From Leucothrix arctica (lineage in GTDB: Bacteria > Pseudomonadota > Gammaproteobacteria > Thiotrichales > Thiotrichaceae), in contig NZ_QGKL01000029.1 in the NCBI RefSeq assembly GCF_003172895.1, forward strand, positions 186,001 through 250,000: DNA of 64,000 nt, in the 5' to 3' direction. Below the pieces are notes generated by a model. That model was not told the origin of the DNA. It was given only the letters and a program-made list of their open reading frames with translations, and searched no databases. The translations under genes and the position numbers were made by a program. The first letter of the stretch is position 1, and every line of letters begins with the position of its first letter. Positions 1-64,000 of the stretch are shown here, piece after piece.

Positions 1-1
1 A

Positions 2-1258
2 ACAACTAATCTCAACCACCCTGTAAAGCACTTTGCGCTTGCCGTCACCTTGTGTGTCGCGGCTAGTTTAACGAGTGCGGCTGTTGCAGATGATAATTTC
101 AAACGCACAGTTAAAGCGAGAGGCACGTTGAGCGCTATCGTTAACAAGAACTATATTGATGCAGGTGTTTCACGTAACCAGATCATGGTAGCGATTTTAG
201 CGGCTAACCCTCGCGCGTTTAAAGGCGGCAATATTAACTTCATGCTGGGTGGCGAAGACTTACGCCTACCGACTGAAGCAGCCATTCAGGACATTTCTGA
301 AAAAGATGCTCGTAGCTTGCTATCAACACATAATAAATTCTTTCGTAGCGGTAAAACAGGTGATTTAGCACCACCGTCATTTACTTCACTAACGAATGCA
401 GCAAATGTTGAAAGTCTTGTAAAAGCGAAACAACAGCAAGACGAAAAGCTAGATAACATGGAAGGTGAGCGTGCAAAGCTAAGAGATTTAGTGGCTCGCC
501 TAGAAGAAGAAAAAGCAAAGCGCGACACTGATTTAAAAGCGCTTGAACAACGTATTCAAGGTTTACAGTCATCATCTGACTCGCTAGGTTCAAGTACTGC
601 TGACCTTAAGATGCAACTTACCAACGGTGAGTTAACGGGTGACGGCGCGGTACTGCTTGAAAGCTTGCAAGATAAAAACGAAAGCCTAAATGCTCAACTG
701 CAAAGTGCTCGTAGCGAAATGGCAGAAAGCACTCGTATGGAAATTTCTCTAGAGCGCCGTATGCTTGACGTTCAAAGCGAAAACACTGTATTGGCAGAAG
801 CGTTGAAAGCTAAAGGTGTATCACCTTCAGACATTAAAGCTCAGCTTGATAATAAGCGAGTACAGGATCAAGCGAACGGTACTGTTCCAGAACCTGCAGT
901 ACAAACAAATAGCGGTGCACCACAGTGGTTATGGATTTTGCTGCCAGTGTTCGGACTGATCGCTTTGCTAGCATTTCTTTGGAAGCTATTTGGCGGTAAA
1001 AAGAAAAAGACAGCACAACGTGTACAACAGCCTGCGCAAGTAGATGCATTTGCTGATTACAACCGCCCTATCGACCCTGCCGCTGAAATTGAGCAAGAGC
1101 CGCCATTAGAAGTTAGTATTAAAATGGATGTTGCACGTGCTTATATTGAAGCCGGTGACTATGAAAATGCTCGCCAGATGCTAAATGAAGTTATGGACGA
1201 AGGTAACACTCAGCAGATCTTGGAAGCACAAGAAATTTTGGGTCAACTTCCTGAGTAA
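2..1258 (+). CDS. FimV/HubP-like membrane protein, 5' end cut by window
   Basis: The reading frame is open to the first bases of the window. In-frame codons before the TTG at 50 encode the hydrophobic part of a signal peptide ending near AAVADD, so the true start lies outside. After it come a FimV-type N-terminal segment (LPTEAAIQ), a long charged coiled coil (about residues 125-265 counted from the TTG), a single membrane span (about 293-313) followed by a Lys-rich stop-transfer sequence, and a cytoplasmic C-terminus with the short TPR-like FimV C-terminal motif (VARAYIEAGDYENARQML). FimV/HubP proteins bind peptidoglycan and organise the cell pole (type IV pili, chemotaxis). This copy is short for the family, with a much reduced cytoplasmic acidic part. 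It ends in a strong terminator. The family call is good; the role in this cell is inferred. Confidence 0.8.
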   Translation, partial: TTNLNHPVKHFALAVTLCVAASLTSAAVADDNFKRTVKARGTLSAIVNKNYIDAGVSRNQIMVAILAANPRAFKGGNINFMLGGEDLRLPTEAAIQDISEKDARSLLSTHNKFFRSGKTGDLAPPSFTSLTNAANVESLVKAKQQQDEKLDNMEGERAKLRDLVARLEEEKAKRDTDLKALEQRIQGLQSSSDSLGSSTADLKMQLTNGELTGDGAVLLESLQDKNESLNAQLQSARSEMAESTRMEISLERRMLDVQSENTVLAEALKAKGVSPSDIKAQLDNKRVQDQANGTVPEPAVQTNSGAPQWLWILLPVFGLIALLAFLWKLFGGKKKKTAQRVQQPAQVDAFADYNRPIDPAAEIEQEPPLEVSIKMDVARAYIEAGDYENARQMLNEVMDEGNTQQILEAQEILGQLPE

Positions 1259-1340
1259 TAAGCTCAGTTTGCGCACTATCTAAAAGAAAGCCTGACTAAG
1301 TGAGCGCAGCCTAATAAAGCGTTACTCATTAGACAGATAT

Positions 1341-1376
1341 AAAAAAACCTGCCACGTTAAATGGCAGGTTTTTTTC
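1341..1376. terminator. Bidirectional intrinsic terminator
   Basis: Stem 1342-1354 (A-run then CCTGCCA) pairs with 1362-1375 (TGGCAGG then T-run) around a 7-base loop. The A-run and T-run on either side allow it to work on both strands. It separates the FimV-like gene from the convergent epmB side. Confidence 0.9.
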
Positions 1377-1393
1377 GTCTATGAACTATTCAA

Positions 1394-1558
1394 TTACATG
1401 TTTGGATAGCTTGGCCCACCACCACCTTCTGGCGTTACCCTCGTAATATTCTGACTTGAATCTTTAATATCACTGGTCTTATAGTAGATGCAGTTTTGTA
1501 GGTTGACCTGTAATTCAGGTGTCGTAGACTCATTAAGAACAAGTAAATATAATTTCAT
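1394..1558 (-). CDS. Possible 54-residue protein after epmB
   Basis: A 54-codon frame starts at an ATG 17 bases beyond the epmB stop, on the same strand, and ends just before the terminator. The product begins [11 protein letters not shown] and ends in a Gly/Pro-rich tail ([12 protein letters not shown]). No clear ribosome-binding site precedes the ATG, so expression would depend on coupling to epmB. I do not recognise a family. It could equally be an untranslated 3' end. Confidence 0.25.
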
Positions 1559-1574
1559 GGATAAATTGTGTAAA

Positions 1575-2594
1575 TTAAATGCTCGTTTTACTGGTTTCTT
1601 CTGGGTGTTCACGCACGAGCTTTGGCACCAAATATCCCGCTACTTGTGACTTTAATTCCTCAAGCAAAATCTTTGACGCATCATCACCGATATCAAAATG
1701 CGCAGCACCTTGCACAGCGTCAAATACATGAAGGTAATACGGCATCACATCACACACCAACAAGCGGCGACTCAATGCTTCCAAGGCTTCTACTGAGTCA
1801 TTCACACCTTTAAGTAAGACACTTTGGTTAAGCAGTAAAACACCTATCGCAGCCAATTTGCCTAACGCATCTGCCACCTCATCATCTAACTCTTGGGCAT
1901 GATTAGCATGAATAACCATCACTACTTTTAAGCGTGTTTTCTGCATCCATGATAGACAATGATCATCAATCCGCTGAGGAATCATAATAGGTAGCCGGCT
2001 ATGCAGTCGCAGCGTATTCACGTGATTAATTGCCGATAAATCCTCACAGCGACGCGCTAAAACCTTATCCGTACAACTTAATGGGTCACCGCCACTAAAA
2101 ATCACTTCTTGAATACTGTCATCAGCGGATATGTAATCCAGTATTTGCTGCCAATTTTCCGCCCCTATTTGATGCTCTTGGTAAGGGAAATGACGTCGGA
2201 AACAGTAACGGCAGTGAATGGCACAACTACCATTTAACACGATCAACACGCGCCCATGGTACTTATGAAGCAAACCGGGAACGGGCGTAAACTTGGCTTC
2301 TTCCAGCGGGTCACTCACATAACCTTCGGTGATGAGTAACTCTGCTTTCTGCGGTAGTGCTTGTAGCAACAAAGGATCATTCAGATCACCTGCTTTGATA
2401 CGAGACAAATAGGGACGGGGAATACGTAGTGGAAATAACTCGCAAGCAGCCTTTAGTTGTTCTTTATCTACCCCACTAATGTTCAGGAGTTCACATAGTT
2501 CTTCAGGCTCGCGCAGCATATTGGCCATCTCTTTCTTCCACGCAGTAGCGGATACTTTTGACTGATGACTCATCACCACTATATTTTTCGACAT
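1575..2594 (-). CDS. epmB: EF-P beta-lysylation protein EpmB (lysine 2,3-aminomutase family)
   Basis: Radical-SAM enzyme that isomerises alpha-lysine to (R)-beta-lysine, which EpmA attaches to elongation factor P to relieve stalling at polyproline. The CxxxCxxC iron-sulphur motif is Cys124, Cys128 and Cys131 ([15 protein letters not shown]), and SGGDPL follows at the SAM site. The 339-residue length is close to E. coli EpmB (342). The N-terminus (WKKEMANML...[10 protein letters not shown]) aligns with E. coli from its first residues, which supports the start used here, although an ATG seven codons later at 2573 has a better ribosome-binding site. Neither efp nor epmA lies in the window; efp is often divergent from epmB, but here the divergent gene is an unknown secreted protein. 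Confidence 0.93.
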
Positions 2595-2731
2595 AACAGG
2601 TACTTACAATAGGAGGTCTGATCAATTCTGCATGAATCCCTAAGCAAGGTCTAGATATGCTTTGTTGCGTACAAATCCGACAAATGGCACTATGAGTAAA
2701 TAACTAATAATTAAAAAGGGAATAAATTGTT

Positions 2732-3457
2732 ATGCGATTTTTGCGCTACTTTTTACTTATATGCACCGCACTTATACTCACAATCAATTCATTGCCACTT
2801 TACGCAGCAACCTCCGCACTTCCCACATGGGATAAACGCTGGCAATGCGGCAAAGAAATTCCTATCAAGAAAGCGACTATTCAATACCTGAAAGCACGAA
2901 AAAAGCTACTGGCTTATCGTCTAAAGGGTAAGGCCTTACCGTTGCTCATATCAGAAGATTACAATGGTACCGGGATGATCGTATTCACTCGGCTTAATAA
3001 ACGCTGGCGGGCTTATCCGATTACAAAAAGTAGCATTCCTATGGGAGTCTACAGTACCGCATCACACTTTCGCATTAGCCTGTTTGCCATGAGCAATAGG
3101 CATCAATTCACTGCGCTTAATATTAAAAACCAACTGCGTAATATTCAATGCCGAAACCTGCCTGTTCCAGCTGGAATTAAACGAAACTCCATGCAATATT
3201 TGTCGGTTCAATATTTCAATGTATTACCATCTGGTAACGGACAGCTCATTAGTGCAGCTTACGATGCGAGTAAAGTTGGTAAAACAAAACTGCGCTGGTT
3301 TCGATCACATACCAATGACTGGGGCTATCACTGGGATAAGCCCGGCCCGATCCAAGCGCCGAAGAAGAAATACGTGTTAAAAGGCTCTTTTATTAAAGCC
3401 CAAGAATTTCCTGCACCATGGTGGTTAATCTCCAGCCTGCTAAAACAGGCACGTTGA
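2732..3457 (+). CDS. Secreted protein of unknown function
   Basis: 241 residues with a clear signal peptide (MRFLRYFLLICTALILTI... cleaved near LYAAT). The mature part is basic and rich in aromatic residues, has two Cys (near residues 38 and 139) that could form a disulphide, and no motif I recognise. It is divergent from epmB and lies 69 bases before the hupE operon on the same strand, so it may have its own promoter or share with hupE. Probably periplasmic. Function unknown. Confidence 0.75.
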   Translation: MRFLRYFLLICTALILTINSLPLYAATSALPTWDKRWQCGKEIPIKKATIQYLKARKKLLAYRLKGKALPLLISEDYNGTGMIVFTRLNKRWRAYPITKSSIPMGVYSTASHFRISLFAMSNRHQFTALNIKNQLRNIQCRNLPVPAGIKRNSMQYLSVQYFNVLPSGNGQLISAAYDASKVGKTKLRWFRSHTNDWGYHWDKPGPIQAPKKKYVLKGSFIKAQEFPAPWWLISSLLKQAR

Positions 3458-3526
3458 GTCTGGTCGGCATAAAAACAGCGTGATAAACTCACTTTCTTAT
3501 CAATTAGCGATTTTTAAAGGTCTCAC

Positions 3527-4120
3527 ATGAATGCTATTTTCAAGTGCTTTAGATGGGCACTTCCCCTGTTATTAGTTATTTCGACACCTGCTCTAGCGCA
3601 TACGGGAGAAGGTATTACTGGCGGATTTATGTCTGGTTTTCTCCACCCACTTGCTGGTTTAGATCACGTGACTGCAATGGTCGCTGTCGGTATTTTAGGT
3701 GCTTTTTTAGGTCGTCCTGCTATTTGGGTTTTACCGGTGGTATTTCCATTAGTAATGGCTTTCGGTGGCGTGATTGGCGTTATGGGCATTCCAATGCCTT
3801 ATATTGAAACAGGCATTGCTCTGTCTTCAGTAGTTCTTGGACTATTTATCGTGCTTGCACTAAAAATGCCGCTTTGGTTTGCCGCGATCATCGTTGGCGC
3901 TTTCGCTATTTTTCACGGCTATGCGCATGGTGCGGAACTACCGACTGCTGCAAACCCATTGGCATATAGCGTAGGTTTTGTTATTTCAACAGGTTTACTA
4001 CATATTGCTGGTATCGGTATTGGTGAGTTAATTCGCTGGCCTGCTGGCGTTATTATTGCTCGCGCTATTGGCGGTATTATCGCGCTTGCTGGTGTTGGTT
4101 TTTTAACAGGCGCCCTATGA
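3527..4120 (+). CDS. hupE: HupE/UreJ family metal (nickel) permease
   Basis: HupE/UreJ proteins carry Ni2+ (some possibly Co2+) across the envelope. After a signal peptide ending ALAHTGE, the mature protein begins with a His and contains the family signature HPLAGLDH (His40, Asp46, His47) in the first membrane helix and FHGYAHGAE (His130, His134) in a later one. Length 197 and about six hydrophobic segments are typical. Its last four bases overlap the next gene, a diverged HupE-like copy, and a DUF1007 gene follows, so the three look like one metal-uptake operon. No urease or hydrogenase gene is in the window, so the client enzyme is unknown. Confidence 0.9.
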   Translation: MNAIFKCFRWALPLLLVISTPALAHTGEGITGGFMSGFLHPLAGLDHVTAMVAVGILGAFLGRPAIWVLPVVFPLVMAFGGVIGVMGIPMPYIETGIALSSVVLGLFIVLALKMPLWFAAIIVGAFAIFHGYAHGAELPTAANPLAYSVGFVISTGLLHIAGIGIGELIRWPAGVIIARAIGGIIALAGVGFLTGAL

Positions 4121-4719
4121 AAAAATTAACGGTATTAACCGCCGTTTTTCTTTGTTTATTTAGCCCTTTAGCAGCGCATGCTGCGGGGGCTAATTTCTTT
4201 GAAAAGGGTCTAATGCACCCGATGATGGTGCCGACGCAGCTCATTGCAGTATTTGCTTTAGCGCTACTGCTTGGTCAACAAGGCTGGCGACATATTCGCA
4301 TCGTTATACCTGTGTTTTTGGTGACACTCAGCGCAGCATTAGTAATGACGCGCTATCATTCAGCTAGCTGGAATCCTGAAATGATTCTGCTACCGCTTGC
4401 GGCAATCACAGGCTTGGCCTTGACGCTCAAACATGAGTGGTTTGTAGCTATCTCTGTTGTTATTGCGATGGTTGTTGCTGTAGTAATTGGTTTGGACTCA
4501 AGCGTTCCAATGATTCCTGGGTTACAGGTACGCAAAATATATGCGCATTTGGCGGGAACGGCTCTCTGTGTTTCTGGTCTACTCGTTATCGTTACCTTAG
4601 TTGCTTACGCGCTACGTAACCTTATACAAGGCATTATCCTTCGTATATTGGGTGCATGGTCTGCTGCTGGAGCAGTTTTGGTTTTAGCTCTACTGCTAGC
4701 TAACGCTGCTAGAACTTAA
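4117..4719 (+). CDS. Diverged HupE-like membrane protein lacking the metal signature
   Basis: 200 residues with a signal peptide (ends AAHAAGAN) and about six membrane segments in the same arrangement as HupE. The start overlaps the hupE stop (ATGA), implying translational coupling. Where HupE has HPLAGLDH this protein has HPMMVPTQ (His34 kept, the Asp-His pair replaced by Thr-Gln), and the second motif is reduced to YAHLAG (His144). I infer a duplicated HupE that lost most metal-binding residues and may act as a structural partner. It could instead be an unrelated small permease, but gene order and topology favour HupE descent. Confidence 0.65.
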   Translation: MKKLTVLTAVFLCLFSPLAAHAAGANFFEKGLMHPMMVPTQLIAVFALALLLGQQGWRHIRIVIPVFLVTLSAALVMTRYHSASWNPEMILLPLAAITGLALTLKHEWFVAISVVIAMVVAVVIGLDSSVPMIPGLQVRKIYAHLAGTALCVSGLLVIVTLVAYALRNLIQGIILRILGAWSAAGAVLVLALLLANAART

Positions 4720-4739
4720 CACATAGAGAATACTGTCAG

Positions 4740-5354
4740 ATGGTAAAGAAACAATTGAACACACTACTGAGCGCCGCCCTGCTTTGTTTATTATTTGTTA
4801 CTAGCGCTACGTCTAGTGCTGCGGGGTTCCACTACCAGCTAAACCTAACAGCCCGCTTAGCGACAACACCGGCGGGTGAGTTAAGCGGTGTTGAGATGAG
4901 CTGGATATATGATCCTGAGTTATCAGCGACATTGATGGATGGCGAAGACCTATCGGAATCAAACCGTGAAGCGACACTAAAAAAACGCGCCGCTGACATT
5001 CTTGATGGCTTATTGGAGATGAAGTACTTCACAACCCTTTATTTGGATGAGAAAGTACTGCCTACCGTTGCCGTTGAACAGTACAACTTACAACTCACCA
5101 AAGAGTCACAGTTACAGCTGAATTTGACACTACCTTTAGCTGAAGCTCAACAGCTTAACGGTCATCTCCTAAAAGTTGTCGTGTCTGACCCGACTGCGGT
5201 TGGTCTAGCTACCTTTCTAACGGCTGATCGTTTAATACTAGACGAGTCACAAAAGAAAACATGCGCAGATCCAACATTAGAACAGAAGCAATTAGGTGAT
5301 GTTGATGGCGGTCATACTTTGATGTCTGAAACGATGACGGTCGATTGCCGCTAA
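4740..5354 (+). CDS. DUF1007 family periplasmic protein
   Basis: 204 residues: signal peptide ending near SSAAG, then the DUF1007 pattern of a beta-rich domain with GVEMSWIYDPELSATLM and a later stretch that mixes acidic and hydrophobic residues. DUF1007 proteins usually accompany nickel/cobalt/zinc permeases and are thought to be periplasmic metal-handling helpers. Family members normally start the mature chain with an H-P-H motif; here it reads GFHYQ. The gene lies 20 bases after the HupE-like gene and closes the operon. Two Cys near the C-terminus could form a disulphide. Substrate metal unknown. Confidence 0.75.
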   Translation: MVKKQLNTLLSAALLCLLFVTSATSSAAGFHYQLNLTARLATTPAGELSGVEMSWIYDPELSATLMDGEDLSESNREATLKKRAADILDGLLEMKYFTTLYLDEKVLPTVAVEQYNLQLTKESQLQLNLTLPLAEAQQLNGHLLKVVVSDPTAVGLATFLTADRLILDESQKKTCADPTLEQKQLGDVDGGHTLMSETMTVDCR

Positions 5355-5373
5355 ACACGTTAGTAAGCATACA

Positions 5374-5787
5374 TTAGGAGGTTGGCTTTCCTTCCCAAGT
5401 CGCCTCCTCTAGTTCGTCATTACAATATCCCCAATGTGCTTCCCAGCGCGATGGAAAATCCTTATCTATAAAGCGAATGTGAAATCGCCCCCAATGACTC
5501 GTTGTTTCACCGTTTTGAGTGGGTCTTTGAGTTAAGCACTCTTTGATAGAGTCGTTTTGTACCCAATATCCTTCATAGCTTCCACGGTTTGTGTGAATAC
5601 CCGCTAAACCCACTAGATGAATCAGGCCTACATAGTCCTCAGTACGGTAACTCCAGATAGCCGTCGGCCCTATATCTAACTCATAGACGACTTTGCCCTT
5701 AGTACTGTCCCAAATTTCATCCGCATTAATTGTTGTTGAAACTGCCAGCCCTAGTAGCGCTGTAAATATTATACTTATTGATTTCAT
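5374..5787 (-). CDS. Small periplasmic protein of unknown function
   Basis: The start chosen is the ATG at 5787: it has a GGGG ribosome-binding site six bases upstream and opens a good signal peptide (MKSISIIFTALLGLAVSTTINADEI is the region, cleaved near NA-DE). The 137-residue product has a mature part rich in Trp and Tyr (IWSYRTEDY, HWGRFHIRF, WEAHWGYC) with two Cys, probably a small beta-sheet protein. It converges on the DUF1007 gene with only 19 bases between stops. No family recognised. Confidence 0.65.
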   Translation of the reverse strand: MKSISIIFTALLGLAVSTTINADEIWDSTKGKVVYELDIGPTAIWSYRTEDYVGLIHLVGLAGIHTNRGSYEGYWVQNDSIKECLTQRPTQNGETTSHWGRFHIRFIDKDFPSRWEAHWGYCNDELEEATWEGKPTS

Positions 5788-5954
5788 TGCATCCCCAAAC
5801 ATCGTTACTCGCAATGAACATATTAGCAGCATTCGTCAACATGATGAGCACAAATTAGAGAATAACAATAACCTATTGATCATTATTTATATAATAACAT
5901 GCAAACAATGTTCATACACAGAAAAACAGCATCAATACGACAATACAGTAAGAA

Positions 5955-6362
5955 TTAAGAAGACTTGTTAAGGGTATGCTCTAGCTCTGTTAGGGAGTCT
6001 CTAGCTCTGCTACAGACACTTTCGATATCTACAACTGTCAACTCAAGCTCTTCACGCTGCAGCTTCAGCTCATCTAGACGCTTATCCATAATATCGAGTA
6101 AAAAAAGAATTTGCTGCTTCTCTCCTTCGACAGGTTTACTGTCATAGAGATCAAACATCTCTTTTACTTGTGCCAGGCTAAAGCCTATGCGCTTACTTCG
6201 AAGTGTTAACCGTAAACGAACACGATCCCGCTCTCGATAAATACGACGGTTTCCATCTCGCTCAGGCGCCAAGAGACCTGACTCTTCATACAATCGTATC
6301 GCGCGGGCGGTTACATCAAATTCTTTTGCTAGCTCTGAAATGGAGTAGGATTTAACTGTCAT
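5955..6362 (-). CDS. MerR family transcriptional regulator, LiuR-like
   Basis: 135 residues. The N-terminal winged helix-turn-helix (YSISELAKEFDVTARAIRLY, then GLLAPERDGNRRIY) is followed by a dimerisation coiled coil (about 80-125). The sequence resembles LiuR, which controls branched-chain amino-acid catabolism in pseudomonads, but no liu genes are here. The C-terminus has one Cys (SVCSRA), so metal sensing is not indicated. It is a single gene 64 bases after the M23 lipoprotein gene on the same strand. The target is unknown. Confidence 0.85.
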   Translation of the reverse strand: MTVKSYSISELAKEFDVTARAIRLYEESGLLAPERDGNRRIYRERDRVRLRLTLRSKRIGFSLAQVKEMFDLYDSKPVEGEKQQILFLLDIMDKRLDELKLQREELELTVVDIESVCSRARDSLTELEHTLNKSS

Positions 6363-6426
6363 CGATGGCCTTTATCTACCAATTATTATTAGCGACTCAA
6401 GAACATAACATAAAAGTTCAGGCAAA

Positions 6427-7131
6427 CTAACCATCACATTTTAATGGGTAAGTTAGACCGCTAGCCTTGTATGTTTTCTTAGGGTCGAAACAGGTTATTT
6501 TACCAACACCATCAGCCCAATATTTATGAGGATTTGGTGCATTCCAACCGTCGCCTACAAAATAAGACCAACCCCAACCGACCGGGATGCCATTTGGATT
6601 ATGTGAGACTTGAAAGTGCAAGTGATGTAATCCACCACCGCAGCTGTTAAATAGGTCATTACCCATTTCAGCAATCTGCTGGCCACGCTTAACCTTGTCA
6701 CCTGGTTTTACGTTCATGTTTCGCATGTGAGCATAAAGCCCATACAGCGGTTTGCCATTTTCAGCTGTGCCGTGATCAATCAGCATCGTCGGCCCCCAGC
6801 AGCTACCAACCTCTGCTAAAACAACCGTACCGTCTGCAGCGGCAATAATAGGTGTACCTGTATCATGATAGATATCAATACCACGATGCCAGCCGCCACG
6901 CTTATAACCATTAGCGCCAATACGACTACGGTAGTCTGAGGTAATAATAGAGGCATTAGGCGGGACACTCACTTTTACCGAGTGAGGGTTGCGGTTATGC
7001 GCTTTCCAGTGCTGTACTCGACCGTAATGGCCCTCACTTTTAAGTCTGTCTATCGACTTTGTGTGAGGCTGAGGTGCTGCGCAGCTCGTTAATAAAACCG
7101 AGCTTGTAAATAACAATATAAAGACTTTCAA
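6427..7131 (-). CDS. M23 family metallopeptidase lipoprotein
   Basis: Lipobox LLTSC with Cys17 as the acylated residue, then a linker and an M23 (LytM) domain. Zinc ligands are His82 and Asp86 (WHRGID), and the HxH motif is His170 and His172 (HHLHFQ), so the active site appears complete. Such enzymes cut peptide cross-links in peptidoglycan; this one would sit on an envelope membrane facing the periplasm. The domain is longer than usual and has extra Cys (GSCWG, NSCGG, ITCFD, LKCDG) that may form disulphides. Divergent from the RNase J gene; physiological role unknown. Confidence 0.88.
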   Translation of the reverse strand: MKVFILLFTSSVLLTSCAAPQPHTKSIDRLKSEGHYGRVQHWKAHNRNPHSVKVSVPPNASIITSDYRSRIGANGYKRGGWHRGIDIYHDTGTPIIAAADGTVVLAEVGSCWGPTMLIDHGTAENGKPLYGLYAHMRNMNVKPGDKVKRGQQIAEMGNDLFNSCGGGLHHLHFQVSHNPNGIPVGWGWSYFVGDGWNAPNPHKYWADGVGKITCFDPKKTYKASGLTYPLKCDG

Positions 7132-7290
7132 TACAGACCCTCTCGCACTCTTTGTAGGTAAATTAACAACTTAGTGAGGTGGATTATTTAATACACAAAA
7201 CTTCATGTCTAGCAATTATCCATTTAAATACTAAATGCGTGCTGTCTGCGCTAACATAGAAGGATAATTCTAACTAATCTGAGCCCTCCT

Positions 7291-8673
7291 ATGACCCCTG
7301 ATGCATCTGACTTTTGGTTTTTACCCCTCGGTGGAACTGGGGAAATCGGAATGAATATGAATCTCTATGGCCATGATGGTCAGTGGCTAATGGTTGATTG
7401 TGGAATAACGTTTGCCAAACAAACTGACGAAGAGAAAGCGCTGGGCATACCTGCATCGGCTCCACCCATTCAAATGGCTGACCCCGAATTTATCGCTGAG
7501 CGTCGTGAGTCGTTAGTTGGACTTATCATTACGCATGCTCATGAAGATCATATCGGTGCGGTTGCGCATCTTTGGGATCAATTACGCTGCCCTGTATACA
7601 CAACTCGCTTTACCGCTGAAATCCTCAGTCGAAAGCTACAAGAAGCAGGCCTTCAAAACAAAGTACCTGTCTACATTGTTGACCCTGCTGTCACGCTCGA
7701 CATTGGCGTTTTTAATGTTCAATGGATTGGCCTGACACACTCTATTCCTGATGCTTATGCGCTAGTCATCCAAACACCAGTAGCGAAAGTATTCCATACT
7801 GCTGATTGGAAACTAGACCCAACTCCCGTACTCGGTGAACCTTATAGCGAAGCGACCTATCGATCAGTTGGAGAGCAAGGCATTGACGCAATGATTTGTG
7901 ACTCAACAACGGCAAATGTCGTCGGCCACTCTATCTCAGAGGCAGTGTTATTTACTGATCTACAGAAGATCATAGAAAAAGCACCAGGCCGTGTTGTCGT
8001 TACCTGTTTTGGTAGCAATCTAGCCCGTATGAAAACCCTCTATGATATTGCGGAAACCTGTGATCGACACATCGCCCTACTCGGACGCTCCATGATCAAT
8101 ATGGCAGAGTCAGCAAAAAAAGCAGGTGTCTGGATCAACCAAAAGAACATCGTCGATACTCATTACCTGTGCTACCTACCTAGACAATCTGTACTGGCAA
8201 TAGCAACGGGAAGCCAAGGCCAAAGTCGAACTGCCTTACACAGACTGAGCAATGACAATTATTTTGATATGCCACTTGAAGCGGGTGACACCGTGATCTT
8301 TAGTTCACGCGCTATTCCTGGTAACGAAGACGAAATCCAAGAGATGATTGATCGCCTTGAAAGCCTTGGTATCACGGTCATTACTGTTGAAAATACGGAG
8401 TACCTCATTCACGCATCAGGCCACCCTGCGATTGATGAATTGAAAATGATGTATGACTGGGTTAAGCCTACGATGTCGATCCCGGTTCATGGTGAACCGC
8501 ATCACATAAAAGCACACGCAGCACTCGCTAAATCACTGGGTGTTCCTCACCAACAAATGGGACAGAATGGCGATATGTACTTTATTGCGCCTTACCGTGG
8601 TATTCGTCGTAATGCAGTGAAAACGGGGCGACTAGGCTTAGTAAATAGAAAGTTATCGAAAATTGAAGACTAA
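7291..8673 (+). CDS. Ribonuclease J family metallo-beta-lactamase nuclease
   Basis: 460 residues. Metallo-beta-lactamase core with HAHEDH (His82, His84, Asp86, His87), then a beta-CASP insert (GSNLARMKTLYD, later SSRAIPGNE) and the final zinc-site motifs (IPVHGEPHH, HASGH). RNase J has both 5'-exonuclease and endonuclease activity on RNA and acts in rRNA maturation and mRNA decay. Firmicute and alphaproteobacterial enzymes are about 550 residues; this one lacks most of the C-terminal domain, as do other proteobacterial short forms. Its stop overlaps that of the convergent cyclase gene by four bases. E. coli has no RNase J, so its presence in this lineage is notable. Confidence 0.88.
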   Translation: MTPDASDFWFLPLGGTGEIGMNMNLYGHDGQWLMVDCGITFAKQTDEEKALGIPASAPPIQMADPEFIAERRESLVGLIITHAHEDHIGAVAHLWDQLRCPVYTTRFTAEILSRKLQEAGLQNKVPVYIVDPAVTLDIGVFNVQWIGLTHSIPDAYALVIQTPVAKVFHTADWKLDPTPVLGEPYSEATYRSVGEQGIDAMICDSTTANVVGHSISEAVLFTDLQKIIEKAPGRVVVTCFGSNLARMKTLYDIAETCDRHIALLGRSMINMAESAKKAGVWINQKNIVDTHYLCYLPRQSVLAIATGSQGQSRTALHRLSNDNYFDMPLEAGDTVIFSSRAIPGNEDEIQEMIDRLESLGITVITVENTEYLIHASGHPAIDELKMMYDWVKPTMSIPVHGEPHHIKAHAALAKSLGVPHQQMGQNGDMYFIAPYRGIRRNAVKTGRLGLVNRKLSKIED

Positions 8674-10316
8674 AGAATACACACATCATGTTGTGTAGAT
8701 ACGCGATTTCGGCCTTGTCGCTTGGAGTTATAAAGTGCTTGGTCAGCTAAGCTTAAGCTTTGTAGGATGTAATTATCATCACCAGACACTTCAACAACAC
8801 CGACACTGATAGTGACCGTTATTAAGCCTTGGTCCGTCAACACTTCATTACCACTCACTGTCTTTCTAATGCGCTCACAAGCGGCTGTCGCAACAGCTAA
8901 GTCGGCATCAAATAAGATCAGTGCAAACTCTTCCCCACCATACCTGACTAACATGTCTGAGTTCTGTGAAACGCGTAACATCCGCTGACTGATAGAAACC
9001 AACACCTCGTCCCCAATCGGATGGCCGTAGGTATCATTAATTTTCTTGAAGTGATCAATATCAATCATCGCCACGCATACCGAGTGCCCTTTGCGATGAG
9101 ATTCTTTAGTCATCTCATCGCCCAAACTCGCCAAAGCGCGTCGGTTATATAAGCCAGTCAACGAATCTCGAAGCACACTTTCTTGCAATTCACTAACAGG
9201 TCTCAGGAAACGTAACGCTAAGAAAAAAGCACCTAGCGTGATTAGTAAGCTAAACGCGATGGCTATAGTAATTTTCCAATACTGTGCCGCTCTAATATCA
9301 CCAATAAAGTCACTTTCTGGAGCCGTCACAACCACAGTCCACCCGAGCCCTGACTTTCTGTAGGAATGAAAAACGGCATGATATGGCTTATTATCAATGT
9401 CAAAGTCTACATCGCGAATAGTCGTCGAAACAAAGTCTTGGCCGCTCGCTCTCAACTCTTCCAACGCCTGTTCAATCACCTGACTCCTTAATTCATCCAC
9501 TTTAATCAACCTAAAGTCTGAGTCTCCATTTAGCTGAGCGAGAGTCAGAGAGTCAATATCAGTGTGTGCCACCATACGAAAATCAGTATTGGCGATAAAT
9601 GCTGAGCTATTAGCACTTAACTGATTTTTACTTAGGTAGTAAGACAAATTACTAATTTCAATATCAATACCCAACACACCTATTGGCTCACCGGAGTCAG
9701 ATGACACGGGGATAGAAACAGTAATGCCGGGAATTTGACTCGTAAAAAACAAATAAGGGTTCGTCCATTGCAACTTCCCTTTTATCAGTGATTCAAACCA
9801 AGGCCTGTCGCGCGGGTCATAAGTATCATTAGGCTCGGGGTGTGATGCAAGCATTTCGAAGTCATCACCTCGGCCTATAAAGATACTCGTCTTATTGCCG
9901 TTTTTAGTGGTAATAAATTTAGTATAGAAAGGGTTGTCGGGATGGAGTTTATTGGCATGAGCGACCTGTAAGAAGTCGCCATTTACCCACCCAAAATACA
10001 TGCCAGTAAAGTTATTGTTTTCATTAATCTGTTCGAAGAAGTATCGCTCTAACTCTGTATTCGCTTCACGAGGAATAACCCTCGACTCCATTAACGCGCG
10101 AGTCGTATTCGCTAAGCGTTCAGCAGGAACAAGCAAGCTTTCAACGCTTTGAACTGACTCTGTTGCAACCGTCCTCATGAGGCCGCTAACATGCTTCAAA
10201 TAAGCACTTTCACCCCAATAATGGCTGACTAAGAGGATAATGCCGACGGTTAATACTTGTAAGCCAAGCAGCAGCGCTAAAGTGACCTTTGCGATCGATT
10301 GTTTACTGCTATCCAT
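8670..10316 (-). CDS. Membrane diguanylate cyclase, dCache-GGDEF
   Basis: 548 residues: N-terminal membrane span (about 10-30), periplasmic double-Cache sensor (about 40-335, with the RPWFESLI and PVSSDSGEPIGVLGIDIE motifs), second span (about 345-367), then a GGDEF domain with GGEEF at 460-464, an active-site sequence, so c-di-GMP synthesis is expected. The inhibitory I-site is degenerate (QNSD instead of RxxD), so product inhibition by that site is unlikely. The ligand is probably a small organic molecule. It is a single gene convergent with RNase J. Known Pel systems respond to c-di-GMP, which makes this a possible input for the Pel-like genes near 58 kb. Confidence 0.92.
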   Translation of the reverse strand: MDSSKQSIAKVTLALLLGLQVLTVGIILLVSHYWGESAYLKHVSGLMRTVATESVQSVESLLVPAERLANTTRALMESRVIPREANTELERYFFEQINENNNFTGMYFGWVNGDFLQVAHANKLHPDNPFYTKFITTKNGNKTSIFIGRGDDFEMLASHPEPNDTYDPRDRPWFESLIKGKLQWTNPYLFFTSQIPGITVSIPVSSDSGEPIGVLGIDIEISNLSYYLSKNQLSANSSAFIANTDFRMVAHTDIDSLTLAQLNGDSDFRLIKVDELRSQVIEQALEELRASGQDFVSTTIRDVDFDIDNKPYHAVFHSYRKSGLGWTVVVTAPESDFIGDIRAAQYWKITIAIAFSLLITLGAFFLALRFLRPVSELQESVLRDSLTGLYNRRALASLGDEMTKESHRKGHSVCVAMIDIDHFKKINDTYGHPIGDEVLVSISQRMLRVSQNSDMLVRYGGEEFALILFDADLAVATAACERIRKTVSGNEVLTDQGLITVTISVGVVEVSGDDNYILQSLSLADQALYNSKRQGRNRVSTQHDVCIL

Positions 10317-10417
10317 TTATGCGCATACAAATATATTAGGTTAAGTACTCATCTAAAAAGCAGATTTTATCAGCAAACCACAGATAGAATAAAAATTATT
10401 TTAATCCATCTAATTTA

Positions 10418-11176
10418 TTAAATAATTCGAATATCAGGAAAGCGAGATGATTTAGTATTTTGCACAGGTAACGTCACTTCACCGCGATAGGTAAAGACTA
10501 AAGAGCACTTTACATCATTCGTTTTACAGCGGTCTGCCGCGTGAAATATGTAGGGGCTAAACAAAAGAATATCACCTGCATTTAAGTTGACGTAAATGGC
10601 CTTCGCCAACTGCACCTGATTACCTTCGTAGTCTAGCTTTAAGAATTGCAGATCATCCAAGCCTTCGTCATCTACATGCCACAGATGGGAGCCAGGAATC
10701 ACCTTCATTCCACCATTAAGTTGGTGCTCTGGACCAAGCGCCGTCCAAGCGTTTATTAAGCAGTTATCCGAATAGTGCCAATAACGAGTGTCACGATGCC
10801 ACAAAGTGTCGCTACTATACTTAGGGTGCTTCGTCATGACGGTATTGTGATGATTAGGCGTCAGCAACAGTTGCTCACTACCCAATAGCTGCTGAATGCA
10901 CTCTGTGACCGAAGTATCTTCTGCCCATGCTTTAAAAACAGCGTCACGCTCGTAAGCCATTAACAATCGTCGTGCTGTTGCACCACCAGGGTCATCGACA
11001 CTTTTCGGCGCCCCCGGATAGTTAACTTCAGACTCTAACTCAATCGGTTCTTTTTTAGCCTCAAGATGAGAAAAAGTCACCGCACGAATGGCAGCAACCG
11101 TTTCAGCATCAGCAGCGCCCGGCAGTACCAAGAAGCCCTGTTGATTAAATATATTTACTTGTGCTTGCGTCAACAT
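10418..11176 (-). CDS. Phytanoyl-CoA dioxygenase (PhyH) family protein
   Basis: 252 residues with the Fe(II)/2-oxoglutarate facial triad: His127 and Asp129 (WHRDTRYW), distal His212 (FHAADRC), and Arg216 as a candidate 2-oxoglutarate anchor. The first residues (FNQQGFLVLPGAAD) are typical of PhyH proteins. These enzymes hydroxylate varied small molecules; bacterial substrates include ectoine and halogenated or phosphonate compounds, but nothing here identifies one. It lies 41 bases before yadH on the same strand, so it may be the last gene of the yadGH operon. Confidence 0.85.
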   Translation of the reverse strand: MLTQAQVNIFNQQGFLVLPGAADAETVAAIRAVTFSHLEAKKEPIELESEVNYPGAPKSVDDPGGATARRLLMAYERDAVFKAWAEDTSVTECIQQLLGSEQLLLTPNHHNTVMTKHPKYSSDTLWHRDTRYWHYSDNCLINAWTALGPEHQLNGGMKVIPGSHLWHVDDEGLDDLQFLKLDYEGNQVQLAKAIYVNLNAGDILLFSPYIFHAADRCKTNDVKCSLVFTYRGEVTLPVQNTKSSRFPDIRII

Positions 11177-11217
11177 AACCCTACCCCAAAATGAAACTCA
11201 CCTTTCGGCAACACTAA

Positions 11218-11979
11218 TTACTGCTTGAGACGATAACCAGTTTTAAACATCCACCAGACAACACTCAAACAAAGTGCCAAGAACACACAAATCATTATTA
11301 TGCTGGTTACAACAGGTACATCACTAACACCAAAGAAACTCCAACGAAACCCACTAATCAAATACAGCACTGGGTTGAACAAGGTAATGCTCTGCCAAAC
11401 AGGTGGCAACATACTGACCGAATAAAAACTACCGCCTAAAAACACCAACGGCGTGATTACAAGTAATGGTATTAGCTGTAGCTTTTCAAAGTTAGTCGCC
11501 CATAGGCCAATAATAAAGCCGAACAAACTAAACGATATGCAGGTTAATATCAGAAATGTCACCATCCAAACGGGGTGCTGAATCTCTAGATCAACAAAAA
11601 ACCCTGCTGTGCACAGTATGATAGCACCGATGATTAATGACTTACTTGCTGCCGCGCCAACATAACCAATAATAATTTCAAAGAATGAAATAGGTGCCGA
11701 CATAACTTCATAAATAGTCCCCGTAAATTTCGGGAAGAAGATACCAAATGATGCATTAGAAATGCTCTGAGTGAGCAGTGACAACATGATCAGTCCAGGT
11801 ACGATGAACGACCCGTAAGGCACACCATCAACCTCTTCAATGCGACCACCAATAGCACCACCGAACACCACAAAATACAGACAGGTCGACAACACTGGTG
11901 ATGCAATAGTTTGCAGTAACGTATTCCATGCACGCTTCATTTCATTAAAGTAGATAACTTTTATAGCTTGGTAATTCAT
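11218..11979 (-). CDS. yadH: ABC-2 type transporter permease YadH
   Basis: 253 residues with about six membrane helices and the ABC-2 permease pattern ([37 protein letters not shown] region at 80-120; [21 protein letters not shown] near 185). Its start overlaps the end of the ATPase gene (ATGA). Together they match E. coli YadGH in order and size (YadH 256 residues). Substrate unknown; relatives export lipids, polysaccharides or drugs. Confidence 0.88.
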
Positions 11980-12902
11980 ACGTCATCCTCGACCAATTTA
12001 ACAAAGATGTCTTCCAAAGAGCTTTGCGTCGTTTTGATATCTCTCAATGTTAAACCTGCAGTATTTACCGCTTTCAGAAGTGTCGTAATACCCGTGTATT
12101 CCGCATTGGTATCGTACATGTAGGTCAACGCACTGCCCTCTTCATCCAATAACAAGTCGAATTCGACGAGTGAGTCTGGAATAGCGTTCAAGTTTTCACG
12201 GATCTCAATCCGCATTTTCTTCTCACCCATTTTATTCATCAGCGTGTGTTTATCTTCAAGCAATAACACTTCGCCTTTTGCGATTACACCTACACGGTCA
12301 GCAATTTCTTCTGCTTCCTCAATGTAATGAGTTGTCAGGATAATCGTCACCCCAGAGTCACTCAGCTTGTTGACGATTTTCCACATATCTTTACGCAGCT
12401 CAACGTCTACACCTGCCGTTGGCTCATCTAAGAACAATATTTTAGGCTCATGCGATAAGGCTTTAGCAATCAACACACGGCGTTTCATACCGCCAGACAG
12501 CGTCATTAGCTCGTTATCTTTTTTGTCCCACAACGACAGATCTTTCAGCAGTTGCTCTATATACGCAGGATTTGGTGACTTACCAAACAAGCCTCGACTG
12601 AACTGAACCGTATCCCACACCTTGTCAAACGCGCCAAGCGACAGCTCTTGAGGCACAAGACCTATATCCTTTCGAGTCAGTCGGTAGTCTTTAATAATGT
12701 CATTACCATCAACCGTCACTGTGCCGCTAGTAGGTGTTACTAAGCCACAGATAGTGGAAATGAGCGTTGTTTTACCTGCGCCATTCGGCCCAAGTAAGGC
12801 AAGAATCTCGCCTCTTTCAATCGTTAAGTTGACCGATTTTAATGCTTGAAAACCTGTGTCGTAGGTCTTGCACAAATCGACGATAGAGATAATTGCAGGC
12901 AT
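11976..12902 (-). CDS. yadG: ABC transporter ATPase YadG
   Basis: 308 residues, the same length as E. coli YadG. Walker A GPNGAGKT (about 39-46), ABC signature LSGGMKRR, Walker [13 protein letters not shown] and the H-loop TTHYIEEAE are all intact; a C-terminal accessory domain of about 80 residues follows. It is the first gene of yadG-yadH(-phyH) and powers the YadH permease at the inner membrane. Confidence 0.92.
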
Positions 12903-13270
12903 AGCGTAACCGTCGTAATTTAAAAGTAGCTGTTCATAGCTGATTTTACATACTAGTAGGTATGTAGTTGTAGCTCAATGAGTTTATAAGCCATTAACAA
13001 TATTGATAAAGCGCTAATCTCGGCACTAAATACAACTCTTTTAGACTCACTTTATGCATCAATAACCTAAAATAAAAAGCCATGCTGAACACTTAATAAA
13101 CAGACATAAATAAAACTTTTCTACCTTATAAGCAAACATACACACCAATTCGTAAATAACTGAAATATGGACTAAAAATAAACAGAATAAAAAATCCAGT
13201 ATGATAAAGTCCAACAAACTAGGCGTAGGTAGCACAACTTAAAAACCACTCACAATCATTGGAAAATAGC
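12903..13270. other. AT-rich divergent intergenic region
   Basis: 368 bases between divergent yadG and the vWA gene. Strongly AT-rich, with no open frame of useful length and no convincing terminator or repeat. It must hold promoters for both directions, but I could not pick a clear -35/-10 pair. Confidence 0.5.
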
Positions 13271-13897
13271 ATGTTCCAACCAGAAAGAGGGGCAGGCCAA
13301 AAAGATGCACATATCGTCTTTCTATGCGATGCATCAGGGTCTATGTCTGGCGATAAAATAACTAATATGAATAATGCGATTGGCGCTGCACTAGTAACAA
13401 CCCAGTCGGTTATTTCAACATTAGATCATGTAATCTTTGACGCTATCGACGTTTCCGCTATTCGTTTTTCTGATACGGCAGACTGGCATACGGTACCCAG
13501 CAAACTGCATGATCAATTTGTTTGGGGTGATTTACAACGACCAGAAGGGGTTACCAATCTTGGGCAAGCTTATACGCTGCTTGATAATTGGTTAAGCAGT
13601 GGCGCTGTTAGTGGTGCGATGCATACCTTAATCGTTGTGTTAATAACGGACGGTATGCCGACCGATGAGCCAAGTATTTTCCCTCACTGGTTGAAAGATA
13701 AAGCGGTCGCTGAAAATTTTGAGCGAATTGCATTTGCACTGGGCAGCGATGCAGAGTCTAGTTATCTCGATGAATTTGTTAGCAATGAAGACAATCTCTA
13801 CATTTTAAGGAATGAGTTAATGCTTAAAGACTTATTGGCCAGAGCACTCACTAAGACCATTAAGAAGATACCTGACGACAAGCATCGTCAACATTAA
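13271..13897 (+). CDS. vWA domain protein, TerY-like
   Basis: 208 residues, nearly all one von Willebrand A domain. The MIDAS metal site is complete: DASGS (residues 20-24), a conserved Thr in GVTNLGQA and Asp in ITDGMPTD. The ATG at 13271 is chosen because GGA lies seven bases upstream, whereas the in-frame TTG at 13259 has none. It has no signal peptide, so it is cytoplasmic. TerY-type vWA proteins bind partner proteins in stress-signalling complexes, but no ter gene or kinase/phosphatase pair is nearby. It heads a tight cluster with a membrane-linker protein and a TAXI protein; a regulatory or scaffold role is inferred. Confidence 0.85.
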   Translation: MFQPERGAGQKDAHIVFLCDASGSMSGDKITNMNNAIGAALVTTQSVISTLDHVIFDAIDVSAIRFSDTADWHTVPSKLHDQFVWGDLQRPEGVTNLGQAYTLLDNWLSSGAVSGAMHTLIVVLITDGMPTDEPSIFPHWLKDKAVAENFERIAFALGSDAESSYLDEFVSNEDNLYILRNELMLKDLLARALTKTIKKIPDDKHRQH

Positions 13898-13931
13898 ATT
13901 TACACCATCAGGGTTAGGGAAAACCGCGCAT

Positions 13932-14849
13932 ATGAACAATAAAGCACATACAATTCTTGTTTCAGTCATGGCCAGTTATGGTTCAAAATTGACGACTAGC
14001 ACAGCAAGCTGCAAAGCTTTTTTAGCTGATTTTTTGACTGACTACGCTGACGAAAAGAATGTGCTGGTTGAGCTTCATCATCTGCAACTGACAAAAGCAC
14101 TCTATACCTTTAAAGGGGACGCAATCGATAAAAAAACCCTTATTGAGTTTATTGATCAAATTGAGGCACGTTCTGACCTCTCAAAGCAAGAATTAGCATG
14201 GGGTGTTGATGCGTGGGCAAATGCTGTTGATATTGATATCAAAGCACGCCGAATGATACGTAAGCAGTGTTTTAGTCATACTAACCGTGACTTACACATG
14301 GTCACCATCCGCCCGATTGAAATGAAAGCAGAAACCGTCCCTGAAGTCCCTGCGATGGTTGTTGAAAACGCTAGCCAAGCAGCCCTCCCTCGTATGGCGC
14401 TAATGGGTGTTGTGACACTGATCTCTACCTTCTCCATATTTCAAGCGATTAAGTCAAAACTACCTATAGACACTGCACCAGCTCCCGTTGCAATTGTGCA
14501 ACCCATTAAGGTTGATGTAGCACCTATAGCAATCAAGGCACCGCTACATAACCTTGATACAGCCCCCGTCGCAGAAAAGACTCCAGAGCCATTGCCTAAG
14601 GTAGTCGTCATTGCGCCACGCAGTACGAGTGTAGCCATTGAACCTGAATCGTCTCAAATTAGTCATAGACAAGACAAACCAGAACCAATAGACATTGAAA
14701 AGCTCAGCGGCAAGCTACAGGCAGAACAAGCAGCGATTGAAGTACCTGAAACAAGTATTGAATTTGCAGCGGCCGATACTACTGAACTACCTGAAGTAGA
14801 TGATGAGAAGCTGCAAGCAGACATTGAAGCTTTCTTGACTCAGGACTAA
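13932..14849 (+). CDS. Single-span membrane protein with Pro/Ala-rich tail
   Basis: 305 residues. The N-terminal 110 residues are helical and end AWGVDAWANAV (89-99); this resembles a helical domain with a W-x-V-x-x-W-A signature found beside bacterial Ser/Thr kinases and vWA proteins (from memory, unverified). One membrane span is at about 154-172, followed by a Pro/Ala/Val-rich and then acidic tail of about 130 residues, presumably periplasmic. The protein could link the cytoplasmic vWA protein to the secreted TAXI protein encoded 23 bases downstream. Not a recognised family overall. Confidence 0.7.
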   Translation: MNNKAHTILVSVMASYGSKLTTSTASCKAFLADFLTDYADEKNVLVELHHLQLTKALYTFKGDAIDKKTLIEFIDQIEARSDLSKQELAWGVDAWANAVDIDIKARRMIRKQCFSHTNRDLHMVTIRPIEMKAETVPEVPAMVVENASQAALPRMALMGVVTLISTFSIFQAIKSKLPIDTAPAPVAIVQPIKVDVAPIAIKAPLHNLDTAPVAEKTPEPLPKVVVIAPRSTSVAIEPESSQISHRQDKPEPIDIEKLSGKLQAEQAAIEVPETSIEFAAADTTELPEVDDEKLQADIEAFLTQD

Positions 14850-14872
14850 CCCACTAAAACGGACTTCTTCAG

Positions 14873-16018
14873 ATGATTAGAGTCAGCTTTTTACTCAGCG
14901 CATGGCTGCTCGCAGCTAACGCGTCTGCTGCTACCAATATGCCAACAGGTGCAGAAGGTGGCACATATCACGCTATTGGCGTTGATATTTCGCGCATAAC
15001 ACCACTCTATGGCGTTGATATCAATGTGATAAGTTCGGTTGGTTCTGTCGATAATATTCGTCAGCTATTTAAGAATAATGAGGTTGATTTATCACTTGCT
15101 CAATCTGATGTTATCGCTGCCTTTAAAAAAAGCCCTCAAGCGACTACTCAATCTGCAATACAAAATTTGCGGTTGGTGCTGCCCCTCTACCAAGAGGAAG
15201 TCCATATACTCGCGAACAAATCTATTCAAACGATCTCAGACTTAGCGGGAAAGCGCGTTGGTGTTGGCCGTATCGGCAGTGGCACGCATATCACTGCAAC
15301 AAACATTCTCAGACTTCTTAAACTAAAAACCCTACCTAATAACAAGCTAAGCCCTCTTGACGCTTATAAAGCCTTATTATTTGGCGAGCTAGATGCGGTG
15401 TTTTTTGTCAGCGGCAAGCCCATTAATTTTATTCAGGGCATGCTAGAAATGAACGATCGTCAAGACTTGAAAAGCTATGTAGCCGGCATTCATTTACTCG
15501 CAATTGAGGATGATCGTTTAAACGAGTCATACGATATAGCGAGCATTGATCCGAATGACTATGTCAGTAAAAACCGCAAACACAAGCTCACCAATATTAG
15601 TATTCCAACTATTTCTGTGACCGCCGCATTGGTTACTAGAGTATTTCCTGATGATAACAAATGGGTCACAGGTAAACGCTGTCGTGAAATTGGTCGAGTG
15701 CATAGAGCAATTAGTAACAGACTCCACTTTCTTGCTTCTGGTGGAACCGCTAAAAACAAGTTCCACCCAAAGTGGGCCTCAGTTGATTTAAAGCACCCCA
15801 TTGACCTTGAGGTGAGCGACTGCGTTAAAGCTAAAATCGCCACGAAGAAAGTCATTAAAGCGACCACCTCTTCCGAGATAGTCGCACCTGATCAAAACAA
15901 GGTTGAAGTACATCTGAATGCCGAAGAAATTGCAGAAGCACATTGCTTACTCACCACTCATAAGCCTTGTAGTAGCGCTACGATTCCAGATGACTCAACG
16001 CTAGAGCCTTTGCTTTAA
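14873..16018 (+). CDS. TAXI family solute-binding protein
   Basis: 381 residues with a signal peptide cleaved near ASAAT and the TAXI fold pattern (PTGAEGGTYHAIG at the start, then VGSVDNIRQL, DLSLAQSDV, LAGKRVGVGRIGSGTHITA, LDAVFFVSGKP). TAXI proteins normally feed TRAP transporters, but no DctQM-type permease is present here. A C-terminal extension of about 70 residues beyond the binding fold is Lys/Glu-rich. Position third in the vWA cluster suggests a periplasmic ligand sensor. The 3' end overlaps the convergent acyltransferase gene by 41 bases. Confidence 0.82.
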   Translation: MIRVSFLLSAWLLAANASAATNMPTGAEGGTYHAIGVDISRITPLYGVDINVISSVGSVDNIRQLFKNNEVDLSLAQSDVIAAFKKSPQATTQSAIQNLRLVLPLYQEEVHILANKSIQTISDLAGKRVGVGRIGSGTHITATNILRLLKLKTLPNNKLSPLDAYKALLFGELDAVFFVSGKPINFIQGMLEMNDRQDLKSYVAGIHLLAIEDDRLNESYDIASIDPNDYVSKNRKHKLTNISIPTISVTAALVTRVFPDDNKWVTGKRCREIGRVHRAISNRLHFLASGGTAKNKFHPKWASVDLKHPIDLEVSDCVKAKIATKKVIKATTSSEIVAPDQNKVEVHLNAEEIAEAHCLLTTHKPCSSATIPDDSTLEPLL

Positions 16019-19000
16019 CAAAATCAGTTTTCCCCGAACCAAGCTTCGGCAAGGTTTCAACTTGAATGATTTTAGCTGGGATTAATAGCGGATTGACTGA
16101 CTTGTCCAACATCGCTTGGCGCAACGTTTTCAACTCTAATCCGCTATTGTCTAGCAAGACAACCTTCTCACCTTTTTTATCATCGGGCACGTTCATCGCG
16201 ATGACATCTGCAGCCTCATCACCTAGATATTCCTGAATCGTCGCCTCGACCTCACTCAGACTAATCATTTCCCCACCTAGCTTGGCAAAGCGTGAGTAGC
16301 GATCAACAATCACTAAGAAACCGTCATCATCAAGGTGGCCTTTATCACCACTGACATACCAACGAACACCCTCGATGTCATGAATCACTTTGCTGGTTTT
16401 TTCAGGATCATTGAGATAGCCCTTCATCACCTGCGGACCACCGATCAAAATCATGCCATCTTCTTTTGCCGTTAGCTCTTCTAGCGTCGCAGGGTCTACG
16501 ATTTTAAAGCTAGAACCTGGTAATGGCATACCCACTGTGCCGCGTTTGCCACCCAACTGTACGTTCCAATTATTAAGGTCTAACGCATCCGGTAAGTTCA
16601 CGCTAGCCACTGGCGCAGTTTCTGTCGCGCCATAGCCTTCGTAAACATCCTTCGAGAACTTCATTTTAAATGCTTCACGCACATCAGGACTCAGCTTTTC
16701 CGCTCCGGCAACCACTAGTCGCAAGCTATCGAACATTAACGGCTTAATTTTTCTGTCGCGGCTATATAAGCGCAAGAAGGTTGAAGTACCAAACATGACC
16801 GTCGCACGATATTTTGCAACGGCTTTGGCTACACCAAACCCATCAGTAGGGTCGGCATGACACACCATTGGCAAGCCTTCGACCAGCGGTAAAAACTGTG
16901 TCGCCGTCAAGCCGAACGCATGGAATAACGGCAGTGACGCCATAATCACATCATCCCCGTCTGCATTTAGCACTTCCGCTACTTGCTTTAAGTTGGCTAT
17001 AATATTTTCGTGACTTAGTTCAATACCTTTCGGTGCACCCTCACTACCACTAGAGAATAGAATGGCTGCGGTTGCTTTAGGGTTATTACTGCGACAGAAA
17101 ATCCACTTTAAAACACGCGCAGGCAGTACTGCAGTACCAATCAGAGTAGACACCATCTCTAGCTTTGAGATCTCTTTCTTTAGCTCTTCCAAGTAAACCA
17201 CATGAGTCTTTTCAAGCACGGTACTTAAGTCGACACCCCGCTGCTCCAGCTTTTTAATAAAACGAGCGGACGTATAAACTGTTTTAATTTCTGCTTGCTC
17301 GATGGCAGAGGCTAACGCCTGAGTGCTTGAAGTATAGTTAAGGTTAACTAAAGTTTTACCTGCCAATAGACCCGCCATATTTGCAATGACACCGCCGCTG
17401 CTGGTTGGTAATAACAAACCAATATTTTGCTCAGGGCTAAGCTTACTGATCTTGCGTGAGAATGCAGCAGATGCGGTAAACGCCTTTATAGCCGACAGCG
17501 GCTCACTCATCGTATCGGCTAATGCCATTTCACCACCGACTGACTTCACTGTATCAATCCAAGCATTAGGCAGCGTTTGCAATGACTCTGAATAGCTTTT
17601 CCATGAGCTGATAGATAAATCAAACACACGACGCTTCAATATAGTCGCTGGTGTATCTTTACTTAACCTCGCACCAAAACTGACAAGAAGCTCTCGACGC
17701 ATACCCTTTACTTGGTTACTTCTTAACTTCTCTGAAGACCGTGAAAATTGACTACCCCACAACCCTCGTAAGTAGAACGGTACAATCACAACATCATCAT
17801 TCGCTAACTTGGCAGCCTTCTCATAGCCACGCTTGAACTCACCTAAGTGACCTGTACGGCTGAGCGTTCCTTCTGGAAACAGACACACAACTTCACCATT
17901 GTTTAACAACTCAGCGACTCGATCTAACGACTTTGAACTCGCTGGCCCTGACTCTATTGGAATTGATCCAAATAACTGAAAGAACCACTTTAAATACCAA
18001 CGCTCATAGATATTACGAATCATCACAAAGCGTACTGGACGAGGTGATGCCAACTGCACAATCGCCCAATCTATCCAACTCACATGGTTTCCTAGCAACA
18101 ACACACCGCCATTAGCTGGAATATTTTTCATACCTTCTACTGCAACTTTGTACTTCATGTTCATGAAATAAGTCAAAATGAAGCGCACTAAACTCTGCGG
18201 TAACTTATAAACCGTAAAGCTAAAACCTGCGACTGCAACGGCTGATATAAATAACAATAACTGTGAACTTGCGATGTTTGCTTTGGCAAAAGCGACAGTT
18301 ACCAACAAGAAAAACAGCATTCCTAGGTTTTGAACTAGATTATTAGCCGCTAGCACTCGCCCTAAGTTGTTTTCTTTTGCGTGGTATTGGATAAGTGAGT
18401 TCAAAGGAACAATGAAGATTCCACCCATAATACCAATAAACATGAAATCTAAACCCATGAATACTTTACTGCTAAGTGTTGGCAGGATAAATAAACCCAG
18501 CGCCACACCCGCAGCACCAATAGGCACTAAACCTGTTTCGATATAGTTTTTTGACATGCGTGCAGCAATCGTTGAGCCAATAGCAATACCGACACCCGAC
18601 ATCGCCAATATAGCTTGGATAACAATCGTATTTGTCTCGCCTGTTTCAGCCTTAAGAAACGCAGGGAAAGCAGCCAACATAACTTGGCCGATCGACCAAA
18701 ATACTGTCAGACCGATAATCGATAAAAAGATCACTTTATTGCTCAAAGCATCTTTCAAATTCTTTCGAGTCATCGCCCCACTTGTTAGCGACTTAAAGTC
18801 AAATTGATAATCTGCTTTGAGCTCATCAAGTTGCGGCAAGCGATACATCATCACCAGCTCGAAAATACTGGTTGCGATCAAAATAAAGCCGACAGGAACT
18901 AATGATCTAAGAATGAAACCTTTATCCGTCGTACCAGCTGGAAACCATGTTTCAAACAGAATAGAGAATATTAATGTGCCGACTAAAATACCGATAATGG

Positions 19001-19439
19001 CAACCGCCTGAACGAAGCCGTTGGCCTCGGCTAGTCGCTCTTTACCAAATAGGGATTTGATATAACCAAACTTAGCTGGCGAATAAATCGCAGACTGCAC
19101 AGCTAGTAAGAAAGTCATGGCAAACGATGCCCAAAACCAGCCCATCGCATAACACACGGTGATTGCAATGGTTAGGCCAACAGCAGCCCAAGCCGAGACT
19201 CTCATCACCTTGTTTTTAGGATATTTATCCGCTATAAAGCCGGCGGTACTGAACATAAGTATGAACGGGAGGAGAATGAGCGCATTTACTATCGCGGTTA
19301 AGTAAACCTGATAGCTGTCGTCGTATACCTTGAATAGGGTGTTTTGAATAACAATTTTATGACCCAGATCAACCACGGTATTAAGGAACACCGCGATTAA
19401 AAAGGGGATCGCACCAACGACCTTTAGTAACTTACTCAT
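15978..19439 (-). CDS. aas: LplT-Aas fusion: lysophospholipid transporter and 2-acyl-GPE acyltransferase/acyl-ACP synthetase
   Basis: 1153 residues in three parts: an MFS transporter (about 1-400, LplT-like, flips lysophospholipids inward), a PlsC acyltransferase (about 430-620, HX4D motif as NHVSWID), and an AMP-binding acyl-ACP synthetase (about 650-1150, P-loop SSGSEGAPKG, then YGATETAPV and SGDKGHLDDDG). In E. coli lplT (397 residues) and aas (719) are adjacent genes; here they are one chain of the summed length. The enzyme re-acylates lysophosphatidylethanolamine with acyl-ACP to repair the inner membrane. The ATG at 19439 is preferred over the GTG two codons upstream. All three active sites look intact. 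Confidence 0.92.
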   Translation of the reverse strand: MSKLLKVVGAIPFLIAVFLNTVVDLGHKIVIQNTLFKVYDDSYQVYLTAIVNALILLPFILMFSTAGFIADKYPKNKVMRVSAWAAVGLTIAITVCYAMGWFWASFAMTFLLAVQSAIYSPAKFGYIKSLFGKERLAEANGFVQAVAIIGILVGTLIFSILFETWFPAGTTDKGFILRSLVPVGFILIATSIFELVMMYRLPQLDELKADYQFDFKSLTSGAMTRKNLKDALSNKVIFLSIIGLTVFWSIGQVMLAAFPAFLKAETGETNTIVIQAILAMSGVGIAIGSTIAARMSKNYIETGLVPIGAAGVALGLFILPTLSSKVFMGLDFMFIGIMGGIFIVPLNSLIQYHAKENNLGRVLAANNLVQNLGMLFFLLVTVAFAKANIASSQLLLFISAVAVAGFSFTVYKLPQSLVRFILTYFMNMKYKVAVEGMKNIPANGGVLLLGNHVSWIDWAIVQLASPRPVRFVMIRNIYERWYLKWFFQLFGSIPIESGPASSKSLDRVAELLNNGEVVCLFPEGTLSRTGHLGEFKRGYEKAAKLANDDVVIVPFYLRGLWGSQFSRSSEKLRSNQVKGMRRELLVSFGARLSKDTPATILKRRVFDLSISSWKSYSESLQTLPNAWIDTVKSVGGEMALADTMSEPLSAIKAFTASAAFSRKISKLSPEQNIGLLLPTSSGGVIANMAGLLAGKTLVNLNYTSSTQALASAIEQAEIKTVYTSARFIKKLEQRGVDLSTVLEKTHVVYLEELKKEISKLEMVSTLIGTAVLPARVLKWIFCRSNNPKATAAILFSSGSEGAPKGIELSHENIIANLKQVAEVLNADGDDVIMASLPLFHAFGLTATQFLPLVEGLPMVCHADPTDGFGVAKAVAKYRATVMFGTSTFLRLYSRDRKIKPLMFDSLRLVVAGAEKLSPDVREAFKMKFSKDVYEGYGATETAPVASVNLPDALDLNNWNVQLGGKRGTVGMPLPGSSFKIVDPATLEELTAKEDGMILIGGPQVMKGYLNDPEKTSKVIHDIEGVRWYVSGDKGHLDDDGFLVIVDRYSRFAKLGGEMISLSEVEATIQEYLGDEAADVIAMNVPDDKKGEKVVLLDNSGLELKTLRQAMLDKSVNPLLIPAKIIQVETLPKLGSGKTDFVKAKALALSHLES

Positions 19440-19582
19440 GACCACTTTGCCTGCTTAGATTAACTGCTTAAAAGCATAGTGAGCAAGTGGTGATTATTTC
19501 TCAACTTTATTCGATAAAGTTGAAATTGAGCGTACTAGAAGTATTATATATTGATACCTTAGCGTTTCATGTCACGATAAGT

Positions 19583-20557
19583 CTATTTGAATAGATTATC
19601 TAGGTCGCCTTTGATAGAGTTTACAACCGCACGACTTGGTCGCTTTGCAGCCTCTTTGCTTGAAGCAGTAACTACCTTTTTTTGCACCTTAGTCACTGCT
19701 TTGACTTGCTGTTTAGCAACCTTAACGTTTGCAGCCGCTTTCTTTGAGGTTTTCTCAACACGCACTGGTGACTCTTTAGTTTTTGCAACAATCTCTTTTT
19801 CGCTAGGTAGTTGTTCTACAGCTTCAGCAATCGACTTAGTAAGAAACACATCAAGTACATCCGCTTGCTCCTCAACCTCGTCACCTTGCATATCAAACTC
19901 TAACACCACGTCAAGCGCCGGAACGTTAAGCTCACTCTTAACTGCTTCAACTGCTTCAACTGCTTCAACTGCTTCAACTGCTTCAACTGCTTCAACTGCT
20001 TCAACTGCTTCAACTGCTTCAACTGCTTCAACTGCTTCAACTGCTTCAACTGCTTCAACTGCTTCAACTGCTTCAACTGCTTCAACTGCTTCAACTGCTT
20101 CAACTGCTTCAACTGCTTCAACTGCTTCAACTGCTTCAACTGCTTCAACTGCTTCAACAAGCGTATCCGGAGTTGATTTGGTTTCAAGTCTTTTATATGC
20201 AGTTGCAGGCTCTATTATTGGCATTGTAATTAAAGCATCAGGCTCAATAACCTTTAGCTCATCAGCCACTGCCACTAAGGCTTCACCCTCAATAATTCCT
20301 TGAATTAATCCCAAAGGACTTTCTATATTATGCTTACCCGCAAGCGGCAGCCACACAAGTGCGTACAAAGCCCCGCTTAGTACAAGTAGTGTAACCAGCA
20401 CGAGTGGCCACTTAAATAGTTTACGTATAACCGTTGAGATACCATTTCCCTCAGCAAAGAAATCTTGATCAAGAGGCGATTGTCTCTTCTCTTCGATCAA
20501 TGACTCGAAAGGGTTATTTCCACCCTCCAAACCATTTAACTTATTTATAGTCTTCAA
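19583..20557 (-). CDS. Membrane protein with an (EAV)24 repeat tract
   Basis: 324 residues in the present repeat state. A cytoplasmic N-terminus of about 50 residues precedes one membrane span (about 52-73, LVLVTLLVLSGALYALVWLP). After a stretch of about 60 residues comes a tract of 24 Glu-Ala-Val repeats, then an acidic region and a Lys/Ala/Val-rich C-terminus ending GDLDNLFK. No enzymatic motif is visible. The repeat would give a long acidic helix acting as a spacer, as in TonB-like or cell-wall-spanning linkers. The frame is chosen because it gives a membrane anchor and unique sequence on both sides. Function unknown. Confidence 0.7.
   Translation of the reverse strand: MKTINKLNGLEGGNNPFESLIEEKRQSPLDQDFFAEGNGISTVIRKLFKWPLVLVTLLVLSGALYALVWLPLAGKHNIESPLGLIQGIIEGEALVAVADELKVIEPDALITMPIIEPATAYKRLETKSTPDTLVEAVEAVEAVEAVEAVEAVEAVEAVEAVEAVEAVEAVEAVEAVEAVEAVEAVEAVEAVEAVEAVEAVEAVEAVKSELNVPALDVVLEFDMQGDEVEEQADVLDVFLTKSIAEAVEQLPSEKEIVAKTKESPVRVEKTSKKAAANVKVAKQQVKAVTKVQKKVVTASSKEAAKRPSRAVVNSIKGDLDNLFK
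19941..20156. repeat. Minisatellite: 24 perfect tandem copies of a 9-bp unit
   Basis: The unit ACTGCTTCA (plus strand) is repeated 24 times with no mismatch over 216 bases. On the coding (minus) strand it reads GAA GCA GTT, Glu-Ala-Val. Perfect identity, including third codon positions, implies recent expansion by slippage. Because the unit is a multiple of three, copy-number change alters protein length without breaking the frame. Confidence 0.98.
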
Positions 20558-20746
20558 AGTTATCCCCTATAAAGACCGCATTGGCTTTATTTTAATACAT
20601 TTAGTGTAGTTAACCCTAAGCATTCTTAGCTGATCATCATGACAAATGACCTAAAGTACGCGACCAAACAACAAGTACGAATAAAGCCTTCTCTATCCAC
20701 GATCCAGCAGTGATAATAAAAGTTACCTCGATATGGGCTGATAGAC

Positions 20747-22108
20747 ATGAGTAATGACATCAAACAAAGCGTTTCTAAGAAAGGAATCTGGGGATGGATG
20801 CTATTTGACTGGGCGGCCCAACCTTTTCATACGCTAATTCTTACCTTTATATTTGCACCCTACTTCACCAGTCAAGTGGCCAACAATGACATTATTGGTC
20901 AAAGCTATTGGGGTTACGCAATTGGCATTACAGGGATTTTAATCGCCTTGCTTTCACCAATACTCGGCGCCTTGGCCGATACAACAGGCCCAAGAAAACC
21001 ATGGATTTTTGGTTTTGCCATCATCGGCTGTATCGCGTCATTTTGCCTTTGGTATATTCCACCACAGGCAGACACCAGCACCATGATTTGGGGCTTGATA
21101 GCCATAGGCTTTGCCCTACTTGGCTTTGAGTTTTCAGCCGTGTTTAACAACGCCATGATGCCCGACCTTGTTCCAAGAGAAGAACTAGGAAAACTCTCAG
21201 GTAGCAGCTGGGCACTCGGTTATATTGGCGGCCTTTTTTGCTTGGTACTTATGCTGGGTTTCATGGTTGGAGATACAGAAACAGGCAAAACCCTGCTCGG
21301 CTTCTCACCTATATTTGGACTAGATTCGGCAAGTTCAGAAGGCGATAGAGCCAGTGGCCCCCTCACCGCAATCTGGCTCGCTATCTTTATCATCCCGCTA
21401 TTGTTATTTACCCCAGACAAAAGCAGAGTAACTAGCCACTCCGGTGCAATTCGCAAGAGCTTAACAAGTCTAAAAAACACACTACGCTCCCTGCCAAAAC
21501 AAAAAAGCCTCACCTCATTTTTACTCTCTAGCATGCTGTACCGAGATGCACTTAATGGCCTCTATGCCTTCGGTGGAATCTATGCAGCGGGCATATTGCA
21601 ATGGTCGATTATTCAAATAGGGATCTTTGGCATAGTCGCCAATATCGCTGGTGCAGTTGGCGCATGGTTTGGCGGAAAAATGGACGCCCGATTTGGCTCG
21701 AAAACGGTTGTGACCTATTGCGTCTGGTTGCTAATTTTTGCCAGCGTCATCATAGTCAGCACCGACCAACAGCATGTTTTATGGTTAAACGTGGCTGACG
21801 AAGCAGGACAAACAAACCTACCGAATATTGTATTTTATCTATGTGGAGCCATCATTGGAGCCGCAGGTGGCTCACTTCAAGCCTCATCTCGCACGCTGAT
21901 GGTTGATCAAGCAGATCCGAATAAAATGGGTGAGGCATTTGGTCTATATGCACTATCAGGCCGAGCAACTAGCTTTATAGCCCCAATATCTATCGCCTTC
22001 TTTACCAGCTTATTCGCCAGCCAACGCATAGGTATAACACCTGTTATTGGGCTATTTGTCCTCTCACTATTTTTACTGCCTATGGTTCACTCGCGCTTAA
22101 CGAAATAA
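20747..22108 (+). CDS. MFS transporter, UMF1 (Atg22-like) family
   Basis: 453 residues with about 11-12 membrane helices. The start WGWMLFDWAAQPFHTLILTF is the hallmark of the UMF1/Atg22-like family, and the cytoplasmic loop GALADTTGPRKPW matches the MFS loop between helices 2 and 3. The DAxFGSK pattern recurs in the second half (KMDARFGSKT). Fungal Atg22 exports amino acids from vacuoles; bacterial substrates are not established. Single gene, divergent from the EAV-repeat gene. Confidence 0.88.
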   Translation: MSNDIKQSVSKKGIWGWMLFDWAAQPFHTLILTFIFAPYFTSQVANNDIIGQSYWGYAIGITGILIALLSPILGALADTTGPRKPWIFGFAIIGCIASFCLWYIPPQADTSTMIWGLIAIGFALLGFEFSAVFNNAMMPDLVPREELGKLSGSSWALGYIGGLFCLVLMLGFMVGDTETGKTLLGFSPIFGLDSASSEGDRASGPLTAIWLAIFIIPLLLFTPDKSRVTSHSGAIRKSLTSLKNTLRSLPKQKSLTSFLLSSMLYRDALNGLYAFGGIYAAGILQWSIIQIGIFGIVANIAGAVGAWFGGKMDARFGSKTVVTYCVWLLIFASVIIVSTDQQHVLWLNVADEAGQTNLPNIVFYLCGAIIGAAGGSLQASSRTLMVDQADPNKMGEAFGLYALSGRATSFIAPISIAFFTSLFASQRIGITPVIGLFVLSLFLLPMVHSRLTK

Positions 22109-22196
22109 ACGGTATAACATCAGCGAGGAACTTTTTTTAAACATAAAGCCTCCAAGTACCACTAGATTTAACTAACAATAATAAAGGCAGACTATT

Positions 22197-22985
22197 GTGC
22201 AACTTTCCTTAAACAAGCTCTTCGTAATAACCGCTAGCTACTTACTTTTGAACACTGCTGCGATAGCAAACCCACCAGCACTGCTCGCAATGAACCAGCC
22301 AATTGCTCACGACGCATCAATCACCGACAGTTTTTTAATGGGAAAATACACGGCAAGCAAGCGCGGTGATTTTGTCAAAATAAGCACACGTTATGCCTCT
22401 AGAAGTGGCATGTATATGCAAAGCCTTCCGTATGACGCTTTTAAAGCGATGTACAACGACGCTAAAAGTAGTGGCGTTAACCTAAAAATCATTTCGGCGA
22501 CTCGCAGCTTCTATCACCAAAAATCCATTTGGGAAGCTAAGTGGATGGGAAAACGTAACGTCGGCAACATTAAAAATGCAGCACGCAGTATAAAGAACCA
22601 CCAACAACGTGCGGTAAAGATTTTAGAGTACAGCTCAATGCCAGGAAGCTCCCGCCATCACTGGGGGACAGACGTTGATTTGAATGCATTTACCAATAAA
22701 TACTTTGCCTCAGGACAAGGCAAGAAGACCTACGACTGGTTAGTGAAAAATGCCGCACGTTATGGATTTTGTCAGCCATATACGGCTAAAAGCCAAAGAC
22801 GCGCCACAGGTTATAACGAGGAAAAATGGCACTGGTCGTTTCAACCACTATCACATCAGTATACTCAGCAAGCCCAACTGCGCTTAACTGACAAGAGCTT
22901 TACAGGCTTTGCAGGCTCAAGTACCGCAACACGTATCGGCATTATCAACAAATACGTACTGGGTATTGAGCCAAGCTGCAAATAA
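22197..22985 (+). CDS. VanY-like D-Ala-D-Ala carboxypeptidase (M15B)
   Basis: 262 residues, GTG start with AAAGG about ten bases upstream and a signal peptide ending TAAIANP. LAS-type zinc peptidase: SRHHWGTDVDL supplies His154 and Asp161, and EKWHWSF supplies Glu199 (catalytic) and His202 (zinc); the substrate-binding SATRSFYHQ is present. It should trim D-Ala from peptidoglycan stem peptides in the periplasm. No vancomycin-resistance genes accompany it, so this is a housekeeping cell-wall enzyme. Confidence 0.88.
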   Translation: MQLSLNKLFVITASYLLLNTAAIANPPALLAMNQPIAHDASITDSFLMGKYTASKRGDFVKISTRYASRSGMYMQSLPYDAFKAMYNDAKSSGVNLKIISATRSFYHQKSIWEAKWMGKRNVGNIKNAARSIKNHQQRAVKILEYSSMPGSSRHHWGTDVDLNAFTNKYFASGQGKKTYDWLVKNAARYGFCQPYTAKSQRRATGYNEEKWHWSFQPLSHQYTQQAQLRLTDKSFTGFAGSSTATRIGIINKYVLGIEPSCK

Positions 22986-22994
22986 GCTAAACCC

Positions 22995-24476
22995 TTATTG
23001 TTTGAGAACTAATTTTTGGGTGGGAGCTTTCTTCCACTCATCAATTTCAGCAGAGTGTGCTTTTTGAATACGGTACTTTTTCAGAAGCTCCGCTTGCTCA
23101 GACTGTGCACTTTCACGGTCAATAGCAATCTGATAGCCATTCTCATTTTCAAGCAAGATGACAGGAGCCGCATCTTTAGACAGTAACTCGTAGAACCCTT
23201 TAAAGTTCTTAAACGTCTTACCGTTTACCTTATTAATCACCGTATAAACACTGTCATGAAAACCTCGATTAGACGATGAAGCCAATACTTGGCTAACCAC
23301 TATTTCATCTTCTTGAAGGTCATCTTTTGTCTGTAGGTACTCTTCTTTACTCAAACACGGTGCCGCTAGCGCTTTAGCCACAAGAACAAACCCACCAAAG
23401 ATAATGTAACGCGGGTCTTGGTCAAAAATAAAGGCTGACTCTAAGGTCTTAGTCAGTGGGATTTTCACCGTCATCGCCTCACCGTCACGTACCAAACCCA
23501 ACTCAACAGACTCACCAACTAGGTGAAGCTGCACAAAATGTTCGAAGTCGACACGCTTACGCTGGCTCGTCATCACCATGCCATTATTTTCTATTTTCTT
23601 ACCATCGATACTGCTAATAATATCGCCTTTTTTCAGGAACTTATCTGTCGGCGTATTGAAGCAAACTTTGCTCACCAAAACCCCTGACTGCTTTTCCTTT
23701 AAGTTATAACCTTTACGCAACGCTGGACTCACCAATCGTTGAAAGCCTGCTGATAACTCAGGAAAACCATCATAATGGCCGTCTTCCATATCCGCTAAAA
23801 AGCGATTCAAAATAGTGACCGGAATCATGTAGCCAATATTATCCTCACGATTTCGCGACTGCATCACAATACCAACCACCTTCTCATCAACTAGTGCCGG
23901 CCCACCGCTATTTCCGGGGTTAATCGCCGCATCGACTTGAATCGCTTGAAAGTTCAGGTAACTGTGCACATACGTCTGATGCTCTATACGAGAAATAATA
24001 CCCTTGGTGATACTCAATGCTTGACCACCCACAGGGTAACCATAAACCGTCACTTCTTGATGAATTTCTGGTAGGTCGCCCAACTCTAACGGCTTAATAC
24101 TTTTAAACACTTCGGGGTCTTTTAGCTTAAGAATAGCCAAATCAACTTCATGAGCAATAGCGATGACCTCTGCTTCAAATCGCTTTGAGTCACCGTCACG
24201 CTGAACTTCGATAAAAGTATGTTTTTCAACGACATGTGCATTAGTGATAATACGACCACCGTCTAATACAAAGCCTGACCCAGAGCCGGATATCGTACTA
24301 GAACTCCACGGTGCACGAATATTATCTGACTTAGATGTTGCGTAAATCATGACGACTGAATCGGATAGACGATAACTATCCTCTGCCTCAGATGCTGCCA
24401 AGGCTGTATTCATGATCCCCAACATGAATACGATACAAAAAACGCTTAAGGTATTTCTTACACTGACTTGCTTCAT
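22995..24476 (-). CDS. Deg-like periplasmic serine protease with PDZ domains
   Basis: 493 residues: signal peptide (cleaved near ALAAS), a trypsin-like domain with the triad His81 (TNAHVV), Asp112 (EVDLAIL) and Ser190 (NPGNSGGP), then a PDZ domain (about 255-350) and a second PDZ-like region (about 355-480). It resembles the Deg9-type proteases (large second PDZ) more than classical DegP/DegQ (about 450-475 residues). The likely role is periplasmic protein quality control. It follows the LysM gene by 178 bases on the same strand but probably has its own promoter. Its stop lies nine bases from that of the convergent peptidase. Confidence 0.88.
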   Translation of the reverse strand: MKQVSVRNTLSVFCIVFMLGIMNTALAASEAEDSYRLSDSVVMIYATSKSDNIRAPWSSSTISGSGSGFVLDGGRIITNAHVVEKHTFIEVQRDGDSKRFEAEVIAIAHEVDLAILKLKDPEVFKSIKPLELGDLPEIHQEVTVYGYPVGGQALSITKGIISRIEHQTYVHSYLNFQAIQVDAAINPGNSGGPALVDEKVVGIVMQSRNREDNIGYMIPVTILNRFLADMEDGHYDGFPELSAGFQRLVSPALRKGYNLKEKQSGVLVSKVCFNTPTDKFLKKGDIISSIDGKKIENNGMVMTSQRKRVDFEHFVQLHLVGESVELGLVRDGEAMTVKIPLTKTLESAFIFDQDPRYIIFGGFVLVAKALAAPCLSKEEYLQTKDDLQEDEIVVSQVLASSSNRGFHDSVYTVINKVNGKTFKNFKGFYELLSKDAAPVILLENENGYQIAIDRESAQSEQAELLKKYRIQKAHSAEIDEWKKAPTQKLVLKQ

Positions 24477-24654
24477 AGCTGCCCCCCTTCAACTGCCTAA
24501 TATTTATTTTATTTCAATAACTTAGGCAGTAACTTTGTTTAATTTAAGATCAGTATACTACTATGATCAAAAAAAGATCATAGATAAATATAACGCCTAC
24601 TAACCTGTAATAACAAAGAAAAATATCAGCATGAGGGGCATTTTTTCTGAAGAC

Positions 24655-25137
24655 TTATTCGGGCAATTTAAGCACAGTGCCTTCTGGGATAACATTGATG
24701 TCCTTAATCACATCTTTGTTATATTCATAAATATCCAAATAGCGACGGCCATTTTCTGGACCATAGATACGCTTTGCCACACTAGAGAGTGACTCATTAG
24801 GCAGCAACACAGTAGTTAGTGGCACGGTGCGTGTTACTACTGGAGGCGTAAATGGCTTACCTGTTATTTCTTCCATCGTAAGACTGACAGCTTCACGAAT
24901 CTCTTCGATAGGCTTACCCGCGTGCAAAGCCTCGCTCACAACCTTTTCCAAGCTCATACTCAGAAGCTCAGGCTTTGACTTATCCAGCATATTCAACTTT
25001 GTAAGCACACCAACGGCAACCGTTTGGGTAAGCTGTTGAATATGACTAGGGTCCACGGGTTTTGACATGACCGGCGTGAGGCATACTGAGCTTACCAATA
25101 CGATATTTAAAAGTTTAATCAATGCGTTATTAGACAT
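24655..25137 (-). CDS. Secreted LysM-like protein
   Basis: 160 residues: signal peptide (MSNNALIKLLNIVLVSSV, cleaved near VMSKP), a helical middle (about 30-100) and a C-terminal LysM-like domain (about 108-160: LPNESLSSVAKRIYGPENGRRYLDIYEYN, ending IPEGTVLKLPE). LysM binds peptidoglycan. It is the last gene of the GTPase/roadblock/receptor operon, 50 bases after the receptor gene, so it may couple that system to the cell wall. Confidence 0.75.
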   Translation of the reverse strand: MSNNALIKLLNIVLVSSVCLTPVMSKPVDPSHIQQLTQTVAVGVLTKLNMLDKSKPELLSMSLEKVVSEALHAGKPIEEIREAVSLTMEEITGKPFTPPVVTRTVPLTTVLLPNESLSSVAKRIYGPENGRRYLDIYEYNKDVIKDINVIPEGTVLKLPE

Positions 25138-25187
25138 GTCTACATCCTTGTAAGGCTAATCTATTACAATAATGAAGGTTGTTGTAA

Positions 25188-26303
25188 CTACACCTTCCGT
25201 GACCTCTTCATCAAAATGACCATCGACTTTCTTAACAACTCCATCGCTTGCGACAAGTCACCAATTTCATTCTTAGTCTCTGTTTTAATCGGCGTTTCAA
25301 GATCACCCTGACTAAAGTTTTTCACTTTTTCAGTTAACCGCAGCAATGGTTCTGATAAAGAATTGGATAGAATCATAGCAAATATAAAACTCAAAAATAA
25401 GCACACTGTAACAATAATCAGTGAAATTGATAAATAATCTCGCACAGACTTAAATAGTGCTGACTTTGGAGCGACGCTAACGAGGTGACCTAACACGCCT
25501 TTTTTATCACCCAAAGAAACCGACATTATCAGGCTAACCTCATCCTCATTAGCGACTGATTCATCAGTGAAGATATTCAATCTAGACTCAGTCGTCTCAG
25601 ACGATAAATTACCGTCCTTACCTTGAGTGTAAATATAGCCTTGTGGGTCAGAAAATAGAGTGCGCCACCCCTGCTCAGTCGTTGAAACTGCTTGCGTAAT
25701 TAAGTAGTCAGCATCAAGGTTTAATACCAGCACGCCTTGTGATCGACCATCCGCAGTCTTAACAGTACTAGCGTAATGCATCGTCGACACGTTAGGAGAG
25801 ATTACTTCACCACTATCACGGCTTAGTTCAATCGGTGAAATATAGATATCACCCTTGCCTAGCACCAATGCCTCAGGAAAATAACGCTCGCCACTCTGAT
25901 CCATTAAATCACCCTTGTCAGATAAGCTTTTTGCTAGGCCATTTTGGCGCTCTATATAAATTACTTCATGCCCTGCCATATCCAACAAACGAATCGATGA
26001 ATAAATGGGTTGTTGCTGTGCAAATAGCTCTAGCGCATTACTAAGCCCCACTAATGGCTGTTGCTTAGCCATATAAAGCTGCATTATTTTTGACTCACGC
26101 AGAAATAATAAGTCCCGCTCGGCATTACTCAGTAGTGTTTCTATATGCTGCTGGGTTCTGGCCAAGTGGTTTTGCTGATCCTTTAAGGCAGCTTCACGCA
26201 GTGCTTCCGATGTTGTGTAAAAACTGTAACCGCCAATTAATAACACTGGCAGTAACGTTAACAACATCATGGTAAATAATATTTTGTTACGGATATTTTT
26301 CAT
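25188..26303 (-). CDS. Cache-HAMP receptor without output domain
   Basis: 371 residues: span 1 (about 9-28), periplasmic double-Cache sensor (about 35-280; VLVLNLDADYLI and EVIYIERQNG are typical of the fold), span 2 (about 290-315), and a HAMP domain (about 312-362, SEPLLRLTEKVKNFSQGDLE). The chain stops right after HAMP: there is no kinase, methyl-accepting, GGDEF or phosphatase domain. Signal output must therefore go through another protein, most simply the GTPase/roadblock proteins encoded upstream in the same operon (18-base gap). A truncated chemoreceptor is possible, but the intact operon argues against decay. Confidence 0.85.
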   Translation of the reverse strand: MKNIRNKILFTMMLLTLLPVLLIGGYSFYTTSEALREAALKDQQNHLARTQQHIETLLSNAERDLLFLRESKIMQLYMAKQQPLVGLSNALELFAQQQPIYSSIRLLDMAGHEVIYIERQNGLAKSLSDKGDLMDQSGERYFPEALVLGKGDIYISPIELSRDSGEVISPNVSTMHYASTVKTADGRSQGVLVLNLDADYLITQAVSTTEQGWRTLFSDPQGYIYTQGKDGNLSSETTESRLNIFTDESVANEDEVSLIMSVSLGDKKGVLGHLVSVAPKSALFKSVRDYLSISLIIVTVCLFLSFIFAMILSNSLSEPLLRLTEKVKNFSQGDLETPIKTETKNEIGDLSQAMELLRKSMVILMKRSRKV

Positions 26304-26321
26304 TATTGTATGTAATTCCTT

Positions 26322-26963
26322 TTACATCGCTGGTGGGAGAACTCCAGCTGCTTTTGTAGAAAATGCTTGTCGCTCTTGAGGTGAATCCAATTCAGCCTCC
26401 AGTAACGCCAATAAATACGGCAAGTTTTGAGCGCGCTGCACATAAGTTTGCTTCCATGTATCAATAGCATCCTCAACCAAAATCTCTGCAGCTGGGCCCA
26501 AAAAACCAGTCAATATTTTGGTGTAGCTATTAAACACAGGTCTCAACGACTCCTCTGTCGGCACGGCTGACACAGTCGTTGACTGACTAGCAGATAGAAT
26601 TGCTAGGCGGTCTAACTCCGCTTGTTCTTGTTGTACCAGCTGCTTAATACTTTCTGAGGCTGACTTAACGCCCATACTCATCATTGGAAAGTTAATTTTC
26701 TTCTCAGTCATTAACAACGCGATATAACCAGAGTGCAATCGAAAGCCGGCAAGATAACCACTATCTACGCCAATAAAGATCTCATTATGTGTCTTTCCTA
26801 TTGCCTCAGCAGCCGAAAATATTTGAGCGATGACGACACTGCTCTTTATTAAAGATGCTTGTTGCGCCTTTGTTAGGCCGCTGTAAATTAGCTTCCCTTG
26901 CTTATAGATTGCAGCATGACGTACCCCTTTTAAGGCGCACAACGAATCGACAATTACTTGCAT
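26322..26963 (-). CDS. Roadblock-like protein with a C-terminal helical domain
   Basis: 213 residues. The first 100 residues have the roadblock/LC7 strand-helix pattern (VRHAAIYKQGKLIYSG, then IFIGVDSGYLAGFRL). After a linker, residues 140-205 form a helical domain with FLGPAAEILVEDAI, which resembles the GPIA-type domain (DUF8082-like) seen at the ends of bacterial kinases and cyclases; this is from memory and unverified. Roadblock proteins regulate small GTPases such as MglA. It lies 27 bases after the GTPase-roadblock gene, its likely partner. Confidence 0.68.
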   Translation of the reverse strand: MQVIVDSLCALKGVRHAAIYKQGKLIYSGLTKAQQASLIKSSVVIAQIFSAAEAIGKTHNEIFIGVDSGYLAGFRLHSGYIALLMTEKKINFPMMSMGVKSASESIKQLVQQEQAELDRLAILSASQSTTVSAVPTEESLRPVFNSYTKILTGFLGPAAEILVEDAIDTWKQTYVQRAQNLPYLLALLEAELDSPQERQAFSTKAAGVLPPAM

Positions 26964-26990
26964 TTTATAGTGTGCCCTTTGAATAAGTTG

Positions 26991-27944
26991 TTACAACCAT
27001 TGCAGCATATCCTCGACTTGCTGGCTTAAGCTGGGTACAGACACTGAGCGCTCAGAACATACCCCCAGCGACCGCTCATCCTCTACAAATACAGTGAGAT
27101 TATTATCCTCTGGCCCGCGCAGCATAATGCGATTAATAGGCCCGAGTTCAGCTGCTTCCATAAGGTTGGGAGATAGACCCGTTAAATAAGCAATGAAGTG
27201 ATTAAGCGACTCATCATCCATTGTAGAGTCGATTAATTCGCCCATATTATTGGTAATAGTGACGCCAGTAACACCACTTAAACCACTAATAGCCGACATC
27301 GCTTTTTGGTTTAGATCGAGATTGTTTTCTATCGGACGTGGCGTTGTAGCTTGAGTAGCAGAAGAAACTGCACGACTAAGCATTACGTCAGGCGCTTGCT
27401 CAGCGACTACCTCGAGAGGTATCAAGTCTAAAACCTTATGTACTAACCCCAACACATCTTGTTTTTCACGAGGGTCAATATTAATGATTTCAGCCTCAAG
27501 ACCTAACTGCTCCATCCAGTCTTCATACACTTCTGGCAGCAACGGTTCACGAACATCTAAGCGCGTTATGCCGATGATCAATCGCCCTTTGTTTTTTATG
27601 AAGTCAGCAAATTGCTCAGAGAAGTATTTAAGATCGCGATAAGGGTAGTTACGGTTATTATCTAGCAAGATAACTAAAGCATCCGCACCTTCTGTGAGGA
27701 TCTCCCACATGAAATCAAAGCGCTCTTGCCCCGGTGTCCCGTAGACATGAACGACTGTATCGTCTGCATCTTTTATACGTACTGTGCCGTAATCCATTGC
27801 AACCGTTGTGGTGCTTTTACGTGCCAAGGTCACTGAGTCAGAGACAGGCACATCTGTTCTCACCGCTTTTTGATCAGTGAGTGAGTCTATAGCCGTCGTT
27901 TTACCTGAGCCAACAGGCCCAGTGATGATGAGTTTGTACTGCAA
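26991..27944 (-). CDS. Small Ras-like GTPase fused to a roadblock domain (MglA-MglB-like)
   Basis: 317 residues. Residues 1-180 form a Ras-like GTPase: P-loop GPVGSGKT (9-16), switch I DYGTVRI, switch II YGTPGQERF (like the Arf/MglA group), and TRLD in place of NKxD. Residues about 205-315 form a roadblock/LC7 domain (MSAISGLSGVTGVTITNNMGELID). This merges a GTPase with what is normally a separate regulator, and the operon adds a second roadblock protein. MglA-type switches set polarity and motility in Myxococcus, and Streptomyces conservons pair GTPase, roadblock and sensor kinase. The first gene of the operon. Confidence 0.88.
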   Translation of the reverse strand: MQYKLIITGPVGSGKTTAIDSLTDQKAVRTDVPVSDSVTLARKSTTTVAMDYGTVRIKDADDTVVHVYGTPGQERFDFMWEILTEGADALVILLDNNRNYPYRDLKYFSEQFADFIKNKGRLIIGITRLDVREPLLPEVYEDWMEQLGLEAEIINIDPREKQDVLGLVHKVLDLIPLEVVAEQAPDVMLSRAVSSATQATTPRPIENNLDLNQKAMSAISGLSGVTGVTITNNMGELIDSTMDDESLNHFIAYLTGLSPNLMEAAELGPINRIMLRGPEDNNLTVFVEDERSLGVCSERSVSVPSLSQQVEDMLQWL

Positions 27945-28272
27945 GTGGTGATATTCCTTATCTTAACCAATCATTAAAAATAACGTTGGTAACACTTATG
28001 TGTGCTATTACTTAATCAGCAGCAGACGTAGCTACTTGGAGGCTTTAAGCCAAATTATTATTTAGAAAGTAACACTCGTTTTAAATGACTTTTCGCATTG
28101 GGGGAGCAACAAGATCATTGTTTTCATTAGTTTAATCGCTAAACACTCTTTGAGCAATATACTTAAGAGTTGAACCTTTAAGCTAAATCTATGGACCAAC
28201 CATCAGGGCTGAAATTGAACCCCGACACCCTTCTCTATAAAAAGATGAGGGAAACATTAAAGGATTATTCCG
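27945..28272. other. Divergent intergenic region with a possible promoter
   Basis: 328 bases between the GTPase operon and the divergent small lipoprotein gene. A weak sigma-70-like pair, TTGAAC at 28215-28220 and TATAAA at 28236-28241 (15-base spacer), could serve the lipoprotein gene. A short palindrome, GGCTTTAAGCC, lies near 28040. No coding frame of note. Confidence 0.35.
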
Positions 28273-28704
28273 ATGAAATATTTATTATTAGCAAGCCTAA
28301 CATTGCTGCTTAACGCATGTGCTTCCTATGACTTCGTTCCAACGCCAGTACCTGAGCTGATCTCTAAAGTGACTTATACCACTACTGACTCATCTGGAAA
28401 TAATACTTGGCAGCTAGATAACGACACATTAAACGTTCGCCACATGAAACTATCAAATAGTGGCCAACTTATTTCACAGCGTGTTACTAAAGCAACACCT
28501 AATGAATTTAACATCATTGCGACTGGCTTTGAAAATGCTGACTTCAAAAAAGTAACATCACAACAGGGCAGAAGAAACGCAGGCGTAAAAGAAAAATTAG
28601 TGATTGAGACAGCTGAAGGCAGCCGTGTATTCACACAAGATGAGAATTCAAGCTTTCCAGCAAAAATCAATGAAGTGACGAAGACGATTCCACAGCTGTT
28701 TTAA
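28273..28704 (+). CDS. Small lipoprotein of unknown function
   Basis: 143 residues with a lipobox LLNAC (acylated Cys16) and an AAGG ribosome-binding site. The mature part is a predicted beta-rich domain (VTYTTTDSSGNNTWQLDNDTL) with alternating polar and hydrophobic residues and no Cys. The residues after the Cys (ASYD) do not show the Asp+2 retention signal, so the outer membrane is the likely site. No family recognised. Confidence 0.75.
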   Translation: MKYLLLASLTLLLNACASYDFVPTPVPELISKVTYTTTDSSGNNTWQLDNDTLNVRHMKLSNSGQLISQRVTKATPNEFNIIATGFENADFKKVTSQQGRRNAGVKEKLVIETAEGSRVFTQDENSSFPAKINEVTKTIPQLF

Positions 28705-28731
28705 TGTGAGGTCTAACGTATAAAGCGGAAA

Positions 28732-28808
28732 TGGCGCACCTGATCGGAGTCGAACCGATGACCTTCGCCTTCGGAGGGCGACACTCTATCCAGCTGAGCT
28801 ACAGGTGC
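28732..28808 (-). tRNA. tRNA-Arg (anticodon CCG)
   Basis: 77 bases on the minus strand fold as a complete cloverleaf: acceptor GCACCTG/CAGGTGC, D arm with AGCTGGATA loop, anticodon stem TCGCC/GGCGA with loop CTCCGAA (anticodon CCG, reading CGG), T arm ATCGG/CCGAT with TTCGACT loop, discriminator G, and encoded CCA. It lies 53 bases after speB on the same strand. Confidence 0.97.
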
Positions 28809-28819
28809 TTTAAATTGGT

Positions 28820-28850
28820 TTGCGGAGTATACCGCATCTATCAGGAATGA
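28820..28850 (-). promoter_or_regulatory. Possible promoter for tRNA-Arg
   Basis: On the minus strand TATACT (plus coordinates 28826-28831) sits about 18 bases before the tRNA, with a weak TTCTTC 17 bases further upstream. The -10 lies inside an inverted repeat GCGG/CCGC. The tRNA may instead be cut from a speB transcript. Confidence 0.35.
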
Positions 28851-28861
28851 AGAATATAAAC

Positions 28862-29770
28862 TTACCTGACAGAAGAAGCCATCACGTACAGCATTTCTAA
28901 CGCCAAAGTAGCCCCTGCCAGAGCAGTGATTTCAGACTGGTCATAGGCAGGGGATACTTCTACCAGATCCATTCCAATAAGATTAATCCCTTGCAAGCCT
29001 CGAATAATTTTCAGGGCTTTATCCGTCGTTAGCCCTCCAGGAACGGGAGTTCCTGTACCGGGAGCATAGGCTGGATCTAAGCAATCAATATCAAATGTTA
29101 AATAAGTTGGTGTATCCCCTACTACCGCTTTAATCTGCTGAACAATTTCATCGGCACTTAGGTCGTTTGCCTCTGCACCATCTATCACTTTGAATGGGTG
29201 GTCTTTAACTGTGTACTCGGTACGAATACCGATCTGTACTGTTTTATCTGGGTCAATCAACCCTTCTCTAGGCGCATGGTAAAACATACTCCCATGATCA
29301 TATTCACAGCCCGCTTCTGAATAAGTATCGGTGTGTGCGTCAAAGTGAATCATTGCCAACTTGCTATGCTGCTTTGCATGAGCACGCAGCAACGGCAGTG
29401 CAACGAAATGATCGCCACCAAAGCTTAATATTTTCTTCCCCGCTTTTAGTAAGCGACCCGCATGTTCTTCTACCTCCTCTAAAAGCGACTCATGGTTGCC
29501 CGTCAGCGGCTCTAAATCACCATAGTCAGCAACCCTCATTCGTTCAAATGCAGCAAAGCTCCACGGCCAACGTTTCTCCTCCCAACGAATATGTGCACTC
29601 GCCTGACGAACAGCCATCGGCCCTCCACGCGCACCGGCACGACCCGTTGTTGCTAAGTCATAAGGAATACCCAACACAAAGACATCCGCACTATTTAGCT
29701 CGCGAGACAGTGGCAAGCCCATATAGGTAAATGCATTGGCATAATTTGAAAGACTAGTAATAGGTGACAT
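28862..29770 (-). CDS. speB: Agmatinase
   Basis: 302 residues (E. coli SpeB 306). The binuclear manganese motifs are all present: [12 protein letters not shown] and [16 protein letters not shown]. The stretch [19 protein letters not shown] matches SpeB closely, rather than arginase or guanidinobutyrase. It hydrolyses agmatine to putrescine and urea in polyamine synthesis. Arginine decarboxylase (speA) is not in the window. Divergent from the PBP4-type gene. Confidence 0.93.
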
Positions 29771-29957
29771 AAATCATATCTAAGATAGAGACAGTCCTTC
29801 ATTATAAATTAACTATCGCGGCATTTGCACTTATCCCGACTTTTCCTGTCTACTGTAGCGATACCTAACTTTTATTTAATTAAAACCATCGCGATAATTC
29901 AGCATGTGTCAGGTCAAAAATAATAAACTTAATAATAAAACGACAATGGGGAAAATA

Positions 29958-31139
29958 ATGCTTCGATCACTCTTGATAGGCGTATGCTTTACGTTACTAG
30001 CCAGTCCATTAGCGCACGCTAATGCCTTAAATAAGTTCTCAGAACTCAAAAATGCCGGCATATTGGTTGTTGATACCCAAGGCCGTCGCTTACTGTCCGA
30101 CAACCGCAACCGTGCCTTTATTCCGGCATCGACAACTAAAATAGTGACCGCATGGCTAGCGCTAAACCGCTGGGGTGAGCAGCACCGCTTTAACACCGAC
30201 TTCTACTATGACCAGCAACAAGCTAAGTTATGGGTGAAAGGAAGTGGTGACCCGTTTCTGGTGTCAGAAGAACTATCATCTATCGCACTACAGCTGCAAC
30301 AGCGCGGCATTAGTCACGTTGCAACACTCGCCCTAGATACTTCTGCGTTTACCGCAGGCTTGGTTCTACCGGGAACGAGTAAGACAAATAATCCGTATGA
30401 TGCCGTACCCTCTGCACTGGCTGCTAACTTTAATACTGTTAACTTGAGAACAGTGAATGGTCGTATTCGTTCTGCAGAAACACAAACACCATTGACCCCG
30501 ATTGCAAAGTCACTCGCAAGAGGATTTAAGAAGAAAAAGATTCGCGTTAATACTGGTCGCGATCCAAAGGTAGCAGAACGTTATTTTGGCGAGCTATTTT
30601 TAGCACTGCTTAAAAAACAGGGTGTTACGCATGACAACCGCATCGTTTTTGAGCAATCGCCGGCAAAAGCACCTTTTTACCAACACAAAAACAGCAAGAC
30701 ACTCGGCGATATGATTCGCCCTATGATGAAGTACTCAACTAACTTTATCGCCAACCAGCTTGCGCTAATAATGACTGCTGAGCACCTTGGACGACCGGCT
30801 TCCGTACGCGACGTTCAGCAGTATATGGAAGGCACATTGAAAGCTAACTTCAATTGGGAAAACATTACATTCAAAGAGGGCGCGGGACTATCTAGAAGTA
30901 ATCGTATCTCCCCTGTCCAACTTGTTGAGTTATTAGAGCGATTCCGCCAGTGGCGTCATTTACTTCCTGAAGTAGAAAAAGGTGTCTTTGCAAAGTCTGG
31001 GACATTAAAAAAAGTAAGTACGTTAGCGGGTTATATTGTTGATGGTGGGCAATGGAAACCCTTTGCATTAATGATGAATCAATCGGTGCCTTATAAGTTG
31101 AGAAACCGCATTGCAAAAGAGTTAAGACAAACACTGTAA
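29958..31139 (+). CDS. dacB: PBP4-type D-alanyl-D-alanine carboxypeptidase/endopeptidase (S13)
   Basis: 393 residues from the ATG at 29958, chosen for its GGGG ribosome-binding site and signal peptide (MLRSLLIGVCFTLLASPLAHA). Active-site motifs: SxxK as STTK (Ser58, Lys61), SxN as STN in KYSTNFIAN, and KSGT near the C-terminus. The chain is shorter than E. coli DacB (477), the difference lying in the non-catalytic insert. It trims or cleaves peptidoglycan cross-links in the periplasm. A hairpin follows the stop codon. Confidence 0.88.
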   Translation: MLRSLLIGVCFTLLASPLAHANALNKFSELKNAGILVVDTQGRRLLSDNRNRAFIPASTTKIVTAWLALNRWGEQHRFNTDFYYDQQQAKLWVKGSGDPFLVSEELSSIALQLQQRGISHVATLALDTSAFTAGLVLPGTSKTNNPYDAVPSALAANFNTVNLRTVNGRIRSAETQTPLTPIAKSLARGFKKKKIRVNTGRDPKVAERYFGELFLALLKKQGVTHDNRIVFEQSPAKAPFYQHKNSKTLGDMIRPMMKYSTNFIANQLALIMTAEHLGRPASVRDVQQYMEGTLKANFNWENITFKEGAGLSRSNRISPVQLVELLERFRQWRHLLPEVEKGVFAKSGTLKKVSTLAGYIVDGGQWKPFALMMNQSVPYKLRNRIAKELRQTL

Positions 31140-31147
31140 ATGCTATA

Positions 31148-31180
31148 CACTGCCAGCTCTTATACCGTTGGCAGTGGTTT
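31148..31180 (+). terminator. Hairpin after dacB, possible weak terminator
   Basis: CACTGCCA (31148-31155) pairs perfectly with TGGCAGTG (31169-31176), followed only by GTTT. It lies between dacB and the EamA gene and could attenuate read-through. An alternative TTG start of the next gene would fall inside the stem, which argues for the later ATG. Confidence 0.5.
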
Positions 31181-31185
31181 ACATC

Positions 31186-32061
31186 ATGCAGACTCGTCAT
31201 GTTTTAGCCTTAATATTTCTCGCTGCTATTTGGGGAGCTTCATTTTTATTTGCGCGTATTAGCTCACCCGAGTTTGGTCCATTGCCCTTCGCTTTTTTGC
31301 GTGTCGGTATTGCAGCGCTAGCCTTAGCACCCATATTATTTATGGCGAATCACTGGCAACTGCTGCGTCAAAACATTGTTATTATCTCTATCATCGCACT
31401 GCTTAATTCTGGCATTCCATTTATTTTATACGGCTACACTGCCCTATATTTAAATGCCGGTATTACCTCCGTTTTAAATGCAACAACACCTATTTTAACG
31501 GCCGTCATTGCCCATTATTATTTAAAGTCACGATTAACACGCAAACAGTTAATTGGTTTATTTATTGGAATTATTGGCGTCACGATATTAATGTCCGAAA
31601 AAATCAGTTGGTCGGGGACTAATATACTGCCCTTGCTCGCGCCGATAGCAGCCTGTCTTTGTTATGCGATTAGCGCAAATATGACAAAGAAAAAACTGAG
31701 TCATATCCCACCAAAATTAATTGCAGCTAGTAGCATGTTGACTGCTGGGATGATATTGATGCCCTTTGCTCTAATGAACCTGCCCGACAAGCTCCCTAGC
31801 CTATTAGCTTGGAACTCGATGTTCGCTGTTGCCTTAATATCGACCGCACTCGCTTATTTAATATTCTTCCATTTAATTAGAGAAATAGGGCCTGCTAAGA
31901 CGGTTAGTGTCACCTTAATCATTCCAATTTTTGGCATCTTATGGGGGGTATTATTTTTAGATGAAACAATTACTTTTACAGTTGTAGCAGGTACACTTGT
32001 TATCTTGATTGGGGCATATCTATCTTTATCGCTAAATTGGTTTACTGGCTTACGGCTATAA
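31186..32061 (+). CDS. EamA/DMT family transporter
   Basis: 291 residues from the ATG at 31186. Two EamA repeats give ten membrane helices (first repeat about 5-135, second about 145-285, each ending in a GEPxT-like position: VLNATTPILTAVIA and TVSVTLIIPIFGILWG). DMT family members export amino acids, metabolites or drugs; the substrate cannot be predicted. It lies four bases before the next gene's earliest possible start, suggesting co-transcription. Confidence 0.88.
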   Translation: MQTRHVLALIFLAAIWGASFLFARISSPEFGPLPFAFLRVGIAALALAPILFMANHWQLLRQNIVIISIIALLNSGIPFILYGYTALYLNAGITSVLNATTPILTAVIAHYYLKSRLTRKQLIGLFIGIIGVTILMSEKISWSGTNILPLLAPIAACLCYAISANMTKKKLSHIPPKLIAASSMLTAGMILMPFALMNLPDKLPSLLAWNSMFAVALISTALAYLIFFHLIREIGPAKTVSVTLIIPIFGILWGVLFLDETITFTVVAGTLVILIGAYLSLSLNWFTGLRL

Positions 32062-32083
32062 ATCTGTGTTTAGCCGCTTTTTT

Positions 32084-34369
32084 ATGATTAGAAATTTAAC
32101 AAATACATCATTAAAAATGGTATGCATAATACTATTTTACCTATCTTCTGTGTATGCAAACCTCTCACTTGCCGCGCCCGAGCGCTCACTAAACTTAAAC
32201 CTACATGAAGAAGCTTGGCTCCTAGATAACCCTACAATACGTTTAGGAATAGATCGCGCCTTTCCACCCTTCGGCTCAATAGACAAAGACAATAATTATA
32301 CTGGCTTCACTGCAGACATAATGGCGCTTATAGCTCAAAAATTAGATATCGAATTTGATATCAAGAAGCAAACACCTTGGAGCGACACTATCAAGCTCGC
32401 TCAACAAAGCGAGATAGACATGGTCGCTGGCTTGGTGATTACCCCAGACCGCGCAAACTATTTACACTTTACGTCTAGCTATATCAAAAACCCTTCAATT
32501 ATTGTTAATAATTTAGATAAAAATGGCTACATCGGTAACCTTAAGAATCTATATGGCAAGACCGTCGCGGTAGAAAAAGGCTCATTTTCATCTGATGTGC
32601 TAGCACGTGACCACCCCGAAATAAAACTACAACAAGTTAAAAATACAGAAGTAGCACTAGAGCTAGTATCAAAAGGAAAGGCTGACGCTTATGTTGGAAA
32701 TGCAGTAACCGCTAGTTTCCTTAGCCGAAGACTGGGGTTGAATAATTTATTTTTTTCTGGGAATACAGAATACTCCAGTGATCACAGCATCGGCATTGTA
32801 AAACCTAATTTGCTATTAACGTCCATCATGGAAAAAGCACTGGCTTCTATTGACCTAGAAACGCGTGAGCAAACAGCTAATAAATGGTTTGGACTTAGGG
32901 TAAGACCCCATATTCAGCGTAATACAGCGATCACTTTAGGCTCTTTAGCTGCGCTATTACTGTCAATTGCTGCTATCTGGATCTATACGTTAAATAGAAC
33001 AAAAAAAGCATTAAGCCTTAGCGAGCAAAAAATTCGACAGCAAGCTAACTTTGACTCGTTGACAGGGTTATTAAATAGACGACATTTTAATAAAGTTCTT
33101 GCTGAGGAAATGGACAAGACAACGATCAACCCTTTCGCATTGTTATTTCTCGACATCAGTCAGTTTAAGGAAGTAAACGACACATTAGGACATAGCATCG
33201 GTGATATTTTGCTTAAGAGAGTATCTAGACGCATTAAAAATAGTGTTAGAACCTCTGACATTGTTGCTCGACTGGGTGGTGATGAATTCATCATCATTGT
33301 TAAACGTGTCAACAGCCGCGAGACGATTGAAAAAGTTGCTCAAACCGTTCGCGCTGCACTTAAGTCTGAGTTTATGATTGAAGGTCATAGCATCCATATT
33401 TCATCAAGTATTGGTGTGACGTTATATCCTCAAGATGCAAGAACGCACGATGAGATTTTAATTAATGTCGACCAAGCGATGAATGCGAGTAAGCAACGCG
33501 GCCCAGACAGTTTCACCTTCTTTGATGAGTCCATGCGTGATGCTTTACGTTTAAAAAATGCAACACTGAGAGACTTAAATAGCGCTCGTAAAAAGGGCCA
33601 GTTTGAGCTTTTCTACCAGCCTATTATCAACTTCGAAACAGGGCAAATAACAAAAACTGAGGCACTAATACGCTGGCAACACCCTGAGCGTGGAATGATT
33701 GGTCCAATGGATTTCGTGATGCTAGCGGAAGAAAGCGGCTTGATTCATGAGATGGGTGAGTGGATATTTGAGACTGCCACTCAGCAGGTAGCCGAGTGGA
33801 GGAAACAATTCTCCCCCAACCTTCAAGTCAGCATTAACACCTCACCACTGCAGTACCGTGAAAATGGTATTGATGTGAAAGACTGGCAGCAGCAGCTAGA
33901 AGCATTAAACTTATCAGGTAGCGCCTTAGTGTTGGAAATTACTGAGAACTTACTAATGGATACCAGCAATAGCGTTAAGGGCAAACTCAAAGAGTTGTCT
34001 AATGCTGGGCTTGAAGTAGCGATAGATGACTTTGGTACAGGCTACTCTTCACTGTCTTATATGAAAAAGTTTGATATCGACTATCTTAAAATAGATCAGT
34101 CTTTTGTTAAAAATCTGACCGCTGACTCTGAAGATATGGCACTTTGCGAAGCTATTATTGTAATGGCTCACAAGCTTGGATGTAAGGTTGTGGCGGAAGG
34201 GATCGAAACAGAGCAACAATGTAGCCTATTGAAACAAGCAGGATGTGACTTTGGTCAAGGCTACTTGTTCTCTCGACCTATTAACGCTGCGGGTTTTGAG
34301 GTTCTTCTTAAAAACGGACAACATACATTAGACCCAACTGCTAGCCCGCAAATTTCACTTCATATTTAA
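32084..34369 (+). CDS. Periplasmic-binding (SBP3) sensor, GGDEF-EAL protein
   Basis: 761 residues from the ATG at 32084 (a GTG at 32066 is possible; neither has a good ribosome-binding site). Signal/anchor, then a family-3 solute-binding domain (about 45-275, IRLGIDRAFPPFG, DMVAGLVITPDRANYLHFT), a membrane span (about 287-308), GGDEF with LGGDEF preceded by an intact I-site RTSD, and an EAL domain with KTEALIRW and downstream DDFGTGYSS, LKIDQSFV and VAEGIET. Both c-di-GMP synthesis and hydrolysis motifs look complete, so net activity is uncertain. The sensor resembles amino-acid binding proteins. Confidence 0.93.
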   Translation: MIRNLTNTSLKMVCIILFYLSSVYANLSLAAPERSLNLNLHEEAWLLDNPTIRLGIDRAFPPFGSIDKDNNYTGFTADIMALIAQKLDIEFDIKKQTPWSDTIKLAQQSEIDMVAGLVITPDRANYLHFTSSYIKNPSIIVNNLDKNGYIGNLKNLYGKTVAVEKGSFSSDVLARDHPEIKLQQVKNTEVALELVSKGKADAYVGNAVTASFLSRRLGLNNLFFSGNTEYSSDHSIGIVKPNLLLTSIMEKALASIDLETREQTANKWFGLRVRPHIQRNTAITLGSLAALLLSIAAIWIYTLNRTKKALSLSEQKIRQQANFDSLTGLLNRRHFNKVLAEEMDKTTINPFALLFLDISQFKEVNDTLGHSIGDILLKRVSRRIKNSVRTSDIVARLGGDEFIIIVKRVNSRETIEKVAQTVRAALKSEFMIEGHSIHISSSIGVTLYPQDARTHDEILINVDQAMNASKQRGPDSFTFFDESMRDALRLKNATLRDLNSARKKGQFELFYQPIINFETGQITKTEALIRWQHPERGMIGPMDFVMLAEESGLIHEMGEWIFETATQQVAEWRKQFSPNLQVSINTSPLQYRENGIDVKDWQQQLEALNLSGSALVLEITENLLMDTSNSVKGKLKELSNAGLEVAIDDFGTGYSSLSYMKKFDIDYLKIDQSFVKNLTADSEDMALCEAIIVMAHKLGCKVVAEGIETEQQCSLLKQAGCDFGQGYLFSRPINAAGFEVLLKNGQHTLDPTASPQISLHI

Positions 34370-34749
34370 AGCTTTTCCACTACGGAAGATCTACTTTTAA
34401 ACTCACTATCCTAGAAAATAAACTCATCTGGCATTTGCAGATAGGCAGTTGTATGTATTCAAAAACCCAGTTCAATAGCTGAGCTAACTCCATAAACCGT
34501 CAACGTATTTTAGGATTGGATACCCGTTAAATTTTCACCAAAAAATTAGTTGAACAAACTAATGGTATTGAGTGTCGAAAAAGATAAAGGCGAAATGGAT
34601 ATAATCCCTAGCGCTTACAAAAATTTCAATTAAGTCATAGAAAACCAACATGATCTTGTTAAAATCGTTCATACCTTGAAGCAGACTATCTGTGTAAAAG
34701 GTAAATAACCATACCGGTTCAAATTGCCAAAACCTTGAAGGAGGTCCAA
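34370..34749. other. Intergenic region before a small gene
   Basis: 380 bases with no open frame of note. The motif ACCTTGAAG occurs twice, near 34673 and 34732, the second running into the strong AAGGAGG ribosome-binding site of the next gene. No terminator after the GGDEF-EAL gene was found. Confidence 0.4.
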
Positions 34750-34938
34750 ATGGCTAAAGTAAAGCGGAACAAACCGCGCAATCCTGTCGCCGTCCTGCCA
34801 ATAATGCGCAAAGGCGGCGTTCATGAAAAGAGTCGTTCTGCTGAGCGACAACAAGGGAAACAGAAGCTTAAACAGCTTGTTTCTAAAGTTGAGGCCGGTC
34901 TTTCCGGCCTTGATTGCGTCTGGTGTATGGCTTTTTAA
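34750..34938 (+). CDS. 62-residue basic protein of unknown function
   Basis: The ATG at 34750 follows a near-perfect AAGGAGG ribosome-binding site by six bases, the strongest in the window, which supports translation. The product (starts MAKVKRNKPRNPVAVLPIMRKGG, then HEKSRSAERQQGKQKLKQLVSK) is very basic for its first 45 residues. Its RNP-x5-MRKGG-x-H-x-K-S pattern recalls a small family of short conserved proteins in proteobacteria and phages (unverified). A hairpin, AGGCCGG/CCGGCCT, lies within the 3' end (34892-34910). RNA or ribosome binding is possible from its charge only. Confidence 0.6.
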   Translation: MAKVKRNKPRNPVAVLPIMRKGGVHEKSRSAERQQGKQKLKQLVSKVEAGLSGLDCVWCMAF

Positions 34939-35075
34939 TAACTCACTCAGCTACTTTGCTACCATTTAAAACAAGCTACTCGATAAATACAATCAATCAC
35001 AATAACCCTCTTCCCAACTCACAAAACACAACGACTTCCGTTACCATAGTTGAAACACACTAGAGAGGAAATCAC

Positions 35076-35300
35076 ATGTACAAGCAAATGACATGCAGCC
35101 GGTGCTATAAACCGATGCTCCCCAGAGTGATCAGTGAAAAGTCTGCCACCTTACTTATCGAACAAGAAAGCCTATACTTTTGCTCACTATGCGGCCATGA
35201 ACAAGCACCTGTTGGTGGCAAACTAAGGGGATGGGTTAAAAAACTCTTAATCGTGCTCGTCATGTTTATATTAGTCACCAGCTTCCTATATGCCATATAA
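35076..35300 (+). CDS. Small zinc-ribbon membrane protein
   Basis: 74 residues, preceded by GAGAGGAAA. Two Cys pairs, CSRC (8-11) and CSLC (36-39), can form a zinc ribbon, followed by a membrane span (about 56-73, KKLLIVLVMFILVTSFLY). Probably an inner-membrane protein with a cytoplasmic zinc ribbon. Function unknown. It lies 53 bases before the flavin reductase gene. Confidence 0.7.
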   Translation: MYKQMTCSRCYKPMLPRVISEKSATLLIEQESLYFCSLCGHEQAPVGGKLRGWVKKLLIVLVMFILVTSFLYAI

Positions 35301-35353
35301 TCACTTTATTCGGCTGAACTAATATAGCCATTACCTAATTTGAGAGTATATGC

Positions 35354-35842
35354 ATGCGACACCAGCCATTTGATCAAAGTGATTTTCGTCAAGGCTTAGG
35401 GCTTTTTCCAACAGGCGTCACGATTGTAACCACACAGTCAGATACCGGCGAACCTATCGGCATGACCGTCAGTAGCTTCAACACCGTATCACTCGACCCA
35501 CCACTAATTTTGTGGAGCATCGACCGTCGTTCACTCAGCCTTGATACTTTCACCAATTGCGAACACTTCGCTATTAATGTCTTGAGCAAAGGTCAGCAAG
35601 ACCTATCAAACTTATTTGCCAGTAAAGGCGCTGATAAATTTGCAAATACACCATTCAATCAAGGCGTCGGCAAATCACCACTATTTAGCGGCTGCATCGC
35701 ACAGATGGAATGCAAAACGTGGAAAACCTATGACGGTGGCGATCACGTAATCATTGTTGGTGAAGTACTAAGCTACCACTACAACACAGACCTAGAGCCA
35801 CTCGTATTCTACTCAGGAAATTACGCTGAAATAAGGTCGTAA
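35354..35842 (+). CDS. Flavin reductase-like protein (HpaC family)
   Basis: 162 residues with the flavin reductase pattern: FRQGLGLFPTGVTIVTT, then GMTVSSFNTVSLDPPLILWSI (the flavin-binding strand), FAINVLS and a terminal GDHVIIVGEVLSY. These proteins reduce FMN or FAD with NAD(P)H and hand it to a two-component monooxygenase. No monooxygenase gene is adjacent, so the partner is unknown. Confidence 0.88.
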   Translation: MRHQPFDQSDFRQGLGLFPTGVTIVTTQSDTGEPIGMTVSSFNTVSLDPPLILWSIDRRSLSLDTFTNCEHFAINVLSKGQQDLSNLFASKGADKFANTPFNQGVGKSPLFSGCIAQMECKTWKTYDGGDHVIIVGEVLSYHYNTDLEPLVFYSGNYAEIRS

Positions 35843-35862
35843 GCGACTCGAATATTCAAACA

Positions 35863-35918
35863 CAAAAAAGCCGTCAAACCGAATGCTAATAATTGCACTC
35901 AGTTTGACGGCTTTTTTA
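35863..35918. terminator. Bidirectional terminator between flavin reductase gene and rapA
   Basis: A-run plus GCCGTCAAAC (35870-35879) pairs with GTTTGACGGC (35902-35911) followed by six or more Ts. The loop of 20-odd bases is long, but the stem is perfect and the A and T runs let it work for both convergent genes. Confidence 0.85.
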
Positions 35919-36026
35919 TATTTCAAGCTAGATCTAAAAAAGATCTGACTCTCATCTGCCGAAAAAACAACTTACCAAAATAACAAACACTTCAATACCA
36001 AAGCATTATTATTCAAGGCAACGCTA

Positions 36027-38864
36027 CTAAGTTGTAATCAAAACTCGAACAGCTTGAAGCTCGAGTATTGCACGACCTAGATGCTCTTCAGCAACACTAA
36101 TCTGATCAGTAAAGTGAGCAATCTCTTCATCACGAATCGCAGGATTAACCTTCTGTAGAGCGGTCAAACGCGCCACCTCAGTTTCCAAACGCTCACGACT
36201 TTGCTTCTGTGCACTTTCAATCAAAGCAGGTAAACGTGTTGCAGCCAAGGCATCTGCCTTTTCAATCACACTTTCAATATCACTACGAATCGCAGCAATA
36301 CCCGCTTGAGCTGTTGCTTTCTTAACACGCTCAGCGCGTCCGTTAATCATGTCATGCGTAATCTTTTCAGCATAATCAGTCCCCTTAGCCGTCAACAACA
36401 TACGTGTTGGCGTCAGGGGTAAACAACTTTCAAGCTGTAGCGACTTAGGCGCGATACAACGCGTACCGTAAATAACTTCTAGCAATAACGACCCCGGTGG
36501 CAGACCTTTAATAGCAAGCGTCGCAACCGTCGCATTACCCGTCTCACCACTTAAAATCATATCCATCGCATCAGCAACCAAAGGATGCTCCCAGCTCAAG
36601 AAGTCCACATCTTCACGACTCAAACCAAATAGTCGGTCAGTAGTTACCGTCATATCGTCATCACGCAAACCGGGGAAAACATCAGACAACATCTGCTCCG
36701 TCGGACGAAGTATCAATGCTTGTTGAGAGTGATATTCCTGATCGATATTGAAACAATCAAATAATAGCTCTAGGTAATCATCCAATGCTTCAGGTGCTTC
36801 AGCCGCTTCGATCTTAGCAATCAAATCAGCAGCAACGTCCTTATTACAGGAGTTGATTTCAAGTAAACGATCACGTCCCTGCTCCAAGCTATCACGCATT
36901 TCTTGCGTATAACGGGCAGTATCACTAATTAAATCTGCTAGCGCTTCATCAGGATGTGTCAGTTGCTCATGCAACTCACCAGCAAAGTTCTCATAGATCG
37001 CTTTACCTACTGCACAACTATGCGTGAATTGGTTCAAGCCTTCTGAATACCACTGAAATAACGTTTCTTGCGCACTATCTTCAAGATAAGGCACATGAAT
37101 TTTAATTGTGTTTTTCTGTCCAATACGATCCAAACGACCAATACGCTGCTCTAGTAAGTCAGGGTTTAACGGTAGATCAAACAATATTAAGTGCTGCGAG
37201 AACTGGAAGTTTCGACCTTCGCTACCAATTTCAGAACAAACCAATACCTGTGCGCCGTTCTCTTCATCAGTAAAGTATGCGGCTGCACGGTCACGCTCAA
37301 TAACAGACAAACCTTCATAGAAAGCAGCACTGCGAATACCCGCACGAAGCTGTAAATAGCCTTCCAAAGCCACCGCTGTTTCTGCATTTGCACAAATAAC
37401 TAAAACTTTCTCAGGCTTGAGTTCTTTCAGCTTTTCTTCTAGCCACTTCACTCGTGGGTCGCCACTCAACCAAATCAACTCATCTGACTGCGCTTCAGGT
37501 GTTAAACCTTCAACGCCACGTAGCTCATCATCACTATAAATACTTGGCGCAGGTAGCGAATAGCCGAGCAATAGACGCTCTGGAAAGTCAGGAATCGCAG
37601 CACGTGTATTTCTAAACAACACACGCCCTGTTCCATGCTGATCTAATAGCTGACGTACCAGCTGACTCACCGAACCAGTTCCTTGAACCGCACCACTCAA
37701 GTAAGGCTTAAGTGGCGCAAGTTGTGCATCAGTCAACACCGTATCTTCTGGTAAAGCCAATAACGGCTGCACAACCTCATTCAACGCTTGATAACCTGCT
37801 TCTTCTTTGCAGAAAACATCAAGGTCATGAAAACGAGAAGGGTCTAATAAGCGCAAACGCGCAAAATGACTTTCAATACCTAGCTGCTCAGGCGTCGCTG
37901 TCAATAACAACACACCTGGAATAACATCCGCTAACTGCTCAATACATTGGTACTCAGGACTTGCTTTCTCAGGCGCCCACTCTAAGTGATGCGCCTCATC
38001 CACAACCAACAGGTCAAAGCCTGCTGCCTTTATTTGTTCTTGTCGTAACGGAGACTTGGTCACAAAATCCAAATCACATAAAATTAATTGCTCAGTCTCA
38101 AACGGGTTCTCTACCGCGTCCTTTTCTTCTTCCTCACCAAATGGGTCATCTGTCCCATCAAGCAACAAACGTGCTTCGTTGAAGATAGAGAAGTTCAAGT
38201 TAAAACGACGACGCATTTCCACCAACCACTGATGTACTAACGAAGGTGGCAATACAAGCAGTACACGACTAGCTAAGCCAGTATGCAATTGCTGGTGAAT
38301 AACCATACCCGCTTCAATCGTCTTACCCAGACCCACTTCATCCGCTAATAAAACGCGAGGTGCAAAACGCTGCGCTACTTCATTGGCAATATAAATCTGG
38401 TGGGCTAAAAGGTTAGTACGCGAACCCATCAATCCAGTCACACCTGATTGCTGTAAACGGTGTTTTTGGTCGAGCGTTTTCACACGAAGGCGGAACGAGT
38501 CACCTCGATCTAGCTGACTACTGAAGAGTCGCTGCGCTGGCGAGGTAAATTGCACGAAGCAATCTAACTGTGACTCTTGCACAATTTGCTGCATGCCACT
38601 GTCATCTGCCGCAAAGTAAATGTACAAGCCGTTATTCTCAAGGACTTCCTCAATCACTAACTGCTTTTCATCGATCGTACGAATCGACTCACCCTCTTTA
38701 TAAGTCACTCGACTTAACGGAGCATTTTTAGCTGCGTAAGAGCGTTCTTCTTCCACCGCTGGAAAGTTAATTGTAATCAGTCGATCCGCAACTTCTGAGA
38801 CGACACCCAACCCTAATTGCGCTTCGGTATGACTAACCCAACGCTGACCTACAACAAATTCCAT
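36027..38864 (-). CDS. rapA: RNA polymerase-associated helicase RapA
   Basis: 945 residues from the ATG at 38864, where the sequence MEFVVGQRWVSHTEAQLGLG matches the E. coli N-terminus (MPFTLGQRWIS); twelve extra codons upstream are not conserved. Tandem Tudor-like N-terminal domains, Snf2 helicase with Walker A ADEVGLGKT and DEAH box, helicase C domain with FDLPLNPDLLEQRIGRLDRIGQ, and the RapA C-terminal domain. RapA is an ATP-driven translocase that recycles RNA polymerase after transcription. Single gene, divergent from the cytochrome gene. Confidence 0.95.
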   Translation of the reverse strand: MEFVVGQRWVSHTEAQLGLGVVSEVADRLITINFPAVEEERSYAAKNAPLSRVTYKEGESIRTIDEKQLVIEEVLENNGLYIYFAADDSGMQQIVQESQLDCFVQFTSPAQRLFSSQLDRGDSFRLRVKTLDQKHRLQQSGVTGLMGSRTNLLAHQIYIANEVAQRFAPRVLLADEVGLGKTIEAGMVIHQQLHTGLASRVLLVLPPSLVHQWLVEMRRRFNLNFSIFNEARLLLDGTDDPFGEEEEKDAVENPFETEQLILCDLDFVTKSPLRQEQIKAAGFDLLVVDEAHHLEWAPEKASPEYQCIEQLADVIPGVLLLTATPEQLGIESHFARLRLLDPSRFHDLDVFCKEEAGYQALNEVVQPLLALPEDTVLTDAQLAPLKPYLSGAVQGTGSVSQLVRQLLDQHGTGRVLFRNTRAAIPDFPERLLLGYSLPAPSIYSDDELRGVEGLTPEAQSDELIWLSGDPRVKWLEEKLKELKPEKVLVICANAETAVALEGYLQLRAGIRSAAFYEGLSVIERDRAAAYFTDEENGAQVLVCSEIGSEGRNFQFSQHLILFDLPLNPDLLEQRIGRLDRIGQKNTIKIHVPYLEDSAQETLFQWYSEGLNQFTHSCAVGKAIYENFAGELHEQLTHPDEALADLISDTARYTQEMRDSLEQGRDRLLEINSCNKDVAADLIAKIEAAEAPEALDDYLELLFDCFNIDQEYHSQQALILRPTEQMLSDVFPGLRDDDMTVTTDRLFGLSREDVDFLSWEHPLVADAMDMILSGETGNATVATLAIKGLPPGSLLLEVIYGTRCIAPKSLQLESCLPLTPTRMLLTAKGTDYAEKITHDMINGRAERVKKATAQAGIAAIRSDIESVIEKADALAATRLPALIESAQKQSRERLETEVARLTALQKVNPAIRDEEIAHFTDQISVAEEHLGRAILELQAVRVLITT

Positions 38865-39100
38865 AGTACTGAACAACTCTCTGATGACTGATCTAAACAC
38901 TTATTCGACGCAACTGTACCAACTCTAGATAAGAGTGCAACGCTAAAAACAACATGCTATAAAATTTATACAGCTTATAGTCATTATTCCAACTTACTAT
39001 ATAGAGACTCTTGAATCTTTCACCTATAATCTCGCTATTCACGCAACAACCTGACGTGTTGCAGCTCCTTTCCGGGTGCACATTCATTACTGGAGTAAAT

Positions 39101-39940
39101 ATGGAATACAACCCTCAAGAGAATAAGTCTCTTAGTCTCATCCTTTTCATTGCAGGTGCTGCAGTACTTGCAATAACTGTTATTGCATTAGTTACAAACC
39201 TTGGTTCGACTATTTCAAAGAATAGTGTCGATGGTGACGCTAAAGCGGAGTATCGTCAGCTAGCAATGAACAAGATATTAGAGCCAATCGGATCAGTTGT
39301 TTCAGTAGACAAGTCACTTGCTCCTGTTAAGCGTACCGGTGAACAAGTTTACACAGCTGTTTGTGCGGCGTGCCATTCAACGGGTTTGTTAAACTCTCCA
39401 ATGTTTGGCGACAAAGCTAGTTGGGCACCTCGTGCCGCATTAGGCTTACAAGGTTTGGTTGCATCAGCGATTGCTGGAAAAGGCTCTATGCCTGCTCGTG
39501 GTGGTAACCCAGCAACAACTGACGAAGAAATTCGTGACGCGATCCTACACATGACCAAAGACACCGGGCTTGACCTTGAAAAGGCAGGTGGCGAGTCAAC
39601 TGAAGCCGCTGCTACGGCGACAGAAGAAGCGCCAACAGAAACAACTGTTGCTGAAAAGGTTGCTACTGAAGCCGCGGCTCCAGTCGTCATGGTTAATAAC
39701 GTAAAGGGTATCGACGTTTACGCTAAGAACTGTTTTGTCTGCCATGACAATGGTGTTTTAGGCTCGCCAAAGATCGCTGTTAAAGCCGATTGGTCTGCTC
39801 GAATTGCTAAAGGCACCGATGCTCTTCATGCTTCAGCAATTAATGGCTTAGCGTCTATGCCTGCACGTGGTGGTAACCCATCATTAGAAGACGACGCTAT
39901 CAAAGCAGCTGTTGACTACATGGTTAGCACTGTAAAATAA
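39101..39940 (+). CDS. Membrane-anchored dihaem cytochrome c (c5-like)
   Basis: 279 residues from the ATG at 39101 (GGAG five bases upstream). N-terminal span (about 11-33), then two homologous c5-type domains: CAACH (Cys88, Cys91, His92) and CFVCH (Cys211, Cys214, His215). Each ends with the distal-Met motif MPARGGNP, showing internal duplication. The domains are joined by an Ala/Glu/Thr-rich linker (about 165-195). It should transfer electrons on the periplasmic side of the inner membrane. It is followed by nadC 22 bases later. Confidence 0.92.
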   Translation: MEYNPQENKSLSLILFIAGAAVLAITVIALVTNLGSTISKNSVDGDAKAEYRQLAMNKILEPIGSVVSVDKSLAPVKRTGEQVYTAVCAACHSTGLLNSPMFGDKASWAPRAALGLQGLVASAIAGKGSMPARGGNPATTDEEIRDAILHMTKDTGLDLEKAGGESTEAAATATEEAPTETTVAEKVATEAAAPVVMVNNVKGIDVYAKNCFVCHDNGVLGSPKIAVKADWSARIAKGTDALHASAINGLASMPARGGNPSLEDDAIKAAVDYMVSTVK

Positions 39941-39962
39941 CTAAAATAGTTAGGAACACACG

Positions 39963-40793
39963 ATGACATTACCCGACAACATAGCGACTAGCGTACAACA
40001 AGCCTTACTTGAAGATATCGGTACTGGCGATGTTACTGCTGATTTGATTGTAGAAGTCAGTCAGTCTGAAGCTACCGTTATTTGTCGTGAAGATGCCATA
40101 TTGTCAGGCTGTGCTTGGTTTGATGAGGTTTTCAAACAAGTTGATGCCAGCGTAAAGGTCGAGTGGCATTTTAAAGATGGCGATAACGTTCCAGCCGACG
40201 CTATTCTTTGCAACCTAAGTGGCTCATCTCGTTCGTTACTGACAGGTGAGCGTACTGCTCTGAACTTTGTGCAAACATTATCTGCAACAGCCACTGCAAC
40301 AAATGCCTTCGTTAAACTTATCAAAGGCACCAAGGCCGATATTCTAGACACTCGTAAAACGCTACCCGGACTTCGTCTTGCTCAAAAGTATGCGGTGACT
40401 TGTGGCGGTGGTGCAAATCACCGTGTTGGTCTGTATGACATGATTTTGATTAAAGAGAATCACATCATGGCGGCTGGCTCGATTACTAAAGCCATCGCCA
40501 ATGCGCGAAGCTTGCACCCAAGTATTAAAATAGAAGTAGAAACAGAGACACTTGCCGAGTTTGAAGAAGCGTGTGCCGCAGATGCTGACATCATTATGTT
40601 AGATGACTTTGACTTAGAGACGATGCGAAAGGCTGTTCAGAACAACCCTAAAGGTATTCCTTTAGAAGCTTCTGGTAATGTGAATTTAGAGACTGTCGTG
40701 AACATTGCAGAAACAGGTGTAGATAGAATTTCTATTGGTGGAATTACTAAAAGTGTTGAAGCAATTGACCTATCGATGCGCTTCAAGCTCTAA
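39963..40793 (+). CDS. nadC: Nicotinate-nucleotide pyrophosphorylase (quinolinate phosphoribosyltransferase)
   Basis: 276 residues, the usual length. Converts quinolinate and PRPP to nicotinate mononucleotide in NAD synthesis. Conserved LLEDIGTGDVTADL, TLSATATATNAFV, the catalytic DTRKTLPGLR, KYAVTCGGGANHRVGLYDMILIKENHI, and ASGNVNLETV near the C-terminus are all present. It may be co-transcribed with the cytochrome gene and ends in a strong terminator. Confidence 0.96.
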   Translation: MTLPDNIATSVQQALLEDIGTGDVTADLIVEVSQSEATVICREDAILSGCAWFDEVFKQVDASVKVEWHFKDGDNVPADAILCNLSGSSRSLLTGERTALNFVQTLSATATATNAFVKLIKGTKADILDTRKTLPGLRLAQKYAVTCGGGANHRVGLYDMILIKENHIMAAGSITKAIANARSLHPSIKIEVETETLAEFEEACAADADIIMLDDFDLETMRKAVQNNPKGIPLEASGNVNLETVVNIAETGVDRISIGGITKSVEAIDLSMRFKL

Positions 40794-40821
40794 CACGTCA
40801 CACCTCCTGTCACATACATAC

Positions 40822-40853
40822 AAGCCTTGTCACATTTCGACAGGGCTTTTTTT
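40822..40853 (+). terminator. Intrinsic terminator of nadC
   Basis: AAGCCTTGTC (40822-40831) pairs with GACAGGGCTT (40839-40848), one G-T pair, followed by seven Ts. It isolates nadC from the RNA-like region downstream. Confidence 0.9.
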
Positions 40854-40915
40854 ATGCCAACCTTAACAGAAACCAAACAAACGATTAAAATCAACAACTT
40901 AAAATAACGTGAACT

Positions 40916-40934
40916 TTTGGCATAGCTGTTGCTA
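40916..40934 (+). promoter_or_regulatory. Sigma-54 (RpoN) promoter
   Basis: TTGGCAT...TTGCT: the -24 GG (40919-40920) and -12 GC (40931-40932) are ten bases apart, exactly the spacing of the consensus TGGCACG-N4-TTGC, and the flanking TGGCA and TTGC also match. Transcription would start near 40944. No gene follows before the terminator at 41088-41119, so it drives a non-coding transcript. Confidence 0.78.
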
Positions 40935-40943
40935 CCTATTAAT

Positions 40944-41119
40944 CAGCAACACAACAACAATAATATGCAAACGAAGACAATGTGTAAGACGAAGACAGGC
41001 AGCTAGATAACTAATAACAACAAACGAATAATAAAAATAATGCCTGTATAACAAAATCAATAATTTCAGTCTTACCGACTTTAGAACACGCCACCTCGCT
41101 CCCTCGAGGTGGCGTTTTT
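40944..41119 (+). ncRNA. Candidate sigma-54-dependent A-rich small RNA
   Basis: About 176 bases from the predicted start to a strong terminator, with no open frame. The RNA is rich in AAnAAnAA-type runs: AACAACAATAAT at 40953-40964, a 28-base A-rich stretch at 41013-41040 with AACAACAAA, and 41050-41063. ACAGGCA (40995-41001) pairs perfectly with TGCCTGT (41041-41047), placing the second stretch in a loop. A nine-base direct repeat ACGAAGACA occurs at 40971 and 40989. This layout (RpoN promoter, A-rich repeats, terminator) recalls CrcZ/CrcY of Pseudomonas, which titrate Hfq/Crc; the analogy is inference, since no sequence homology was tested and no cbrAB genes are here. Confidence 0.6.
41088..41119 (+). 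terminator. Intrinsic terminator of the candidate small RNA
   Basis: ACGCCACCTCG (41088-41098) pairs perfectly with CGAGGTGGCGT (41105-41115) over a six-base loop, followed by a T-run. Very stable. There is no protein gene between it and the nadC terminator, so it must end another transcript. Confidence 0.92.
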
Positions 41120-41264
41120 ATTTCTGCGATCTCTGTAACTCCCCCTTTTCTAAATTATCAACTCGATACGAGTGTCGTGACTGTGCTTTACCCTATAAAA
41201 AGCGTAGAATCAGCAATAATTTTAAGAATCCCCAATAGTCATTAATATTAATCAGGGGAAGCAT

Positions 41265-41282
41265 ATGGGCATCATTGAATGA
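41265..41282 (+). CDS. Five-codon leader frame coupled to ftsE
   Basis: ATG GGC ATC ATT GAA TGA: preceded by a good AGGGGA site (41254-41259), it ends with a TGA that overlaps the ftsE start (ATGA). The ftsE ATG has no ribosome-binding site of its own. Ribosomes probably load on this frame and restart at ftsE. It may be only a coupling device. Confidence 0.4.
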   Translation: MGIIE

Positions 41283-41929
41283 TTGAGCTGCAGGACGTAA
41301 GCAAAAAATACCCCACAGGGCAAATTGCACTCTACAACGTAAATCTTAGGCTACAACAGGGCGAAATGGCATTTCTAACGGGCCACTCTGGCGCGGGTAA
41401 AAGTACCTTACTAAAACTAATCGCTCTTCTCGACCGTCCGACACAAGGAAAAGTGTTGATTGATGGTTTTGATATTAGCCAACTAAAACAAAACCAAGTG
41501 GCTAATTATAGACGAAGCATCGGTGTTATTTTTCAAGACCATCATCTGCTGTCTGACCGTACCATTTTTGATAATGTTGCGTTACCACTCATGATATCAG
41601 GCATGCGCCCTGCTGATATCGAGCGTCGCGTGCATGCAGCATTAGATAAAGTTAATTTAATGTCCAAAGAAAAAGACTACCCAATGATGCTTTCTGCAGG
41701 AGAAAAGCAACGTATTGGTATCGCTCGCGCGGTTGTTAATAAGCCCAGCATTATTTTAGCCGATGAACCAACGGGTAATCTTGACCCTGGCTTGGCTTCT
41801 GACATTATGCAAACTTTCCAACAGTTTAATGAGCTTGGTGCAACCATCCTGATCGCCAGTCATGACCAACCGCTGATTGAACGCATGGGCAAACGCATTA
41901 TTGCGCTACAAAAAGTTAAGGGCCGGTGA
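41279..41929 (+). CDS. ftsE: Cell division ATP-binding protein FtsE
   Basis: 216 residues. The start MIELQDVSKKYPTG and PGEMAFLTGHSGAGKST-type Walker A (here QGEMAFLTGHSGAGKST) align with E. coli FtsE (MIRFEHVSKAY). The signature is LSAGEKQR, Walker B IILADEPTGNLD, and the H-loop ASHD. With FtsX it forms an inner-membrane complex that activates periplasmic amidases via EnvC at the septum. The last four bases overlap ftsX. Confidence 0.96.
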   Translation: MIELQDVSKKYPTGQIALYNVNLRLQQGEMAFLTGHSGAGKSTLLKLIALLDRPTQGKVLIDGFDISQLKQNQVANYRRSIGVIFQDHHLLSDRTIFDNVALPLMISGMRPADIERRVHAALDKVNLMSKEKDYPMMLSAGEKQRIGIARAVVNKPSIILADEPTGNLDPGLASDIMQTFQQFNELGATILIASHDQPLIERMGKRIIALQKVKGR

Positions 41930-42897
41930 GCAGAATGAGCAAAACTAAAAAACAAGCGACCTCACCTATTCGGAGCGGCGTTAGCCAGCACAAACAAGCA
42001 TTCACTCATAGCTTGATGCACCTTTGGCAAAACCCGATATCGACATGGATTACGCTTGCGGCGATCGCTATCGCTTTATCGTTACCTGCAGGCTTGTACA
42101 TTTTATTGGGTAACCTCAAAACGCTAACTGATGATAACCGTGAAGTACCGACGATCTCGCTTTACATCAAACAAAATATCACTGAGCAGCAAGCACAAGA
42201 TCGTGCCGAACTTCTCTCAGAGTTAAAAGACATAGAAAATGTGAAGCTCGTTCGTCGAGAAGATGGCCTTAGACACATGCAACAAATTGCAGGTGTGCAA
42301 GACATTATCGATACCGTTGGTGGTAATCCACTTCCTCACGTACTCGTCGTTACGCCCAAAATGAGCTTATTCGGTGACTCCGGTGTGGACTTGGAGTCAC
42401 TTGCTTTACGACTCAAGAACTACTCAGAAGTCGATACCGTACAAATGGATATCGAGTGGGTTCAACGACTTAGAGCCATTTTACACATTGCAGAACGTGT
42501 TGTATTGGTGGTGGCGTTCCTTTTAGGACTCACCGTATTACTGGTTGTGGGCAACACCATTCGCTTGAATATTGAAAATAGGCGAGAAGAGATTGAAGTC
42601 ACCCGATTAGTCGGTGCGACGACAGCCTATATCCGTCGTCCTTTCTTGTATGGTGGCCTTTGGTATGGGCTATTTGGAGGCGCGATGAGCTTAGTCATCG
42701 TCCACTCTTCCTTATTGTTTATGATTGCCCCTGTAAACCGCCTTGCTGAACTCTATGGAAGTCATTATTCCGTCTCAGGTCTTGGCGTATCAGTCACACT
42801 TATTATATTGTTCTGCAGTAGTTTACTAGGACTGTTTGGTGCATGGTTAGCCATGGCTCAACACCTTCGCAAGAAACACCTAATGCAGGAGTCATAA
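41926..42897 (+). CDS. ftsX: Cell division protein FtsX
   Basis: 323 residues, GTG start overlapping ftsE; an ATG three codons later is also possible. A cytoplasmic N-terminus, four membrane helices (about 50-70, 190-212, 240-262, 288-310) and a large periplasmic loop after helix 1 are typical. The NTIRLNIENRREEIEVTRLVGAT motif before helix 3 is diagnostic for the family. Partner of FtsE. The ftsY gene, usual in E. coli before ftsE, is absent here; mutL follows instead. Confidence 0.95.
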   Translation: MSRMSKTKKQATSPIRSGVSQHKQAFTHSLMHLWQNPISTWITLAAIAIALSLPAGLYILLGNLKTLTDDNREVPTISLYIKQNITEQQAQDRAELLSELKDIENVKLVRREDGLRHMQQIAGVQDIIDTVGGNPLPHVLVVTPKMSLFGDSGVDLESLALRLKNYSEVDTVQMDIEWVQRLRAILHIAERVVLVVAFLLGLTVLLVVGNTIRLNIENRREEIEVTRLVGATTAYIRRPFLYGGLWYGLFGGAMSLVIVHSSLLFMIAPVNRLAELYGSHYSVSGLGVSVTLIILFCSSLLGLFGAWLAMAQHLRKKHLMQES

Positions 42898-42907
42898 GGC
42901 ACCACCT

Positions 42908-44803
42908 ATGTTTATCAAACAACTCCCCCCCCATCTGATTAATCAGATCGCTGCTGGCGAGGTTGTTGAGCGCCCTGCTTCTGCAATCAAAGAGTTACTT
43001 GAGAACTCACTGGATGCAGGTGCGACACAGATTGATATCGACATAGAGCAAGGTGGCGTCAAACGCATAAGAGTGCGTGACAATGGCCGAGGCATTAATA
43101 AAGAAGAACTCTCTTTAGCCCTTAGCCGTCACGCAACCAGTAAAATCGCATCACTTGATGACCTTGAAAGTGTTTTATCCTTTGGCTTCAGAGGAGAAGC
43201 ACTGCCAAGTATTGCATCAATATCTAGATTGGCGGTCAGCTCTAAGTCTCAGGACGAAGACCAAGCCTGGCAACTCCAAGGTAACGGCCAAGAAGAGTTC
43301 GATGAACCGACACCCTGCTCACATGCTACCGGCACGACGATCGACGTTAGAGATCTTTTCTTTAATGTCCCTGCTCGACGTAAGTTCTTAAAGACCGAAA
43401 AAACTGAATTCCGTCACCTTGAAGATGTTGTTAAAAAAGTAGCGCTGAGTCGCTTTGAAACAGGCTTCACACTCAGACATAACCAAAAAACGGTACTCAA
43501 CTTACGCCCTGCGACAACCTTAAAAATGGCTGAGCGCCGCGTTGCTGAGATATGTGGCCCGGCATTTACCGAGCAATCCATTCGCGTTGAACACGAAGGT
43601 GCGGAACTGACGCTGACTGGCTGGATAGGCCTGCCAACGTTCTCACGCTCACAAGCAGATTTACAATACTTCTACGTTAACCATCGTATCGTAAGAGATC
43701 GCGTCGTCACTCATGCAGTGAGACAGGCATATCAAGATGTCTTGTATCACGGTCGCCACCCTGCTTATGTATTGTTCCTAGAAATAGATCCAACGAAGGT
43801 TGATGTCAATGCACATCCAACTAAACATGAAGTGCGCTTTAGAGAATCGAGCCTTGTACATGGATTTTTATATAGAAGTCTTCATCGTACATTGGCGGAA
43901 CTTCGCCCCCAAGACCAACTACCCGATCAAGTAGGCCACGCAAGCACTACAACAAGCTTGGCAGATACTACCCGTAACTCAATGGTTTACCCATCGCCAT
44001 CTGATCAACAAAATCTCAAAATCCCTGTCAGAGATCAGGTAGATTTATATCGCCGCCTACATGGAAATGACAGCGTTGGAGAATCACCTGCTCAATCATT
44101 ATCAACCGGTAATTCGTCTGGCACTCATACGAGTCAGATGCACACGCCACAGCAAGCGAGTACTGGCTTTAATTCAATGCCCGTACAGCAACTTAGCAAC
44201 CCCGCAGAAACAGGCGAAGCACCTCCTTTAGGTTTTGCACTAGCTCAACTGCATGGCATTTTCATACTCTCTCAAAATGAGCACGGCCTAATTATTGTTG
44301 ATATGCACGCAGCGCATGAGCGCATTACCTATGAATACCTAAAGCGCAGCATGGCAGCAGATAGTATTCGCTCTCAGCCTTTACTAGTTCCTCAGGCAAT
44401 TGCTGTCAGCAAGAAAGAGGCAGACTGCTCTGAGGCCAATAAAGACACATTTGAGAAGCTTGGCTTTTTGCTAGACCGACTATCACCTGAGAAGCTAACC
44501 ATTCGCGCTGTACCTAGCCTACTTAAAGACTCTGACGTTGAAGGCTTAGTTCGGGATGTATTATCTGACTTACTGACGCATGGCAGCAGCGAACGTATAC
44601 AACAAGCGATGAATGAAATACTCTCGACCATGGCATGCCACGGCTCAGTTAGAGCAAATCATCGCCTGACGGTGCCCGAGATGAACTCTTTACTTCGTGA
44701 TATGGAACGTACCGAACGAAGTGGTCAGTGCAATCATGGCAGACCGACATGGACCCAACTCAGTGTTGATCAGTTAGACAAACTCTTTATGCGTGGGCAA
44801 TAA
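42908..44803 (+). CDS. mutL: DNA mismatch repair protein MutL
   Basis: 631 residues (E. coli 615). N-terminal GHKL ATPase with [31 protein letters not shown] and [10 protein letters not shown]; the middle [14 protein letters not shown]; a low-complexity linker (about 330-445), and a C-terminal dimerisation domain ([16 protein letters not shown]). As in other gammaproteobacteria with Dam-directed repair, the DQHAAHERI-like site here is DMHAAHERI and the endonuclease motif DQHA(X)2E(X)4E is incomplete. It lies ten bases after ftsX and one base before miaA. Confidence 0.96.
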
Positions 44804-44804
44804 A

Positions 44805-45761
44805 ATGACACAACTAGATACTCGATTGCCTCCCGCTATTTTTATTATGGGCCCAACAGCCTCGGGCAAAACCGACCTTGCTGTTGAGTTAATGGATAAA
44901 TACCCTTGTGAGTTAATCAGTGTCGACTCTGCTCTAATCTATAAAGGGATGGACATAGGTACAGCAAAGCCAGATGAAAAAACGCTTAAAAAAGCACCTC
45001 ACCGCCTAATTAGCTTTTTAGATCCCTCTGAAAGCTACTCTGCGGCTGACTTTAGACGCGATGCCCTAAAGGAAATAAAAGAAGTCACTGACGCTGGCAA
45101 AATCCCGATTTTAGTGGGAGGTACTATGCTGTACTACCGCGCATTAGAATTCGGCCTTGCAGATATGCCTCCAGCCGACCCAGAGATAAGAGCAGCGTTA
45201 ACCAAAGAAGCGGAAGAACATGGCTGGCAAATGCTACACGACCGACTTGCAAGCATTGACCCTGCTTCAGCTGTGCGTATACATCCCAATGACCCGCAAC
45301 GATTACAACGCGCATTAGAGGTTTACCAACTCACTGGTATCTCTATGACGGAGCACCACAAAAAAGCGGCACAAGACGCTTTACCTTATCGTTTACTAAA
45401 AATAGCGTTAGTTCCATCTGACCGAGAATGGCTCCGTCAAAGGGCAGCTTTGCGCTTTGATTTGATGATAAAAGCTGGATTTATGGACGAGGTAGAGAAA
45501 CTTTATCAACGCGATGATTTACATAATAAATTACCATCCATCCGCTGCGTAGGCTACCGACAAGCGTGGGAGTTTTTAGACGGTCAGACTGACTTCAATG
45601 AGATGAAAAACCGTGCTATTGTAGCGACTAGACAGCTAGCAAAAAGACAACTGACTTGGCTACGTTCCGAGGATAACTTATCTGTCTTTGACACGCTCAA
45701 GTATGACATTTCTCTCATTGAAGCCGAAATTGATGCTTTTTTAGCACGAAAGGTCTCTTAG
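44805..45761 (+). CDS. miaA: tRNA dimethylallyltransferase MiaA
   Basis: 318 residues from the ATG one base past the mutL stop (an upstream GTG inside mutL is possible). P-loop [11 protein letters not shown], then [47 protein letters not shown] and [11 protein letters not shown], all family signatures. Adds a prenyl group to A37 of tRNAs reading UNN codons. The mutL-miaA-hfq-hflX order is the classic gammaproteobacterial one. Confidence 0.96.
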
Positions 45762-45797
45762 TGTGATGAAATGTACTTTTAGTTCAACCGCATATAC

Positions 45798-45806
45798 TGG
45801 TATTAT
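45798..45806 (+). promoter_or_regulatory. Possible extended -10 promoter upstream of hfq
   Basis: TGGTATTAT fits the extended -10 form TGnTATAAT; no convincing -35 lies upstream. It would start transcription near 45813, giving hfq a leader of about 130 bases that includes the 21-codon frame at 45832. hfq in E. coli also has promoters within and after miaA. Confidence 0.4.
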
Positions 45807-45831
45807 TCACCGTGTATGCAAGGAAGGACTT

Positions 45832-45897
45832 ATGCATACAGCTTCTTACGAGATTGGGAAGCTCACAGGTAATACCTGTTTGCGAGAAACACAATAA
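45832..45897 (+). CDS. Possible 21-residue leader peptide before hfq
   Basis: ATG preceded by AGGAAGG with five-base spacing, then 21 sense codons (MHTASYEIGKLTGNTCLRETQ) and TAA, 43 bases before hfq. Within it ACAGGT-AAT-ACCTGT forms a short perfect inverted repeat (45866-45880). A real small protein, a regulatory leader or chance are all possible; the ribosome site is the only strong evidence. Confidence 0.35.
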   Translation: MHTASYEIGKLTGNTCLRETQ

Positions 45898-45940
45898 AAT
45901 ATAGCAATAACCACAACTGAAAAGAATTAAGGAGAACGAC

Positions 45941-46174
45941 ATGTCGTCTAAAGGACACATGCTACAAGAGCCTTTTCTGAACGCTCTGCGTAAAGAAAGA
46001 ATCCCAGTAGCTATCTACTTGGTAAATGGAATTAAGCTTCAAGGTCATGTTGAGTCTTTCGACCAATTTGTTGTTTTATTAGGCAATGCAGTAAGCCAGT
46101 TGGTTTACAAGCACGCTATTTCAACAATTGTACCTTCACGCCCTATCAAGCTAAACATCGAAGAATCAGAGTAA
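45941..46174 (+). CDS. hfq: RNA chaperone Hfq
   Basis: 77 residues with the Sm1 motif ([35 protein letters not shown]) and Sm2 motif YKHAIST, preceded by AAGGAGAA. Distal-face (Tyr25-type, [10 protein letters not shown]), proximal-face QEPFLNALR and rim residues match E. coli; the C-terminal tail is much shorter (77 against 102 residues), as in pseudomonads. Forms a hexamer that pairs small RNAs with mRNAs and binds A-rich (ARN) RNA, relevant to the candidate RNA near 41 kb. Confidence 0.97.
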
Positions 46175-46225
46175 TCTGTTGGATTTAACCCCTAGACCCA
46201 ACAGAATGGGGTGGTGCCTCACCCT
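46175..46225 (+). other. Two stem-loops between hfq and hflX
   Basis: TCTGTTGG (46175-46182), directly after the hfq stop, pairs perfectly with CCAACAGA (46198-46205). A second smaller stem, GGGTG/CACCC, follows at about 46208-46225. Neither is followed by a T-run, so they are more likely stabilising or processing elements, or a weak attenuator before hflX, than a true terminator. Confidence 0.45.
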
Positions 46226-46259
46226 ATCGGTTGCTCTCTAAATAATAAACGGATAGCAA

Positions 46260-47561
46260 TTGGAATTATTTGACATACCGAAGCACGGCGAATCTAGAAT
46301 AGACAGTGCCGTGCTGGTTCAAATGAAGTTACACTCCCTTGGCGAGCAGAGAAATGAGCAAGAGTTTAAAGAACTTGTTCGGTCTGCTGGTGCTCGAGAA
46401 GTTGCCTTTATTCAAGGTAGCCGGAGCAGACCTGACTCCCGCTTTTTTGTAGGTAAAGGTAAAGCCGAAGAGCTTCACCTAATCGTGGAAAATACCAACC
46501 CAGATGTTGTTATCTTTGACCACGACCTCAGCCCTGCTCAAGAACGAAACTTAGAAAAAGAATTACAGTGTCGAGTGATGGACCGCACAGGCCTCATCTT
46601 AGACATCTTCGCTCAACGCGCACGCTCGCATGAAGGTAAACTTCAAGTAGAGCTAGCCCAACTCCGCCACATGTCTACCCGCCTTATCAGAGGTTGGACT
46701 CACCTTGAAAGACAAAAAGGTGGTATCGGTATGCGCGGACCTGGGGAGACACAGTTAGAAACCGATCGTCGCTTGATATCAATTCGTATCAAACAGATCG
46801 ACAAACGCCTAAATAAAGTAAACAAGCAACGCGAACAAGGCCGTCAGTCACGGAAGAAAGCAGAGATACCAACAGTTTCTCTTGTTGGTTACACCAATGC
46901 TGGTAAATCAACGCTATTCAACCAAATGACACAATCAGAGGTTTATGCCGCTGACTTACTATTTGCGACGCTTGACCCGACACTTAGACGTATTGACTTA
47001 GAAAACCAACAAACGATTATCCTAGCCGATACGGTTGGTTTTATTCGTGACTTACCTCACGAGTTAGTGGCGGCCTTTAGAGCAACACTACAAGAAACAA
47101 CAGAAGCAGACCTTATCCTTCACGTTATGGATAGTCATGACGAAGATCGTGACGAGTACAAAGTTCAGGTTAATGAGGTCATTCACTCACTAGGCGCTGA
47201 AGCTACACCTCAGATCGAAGTGATGAATAAAATAGACTTACTCAATCAAGAACCTCGCATCGAATATGGCCACGATGGCGTACCGACACGCGTCTGGTTA
47301 TCTGCAATGACTAATTCAGGTATTGAAAAACTACTTGAAGTACTTAGCCAAACGTTTGCTGATCGCGTATTTATTGGTGACCTTATATTGCCGCCTGCCT
47401 TAGGCCGTCTTCGCGCCCTACTTTATGAAGAAGATGCGGTCACAGAAGAGTCTATTAGTGAGAAAGGTGAATACTTACTCAATGTTTCAATTAAAAAGCG
47501 CCGTTTAAATAGTATTTTAAGTAAAGAGTCGCTTGATCTGAAACAGTTAACTAAACAATAA
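46260..47561 (+). CDS. hflX: GTPase HflX
   Basis: 433 residues from a TTG at 46260; no ATG fits, and the N-terminus (LFDIPKHGESRIDSAVLVQ) lines up with E. coli HflX from its first residues. N-terminal HflX domain with GKGKAEEL and FDHDLSPAQERNLE, a helical GPGETQLETDRR linker, and a G domain with GYTNAGKST, DTVGFI and NKID. HflX splits stalled or heat-damaged ribosomes. The hflK and hflC genes that follow in E. coli are missing; an unrelated lipoprotein gene comes next. Confidence 0.95.
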   Translation: MELFDIPKHGESRIDSAVLVQMKLHSLGEQRNEQEFKELVRSAGAREVAFIQGSRSRPDSRFFVGKGKAEELHLIVENTNPDVVIFDHDLSPAQERNLEKELQCRVMDRTGLILDIFAQRARSHEGKLQVELAQLRHMSTRLIRGWTHLERQKGGIGMRGPGETQLETDRRLISIRIKQIDKRLNKVNKQREQGRQSRKKAEIPTVSLVGYTNAGKSTLFNQMTQSEVYAADLLFATLDPTLRRIDLENQQTIILADTVGFIRDLPHELVAAFRATLQETTEADLILHVMDSHDEDRDEYKVQVNEVIHSLGAEATPQIEVMNKIDLLNQEPRIEYGHDGVPTRVWLSAMTNSGIEKLLEVLSQTFADRVFIGDLILPPALGRLRALLYEEDAVTEESISEKGEYLLNVSIKKRRLNSILSKESLDLKQLTKQ

Positions 47562-47665
47562 ACTGATTGTAATTAGGTATTTAAGCGTAACTATTAAAGT
47601 ATCGCTTATTGTTTAGCCGTTTGGTTTATGTAAGAATGCCCTAAAGCACACATATGGGGAAAAAA

Positions 47666-48265
47666 ATGTCTAAAAAATTATACCAATGGCTAGGTGCACT
47701 AGTGATAACAGCATCGCTAACGGCTTGTAGCGATGAAATCACATCAGTCTCAACAACTGAAGAAGCTGCAGCAACCACACAAACAACCACTGGCTTTTCC
47801 GTTTCAGACCTAGGTTTAGGAACAATCACAACCGCCACACCTTTTAACATACATGACGTAACACTCGCGTTTCCGAACTATAGTGTTGTTGAAGAGCTAA
47901 ACTTTCAAGAGGGTAAGCAGTACCCTATTATTAGCGTCTCTAAAGGTGCTAAAACACTCTTCACGATCAACCCAACGCTAGACTTAAAGTCTATCTACTC
48001 GGTCGTCGTGGAAGATAACCTGATTAATAACAGCCTTAACCATCGCTTAGGCACTCTATTCAGCGACATTTATGCTGATGAGAACAAGGTATTTAAATGC
48101 CAAGCCGGTGTTGAAGAGATGTCAGGAAAAGTACTATGCCTAGCACCTAAAGCAAGTAAGTTACTGTACCAGTTTGCTGGAACGTGGAGCGGCCCGGATG
48201 CTCAACTACCACCAACAGAAGTCTTATCTCGTTGGGCACTTGAAACGATTATCTGGAAGCCATAG
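47666..48265 (+). CDS. yfeY: DUF1131 lipoprotein, YfeY family
   Basis: 199 residues from the ATG at 47666 (GGGGA seven bases upstream). Lipobox SLTAC, then a Thr/Ala-rich linker and a DUF1131 domain. LGTLFSDIYA and the terminal FAGTWSGPDAQLPP...W...IIWKP match E. coli YfeY (FSGEWRGPEGLMP...W...IIWRR). YfeY is a sigma-E-regulated lipoprotein of unknown function in E. coli. Two Cys (FKCQ, VLCL) may pair. It ends in a strong terminator. Confidence 0.85.
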   Translation: MSKKLYQWLGALVITASLTACSDEITSVSTTEEAAATTQTTTGFSVSDLGLGTITTATPFNIHDVTLAFPNYSVVEELNFQEGKQYPIISVSKGAKTLFTINPTLDLKSIYSVVVEDNLINNSLNHRLGTLFSDIYADENKVFKCQAGVEEMSGKVLCLAPKASKLLYQFAGTWSGPDAQLPPTEVLSRWALETIIWKP

Positions 48266-48276
48266 ATAAACATCAT

Positions 48277-48319
48277 AAAAAAGGGGCTTAGTCATCACTC
48301 TGACTAAGCCCCTTTTTTT
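48277..48319. terminator. Bidirectional intrinsic terminator
   Basis: A-run plus GGGGCTTAGTCA (48283-48294) pairs perfectly with TGACTAAGCCCC (48301-48312), followed by seven Ts. It serves the yfeY-like gene and the convergent glycosyltransferase gene. Confidence 0.95.
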
Positions 48320-48343
48320 GCTTTATTGTTTTGACGTTACACC

Positions 48344-49504
48344 TTACGATGTCGCACCACTTAAGTCACCGGCACGGTCATTAATACGACACAGTGTAGA
48401 GTACAAATCATCATGCTGCTTAGTCTGCTGCTCTAAAGTGAAGTTATCCAAACAACGCTGACGGGCCTTCTGCCCTAGCGCTAGTCGCTCCTCTTCACTC
48501 ATGACAACTATTTTTTCCCAGCTATCTGCCATTGCTTGATCATCTGCAACAGGTACGACATAGCCAGTATCATCAATAATATACGCGTTATCACCAACAT
48601 CTGTCGCGACACACGGAGTCCCTGAAACCATCGCTTCACCTAGCGTCAATGGAAAAGCCTCACCCAAAGATGTTAATGTGGCGATGTCATAAGCATTCAC
48701 AATATCAGGGATATCTTCACGATTACCTAACATGTATACCTTACCTTCCAAGCCCAACGATTTAACTAAAGCAGTCAGTGTTTCATTACTGTCATCAACA
48801 TTAGTACCCACCATCATGAAGCGTACATTGTCATGCTTTTTAGATAACAACGCTGCTGAACGCAAGAAGCCTTCATGATTTTTCTGACGATGGTAACGGG
48901 CGGTTTTCCCGATAACGATACAGTCATCAGGAATGTTTAATTCTTTTCGTATTGCTAAGCCTTTATCACGCGCTGGCATAAAGCGTGTCGTATCAACACC
49001 GTTTGGGATTACAATCGCTTTACTGTTGTTAAAGCCATAAGGTACATGCTGCTCTTTATTCAAGTGCGAAACGTACATCAAGCACTCTGGCATTCCTGAC
49101 ATCAAACCCCAAAGACGTAACTGCAAACGCTTACGCAGAGGCTCTTGATCATAATGCTCTAGTGGCTCATGCACCGTCCAAATAACATGTGGACGTTTTT
49201 TTAGGAAAGGACTACACAGTGTCCCGAACACCCCACCTTGATACATTGTTCCGTGAATAACGTCAGGATTAAATGCTTTCAGCATTCTGTAACCTTGCCA
49301 CAAAGCAAAGGGATGCTTTCTCAAGGTTAACGAGTGAACAGTCACTCCAAGCTCACGAATACGATCTGCTAGATAAGTCTCCCTATCCATCGAAATAACC
49401 ATCATTTCAAACTTGTCTTTATCCAATGCGGCAATTAAGCGCATTAACTGTACTTCCGCACCGCCAGTTTCTAGGCCAGTAGTTATGTGAGCAACCTTGA
49501 TCAT
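48344..49504 (-). CDS. Glycosyltransferase, GT4-type
   Basis: 386 residues from the ATG at 49504, which opens the usual Rossmann start (MIKVAHITTGLETGGAEVQL); fifteen codons upstream look non-coding. GT-B fold with the N-terminal acceptor domain, VIPNGVDTTRFMP in the hinge, and the donor-binding EAFPLTLGEAMVSGTPCVATDVGDNAYII (E-x7-E motif). It uses an NDP-sugar to extend a glycan, perhaps LPS or an exopolysaccharide, in the cytoplasm. No other glycan genes are adjacent. Confidence 0.85.
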   Translation of the reverse strand: MIKVAHITTGLETGGAEVQLMRLIAALDKDKFEMMVISMDRETYLADRIRELGVTVHSLTLRKHPFALWQGYRMLKAFNPDVIHGTMYQGGVFGTLCSPFLKKRPHVIWTVHEPLEHYDQEPLRKRLQLRLWGLMSGMPECLMYVSHLNKEQHVPYGFNNSKAIVIPNGVDTTRFMPARDKGLAIRKELNIPDDCIVIGKTARYHRQKNHEGFLRSAALLSKKHDNVRFMMVGTNVDDSNETLTALVKSLGLEGKVYMLGNREDIPDIVNAYDIATLTSLGEAFPLTLGEAMVSGTPCVATDVGDNAYIIDDTGYVVPVADDQAMADSWEKIVVMSEEERLALGQKARQRCLDNFTLEQQTKQHDDLYSTLCRINDRAGDLSGATS

Positions 49505-49793
49505 GCTTGATACCAAAATATTTTTATCATTGGTTTTCAGTATAGACATTCATGCAGAACAGAATCGATAAACCACTGACAGATGGTGAGTTTATCTAGG
49601 TTAACTGTAAGGTTTGCCACACTTGTCCAGAACAAATTAATGACGAAACGTTACATCCCTAATGGAAAAGTTAACGTATAGTAACCATTAAGAAATAAAA
49701 GTGAACATTTTAATGTCTATTTAAATAGCACTCTTCTGTTCTCTTCAAGTTACCGATAAACTAAGCGACACAGAACATAACAGGTTAATCTTC

Positions 49794-51158
49794 ATGACAT
49801 CTCATTACGATCTAATTGCCATTGGCGCTGGTAGTGGCGGCCTTTCAGTCGTTGAACGCGCATCAGAATACGGCGCTAAAACTGCAGTTATTGAATCAGG
49901 TGAGCTAGGCGGCACCTGTGTAAACGTAGGTTGCGTACCAAAAAAGATCATGTGGTACGGCGCAGGCCTTGCACATTCCTTGCAAGATGCTGAAGACTAC
50001 GGTTATGAAGTAACCCGTGGCAAATTAGATTGGAAGAAGCTCATTGAAAAGCGTAATAACTACATCGGTAACATAAACGATTGGTATAAAGACAGCTTTT
50101 TAAGCGAGCGTAACATTGACCTTATTCAGGGTTTTGCACGCTTTGTTGATGAAAAAACAATTTCGGTTGATGGCAAAACTTACACTGCAGATAAGATTGT
50201 TATCTCAACAGGTGGCTACCCATTCATACCATCTGACATTCCAGGTGCAGAATACGGCATTACCTCAGATGAGTTCTTCAATGACTTAGATGAGAAGCAA
50301 CCACAAAAAGTTGTCGTCGTAGGTGGTGGTTATATTGCCTTAGAGCTTGCCATGTTGATGAGCGGACTTGAGTCAGAAGTTCACTTGCTGCACCAAGGTC
50401 GTCCAATGCTGCGTAAGTTTGACGGAACGCTGAGACGCGCTTTACGCCAACAACTTGAAGATGATGCGATCAACATCAATGACAATGCTATCGTCGCGTC
50501 AGTTGAAAGGCTCAATAACGGCAAACTAACTATTGCGTACACAGATGGCACTAGCCTAAGCAATGTAGACAGTCTAATTTGGGCGATAGGCCGCCGTCCT
50601 AACACAGCAAATCTAGACCTTGAAAACACTTCTATCGCTGTTAATGATAACGGTACAATTATTGTCAATGATGTTGAGCAGACTAACGTTGAGCACATTT
50701 ATGCACTAGGCGATATCATCGGTAAAGCTGAGCTTACACCTGTCGCTATCGCCGCTGGACGTCGCCTAGGCGATCGTTTATACGGCAAAAAGCCAAATAG
50801 AAAAATGTCTTACGACGACATAGCAACAGTCATGTTCACTCACCCACCGATTGCTACAATGGGCCTCAGTGAAGAAGATGCCGTTAAACTTCATGGTGGT
50901 GACCACGTAAAGGTCTACAAAACTGATTTTGTACCGATGTATCACTCACTGACGCGTCATAAAGTGAAAACACATATGAAGCTAATAGTGCTAGGTGAAG
51001 AAGAAAAGATCGTCGGCTGCCACATGATTGGTACCGGCGTTGATGAAATGATGCAGGGCTTTGCAGTTGCGATTCGTATGGGAGCAACTAAACAGGACTT
51101 CGACGATACTATCGCTATCCATCCTGTTAGTGCTGAAGAACTTGTAACAATGCGTTAA
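49794..51158 (+). CDS. gor: Glutathione-disulfide reductase
   Basis: 454 residues (E. coli Gor 450). FAD site GAGSGGLSVVERA, redox disulphide GGTCVNVGCVPKK (Cys42, Cys47), NADPH site GGGYIALELAMLM, ALGDIIG, and the C-terminal His-Pro of IAIHPVSAEE. Keeps glutathione reduced in the cytoplasm. Its stop overlaps the convergent DUF3108 gene by four bases. Confidence 0.94.
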   Translation: MTSHYDLIAIGAGSGGLSVVERASEYGAKTAVIESGELGGTCVNVGCVPKKIMWYGAGLAHSLQDAEDYGYEVTRGKLDWKKLIEKRNNYIGNINDWYKDSFLSERNIDLIQGFARFVDEKTISVDGKTYTADKIVISTGGYPFIPSDIPGAEYGITSDEFFNDLDEKQPQKVVVVGGGYIALELAMLMSGLESEVHLLHQGRPMLRKFDGTLRRALRQQLEDDAININDNAIVASVERLNNGKLTIAYTDGTSLSNVDSLIWAIGRRPNTANLDLENTSIAVNDNGTIIVNDVEQTNVEHIYALGDIIGKAELTPVAIAAGRRLGDRLYGKKPNRKMSYDDIATVMFTHPPIATMGLSEEDAVKLHGGDHVKVYKTDFVPMYHSLTRHKVKTHMKLIVLGEEEKIVGCHMIGTGVDEMMQGFAVAIRMGATKQDFDDTIAIHPVSAEELVTMR

Positions 51159-51868
51159 GGCTTTTTCTCTAGCGACGTATATTCTCTAAGTACACTGCTA
51201 ATTTCGTCCCCTTTCTCCTTGTGAAGCATTTTCACAGGGAGAAAGTCTAGCTGCTTTGCCATCCAATACGTGGTTTCACGTGAACCATCTCCACGCTTAA
51301 CAGATATTTTAACTGTGTCGAAAGTACCTGCATTAGTTGTCAGCTTTTCACTCCCTTCACGAACGAAACTGTAGTCTTTTAGCTCACCTCGATCCAGCAC
51401 GGTATAATTTAACGTCGGTAGCTTTCGGTTTAAATCATTCGCTACGACCATCTCTAAAATACCGCGATCCAATACATTAGCGGGCACCGCTAAATTATAA
51501 GATTTACCTTTGTAAGCACCCACTGCACGGCCTTTGGCAAAGCTTGCCTTATCAAGGCGTTGATCTTTTCTCACGACTTCATCATAAAGGTATGAAGTAG
51601 GGATAACCCGATCACCCGAAAACAACCCTTCTGACTTTTCTGTTATTTTAGCGCCTGTTAGTAACTTAGCGAAGCCTGTTGCCCGAGTCGACTTGTGGTA
51701 TTGGTATTTATTGCCCTTAAAAGTCAGCGTACTTTTCAAATACCCCAGTGATAAGCCGTTTCGCGATACATCAAATACTGACGACATTGCATTAGGCAAC
51801 GCCATTGCGGTGGAGCTAGCCACTAGCAATGATAAGCCCGCACCCATGGTTAACAATCTCGACAACAT
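51155..51868 (-). CDS. DUF3108 family periplasmic protein
   Basis: 237 residues: signal peptide (cleaved near AMALPN), then a beta-rich domain with FDVSRNGLSLGYLKSTL, YLYDEVVRKD and a terminal TYWMAKQLDFLPVKMLHKEKG, characteristic of DUF3108. Such proteins are widespread in gammaproteobacteria, predicted periplasmic, function unknown. No Cys in the mature part. Single gene. Confidence 0.85.
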   Translation of the reverse strand: MLSRLLTMGAGLSLLVASSTAMALPNAMSSVFDVSRNGLSLGYLKSTLTFKGNKYQYHKSTRATGFAKLLTGAKITEKSEGLFSGDRVIPTSYLYDEVVRKDQRLDKASFAKGRAVGAYKGKSYNLAVPANVLDRGILEMVVANDLNRKLPTLNYTVLDRGELKDYSFVREGSEKLTTNAGTFDTVKISVKRGDGSRETTYWMAKQLDFLPVKMLHKEKGDEISSVLREYTSLEKKP

Positions 51869-52070
51869 AACAAACCTCTTTCTTAATAATTAGTAATATG
51901 GACTAAAAGCAACCAATCAAAGTTCCTAACCGTATGTAATATAAATCAGGCACTAACACTTAGATATGAAACTTTATACTTGAAATATCGCCCACAAGCC
52001 TGATAATCACTTGTGACATAAAGAATCAGTTCCATTTCGCATCCCTAAAATTAACCATAGAGGCTTCCTA

Positions 52071-52391
52071 GTGAGCATAGTAAAACTGACCGACGACAAC
52101 TTTGAAGAAGAAGTTCTAAAATGCGGCCAACCCGTTTTAGTGGACTACTGGGCTGAATGGTGTGGCCCTTGTAAAGCAATTGCACCGCTTTTAGAAGAGC
52201 TTGCTACTGAATACGGCGACCGCATTAAAGTTGCAAAGCTGAACATTGATGACAACCAAAGTACACCACCAAAATACGGTATCCGTGGCATCCCAACACT
52301 GATGTTATTCAAAGGCGGTGAAGTGGAATCAACTAAAGTTGGCGCACTGACTAAGTCACAACTCACTGCATTTTTAGACCAAAATATCTAA
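52071..52391 (+). CDS. trxA: Thioredoxin
   Basis: 106 residues, GTG start. Active site [11 protein letters not shown] (Cys31, Cys34), Asp of VDYWAEW, and cis-proline [10 protein letters not shown] all match E. coli TrxA. Reduces protein disulphides with NADPH and thioredoxin reductase. It is followed by rho, the same order as in E. coli. Confidence 0.96.
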
Positions 52392-52627
52392 AAAGTTAGA
52401 ATAAAGGCCTCTATTTGGTGAAATACCGAGTTGAGGTCTGAATTATCGTTGCACCAGTTTCAAATTTCATGCTAGGCTTCACCCATCGAGAGAATATTCA
52501 TTATTCCTGTTACTCAGTTCGCCTCTCCCGCGACCTATTTTCTGAGTCGATTATCTAATATAAATCACCCTTGGCATGACGATTATTTCGTTTGTTCCCA
52601 CACCACAATTAATAAAACTTATCATTC

Positions 52628-53884
52628 ATGAATCTTACAGAACTAAAACATAAATCCCCTTCCGAAATCATAGCTATTGCAAAAGAACTAGGCGTTGACG
52701 GTATGTCACGTGCTAGAAAGCAGGACGTTGTATTTGCAATCCTTAAAGCACTAGCCGCGAAAGGCGAAGATATTCATGGTGACGGAGTTTTAGAAATTCT
52801 GCAGGATGGCTTCGGCTTCCTACGTTCTCCAGACAGTAACTATGTTGCTGGTTCGGATGACATCTACGTTTCACCAAGCCAAATCAGACGTTTTGGTCTT
52901 CGTACGGGTGACACGATAGCAGGTAAGATTCGTAATCCTCGTGATAATGAGCGTTACTTTGCACTGCTAAAAGTTGACACGATCAACTTCGAAGCGCCAG
53001 AAAACGCACGTAACAAAATATTATTTGAAAACCTTACGCCACTACACCCGAACGAGCGCATGCGCATCGAACGTGGTAACGGTAGTACGGAAGATATTAC
53101 AGCACGCGTTATTGATATCGTTGCACCGATTGGTAAAGGTCAACGTGGCTTGATCATCGCTCCGCCGAAAGCGGGTAAAACGATGATGATGCAGAATATT
53201 GCTCAAAGTATCGCGACTAACTACCCTGATTCTCACCTAATCGTATTATTGATCGATGAGCGTCCTGAGGAAGTAACAGAGATGTCTCGCATGGTTAAAG
53301 GTGAAGTTATTTCTTCTACCTTTGATGAGCCAGCTAGCCGTCACGTACAGGTTGCTGAAATGGTTATCGAGAAAGCTAAGCGCATGGTTGAGCACAAACA
53401 GGATGTTATCATCTTGCTTGATTCGATCACTCGTCTAGCACGTGCTTACAACACGGTTATCCCATCGTCAGGTAAAGTACTGACCGGTGGTGTTGATGCT
53501 AACGCACTACAACGCCCTAAGCGTTTCTTTGGTGCTGCACGTAACATCGAAGAAGGTGGAAGTCTGACAATCTTGGCAACAGCATTGATCGATACTGGTT
53601 CTAAGATGGATGAAGTTATCTACGAAGAATTTAAAGGTACAGGTAACTCAGAAATTCACCTAGACCGTAAAGTTGCTGAGAAGCGTGTCTTCCCTGCAAT
53701 CAATATTAATCGTTCTGGTACACGTCGTGAAGAGTTACTAGTTAGCGAAGAAGAGCTTCAAGCACTTTGGGTATTGCGTAAGTTCTTACACCCAATGGAA
53801 GAAGTTGAAGCGATGGAATTCCTATTCGATAAGCTGCAATCAACGCAGACTAACGAAGAATTCTTTGCATCAATGAAGCGCTAA
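52628..53884 (+). CDS. rho: Transcription termination factor Rho
   Basis: 418 residues (E. coli 419). N-terminal helix bundle ([14 protein letters not shown]), cold-shock-like RNA-binding fold ([12 protein letters not shown]), Walker A APPKAGKT, Walker [18 protein letters not shown]-loop [11 protein letters not shown] and R-loop. Hexameric helicase that ends transcription. It has a 236-base leader after trxA, room for the autoregulation known for rho. Confidence 0.97.
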
Positions 53885-53911
53885 GTAGACTTAGCACTCC
53901 ATCGAATAAAG

Positions 53912-53949
53912 CGATAAAGCTTAATCTATTTTAAGCTTTATCGTTGTTT
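53912..53949 (+). terminator. Terminator of rho, reaching into the convergent gene
   Basis: CGATAAAGCTTAA (53912-53924) pairs perfectly, 13 of 13, with TTAAGCTTTATCG (53931-53943) over a six-base loop, then TTGTTTG. From base 53921 on, the stem also encodes the last codons of the opposite-strand lipoprotein. Confidence 0.75.
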
Positions 53950-54346
53950 GACTCATCTCAGGCTTAGCTGCTCCAGCGGTCTTATTTGGTAAAAGCTCAA
54001 TCAGCTTAATATCCTTACCAAACACTTTCTCAGTATTATTAAACGCTTCAAAGTTAACCGTACTCAGTTTTATCTTTTGACTCTTATCGCCTTGTTTAAC
54101 GGTTGCATCAACCACTGCTACGCCAGACCATGTACAACGTGCGTTGATTGGGCAACGTGAATCCTGACCAATCTTATCGAATGTTACACTCAAACCAGAA
54201 TTTTGCGCCTGTACTGTTTTACCTAATGGCACAGTGATCGTGTCTGAAATAGGTGTCTTGCGGTAATCATAAGCTGATGATCCACAGCCACTTAAAGTCG
54301 CCGCTACAGCACCAGTTGCTATAATTTTAGTAAGTAGTTTTATCAT
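53921..54346 (-). CDS. Small lipoprotein with a DSRCP-type domain
   Basis: 141 residues with lipobox LSGC (acylated Cys21). The centre FDKIGQDSRCPINARCTWSG (in part) matches a recurring motif of small secreted beta-rich proteins (v-x-E/Q-D-S-R-C-P...C-x-W-x-G), with the two Cys probably paired. Function unknown. Its 3' codons form one arm of the rho terminator. Confidence 0.75.
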   Translation of the reverse strand: MIKLLTKIIATGAVAATLSGCGSSAYDYRKTPISDTITVPLGKTVQAQNSGLSVTFDKIGQDSRCPINARCTWSGVAVVDATVKQGDKSQKIKLSTVNFEAFNNTEKVFGKDIKLIELLPNKTAGAAKPEMSQTTIKLKID

Positions 54347-54422
54347 ACCTATCTGCCTTTTATGTTATCGTTTATTTTAAGTTATTAATGGCAGTATAAG
54401 CCAAAAACACAGGAAGTGCGCA

Positions 54423-54629
54423 ATGCCTGCGAATACAGATTTACGCTGGTTAAAACCAGCCGAACTTAAAGGAGCTGCTCGACGCTTCTCTGAGTTTTGC
54501 AAAACCGATATAAAACAACAAGCAAGTGCTGACGAACAGTTTGATGTTGAAACATACAATAAGTCGGTAAAACTTATTGTAGACAAGCTTAAAGCGTCTC
54601 GTGAGACGATCAAAAAGGTCTCTGAATAA
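54423..54629 (+). CDS. 68-residue protein coupled to the SbcC-like ATPase
   Basis: Preceded by AGGAAG with six-base spacing. The product is helical and highly charged (begins MPANTDLRWLKPAELKGAARRF, ends ETIKKVSE), with no membrane span. Its TAA overlaps the ATPase ATG by one base (TAATG), so the two are translated together. Probably a small partner of the ATPase; no family recognised. Confidence 0.68.
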   Translation: MPANTDLRWLKPAELKGAARRFSEFCKTDIKQQASADEQFDVETYNKSVKLIVDKLKASRETIKKVSE

Positions 54630-56500
54630 TGCTGATTCAATCATTAAGTGCAAAGAATTTTCGTAAGTATGAGCAGCTTAATATTAATGACTTACCTGAG
54701 AAAGGCGTCATTACTGTTAGTGGCTTAAATGAATCAGGTAAGTCGAGTATTGGTGAGGCAATTTGTTTTGCACTCTTCGGCCGGACATTTAACTTAACTG
54801 GCGAAAGCGCGACAAAATTGATTCGTTGGGATACAGAAGCGACATCAGTGTCATTGGCAATCAGTGACTCAGGGCAAGATTACATCATTGAACGTAGTAT
54901 CGATAGAAATGGGATTAGTGACGCTAAGCTTATTAAAGCTGATACTAAAGTTGCCATTGCAGAAGGTACTGAAGCGACTGACACTGCAATTATTGAACTA
55001 CTTGGTTTTGGATTTAATACGTTTGCAGATTCATTTTACCTAACTGCAAGAGATCTGAGTAACCCAGACCCTGATAGCAGTAGTATTAAGGAAATGGCAG
55101 GTATTGGTGATTACGCACGCATTAGTGACGAACTAACGACGGCGACTATCAAAAACCAACAAAAAATTGATGAGCTCTCCCCTCTTATTAAAGACAAAGA
55201 ACAAGAGCTAGCAGCCATTGATCTTGATGAGACTTGGTTACCCGAGCTTGTCGATACACGCGAAATTGTTGATATTGAAAGTAAGTATAAACAGAACTTC
55301 AATGGCAACTTAGCTGAACTTCCTAGCCTTTATAATGAAAAGCAAAAGAAGCACAAAAGTACTCGCCGTCTATGGAGCTTCCTAAGCATCTGTACGTGGT
55401 TACTATTCCCACTGCTATTGATTGCGGCACTGGCATGGGTTGGTTTTCAGTTCTTCCCTGAATACGTCAGCATGTTATCTGAGCATCCTAAGGTTAGCCC
55501 TTACATGCCAGAAGTTCAAAGCTGGGTTTCTCAGTGGGGCTTTAAGAGCACCATGGGCTTAGTCATCATCACGAGCCTTGTACTATGCTTCAAATGGTTT
55601 ACTGAGCATAAAAAAGAAGCGCAACTGACTGAGGCTAAAGTATTTTCTGACACTATTAGTAAGTCACACGCTCACTCACAGCGCTCTTTAGAAAGCCTGA
55701 CAACATCGCGTCTACGACAGACACTACAAGGTAAGATCCAAGCGCAGTCTGCTTTATTAGCGCCACCACAAGACGATACGCCTCATATTTCGCAACTTGC
55801 TGAAAAGTGCCAGACATTTACTGCTGATACGGGTGACATCGAAAATACGGTTGTACGTCTACGCGACACGCTAGATAAGCAAATACAAGAGTTAAGCACT
55901 TTGTGTGAGCCGCTAGATGAGCAAATAGGCAGCGAGAAGGTTCGTTCTGACCAAGCCGGCGCTATTCGCTCTAGGCTTCAAATACTCCAAGCTGAAGCAA
56001 CAGATAACCAGTCTCAAATCAAAACACAGAAAACAGGTGTGCAGTTATTACAACGTGCATCTGATGCTCTGATTAGCGACTTCAATGCGTCTATTACTAG
56101 CCGTACAGACGAAACAATGCCGCTGTTTACTGAGAATCGTTACAAGCAAATTAAGATTGATAAGCGCTTATCAGTTCAGGTTTATTCAGACGAAAAAATG
56201 GACTGGATTGACTTTGATGAGTTATCGTCAGGAACACAGCGTCAGATCTTATTGGCCGTGCGTATTGCGATGTCTGAGCAGCTAGCGAAGAACACTGACA
56301 ATAATCATCAGTTTATATTCTTAGATGAGCCGTTTACTTACTTTGATCAAGATCGAACGAAGGCTGCGTTAGAAGCACTGCCTCACCTAAATGAAACGAC
56401 CTGCCAAGTTTGGATTGTCGCACAAGAGTTCCCTGAGGAATCTTATACCGACAAATCCATTCCATGCCCTGAAACAGGTCAACGCGTTCTGGATGTATAA
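54629..56500 (+). CDS. SbcC/YhaN-like ABC ATPase with two membrane spans at the hinge
   Basis: 623 residues. N-terminal SMC-type half with Walker A GLNESGKSS (32-40) and IERSIDRNG; a short coiled coil; two membrane spans (about 250-274 and 305-323) where SbcC/Rad50 has its zinc hook; a second coiled coil (about 325-500), then the C-terminal half with signature ELSSGTQRQI and Walker B FIFLDEPFTYFD. It is far shorter than SbcC (about 1050). B. subtilis YhaN also combines this fold with membrane segments, but its nuclease partner YhaO has no counterpart here. Possibly a membrane-bound DNA or chromosome factor; function unknown. Confidence 0.85.
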   Translation: MLIQSLSAKNFRKYEQLNINDLPEKGVITVSGLNESGKSSIGEAICFALFGRTFNLTGESATKLIRWDTEATSVSLAISDSGQDYIIERSIDRNGISDAKLIKADTKVAIAEGTEATDTAIIELLGFGFNTFADSFYLTARDLSNPDPDSSSIKEMAGIGDYARISDELTTATIKNQQKIDELSPLIKDKEQELAAIDLDETWLPELVDTREIVDIESKYKQNFNGNLAELPSLYNEKQKKHKSTRRLWSFLSICTWLLFPLLLIAALAWVGFQFFPEYVSMLSEHPKVSPYMPEVQSWVSQWGFKSTMGLVIITSLVLCFKWFTEHKKEAQLTEAKVFSDTISKSHAHSQRSLESLTTSRLRQTLQGKIQAQSALLAPPQDDTPHISQLAEKCQTFTADTGDIENTVVRLRDTLDKQIQELSTLCEPLDEQIGSEKVRSDQAGAIRSRLQILQAEATDNQSQIKTQKTGVQLLQRASDALISDFNASITSRTDETMPLFTENRYKQIKIDKRLSVQVYSDEKMDWIDFDELSSGTQRQILLAVRIAMSEQLAKNTDNNHQFIFLDEPFTYFDQDRTKAALEALPHLNETTCQVWIVAQEFPEESYTDKSIPCPETGQRVLDV

Positions 56501-56525
56501 CTAGAGCGTTGTAACGGCTGGGGTT

Positions 56526-57554
56526 TTAAGAAACCTCAGCCACTCTTAACGTCGCTTTCAATCGTTCTGCATCAAGATGCCTACCAATGATCTGTAAACG
56601 AGTGCTACGCACTTCACCTTCAGCCCAGCGGCGATCATAGCTACGGTCAATTCTTGACCCGACACCTTGCACCACTTGGCGCATCATCTTATTCGGCAAT
56701 TCAGCAAAGCCTTTCGTTCTATATACATCCTGCTCGCGAATCAACATCTGTAAGCGACTCACTAACAAATCACTATCCACACATCCCATTTCTATCATCA
56801 CAGAATCAAAGCCATTACTTACCTGGTCTTCATCAATCTGAATTTTATCGATACCTACTTTCTTGTTAGAACTGCAGTCCCGATTAAACAATAAGTCTGG
56901 GTTTACCAAGCCGTGCTGCATTGTAATGATTTCAGGATCATGACTTAGCAAGGCTCTTAGCTTCTCTGGCAGCTTCTTACGAATTACTGAAAATACTAAA
57001 TCGGTTTTACTAATCAATACCACATCAGCAATGTCGAGCTGAGCTTGATATAAAAACTGTAAGTCTGGATCAATCACCTTGCCAATTCGACCAGAAGTAC
57101 TACTGTAACGCCCTTCTGACAATGCTGGACCATCTGCAACGGTTATTACCGAATCAATCGTAAAGTGATCAACTAAGTCATCCGAGTTTAAGCGACGGAT
57201 AAACGAGATCGGCAATACCGTGCCTGGCGTCTCAATCATCACGTGATCAATATCGTCACTGCGCTGTGCCAGCTCTTTCATCATATGGGTAAAGTCATGC
57301 TGTACAGCACAACATAAGTTGCCATTACTCAACTTATAAATACGATTACCTAGAGGGAGTCTTTGAACGTCCTCCACAGCGTCGAAGTCCGTACCACGAA
57401 GAATTTCAGAATCAATACTACTTTCAAGCGGAACACTAACGACCACTGCTACGCGTCGTCCTGTCGCTTGCTTTAGTACACTAGACAACAAAGTTGTCTT
57501 TCCACTACCCAAGAACCCTGTCACGAGGGTTGTGGGGATTTTTTGCTTATTCAT
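56526..57554 (-). CDS. COG0523 (CobW-like) GTPase with altered metal motif
   Basis: 342 residues. Walker A GFLGSGKT (13-20), TPGTVLPISF in place of the usual ETTGxAxP, and SKTDL as the base-recognition motif; a C-terminal CobW domain (about 235-335) ends in RLQIIGRHLD. The family metal site CxCC is changed to NLCC (Asn79, Cys81, Cys82), and switch I lacks the usual N-E-F-G. COG0523 proteins are metal chaperones (Zn, Co, Ni). The changes suggest altered or weaker metal handling. Single gene, convergent with the ATPase gene. Confidence 0.88.
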   Translation of the reverse strand: MNKQKIPTTLVTGFLGSGKTTLLSSVLKQATGRRVAVVVSVPLESSIDSEILRGTDFDAVEDVQRLPLGNRIYKLSNGNLCCAVQHDFTHMMKELAQRSDDIDHVMIETPGTVLPISFIRRLNSDDLVDHFTIDSVITVADGPALSEGRYSSTSGRIGKVIDPDLQFLYQAQLDIADVVLISKTDLVFSVIRKKLPEKLRALLSHDPEIITMQHGLVNPDLLFNRDCSSNKKVGIDKIQIDEDQVSNGFDSVMIEMGCVDSDLLVSRLQMLIREQDVYRTKGFAELPNKMMRQVVQGVGSRIDRSYDRRWAEGEVRSTRLQIIGRHLDAERLKATLRVAEVS

Positions 57555-57753
57555 TATATTTATTAGCCCCTTTTTTGGAATCTTTGCTACCTTATTGTCC
57601 CCATAAGCGCAAAGTATTCATGCATTTATCGTACCATAGCTCTATCACCCTGCACAGGTAAGACAACAACAAGTTACTGCCAGTTCAAAGCCTCTCAAAA
57701 TATAAATGCGCCTATGCTAAGCTCGCTGTCTAACTTTCAAGATGAGACACACC

Positions 57754-58104
57754 ATGAGCACAGAGCAGTTTTTAGACAAGCTTCGCAATGAACCTAACTC
57801 AATCGACTTTGAAGATACGATGGCCGCTATCGAAGCGGGCTATGAATTCTCACCAACCGCATTCAAAAATGGTGATGTTGAGAATGAAGCGAACCAAAAT
57901 AATGGCTCATGCAAGATTTTTTCATACGCTCAATTACAGGCGCTGAACGCTGATGAGACTTTGGCATGTTTTGGTCGTTATTATCGCGATGATGTATTAA
58001 AGCACCCTGACGGTGCTGATCACGGCAACATTCGTAACTTCATGCAATATGGATGGATTGGCGTAGAGTTTAGTGACTCAGCACTAACGCCTAAGAAAGC
58101 TTAA
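57754..58104 (+). CDS. HopJ family protein
   Basis: 116 residues from the ATG at 57754. The whole chain matches the HopJ type III effector-like family: MAAIEAGYEFSPTAFKNGDVENEANQNNGSCKIFSYAQLQ (in part), ACFGRYYRDDVLKHPDGADHGNIRNFM and GWIGVEF. Despite the name, the family is widespread in bacteria with no type III secretion; none is seen here. Likely a small cytoplasmic protein of unknown function. Confidence 0.9.
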   Translation: MSTEQFLDKLRNEPNSIDFEDTMAAIEAGYEFSPTAFKNGDVENEANQNNGSCKIFSYAQLQALNADETLACFGRYYRDDVLKHPDGADHGNIRNFMQYGWIGVEFSDSALTPKKA

Positions 58105-58108
58105 AAAC

Positions 58109-58151
58109 AAGTCCATGCGGGGGATCAAAAGCGGTCTCCCGCCGGACTTTT
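58109..58151 (+). terminator. Probable terminator after hopJ
   Basis: AAGTCC plus GCGGG (58109-58121) pair with CCCGC plus GGACTT (58138-58149), with a small internal bulge and a 16-base loop, then TTTTA. The T-run is short, so efficiency is uncertain. Confidence 0.6.
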
Positions 58152-58498
58152 AGTGTAGCTACACAATGATGGATCTGCGGATACCCAAATCATAAGCTAA
58201 CTAGTCGCACAAGCAATAACAGCTCGCTCAAATGCTTAACTAATACATACCAAAATTCTGTCAATAACTCAAATAAATCAGATGATTGGCAGTTTTTGAA
58301 GCTACTTTTCACCAATTAACTAATACCTCACGACGTCTACCAATTATCCGCTTCAAAACCGACCATCATTCACTTGGTCATCATTTTCATCTCGTTAAGC
58401 CAGCATTAAAGTGCAGTGCTAATTTAAAGGCGGATACTTAGCGCTGTACTCGTACATTCTAATTAAAATAATTTCACACAACTTTGGAGTCATCCCCC
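58152..58498 (+). other. Upstream region of the Pel-like genes
   Basis: 347 bases with no gene. It contains a perfect 12-base palindrome GTGTAGCTACAC at 58153-58164, about 335 bases before the PelA-like start, a candidate regulator site. The rest is AT-rich. A promoter must lie here, but I cannot place it. Confidence 0.4.
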
Positions 58499-59647
58499 GT
58501 GACTATATCCCTGAACAAAGCCCTCTGGGCTGTCTTTTTATTGCTAACGTTTACTGCTGCAAATGCTGCACGTGTAGATTCGCGAAAAAGTACTGCCGTA
58601 TTTTATGGCCCCAACTTGCCTACTGACGTTCTATCGCAGTTCAGCCGCATTATTGTGGAAGCTGACAACGTAAAAAGACATGAGCTTGATGAGTTACGCG
58701 CAAACGGTGGTGATGTCTTTGCTTATTTAAGTGTTGGTGAAGTGTCCCCTACTCGTAAATGGTTCGACAAGATTCAACCTTCATGGGTATTAGGTGATAA
58801 CCGAGTGTGGGACAGCAAAGTCATGGACCTTCATTCTCCTGGCTGGCAGAAATTTATGATGGAAAGCATTGTTGACCCGCTTTGGGAAGCTGGTTACCGA
58901 GGTCTTTTTCTCGACACTATGGATAGCTTCAAGCTATTTGCAAAGAACGAGCGCCAAGAGCGCGAACAAGTTCAGGCACTTGTGTCATTGCTTCAGGCAA
59001 TTCATAAGCGCTACCCAGAAATGCGCTTTATCGCTAACCGTGGTTTTGAAGTATTGCCTTCTATTGGCTACTTACTCGAAGCGGTTGCTGCAGAGTCTTT
59101 ATTTGAAAGCTGGGATAACGGCCTAAAAGTGTACCGTGAAACCAAAAGTGAAGACCAAGATTGGCTATTAGATCAACTTCACCAAGTCAAAGCTAAGCTA
59201 CCTGTCGATATCATCATCATTGACTATGTTGAACCGCAAAAGCGCGATAAAGCTGAGAAAGTTGCTAGCCGAATCACTAAGGAAGGTTTTATTCCTTGGA
59301 TCTCAATCCCTGCCCTCGACATGGTCGGCGTTGGTGACTTTCAACCACAGCTCAAAACTTACCTACTACTGACTGATAGCAAAACAGAAAGCCATCACCC
59401 GCTTGAGCTAAATAAGTACAGCAGACTTCAGCGTGACTTAGCCGCTGATGGTTTGAAACTTGAAGTTCACGACATTCAGTCTGGCATGCCAACTGGCCAC
59501 TTAATTGGTCGCTACCTTGGCATCATAACTGCTCAGCCTTTTAATGAGCAATTCAGTATTTATCAGAACTGGTTACGTCGCCAACAGCATGAAGGAATCA
59601 ACATCCAAGTGCTTAACGCTGACGCAGCAATACCTTCAGGGTCTTAA
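58499..59647 (+). CDS. PelA-like glycoside hydrolase, hydrolase part only
   Basis: 382 residues from the GTG at 58499 (GGAG nine bases upstream), with a signal peptide ending TAANAARV. Residues about 30-270 form the TIM-barrel endo-hydrolase domain of PelA (GH166/GH114-like), with GGDVFAYLSVGEVSP, YRGLFLDTMDSF and AAESLFESWD. A further 110 residues match the start of PelA's second domain (GHLIGRYLGIITAQPFNEQF). P. aeruginosa PelA has about 950 residues; the deacetylase and C-terminal regions are absent. Here it should cut or process the Pel-type polysaccharide in the periplasm. A stop two bases before the next gene suggests design, not decay. Confidence 0.8.
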   Translation: MTISLNKALWAVFLLLTFTAANAARVDSRKSTAVFYGPNLPTDVLSQFSRIIVEADNVKRHELDELRANGGDVFAYLSVGEVSPTRKWFDKIQPSWVLGDNRVWDSKVMDLHSPGWQKFMMESIVDPLWEAGYRGLFLDTMDSFKLFAKNERQEREQVQALVSLLQAIHKRYPEMRFIANRGFEVLPSIGYLLEAVAAESLFESWDNGLKVYRETKSEDQDWLLDQLHQVKAKLPVDIIIIDYVEPQKRDKAEKVASRITKEGFIPWISIPALDMVGVGDFQPQLKTYLLLTDSKTESHHPLELNKYSRLQRDLAADGLKLEVHDIQSGMPTGHLIGRYLGIITAQPFNEQFSIYQNWLRRQQHEGINIQVLNADAAIPSGS

Positions 59648-59649
59648 AC

Positions 59650-62600
59650 ATGAAACAAGTCGACTCTCAAACTAAACTATTTAACCTGCCTATTCTGCTA
59701 CTTATTACTGTAGTGCTTATTGGTTTTTTCGTTTTACTATTTCCTTGGAAAAGTGCCTCTTTTCTTGGGGATCAAGACTCGGCTGCGCTAAAAGAACAGT
59801 TTTCTAGCCGACTTCAAGCTGAGTACCATCAGCTACTACGTAACCCTGATGCCGACAATCAAGATGTGCTGACACTTGCACAATCTATGACGAAAAAAGG
59901 TTTATGGGAGAAGTCACGTAGCCTGATAAGTGAACGACTTAATGTTTCAATACTCTCAAGCAGCCAAAAGAAACAGCTGGCTACAATTGAACTACGTAAC
60001 TATTTAGACGCCTACTATACTGCTTCAGCGTCAGGTGATAACCCAGACGAGCAGCGAATAGATGTACGTCAGCACCTACAGTTGCTTGAAGACTACCAAA
60101 ACCTAAAACCTAAAGAGCTAAAAGCACTTGCTGAGGCAAGCACAAACTTTGGTCTCCTACCTCAAGCCGTTAAAATCTATCAGCGCTTAGCTGAAATCGA
60201 TACAGAAAACCGTGCGGAATGGCTAGCAGAAGCGGGACGCTGGGCTGGACATGCAGGTGATCCTATTAGCTCTGCGGCAGCCTTTAAAGAGGCCAGTGAA
60301 ATCAGTCAAGGTACAGGCCGTTTTAATGTTTATACCTATGCTTGGTTGAAAGCTGCAAGTAAAGCTGGGCAAAAGCAGGAAATTAAAGACTTTTTAACCG
60401 AGACTCGTTATCAGTTACCACAAGCACCAGAGGCATTGGAAGCACTTGCAACTGCAAGTCTAGAAGCTGGTATTCCTGAAAGCGCGAGTGATTTATTTGC
60501 TCACTTAGCAAAACGAGATACACCAGACAAAGCTCAGCGCTGGTTAGAAAAAGCGGCACATTGGGCAGCGGAAACTGAGTCATATGACAACGCTAGTCAC
60601 TACTTGAAGCAAGCGGTAGCACTCGCGTCTACACCATCAAGTAAGTGGGCGATCAACCAGCGACTTATCGAAGTCTATATAAAGGACAAGCGACAAGATC
60701 TAGCACTAGACATCATCAAGCCATTAATTGAGTCAAACCCAAGCAATACTGGTCTTGTTAGAAAAGGTGTTGAGATTGCAGTACTAGAAAAAGAACTAGG
60801 ACTTGCACGTGCCTGGAACAAAGTTCACTTAGAGCGCGAGCCAAACTCCACTAAGGCGCTATTGAGCCAGACAGACATTGAAACGCTTGATGAGAACTTT
60901 GTTGAAGCGAGTAGCTTTATCAAACGCGTCATTAAACTAAACCCAAAGAACTTAGAGTTCCGTGAGCGCTGGGCCTACCTTGAAGAAGTGCAAGGTAACG
61001 ACGCACTGGCTTTACAGCTTTGGCAGTGGATGAATCAACAGAAAAGTAGTGACAAATATCAGAAGCAAGTCATTCGCTTGGCGCAAGCAAACATGGACGG
61101 CGAGGGTTTAAAGATATTGATGGACCTTGCTCGTCAGCAACCGCTACCGACTCAAACCGTGAATGATATTTTCTTTTACTTAACAAAGAATGGCCAAAAA
61201 ACTCAAGGCGTTAATTTTATTAGCGACTACTCAGCTCAACACGGCCCTATACGTGAGCTATTAGAAACTCTTGCTAATTGGCTTGGCTCTGAAAAGAAGT
61301 ACGCTCAAGCAATCACTATATGGAAGCAGTTAGAGCAGAGCTTTGGCAATAGCACGAAATATAGCCTACACAGATTTGAACTTCATTGGGCGCTAGGCCA
61401 AAAGGAACAAGCACTCACGCTTTGGAAAAACCACCAGACCGACTGGTTAGCAATTGCAAAACCTTCACAAGTTGCAATCATGGCTGACCTTGCTTGGAGC
61501 TATGAGCAAAATACTGCTGCGCTTTCATATTATCAGCGACTAATTAAAGCATCAGACAAGAGCAAGATTAAAGAACGTGTGCTTTATCACACACGTATTT
61601 CTTTGCTGTATGGCAAGCTAAACCAATCACAAGCAGCGATTAAAGCCGTACGACTTGGCTTTATGGAAACATCTGATGTTGACTTGATGCTTAGTGGCTT
61701 GCAGCTTACCTTTGATGCAAAAGACTTCCGAGGTTTCACTCAGCTATTAACGCTATCTAAAGAACAGTCTTCACGCTTTGCAAAGAAGCCTCGCTACTGG
61801 TTATTACAAGCGGCATTCGCGAATCAACAAAAGCGCTATGCGGATGCGGGTGCTTTATACCAAAAAGTCTTAGCACTTAATCCTAACTCTAAAGATGCGC
61901 TAGATGGTATTCGTGGCATCAATGTTGTTATGGCGGATGCGAAGAAACAAGCCGTGCTAAAGAAAGTATTGGCGATGCAGCAAGCTTTTGATAAGAAAGA
62001 CTACTTATTATTAGGCAAGCTTCTTAACACTGCTGACAGTAATCCTGCTGAGTTTCACACGATCCCTCAATACTGGTCTATCAAGAGCCAATTTAGTTAT
62101 CAGCAGAAGCAATACCAACAGGCGCTTAACCACTACAAACAGTTACTGTCGTTACAACCTGACTCTATCTCAGCGAAGCAAGGCATCATCTTGAGCCTGA
62201 CTCAGATGAAAAACTTTACTGCGCTTAAGCAAGTGTTGGCTCATTGGCAATCGCTTGCCGAGAGTAACTATGACCTTTGGCCTAACTATGCCATTGCTTA
62301 TCAAGCGATGGGCGATTACCAAGCGAGTCTTAAATGGTTTGAGATGGCTAGCATCAAGCACCCTGAAAACTACACCATGTTGCTTAGTTATGCAGAGTCT
62401 CTAGATAAGCTAGGCCAACCAGCTAAAGCTAACCAAGTGCGTACTGCTGGCGTTAAGCAGCTTCAATTGAAACTGACCTCAGGCACGTTTACTCAAGATG
62501 AGCGCAGAGAAGCTCTATTCCAATACTTAAGTGCATTACAAAAGGTAGGTACTCAAGCTCAGTTTGATAGCGTATATGCTCAGCTAGACCGTGCTACAAG

Positions 62601-63867
62601 AAGCCAAGCAGATAAAGACCGCATGAATGAAATTGCGATCTCTTGGGCCTTAGACAAAAACAACCTAACTCAACTTAAGCGACTACTCGCACGCGCTGAT
62701 ACACAGCAAATGAAAAAGCCATTATGGATGCAACTTGCTATCGCTCTTAAGTTGAAAGATAAAAAGTCACTAGCTGCGATTTTAAAGAGCCGTGCTAATG
62801 AGCTGTCGACGAGTGACCGCGTTAGCGCACTGATCGCACTGGAGAGACAGAACGAAGCATTTAATGTTGCTAAGCACGCAATGACAGCAGGAAAAACTCA
62901 AAAAGAGCGTGATATCGCTAGGAAAATAGCACTGTCACTGGCTAATGGCCGTGTCTCTGAGTTCGTTGCAGCTTACAACGCTAAGCGTATTGGTGAGCTA
63001 TCAGTTAATGAGCAAAGCTTAGAATACAAACAAGGTATGGGTAAGAATGACCTACCCTTTGCTTGGGACATTAAACTTAAGAAAGCTCAGTTAAGCGATA
63101 ACTCTATTGCAGGTAGTGACATCGATGAAAAAGATGTTTCTGTTGGTTTTGAGTGGAAGGATACCACCGATCAGGTGAATGCCAGACTTGGTATCTACGA
63201 CAACGGTGATGACACTCAAGCTTATGGTAATTTAAGGTATCAGAAGCAGTTGAACGATACGTTTAGTGCTAGTGCTGAGTATGGTTACAAAGAGACACCC
63301 AGTGAAAACTCATACCTCAGACAGTACGGACGTAGAGACCGCTTTAAAGTAGATGTTAATGCAAAGATTGGAGATAACAAAACAGCCCAACTTTCAGTGT
63401 GGCAGCATGAGTTTAACCGAACTGACAACGGTAAATACTTAGCCAGTGGAAAGGGTGCAAGAGCAGCAGTTGTACACCGTCAAAATACCTTAAATGGTCA
63501 ATGGTACGGTGGCGTGCAGGGTACATTGCAAAGCAATGATAATGCATCGGATGTTAGCTCAAGCAACGCCCTTTCAGAATCTACACAGAGTGTTGAATTA
63601 ATTGCAGGCTTTAACCATGGTACCCCAGGTCAAGGCATAGCAGGAAAATCAGAACTTTCTTACAGTGGTTCTGTTGCTTTAGGTCATGAATGGCCTACAG
63701 GACAGATTAAGGCACATGCTGAAGCTGCAGTAAGTAAGGACTTATTTGATAATGATGAATTAAGTCTAGCGGTGTTTTATGACAAAGGCACTGAGAGCGA
63801 TTCAGAAGATAAAGGTTTGTTATTGAAGTACAGGAAGTTCCTCGACTTCCCAGTAACCCAAAAATAA
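59650..63867 (+). CDS. pelB: PelB-like TPR scaffold and outer-membrane porin
   Basis: 1405 residues: N-terminal span (about 14-32), a long periplasmic stack of TPR repeats (about 45-1110, e.g. YADAGALYQKVLALNPNSKDALDGI-type units), then about 290 C-terminal residues of beta-strands forming a porin (FAWDIKLKKAQLSDNS to FYDKGTESDSEDKGLLLKYRKF). It matches PelB, the outer-membrane export pore for Pel, whose TPRs bind PelA; P. aeruginosa PelB has 1193 residues, so this is longer in the TPR region. It starts two bases after the PelA-like stop, a clear operon. Confidence 0.88.
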   Translation: MKQVDSQTKLFNLPILLLITVVLIGFFVLLFPWKSASFLGDQDSAALKEQFSSRLQAEYHQLLRNPDADNQDVLTLAQSMTKKGLWEKSRSLISERLNVSILSSSQKKQLATIELRNYLDAYYTASASGDNPDEQRIDVRQHLQLLEDYQNLKPKELKALAEASTNFGLLPQAVKIYQRLAEIDTENRAEWLAEAGRWAGHAGDPISSAAAFKEASEISQGTGRFNVYTYAWLKAASKAGQKQEIKDFLTETRYQLPQAPEALEALATASLEAGIPESASDLFAHLAKRDTPDKAQRWLEKAAHWAAETESYDNASHYLKQAVALASTPSSKWAINQRLIEVYIKDKRQDLALDIIKPLIESNPSNTGLVRKGVEIAVLEKELGLARAWNKVHLEREPNSTKALLSQTDIETLDENFVEASSFIKRVIKLNPKNLEFRERWAYLEEVQGNDALALQLWQWMNQQKSSDKYQKQVIRLAQANMDGEGLKILMDLARQQPLPTQTVNDIFFYLTKNGQKTQGVNFISDYSAQHGPIRELLETLANWLGSEKKYAQAITIWKQLEQSFGNSTKYSLHRFELHWALGQKEQALTLWKNHQTDWLAIAKPSQVAIMADLAWSYEQNTAALSYYQRLIKASDKSKIKERVLYHTRISLLYGKLNQSQAAIKAVRLGFMETSDVDLMLSGLQLTFDAKDFRGFTQLLTLSKEQSSRFAKKPRYWLLQAAFANQQKRYADAGALYQKVLALNPNSKDALDGIRGINVVMADAKKQAVLKKVLAMQQAFDKKDYLLLGKLLNTADSNPAEFHTIPQYWSIKSQFSYQQKQYQQALNHYKQLLSLQPDSISAKQGIILSLTQMKNFTALKQVLAHWQSLAESNYDLWPNYAIAYQAMGDYQASLKWFEMASIKHPENYTMLLSYAESLDKLGQPAKANQVRTAGVKQLQLKLTSGTFTQDERREALFQYLSALQKVGTQAQFDSVYAQLDRATRSQADKDRMNEIAISWALDKNNLTQLKRLLARADTQQMKKPLWMQLAIALKLKDKKSLAAILKSRANELSTSDRVSALIALERQNEAFNVAKHAMTAGKTQKERDIARKIALSLANGRVSEFVAAYNAKRIGELSVNEQSLEYKQGMGKNDLPFAWDIKLKKAQLSDNSIAGSDIDEKDVSVGFEWKDTTDQVNARLGIYDNGDDTQAYGNLRYQKQLNDTFSASAEYGYKETPSENSYLRQYGRRDRFKVDVNAKIGDNKTAQLSVWQHEFNRTDNGKYLASGKGARAAVVHRQNTLNGQWYGGVQGTLQSNDNASDVSSSNALSESTQSVELIAGFNHGTPGQGIAGKSELSYSGSVALGHEWPTGQIKAHAEAAVSKDLFDNDELSLAVFYDKGTESDSEDKGLLLKYRKFLDFPVTQK

Positions 63868-63878
63868 AGATAAACAAA

Positions 63879-64000
63879 ATGAAAAGAAAATCCATGCAAG
63901 GGCATGTCGCGATTGATAACTTTTCGCTTCCGCGCTCACAATCAGAAACACTAGCACCGCTTAGGCCAAAACCTGAGAATGCGGTATTTGAAGTAATTTT
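63879..64000 (+). CDS. Third gene of the Pel-like operon, 3' end cut by window
   Basis: An open frame starts 12 bases after pelB and runs to the window edge (40 codons visible: MKRKSMQGHVAIDNFSLPRS and on, ending ENAVFEVIF-like). No strong ribosome-binding site; an ATG at 63894 is an alternative. It is not PelC by its N-terminus (no lipobox). PelD, PelE or a new component are possible; too little is visible to say. Confidence 0.5.
   Translation, partial: MKRKSMQGHVAIDNFSLPRSQSETLAPLRPKPENAVFEVI

Follow-up and report, generated by a model that had tools for sequence, protein, structure and literature searches.

We propose that the intergenic region between nadC and ftsE in the analyzed stretch of Leucothrix arctica DNA (64,000 nucleotides, hereafter the window) encodes a sigma-54-dependent, PilR-activated, A-rich scaffold RNA that would occupy the RNA-binding protein Hfq. 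This is the best overall explanation that we can offer, and we hold it at about even confidence. The gap (window positions 40918-41119) contains a sigma-54 promoter, an A-rich predicted non-coding RNA, a stem, and a terminator. The DNA sequence itself shows the promoter and the operator, their conservation, covarying helices, the AAN period, the sibling genes, and the use of this operator by the pilin genes as well; the function of the predicted RNA is the weakest link of the proposal. The most likely reading is that of a group of pilus-responsive, Hfq-binding RNAs, in which the window RNA would act chiefly as a sponge and a sister family would probably also base-pair.

The source genome of the window (4.75 Mb, 44 contigs) was compared with six further genomes of the same genus. 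The predicted small RNA (176 nt; 40944..41119, plus strand), whose start was placed by the spacing from the -12 element and which is supported by fold, alignment, and a covariance model termed R1, lies between nadC (39963..40793, plus strand), its 5' neighbor and syntenic anchor, and ftsE (41279..41929, plus strand), its 3' neighbor; both genes were taken from the list of open reading frames and named from their sequences. Searching the relatives for the complete element at the DNA level returned mostly low-complexity, A-rich chance matches, and synteny with nadC, for which 47 of 57 genomes gave a match at E ≤ 1e-30, was used instead. The promoter, the A blocks, the helices, and the terminator are kept in all six readable same-genus genomes, L. 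arctica included, while in the seventh (G005) nadC reaches the contig end and the gap is unreadable. The layout 3' of nadC is the same in 6/6: TGGCAYR-N4-TTGC, an A-rich RNA of 170-182 nt, a terminator, and then ftsE. The original prediction had staked itself on promoter and A-rich blocks being conserved in close relatives, and this conservation in the readable genomes is the strongest argument that the predicted RNA is not a product of chance. Its two basic elements also hold up as far as sequence can tell: the -24/-12 element is exact where it had been proposed and is kept in 6/6, and the 176-base non-coding, A-rich structured stretch is borne out by fold and conservation.

The model R1 was built from the six genus sequences, and these training members score 119-137 bits, with the window RNA, itself a training member, at 119 bits. 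A search with R1 over 63 genomes of the order (Thiotrichales in NCBI; E ≤ 0.01) gave matches in ten, namely the six genus genomes and four of genus g5 with weak matches, which upon inspection contained no orthologs of the window RNA. Among the weak R1 matches, L129 and L130 are gene 3' ends with terminators, and L131 and L132 represent another A-rich element, one that has no sigma-54 site; this element (TTAATAATAATAATATGGCCGGGCTAACAATAATAATAA with a terminator) is found in two g5 genomes directly before a tRNA-like sequence. One further weak match, L133 in the L. arctica genome itself, led to the sister RNA family described below. In genome G017, from another genus, the region L114:3981-4300 has a sigma-54 site, two TGTCA half-sites, the A-rich core AATAATAAAAATAA of the window RNA, and, by eye, a hairpin surrounding that core, and scores only 19.8 bits (E 0.15) against R1; we regard it as a plausible distant version, as a candidate only. 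An ftsX-like gene has its 3' end next to the L114 candidate. When named genomes were scanned with a sequence pattern, L. arctica perhaps not being covered, nine matches resulted: the same arrangement was present in Leucothrix pacifica and an uncultured Leucothrix (four Leucothrix matches, L112 counted), and one match fell in a Thiotrichaceae MAG. Two others (L113, L115) were taken as chance matches, their reading frames unexamined. In two Aneurinibacillus genomes (L111, L116) a sigma-54 site is followed by AATAATAAAAATAA and some common leader sequence; these are probably an unrelated sigma-54 leader. No paper in open-access full text mentions Leucothrix together with 'small RNA'.

The sigma-54 promoter, TGGCATAGCTGTTGC (40918..40932, plus strand), was identified by pattern match and is retained in the six genus genomes. 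Five places in the window match TGGCAYRNNNNTTGCW with at most one mismatch (3.5 expected), and 40918-40932 is the sole exact one. Exact matches to TGGCAYRNNNNTTGC number 24 in the genome versus 13 for the reversed control, so that one sigma-54 site alone is weak evidence. In the upstream region, the alignment shows three conserved modules: TGTCA, 14-15 bases, and TGTCA-N5-YGACA; an IHF-like site; and the promoter. The upstream TGTCA half-site (40808..40812, plus strand) is invariant in 6/6, as are the TGTCA and GACA parts of the TGTCA-N5-YGACA palindrome (40828..40842, plus strand), which in the window has the TGTCA-N5-TGACA form; both are parts of a putative PilR operator. The palindrome is 90 nt 5' of the -24 element and overlaps a terminator-like hairpin after nadC (40822-40848). 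The IHF-like site AATCAACAACTTA (40889..40901, plus strand) agrees at 9/9 positions with WATCAANNNNTTR, which we took as the IHF consensus for scoring, and sites of 8-9/9 stand at -28/-29 from the TGG in all six genus genomes. As a control, the remaining 23 exact sigma-54 matches of the genome were scored; six have a site of 8-9/9 anywhere in the same 70 nt, in one case at -29. In the interval from 55 to 180 nt 5' of the -24 element, members of the window-RNA family carry 2, 4, 5, 4, 4, and 5 TGTCA/TGACA half-sites, and the other 23 exact sigma-54 matches of the L. arctica genome carry none or one (mean 0.09). A search of the seven genus genomes located the tandem TGTCA pattern at the window RNA and upstream of fimV and nowhere else, hence at no more than two places per genome (the RNA site only in G001 and the fimV site only in G005, the assemblies being incomplete). 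The latter gap, between genes that we take to be asd and fimV, holds two tandem TGTCA-N5-TGACR operators in six of seven Leucothrix genomes (L099, L100, L102, L104, L105, L108); there the operator is present with no recognizable sigma-54 site in the gap.

A collection of pilin-type genes over the order comprised 105 pattern matches in 46 genomes, from which 55 unique starts were examined, those from genus g2 being chosen as probable major pilins. There were 39 major-pilin starts, 37 of them with 380 nt upstream. A sigma-54-like site precedes 28 of the major pilins; 25 of these 28 promoters have at least two half-sites at 55-180 nt (7% in shuffles) and 18 have the palindrome, while three lack two half-sites. 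Two 15-mer palindromes are letter-identical between pilin promoters and promoters of the window RNA family. At least two half-sites also occur in seven of the nine major-pilin upstream regions without a promoter match and, within 420 nt, in seven of 16 minor-pilin-like genes (26% in shuffles), none of which has a sigma-54 match, so that half-sites alone are not specific. The L. arctica genome has four major pilin genes (C3:122539, C3:125295, C20:56, C3:121362). Three are nearly identical and have one and the same sigma-54 promoter, two of these standing at contig ends, perhaps because the assembly broke in a repeat; the remaining gene is divergent, and its promoter match is weaker.

The genome yields 12 Sigma54_activat matches, of which the seven strong ones were read and the five weakest have E values of 4e-8 to 1e-3. 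The seven full enhancer-binding proteins, PilR among them, lie beside PilS-, NtrB-, NtrY-, Cache-, or HAMP-type kinases, or are RtcR; NtrC and RtcR exceed curated cut-offs. Two DctD-like activators adjoin TRAP-type binding proteins and one activator adjoins an ABC-type binding protein. An NtrX-like protein (L068) beside the NtrY-type kinase is unlikely to be the activator, since by eye it is missing the GAFTGA loop that a sigma-54 activator should have. PilS was identified by the Pfam domain 6TM_PilS (E 2e-19); beside it stands a regulator of receiver-AAA-Fis type, which we assign as PilR because the adjoining kinase has the PilS membrane domain.

In P. aeruginosa, PilR activates pilA with sigma-54, and PilR is present in many piliated bacteria (PMC6058289); the same source characterizes PilR sites as NifA-like, consisting of TGT-N11 sequences that have GTCT elements close by. 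The window RNA resembles a member of this PilSR regulon in that it has the operator and promoter layout of the major pilin gene and its genome encodes PilS-PilR. PilR is the best candidate because the operator is common to the small RNA and major pilin promoters and because PilR activates pilA elsewhere, and we consider it very likely to be the activator of the window RNA. The assignment is made by operator sharing in a genome that also encodes NtrC, RtcR, the two DctD-like proteins, and one further activator. GlrR and NtrC site types were ruled out on spacing and sequence. Among the open-access papers brought up by searches on PilR with small RNAs or PilR sites, no title or abstract opening deals with a small RNA under PilR.

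The transcribed region is predicted to be highly structured. A 178-nt region folds at -38.6 kcal/mol (z = -5.15), with 0/200 shuffles as good. The 7-bp stem of the original prediction, 40995..41001 paired with 41041..41047 (plus strand), is exact and proved to be the inner helix (P2) of a longer one, of which the outer helix (P1) has its 5' arm at 40982..40994 and its 3' arm at 41064..41076 (plus strand). RNAalifold on the six genus sequences recovered the inner helix with changes on both sides. Because MAFFT aligns the outer arms poorly, the arms of both helices were tested by swapping between species. For P1, own arms averaged -9.9 kcal/mol against -3.9 kcal/mol when swapped, and of 720 permutations only the true assignment attains the observed sum. 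For P2, whose arms are identical in two of the species, 4/720 do so. Single-sequence folds served to choose the arms, and this favors own pairs in the comparison. By these measures P1 and P2 are nested covarying helices of the predicted RNA. The perfect 11-bp terminator that had been proposed was found independently by a terminator scan at 41088-41115 and is followed by a T run (41088..41120 in all, plus strand).

The helices and the terminator would hold three A-rich blocks. Block 1 (40951..40965, plus strand) consists of AAN repeats, with A fractions of 1.00, 0.97, and 0.07 in the three phases. Within the A-rich loop (41010..41040, plus strand) lie ACTAA at 41010-41014 and, at 41027-41040, the core AATAATAAAAATAA. 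Block 3 (41048..41063, plus strand), with A at each third base, shows A in 100%, 86%, and 27% of the alignment cells of its phases. Column shuffles reach the observed phase contrast in 20/20000 trials for block 1 and 0/20000 for block 3. The core is invariant in 6/6 window-RNA orthologs, and it is found in 10/10 aligned Leucothrix sister units, which had been located by a pattern containing it. ARN triplets in runs of at least three number 13 in the window RNA (shuffle mean 4.7; six of 500 shuffles reach 13) and 13-20 in its five relatives (reached by 0-6 of 500 shuffles). The A-rich blocks of the original prediction thus exceed shuffles and are kept with period three in relatives. The six-genome alignment has 47 invariant columns before the terminator, 37 of which are A, and outside the A-rich runs (core, ACTAA, AA pairs) there is no invariant run of more than three bases, the longest being ATG; no seed is therefore visible in the window RNA.

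The A-R-N form is what the Hfq distal face binds (PMC4063720), and the conserved blocks with their period of three fit the form of such sites. A candidate partner is encoded nearby: hfq (45941..46174, plus strand; 77 aa) was identified from the list of open reading frames, a family search, and comparison with P. aeruginosa Hfq. The short-tailed Hfq noted in the original prediction is thus a 77-residue protein that retains the same 11-residue distal-face stretch as P. aeruginosa Hfq. We predict with good confidence that the window RNA binds Hfq. We infer a sponge-like action because the letters kept are those of a protein site and not those of a guide; that sponging is its main action we judge to be slightly short of an even chance. 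ARN blocks are also present in base-pairing (class II) Hfq RNAs, and thus they are no proof of sponging.

The sister family was obtained over the 63 genomes with a pattern of a sigma-54 site and AATAATAAAAATAA 76-106 nt downstream, which beyond the window RNA matched at five more places in the L. arctica genome, three in L. pacifica (G003), and one each in G004 and G006. Its layout begins with an A-rich part at the 5' side and ATTTACCAGCAAGCCCC, after which come a hairpin, whose A-rich loop is that of the window RNA, and a terminator. The L. arctica genome has six sister units, two of them in tandem (C3:1719-1892, C22:286103-286413, C29:81942-82110, C29:84362-84530, C41:94460-94637), and loci L134, L145, L147, L149, and L150 show the family. 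The covariance model R2, built for this family, gave matches at E ≤ 0.01 in 33 of the 63 genomes, distributed over genera g1 (6), g5 (11), g8 (7), g6 (2), and g2 (7); the g2 matches are weak (E 4e-4 to 9e-3), and four of the seven were inspected, all four having promoter and core. At least two units stand within about 300 bp in 11 of the 33 genomes. A broader model, R3, adds units in G009 (g4) and G011 (g6) that R2 missed, and in a class-wide sample of 369 genomes (E ≤ 0.001) it returned G009, G011, L. arctica, and a marginal G416 (E 8e-4). Judged by this search, with its strict filters and genome sample, the sister family is likely restricted to the order. Rfam gave no match, including Qrr and GlmY/GlmZ, on 12 loci (11 sister loci and L114).

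The sister promoters have the same kind of control region. The comparison used 38 loci with duplicates omitted; L173, L174, and L175 were dropped for having no recognized core, and L153 and L163 because the promoter match was absent or the upstream sequence too short. In each of the resulting 33 distinct promoters, which come from six genera, two or more TGTCA/TGACA half-sites stand at 55-180 nt upstream, with a mean of 4.1 versus 0.52 in shuffles, 9% of which reach two; the TGTCA-N5-TGACA palindrome is present at 27/33, versus 0.1% in shuffles. These counts include close relatives and are not independent.

The sister family also provides an argument for a different reading, in which the window RNA, like Qrr or class II RNAs, depends on Hfq and acts by base pairing with specific mRNAs, the A blocks serving only to load it on Hfq. 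The 9-mer AGCAAGCCC, apparently unpaired, is present in 9/10 aligned Leucothrix sister units and in 28/28 rows of a multi-genus alignment, the rows of which were picked by this 9-mer, and is missing from some R2 matches (L173, L174, and first units of some tandems). It appears strongly conserved in the sister family, and because of this conservation we argue that the family probably also base-pairs with mRNAs; its C run could pair with G-rich ribosome-binding sites. The sister RNAs have the promoter layout and loop in common with the window RNA, and multi-copy sigma-54 RNAs are reminiscent of the Qrr RNAs. The window RNA and its five orthologs, on the other hand, lack AGCAAGCCC, which places them outside the sister family, and they have no invariant stretch beyond three bases other than the A-rich runs. 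For the window RNA itself we therefore consider a targeted base-pairing role unlikely, although well worth weighing.

Hfq sponging by a sigma-54-dependent, A-rich RNA recalls CrcZ, on which the original prediction was modeled. That likeness stands for the promoter type, the A blocks, and the fit to Hfq, and it fails for membership in the CrcZ family, for CbrAB, and for the wiring to carbon repression. The whole of Rfam 15 at gathering score gave one tRNA only over the window, and when 40780-41290 was scanned permissively, the six weak matches obtained did not include CrcZ, for which Rfam has a model. The window RNA is flanked by nadC and ftsE and not by cbrAB, and the search for CbrAB found no CbrA-like transporter-fused kinase beside the seven strong enhancer-binding proteins: six neighboring kinases, read full length, have no transporter domain, and no kinase was seen beside RtcR. 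CbrAB has been described as unique to Pseudomonadaceae (PMC8871633). The CbrB site is TGTTAC (PMC6296734), and neither TGTTAC nor GTAACA occurs in 40788-40943. Since a covariance match is absent, CbrAB is neither adjacent nor found, and the operator differs, the window RNA is not a CrcZ family member, and with neither CbrAB nor a CbrB site found the link to carbon repression was dropped. What it has in common with CrcZ/CrcY/CrcX is a sigma-54 promoter with an operator and an IHF-type site, A-rich Hfq motifs, and multiple copies in some genomes. It differs in size, with 176 nt and three blocks against the 407 nt and six A-rich stretches of CrcZ (PMC4063720), and in having a pilin-gene type of operator in place of the CbrB TGTTAC (PMC6296734).

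The Pseudomonas system also suggests that the A blocks could be a platform for another A-rich-RNA-binding protein or for a complex of Hfq-Crc type, not Hfq alone: AAN repeats are not unique to Hfq, and Crc works with Hfq in Pseudomonas (PMC4063720). We find this improbable, given that hfq is 5 kb away with its distal-face stretch conserved and that the AAN period fits the A-R-N pockets of Hfq. Less probable still, indeed very doubtful, is that there is no free RNA and that the region serves ftsE as a 5' leader or attenuator or forms the 3' portion of the nadC mRNA. Its position on the same strand between nadC and ftsE in 6/6 genomes would suit such an element, but the region has its own promoter, a strong terminator ends it about 160 bp before ftsE, and sister RNAs of the same layout adjoin unrelated genes. 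A small protein, hinted at by the ATG invariant in 6/6 and by a 33-aa ORF (GTG start) crossing the region, was rejected as exceedingly improbable on frame divergence, the frames after the conserved ATG differing by eye among species both in sequence and in length, from 2 to 13 codons.

Several other families invite comparison with the proposed Hfq-occupying RNA. The Qrr RNAs are multi-copy sigma-54-dependent small RNAs of Vibrio; several such RNAs with terminators under one response regulator resemble the AGCAAGCCC sister family, but the Thiotrichaceae RNAs have no Rfam match and are distinguished by a PilR-type operator, large A-rich loops, and tandem arrays. ChiX and MgrR are class II Hfq RNAs with ARN blocks and a terminator U tail, features found here as well, while the window RNA has in addition a conserved three-block scaffold and a sigma-54-type promoter. 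GlmY/GlmZ are sigma-54 small RNAs with IHF and TGTC/GACA half-sites, an arrangement like that seen here; GlrR sites are spaced N10, whereas the spacing is N7 in the window RNA, which has no Rfam match to them.

Taken as a mechanism, the proposal runs as follows. The enhancer-binding protein of the major pilin gene, most likely PilR of PilS-PilR, would activate the RNA gene, probably assisted by IHF. Two nested helices and the terminator would display three A-rich blocks in single-stranded form; each block would span some five AAN triplets and could bind the distal face of about one Hfq hexamer. By occupying Hfq, the RNA would relieve or alter Hfq-dependent control for as long as PilR is active, a state that in P. 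aeruginosa arises when pilin is short. The window RNA would belong to a similarly controlled set of RNAs in Thiotrichaceae, to which the sister family adds AGCAAGCCC and with it, probably, pairing with mRNAs. In its fullest form, which we put forward only tentatively, pilin shortage in Thiotrichaceae may cause PilR to turn on pilin together with a bank of Hfq-soaking RNAs, the window RNA being a pure sponge and the AGCAAGCCC branch also acting as guides.

If the proposal is true, it provides conserved RNA families of several copies that have no Rfam match and are open to testing in cultured Leucothrix. Hfq titration by sigma-54 RNAs would not be confined to the carbon control of Pseudomonas and would have a second setting with PilSR as its input, and PilR would gain a post-transcriptional arm. 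It would also suggest how filamentous bacteria of the sulfur cycle might link surface contact to gene expression.
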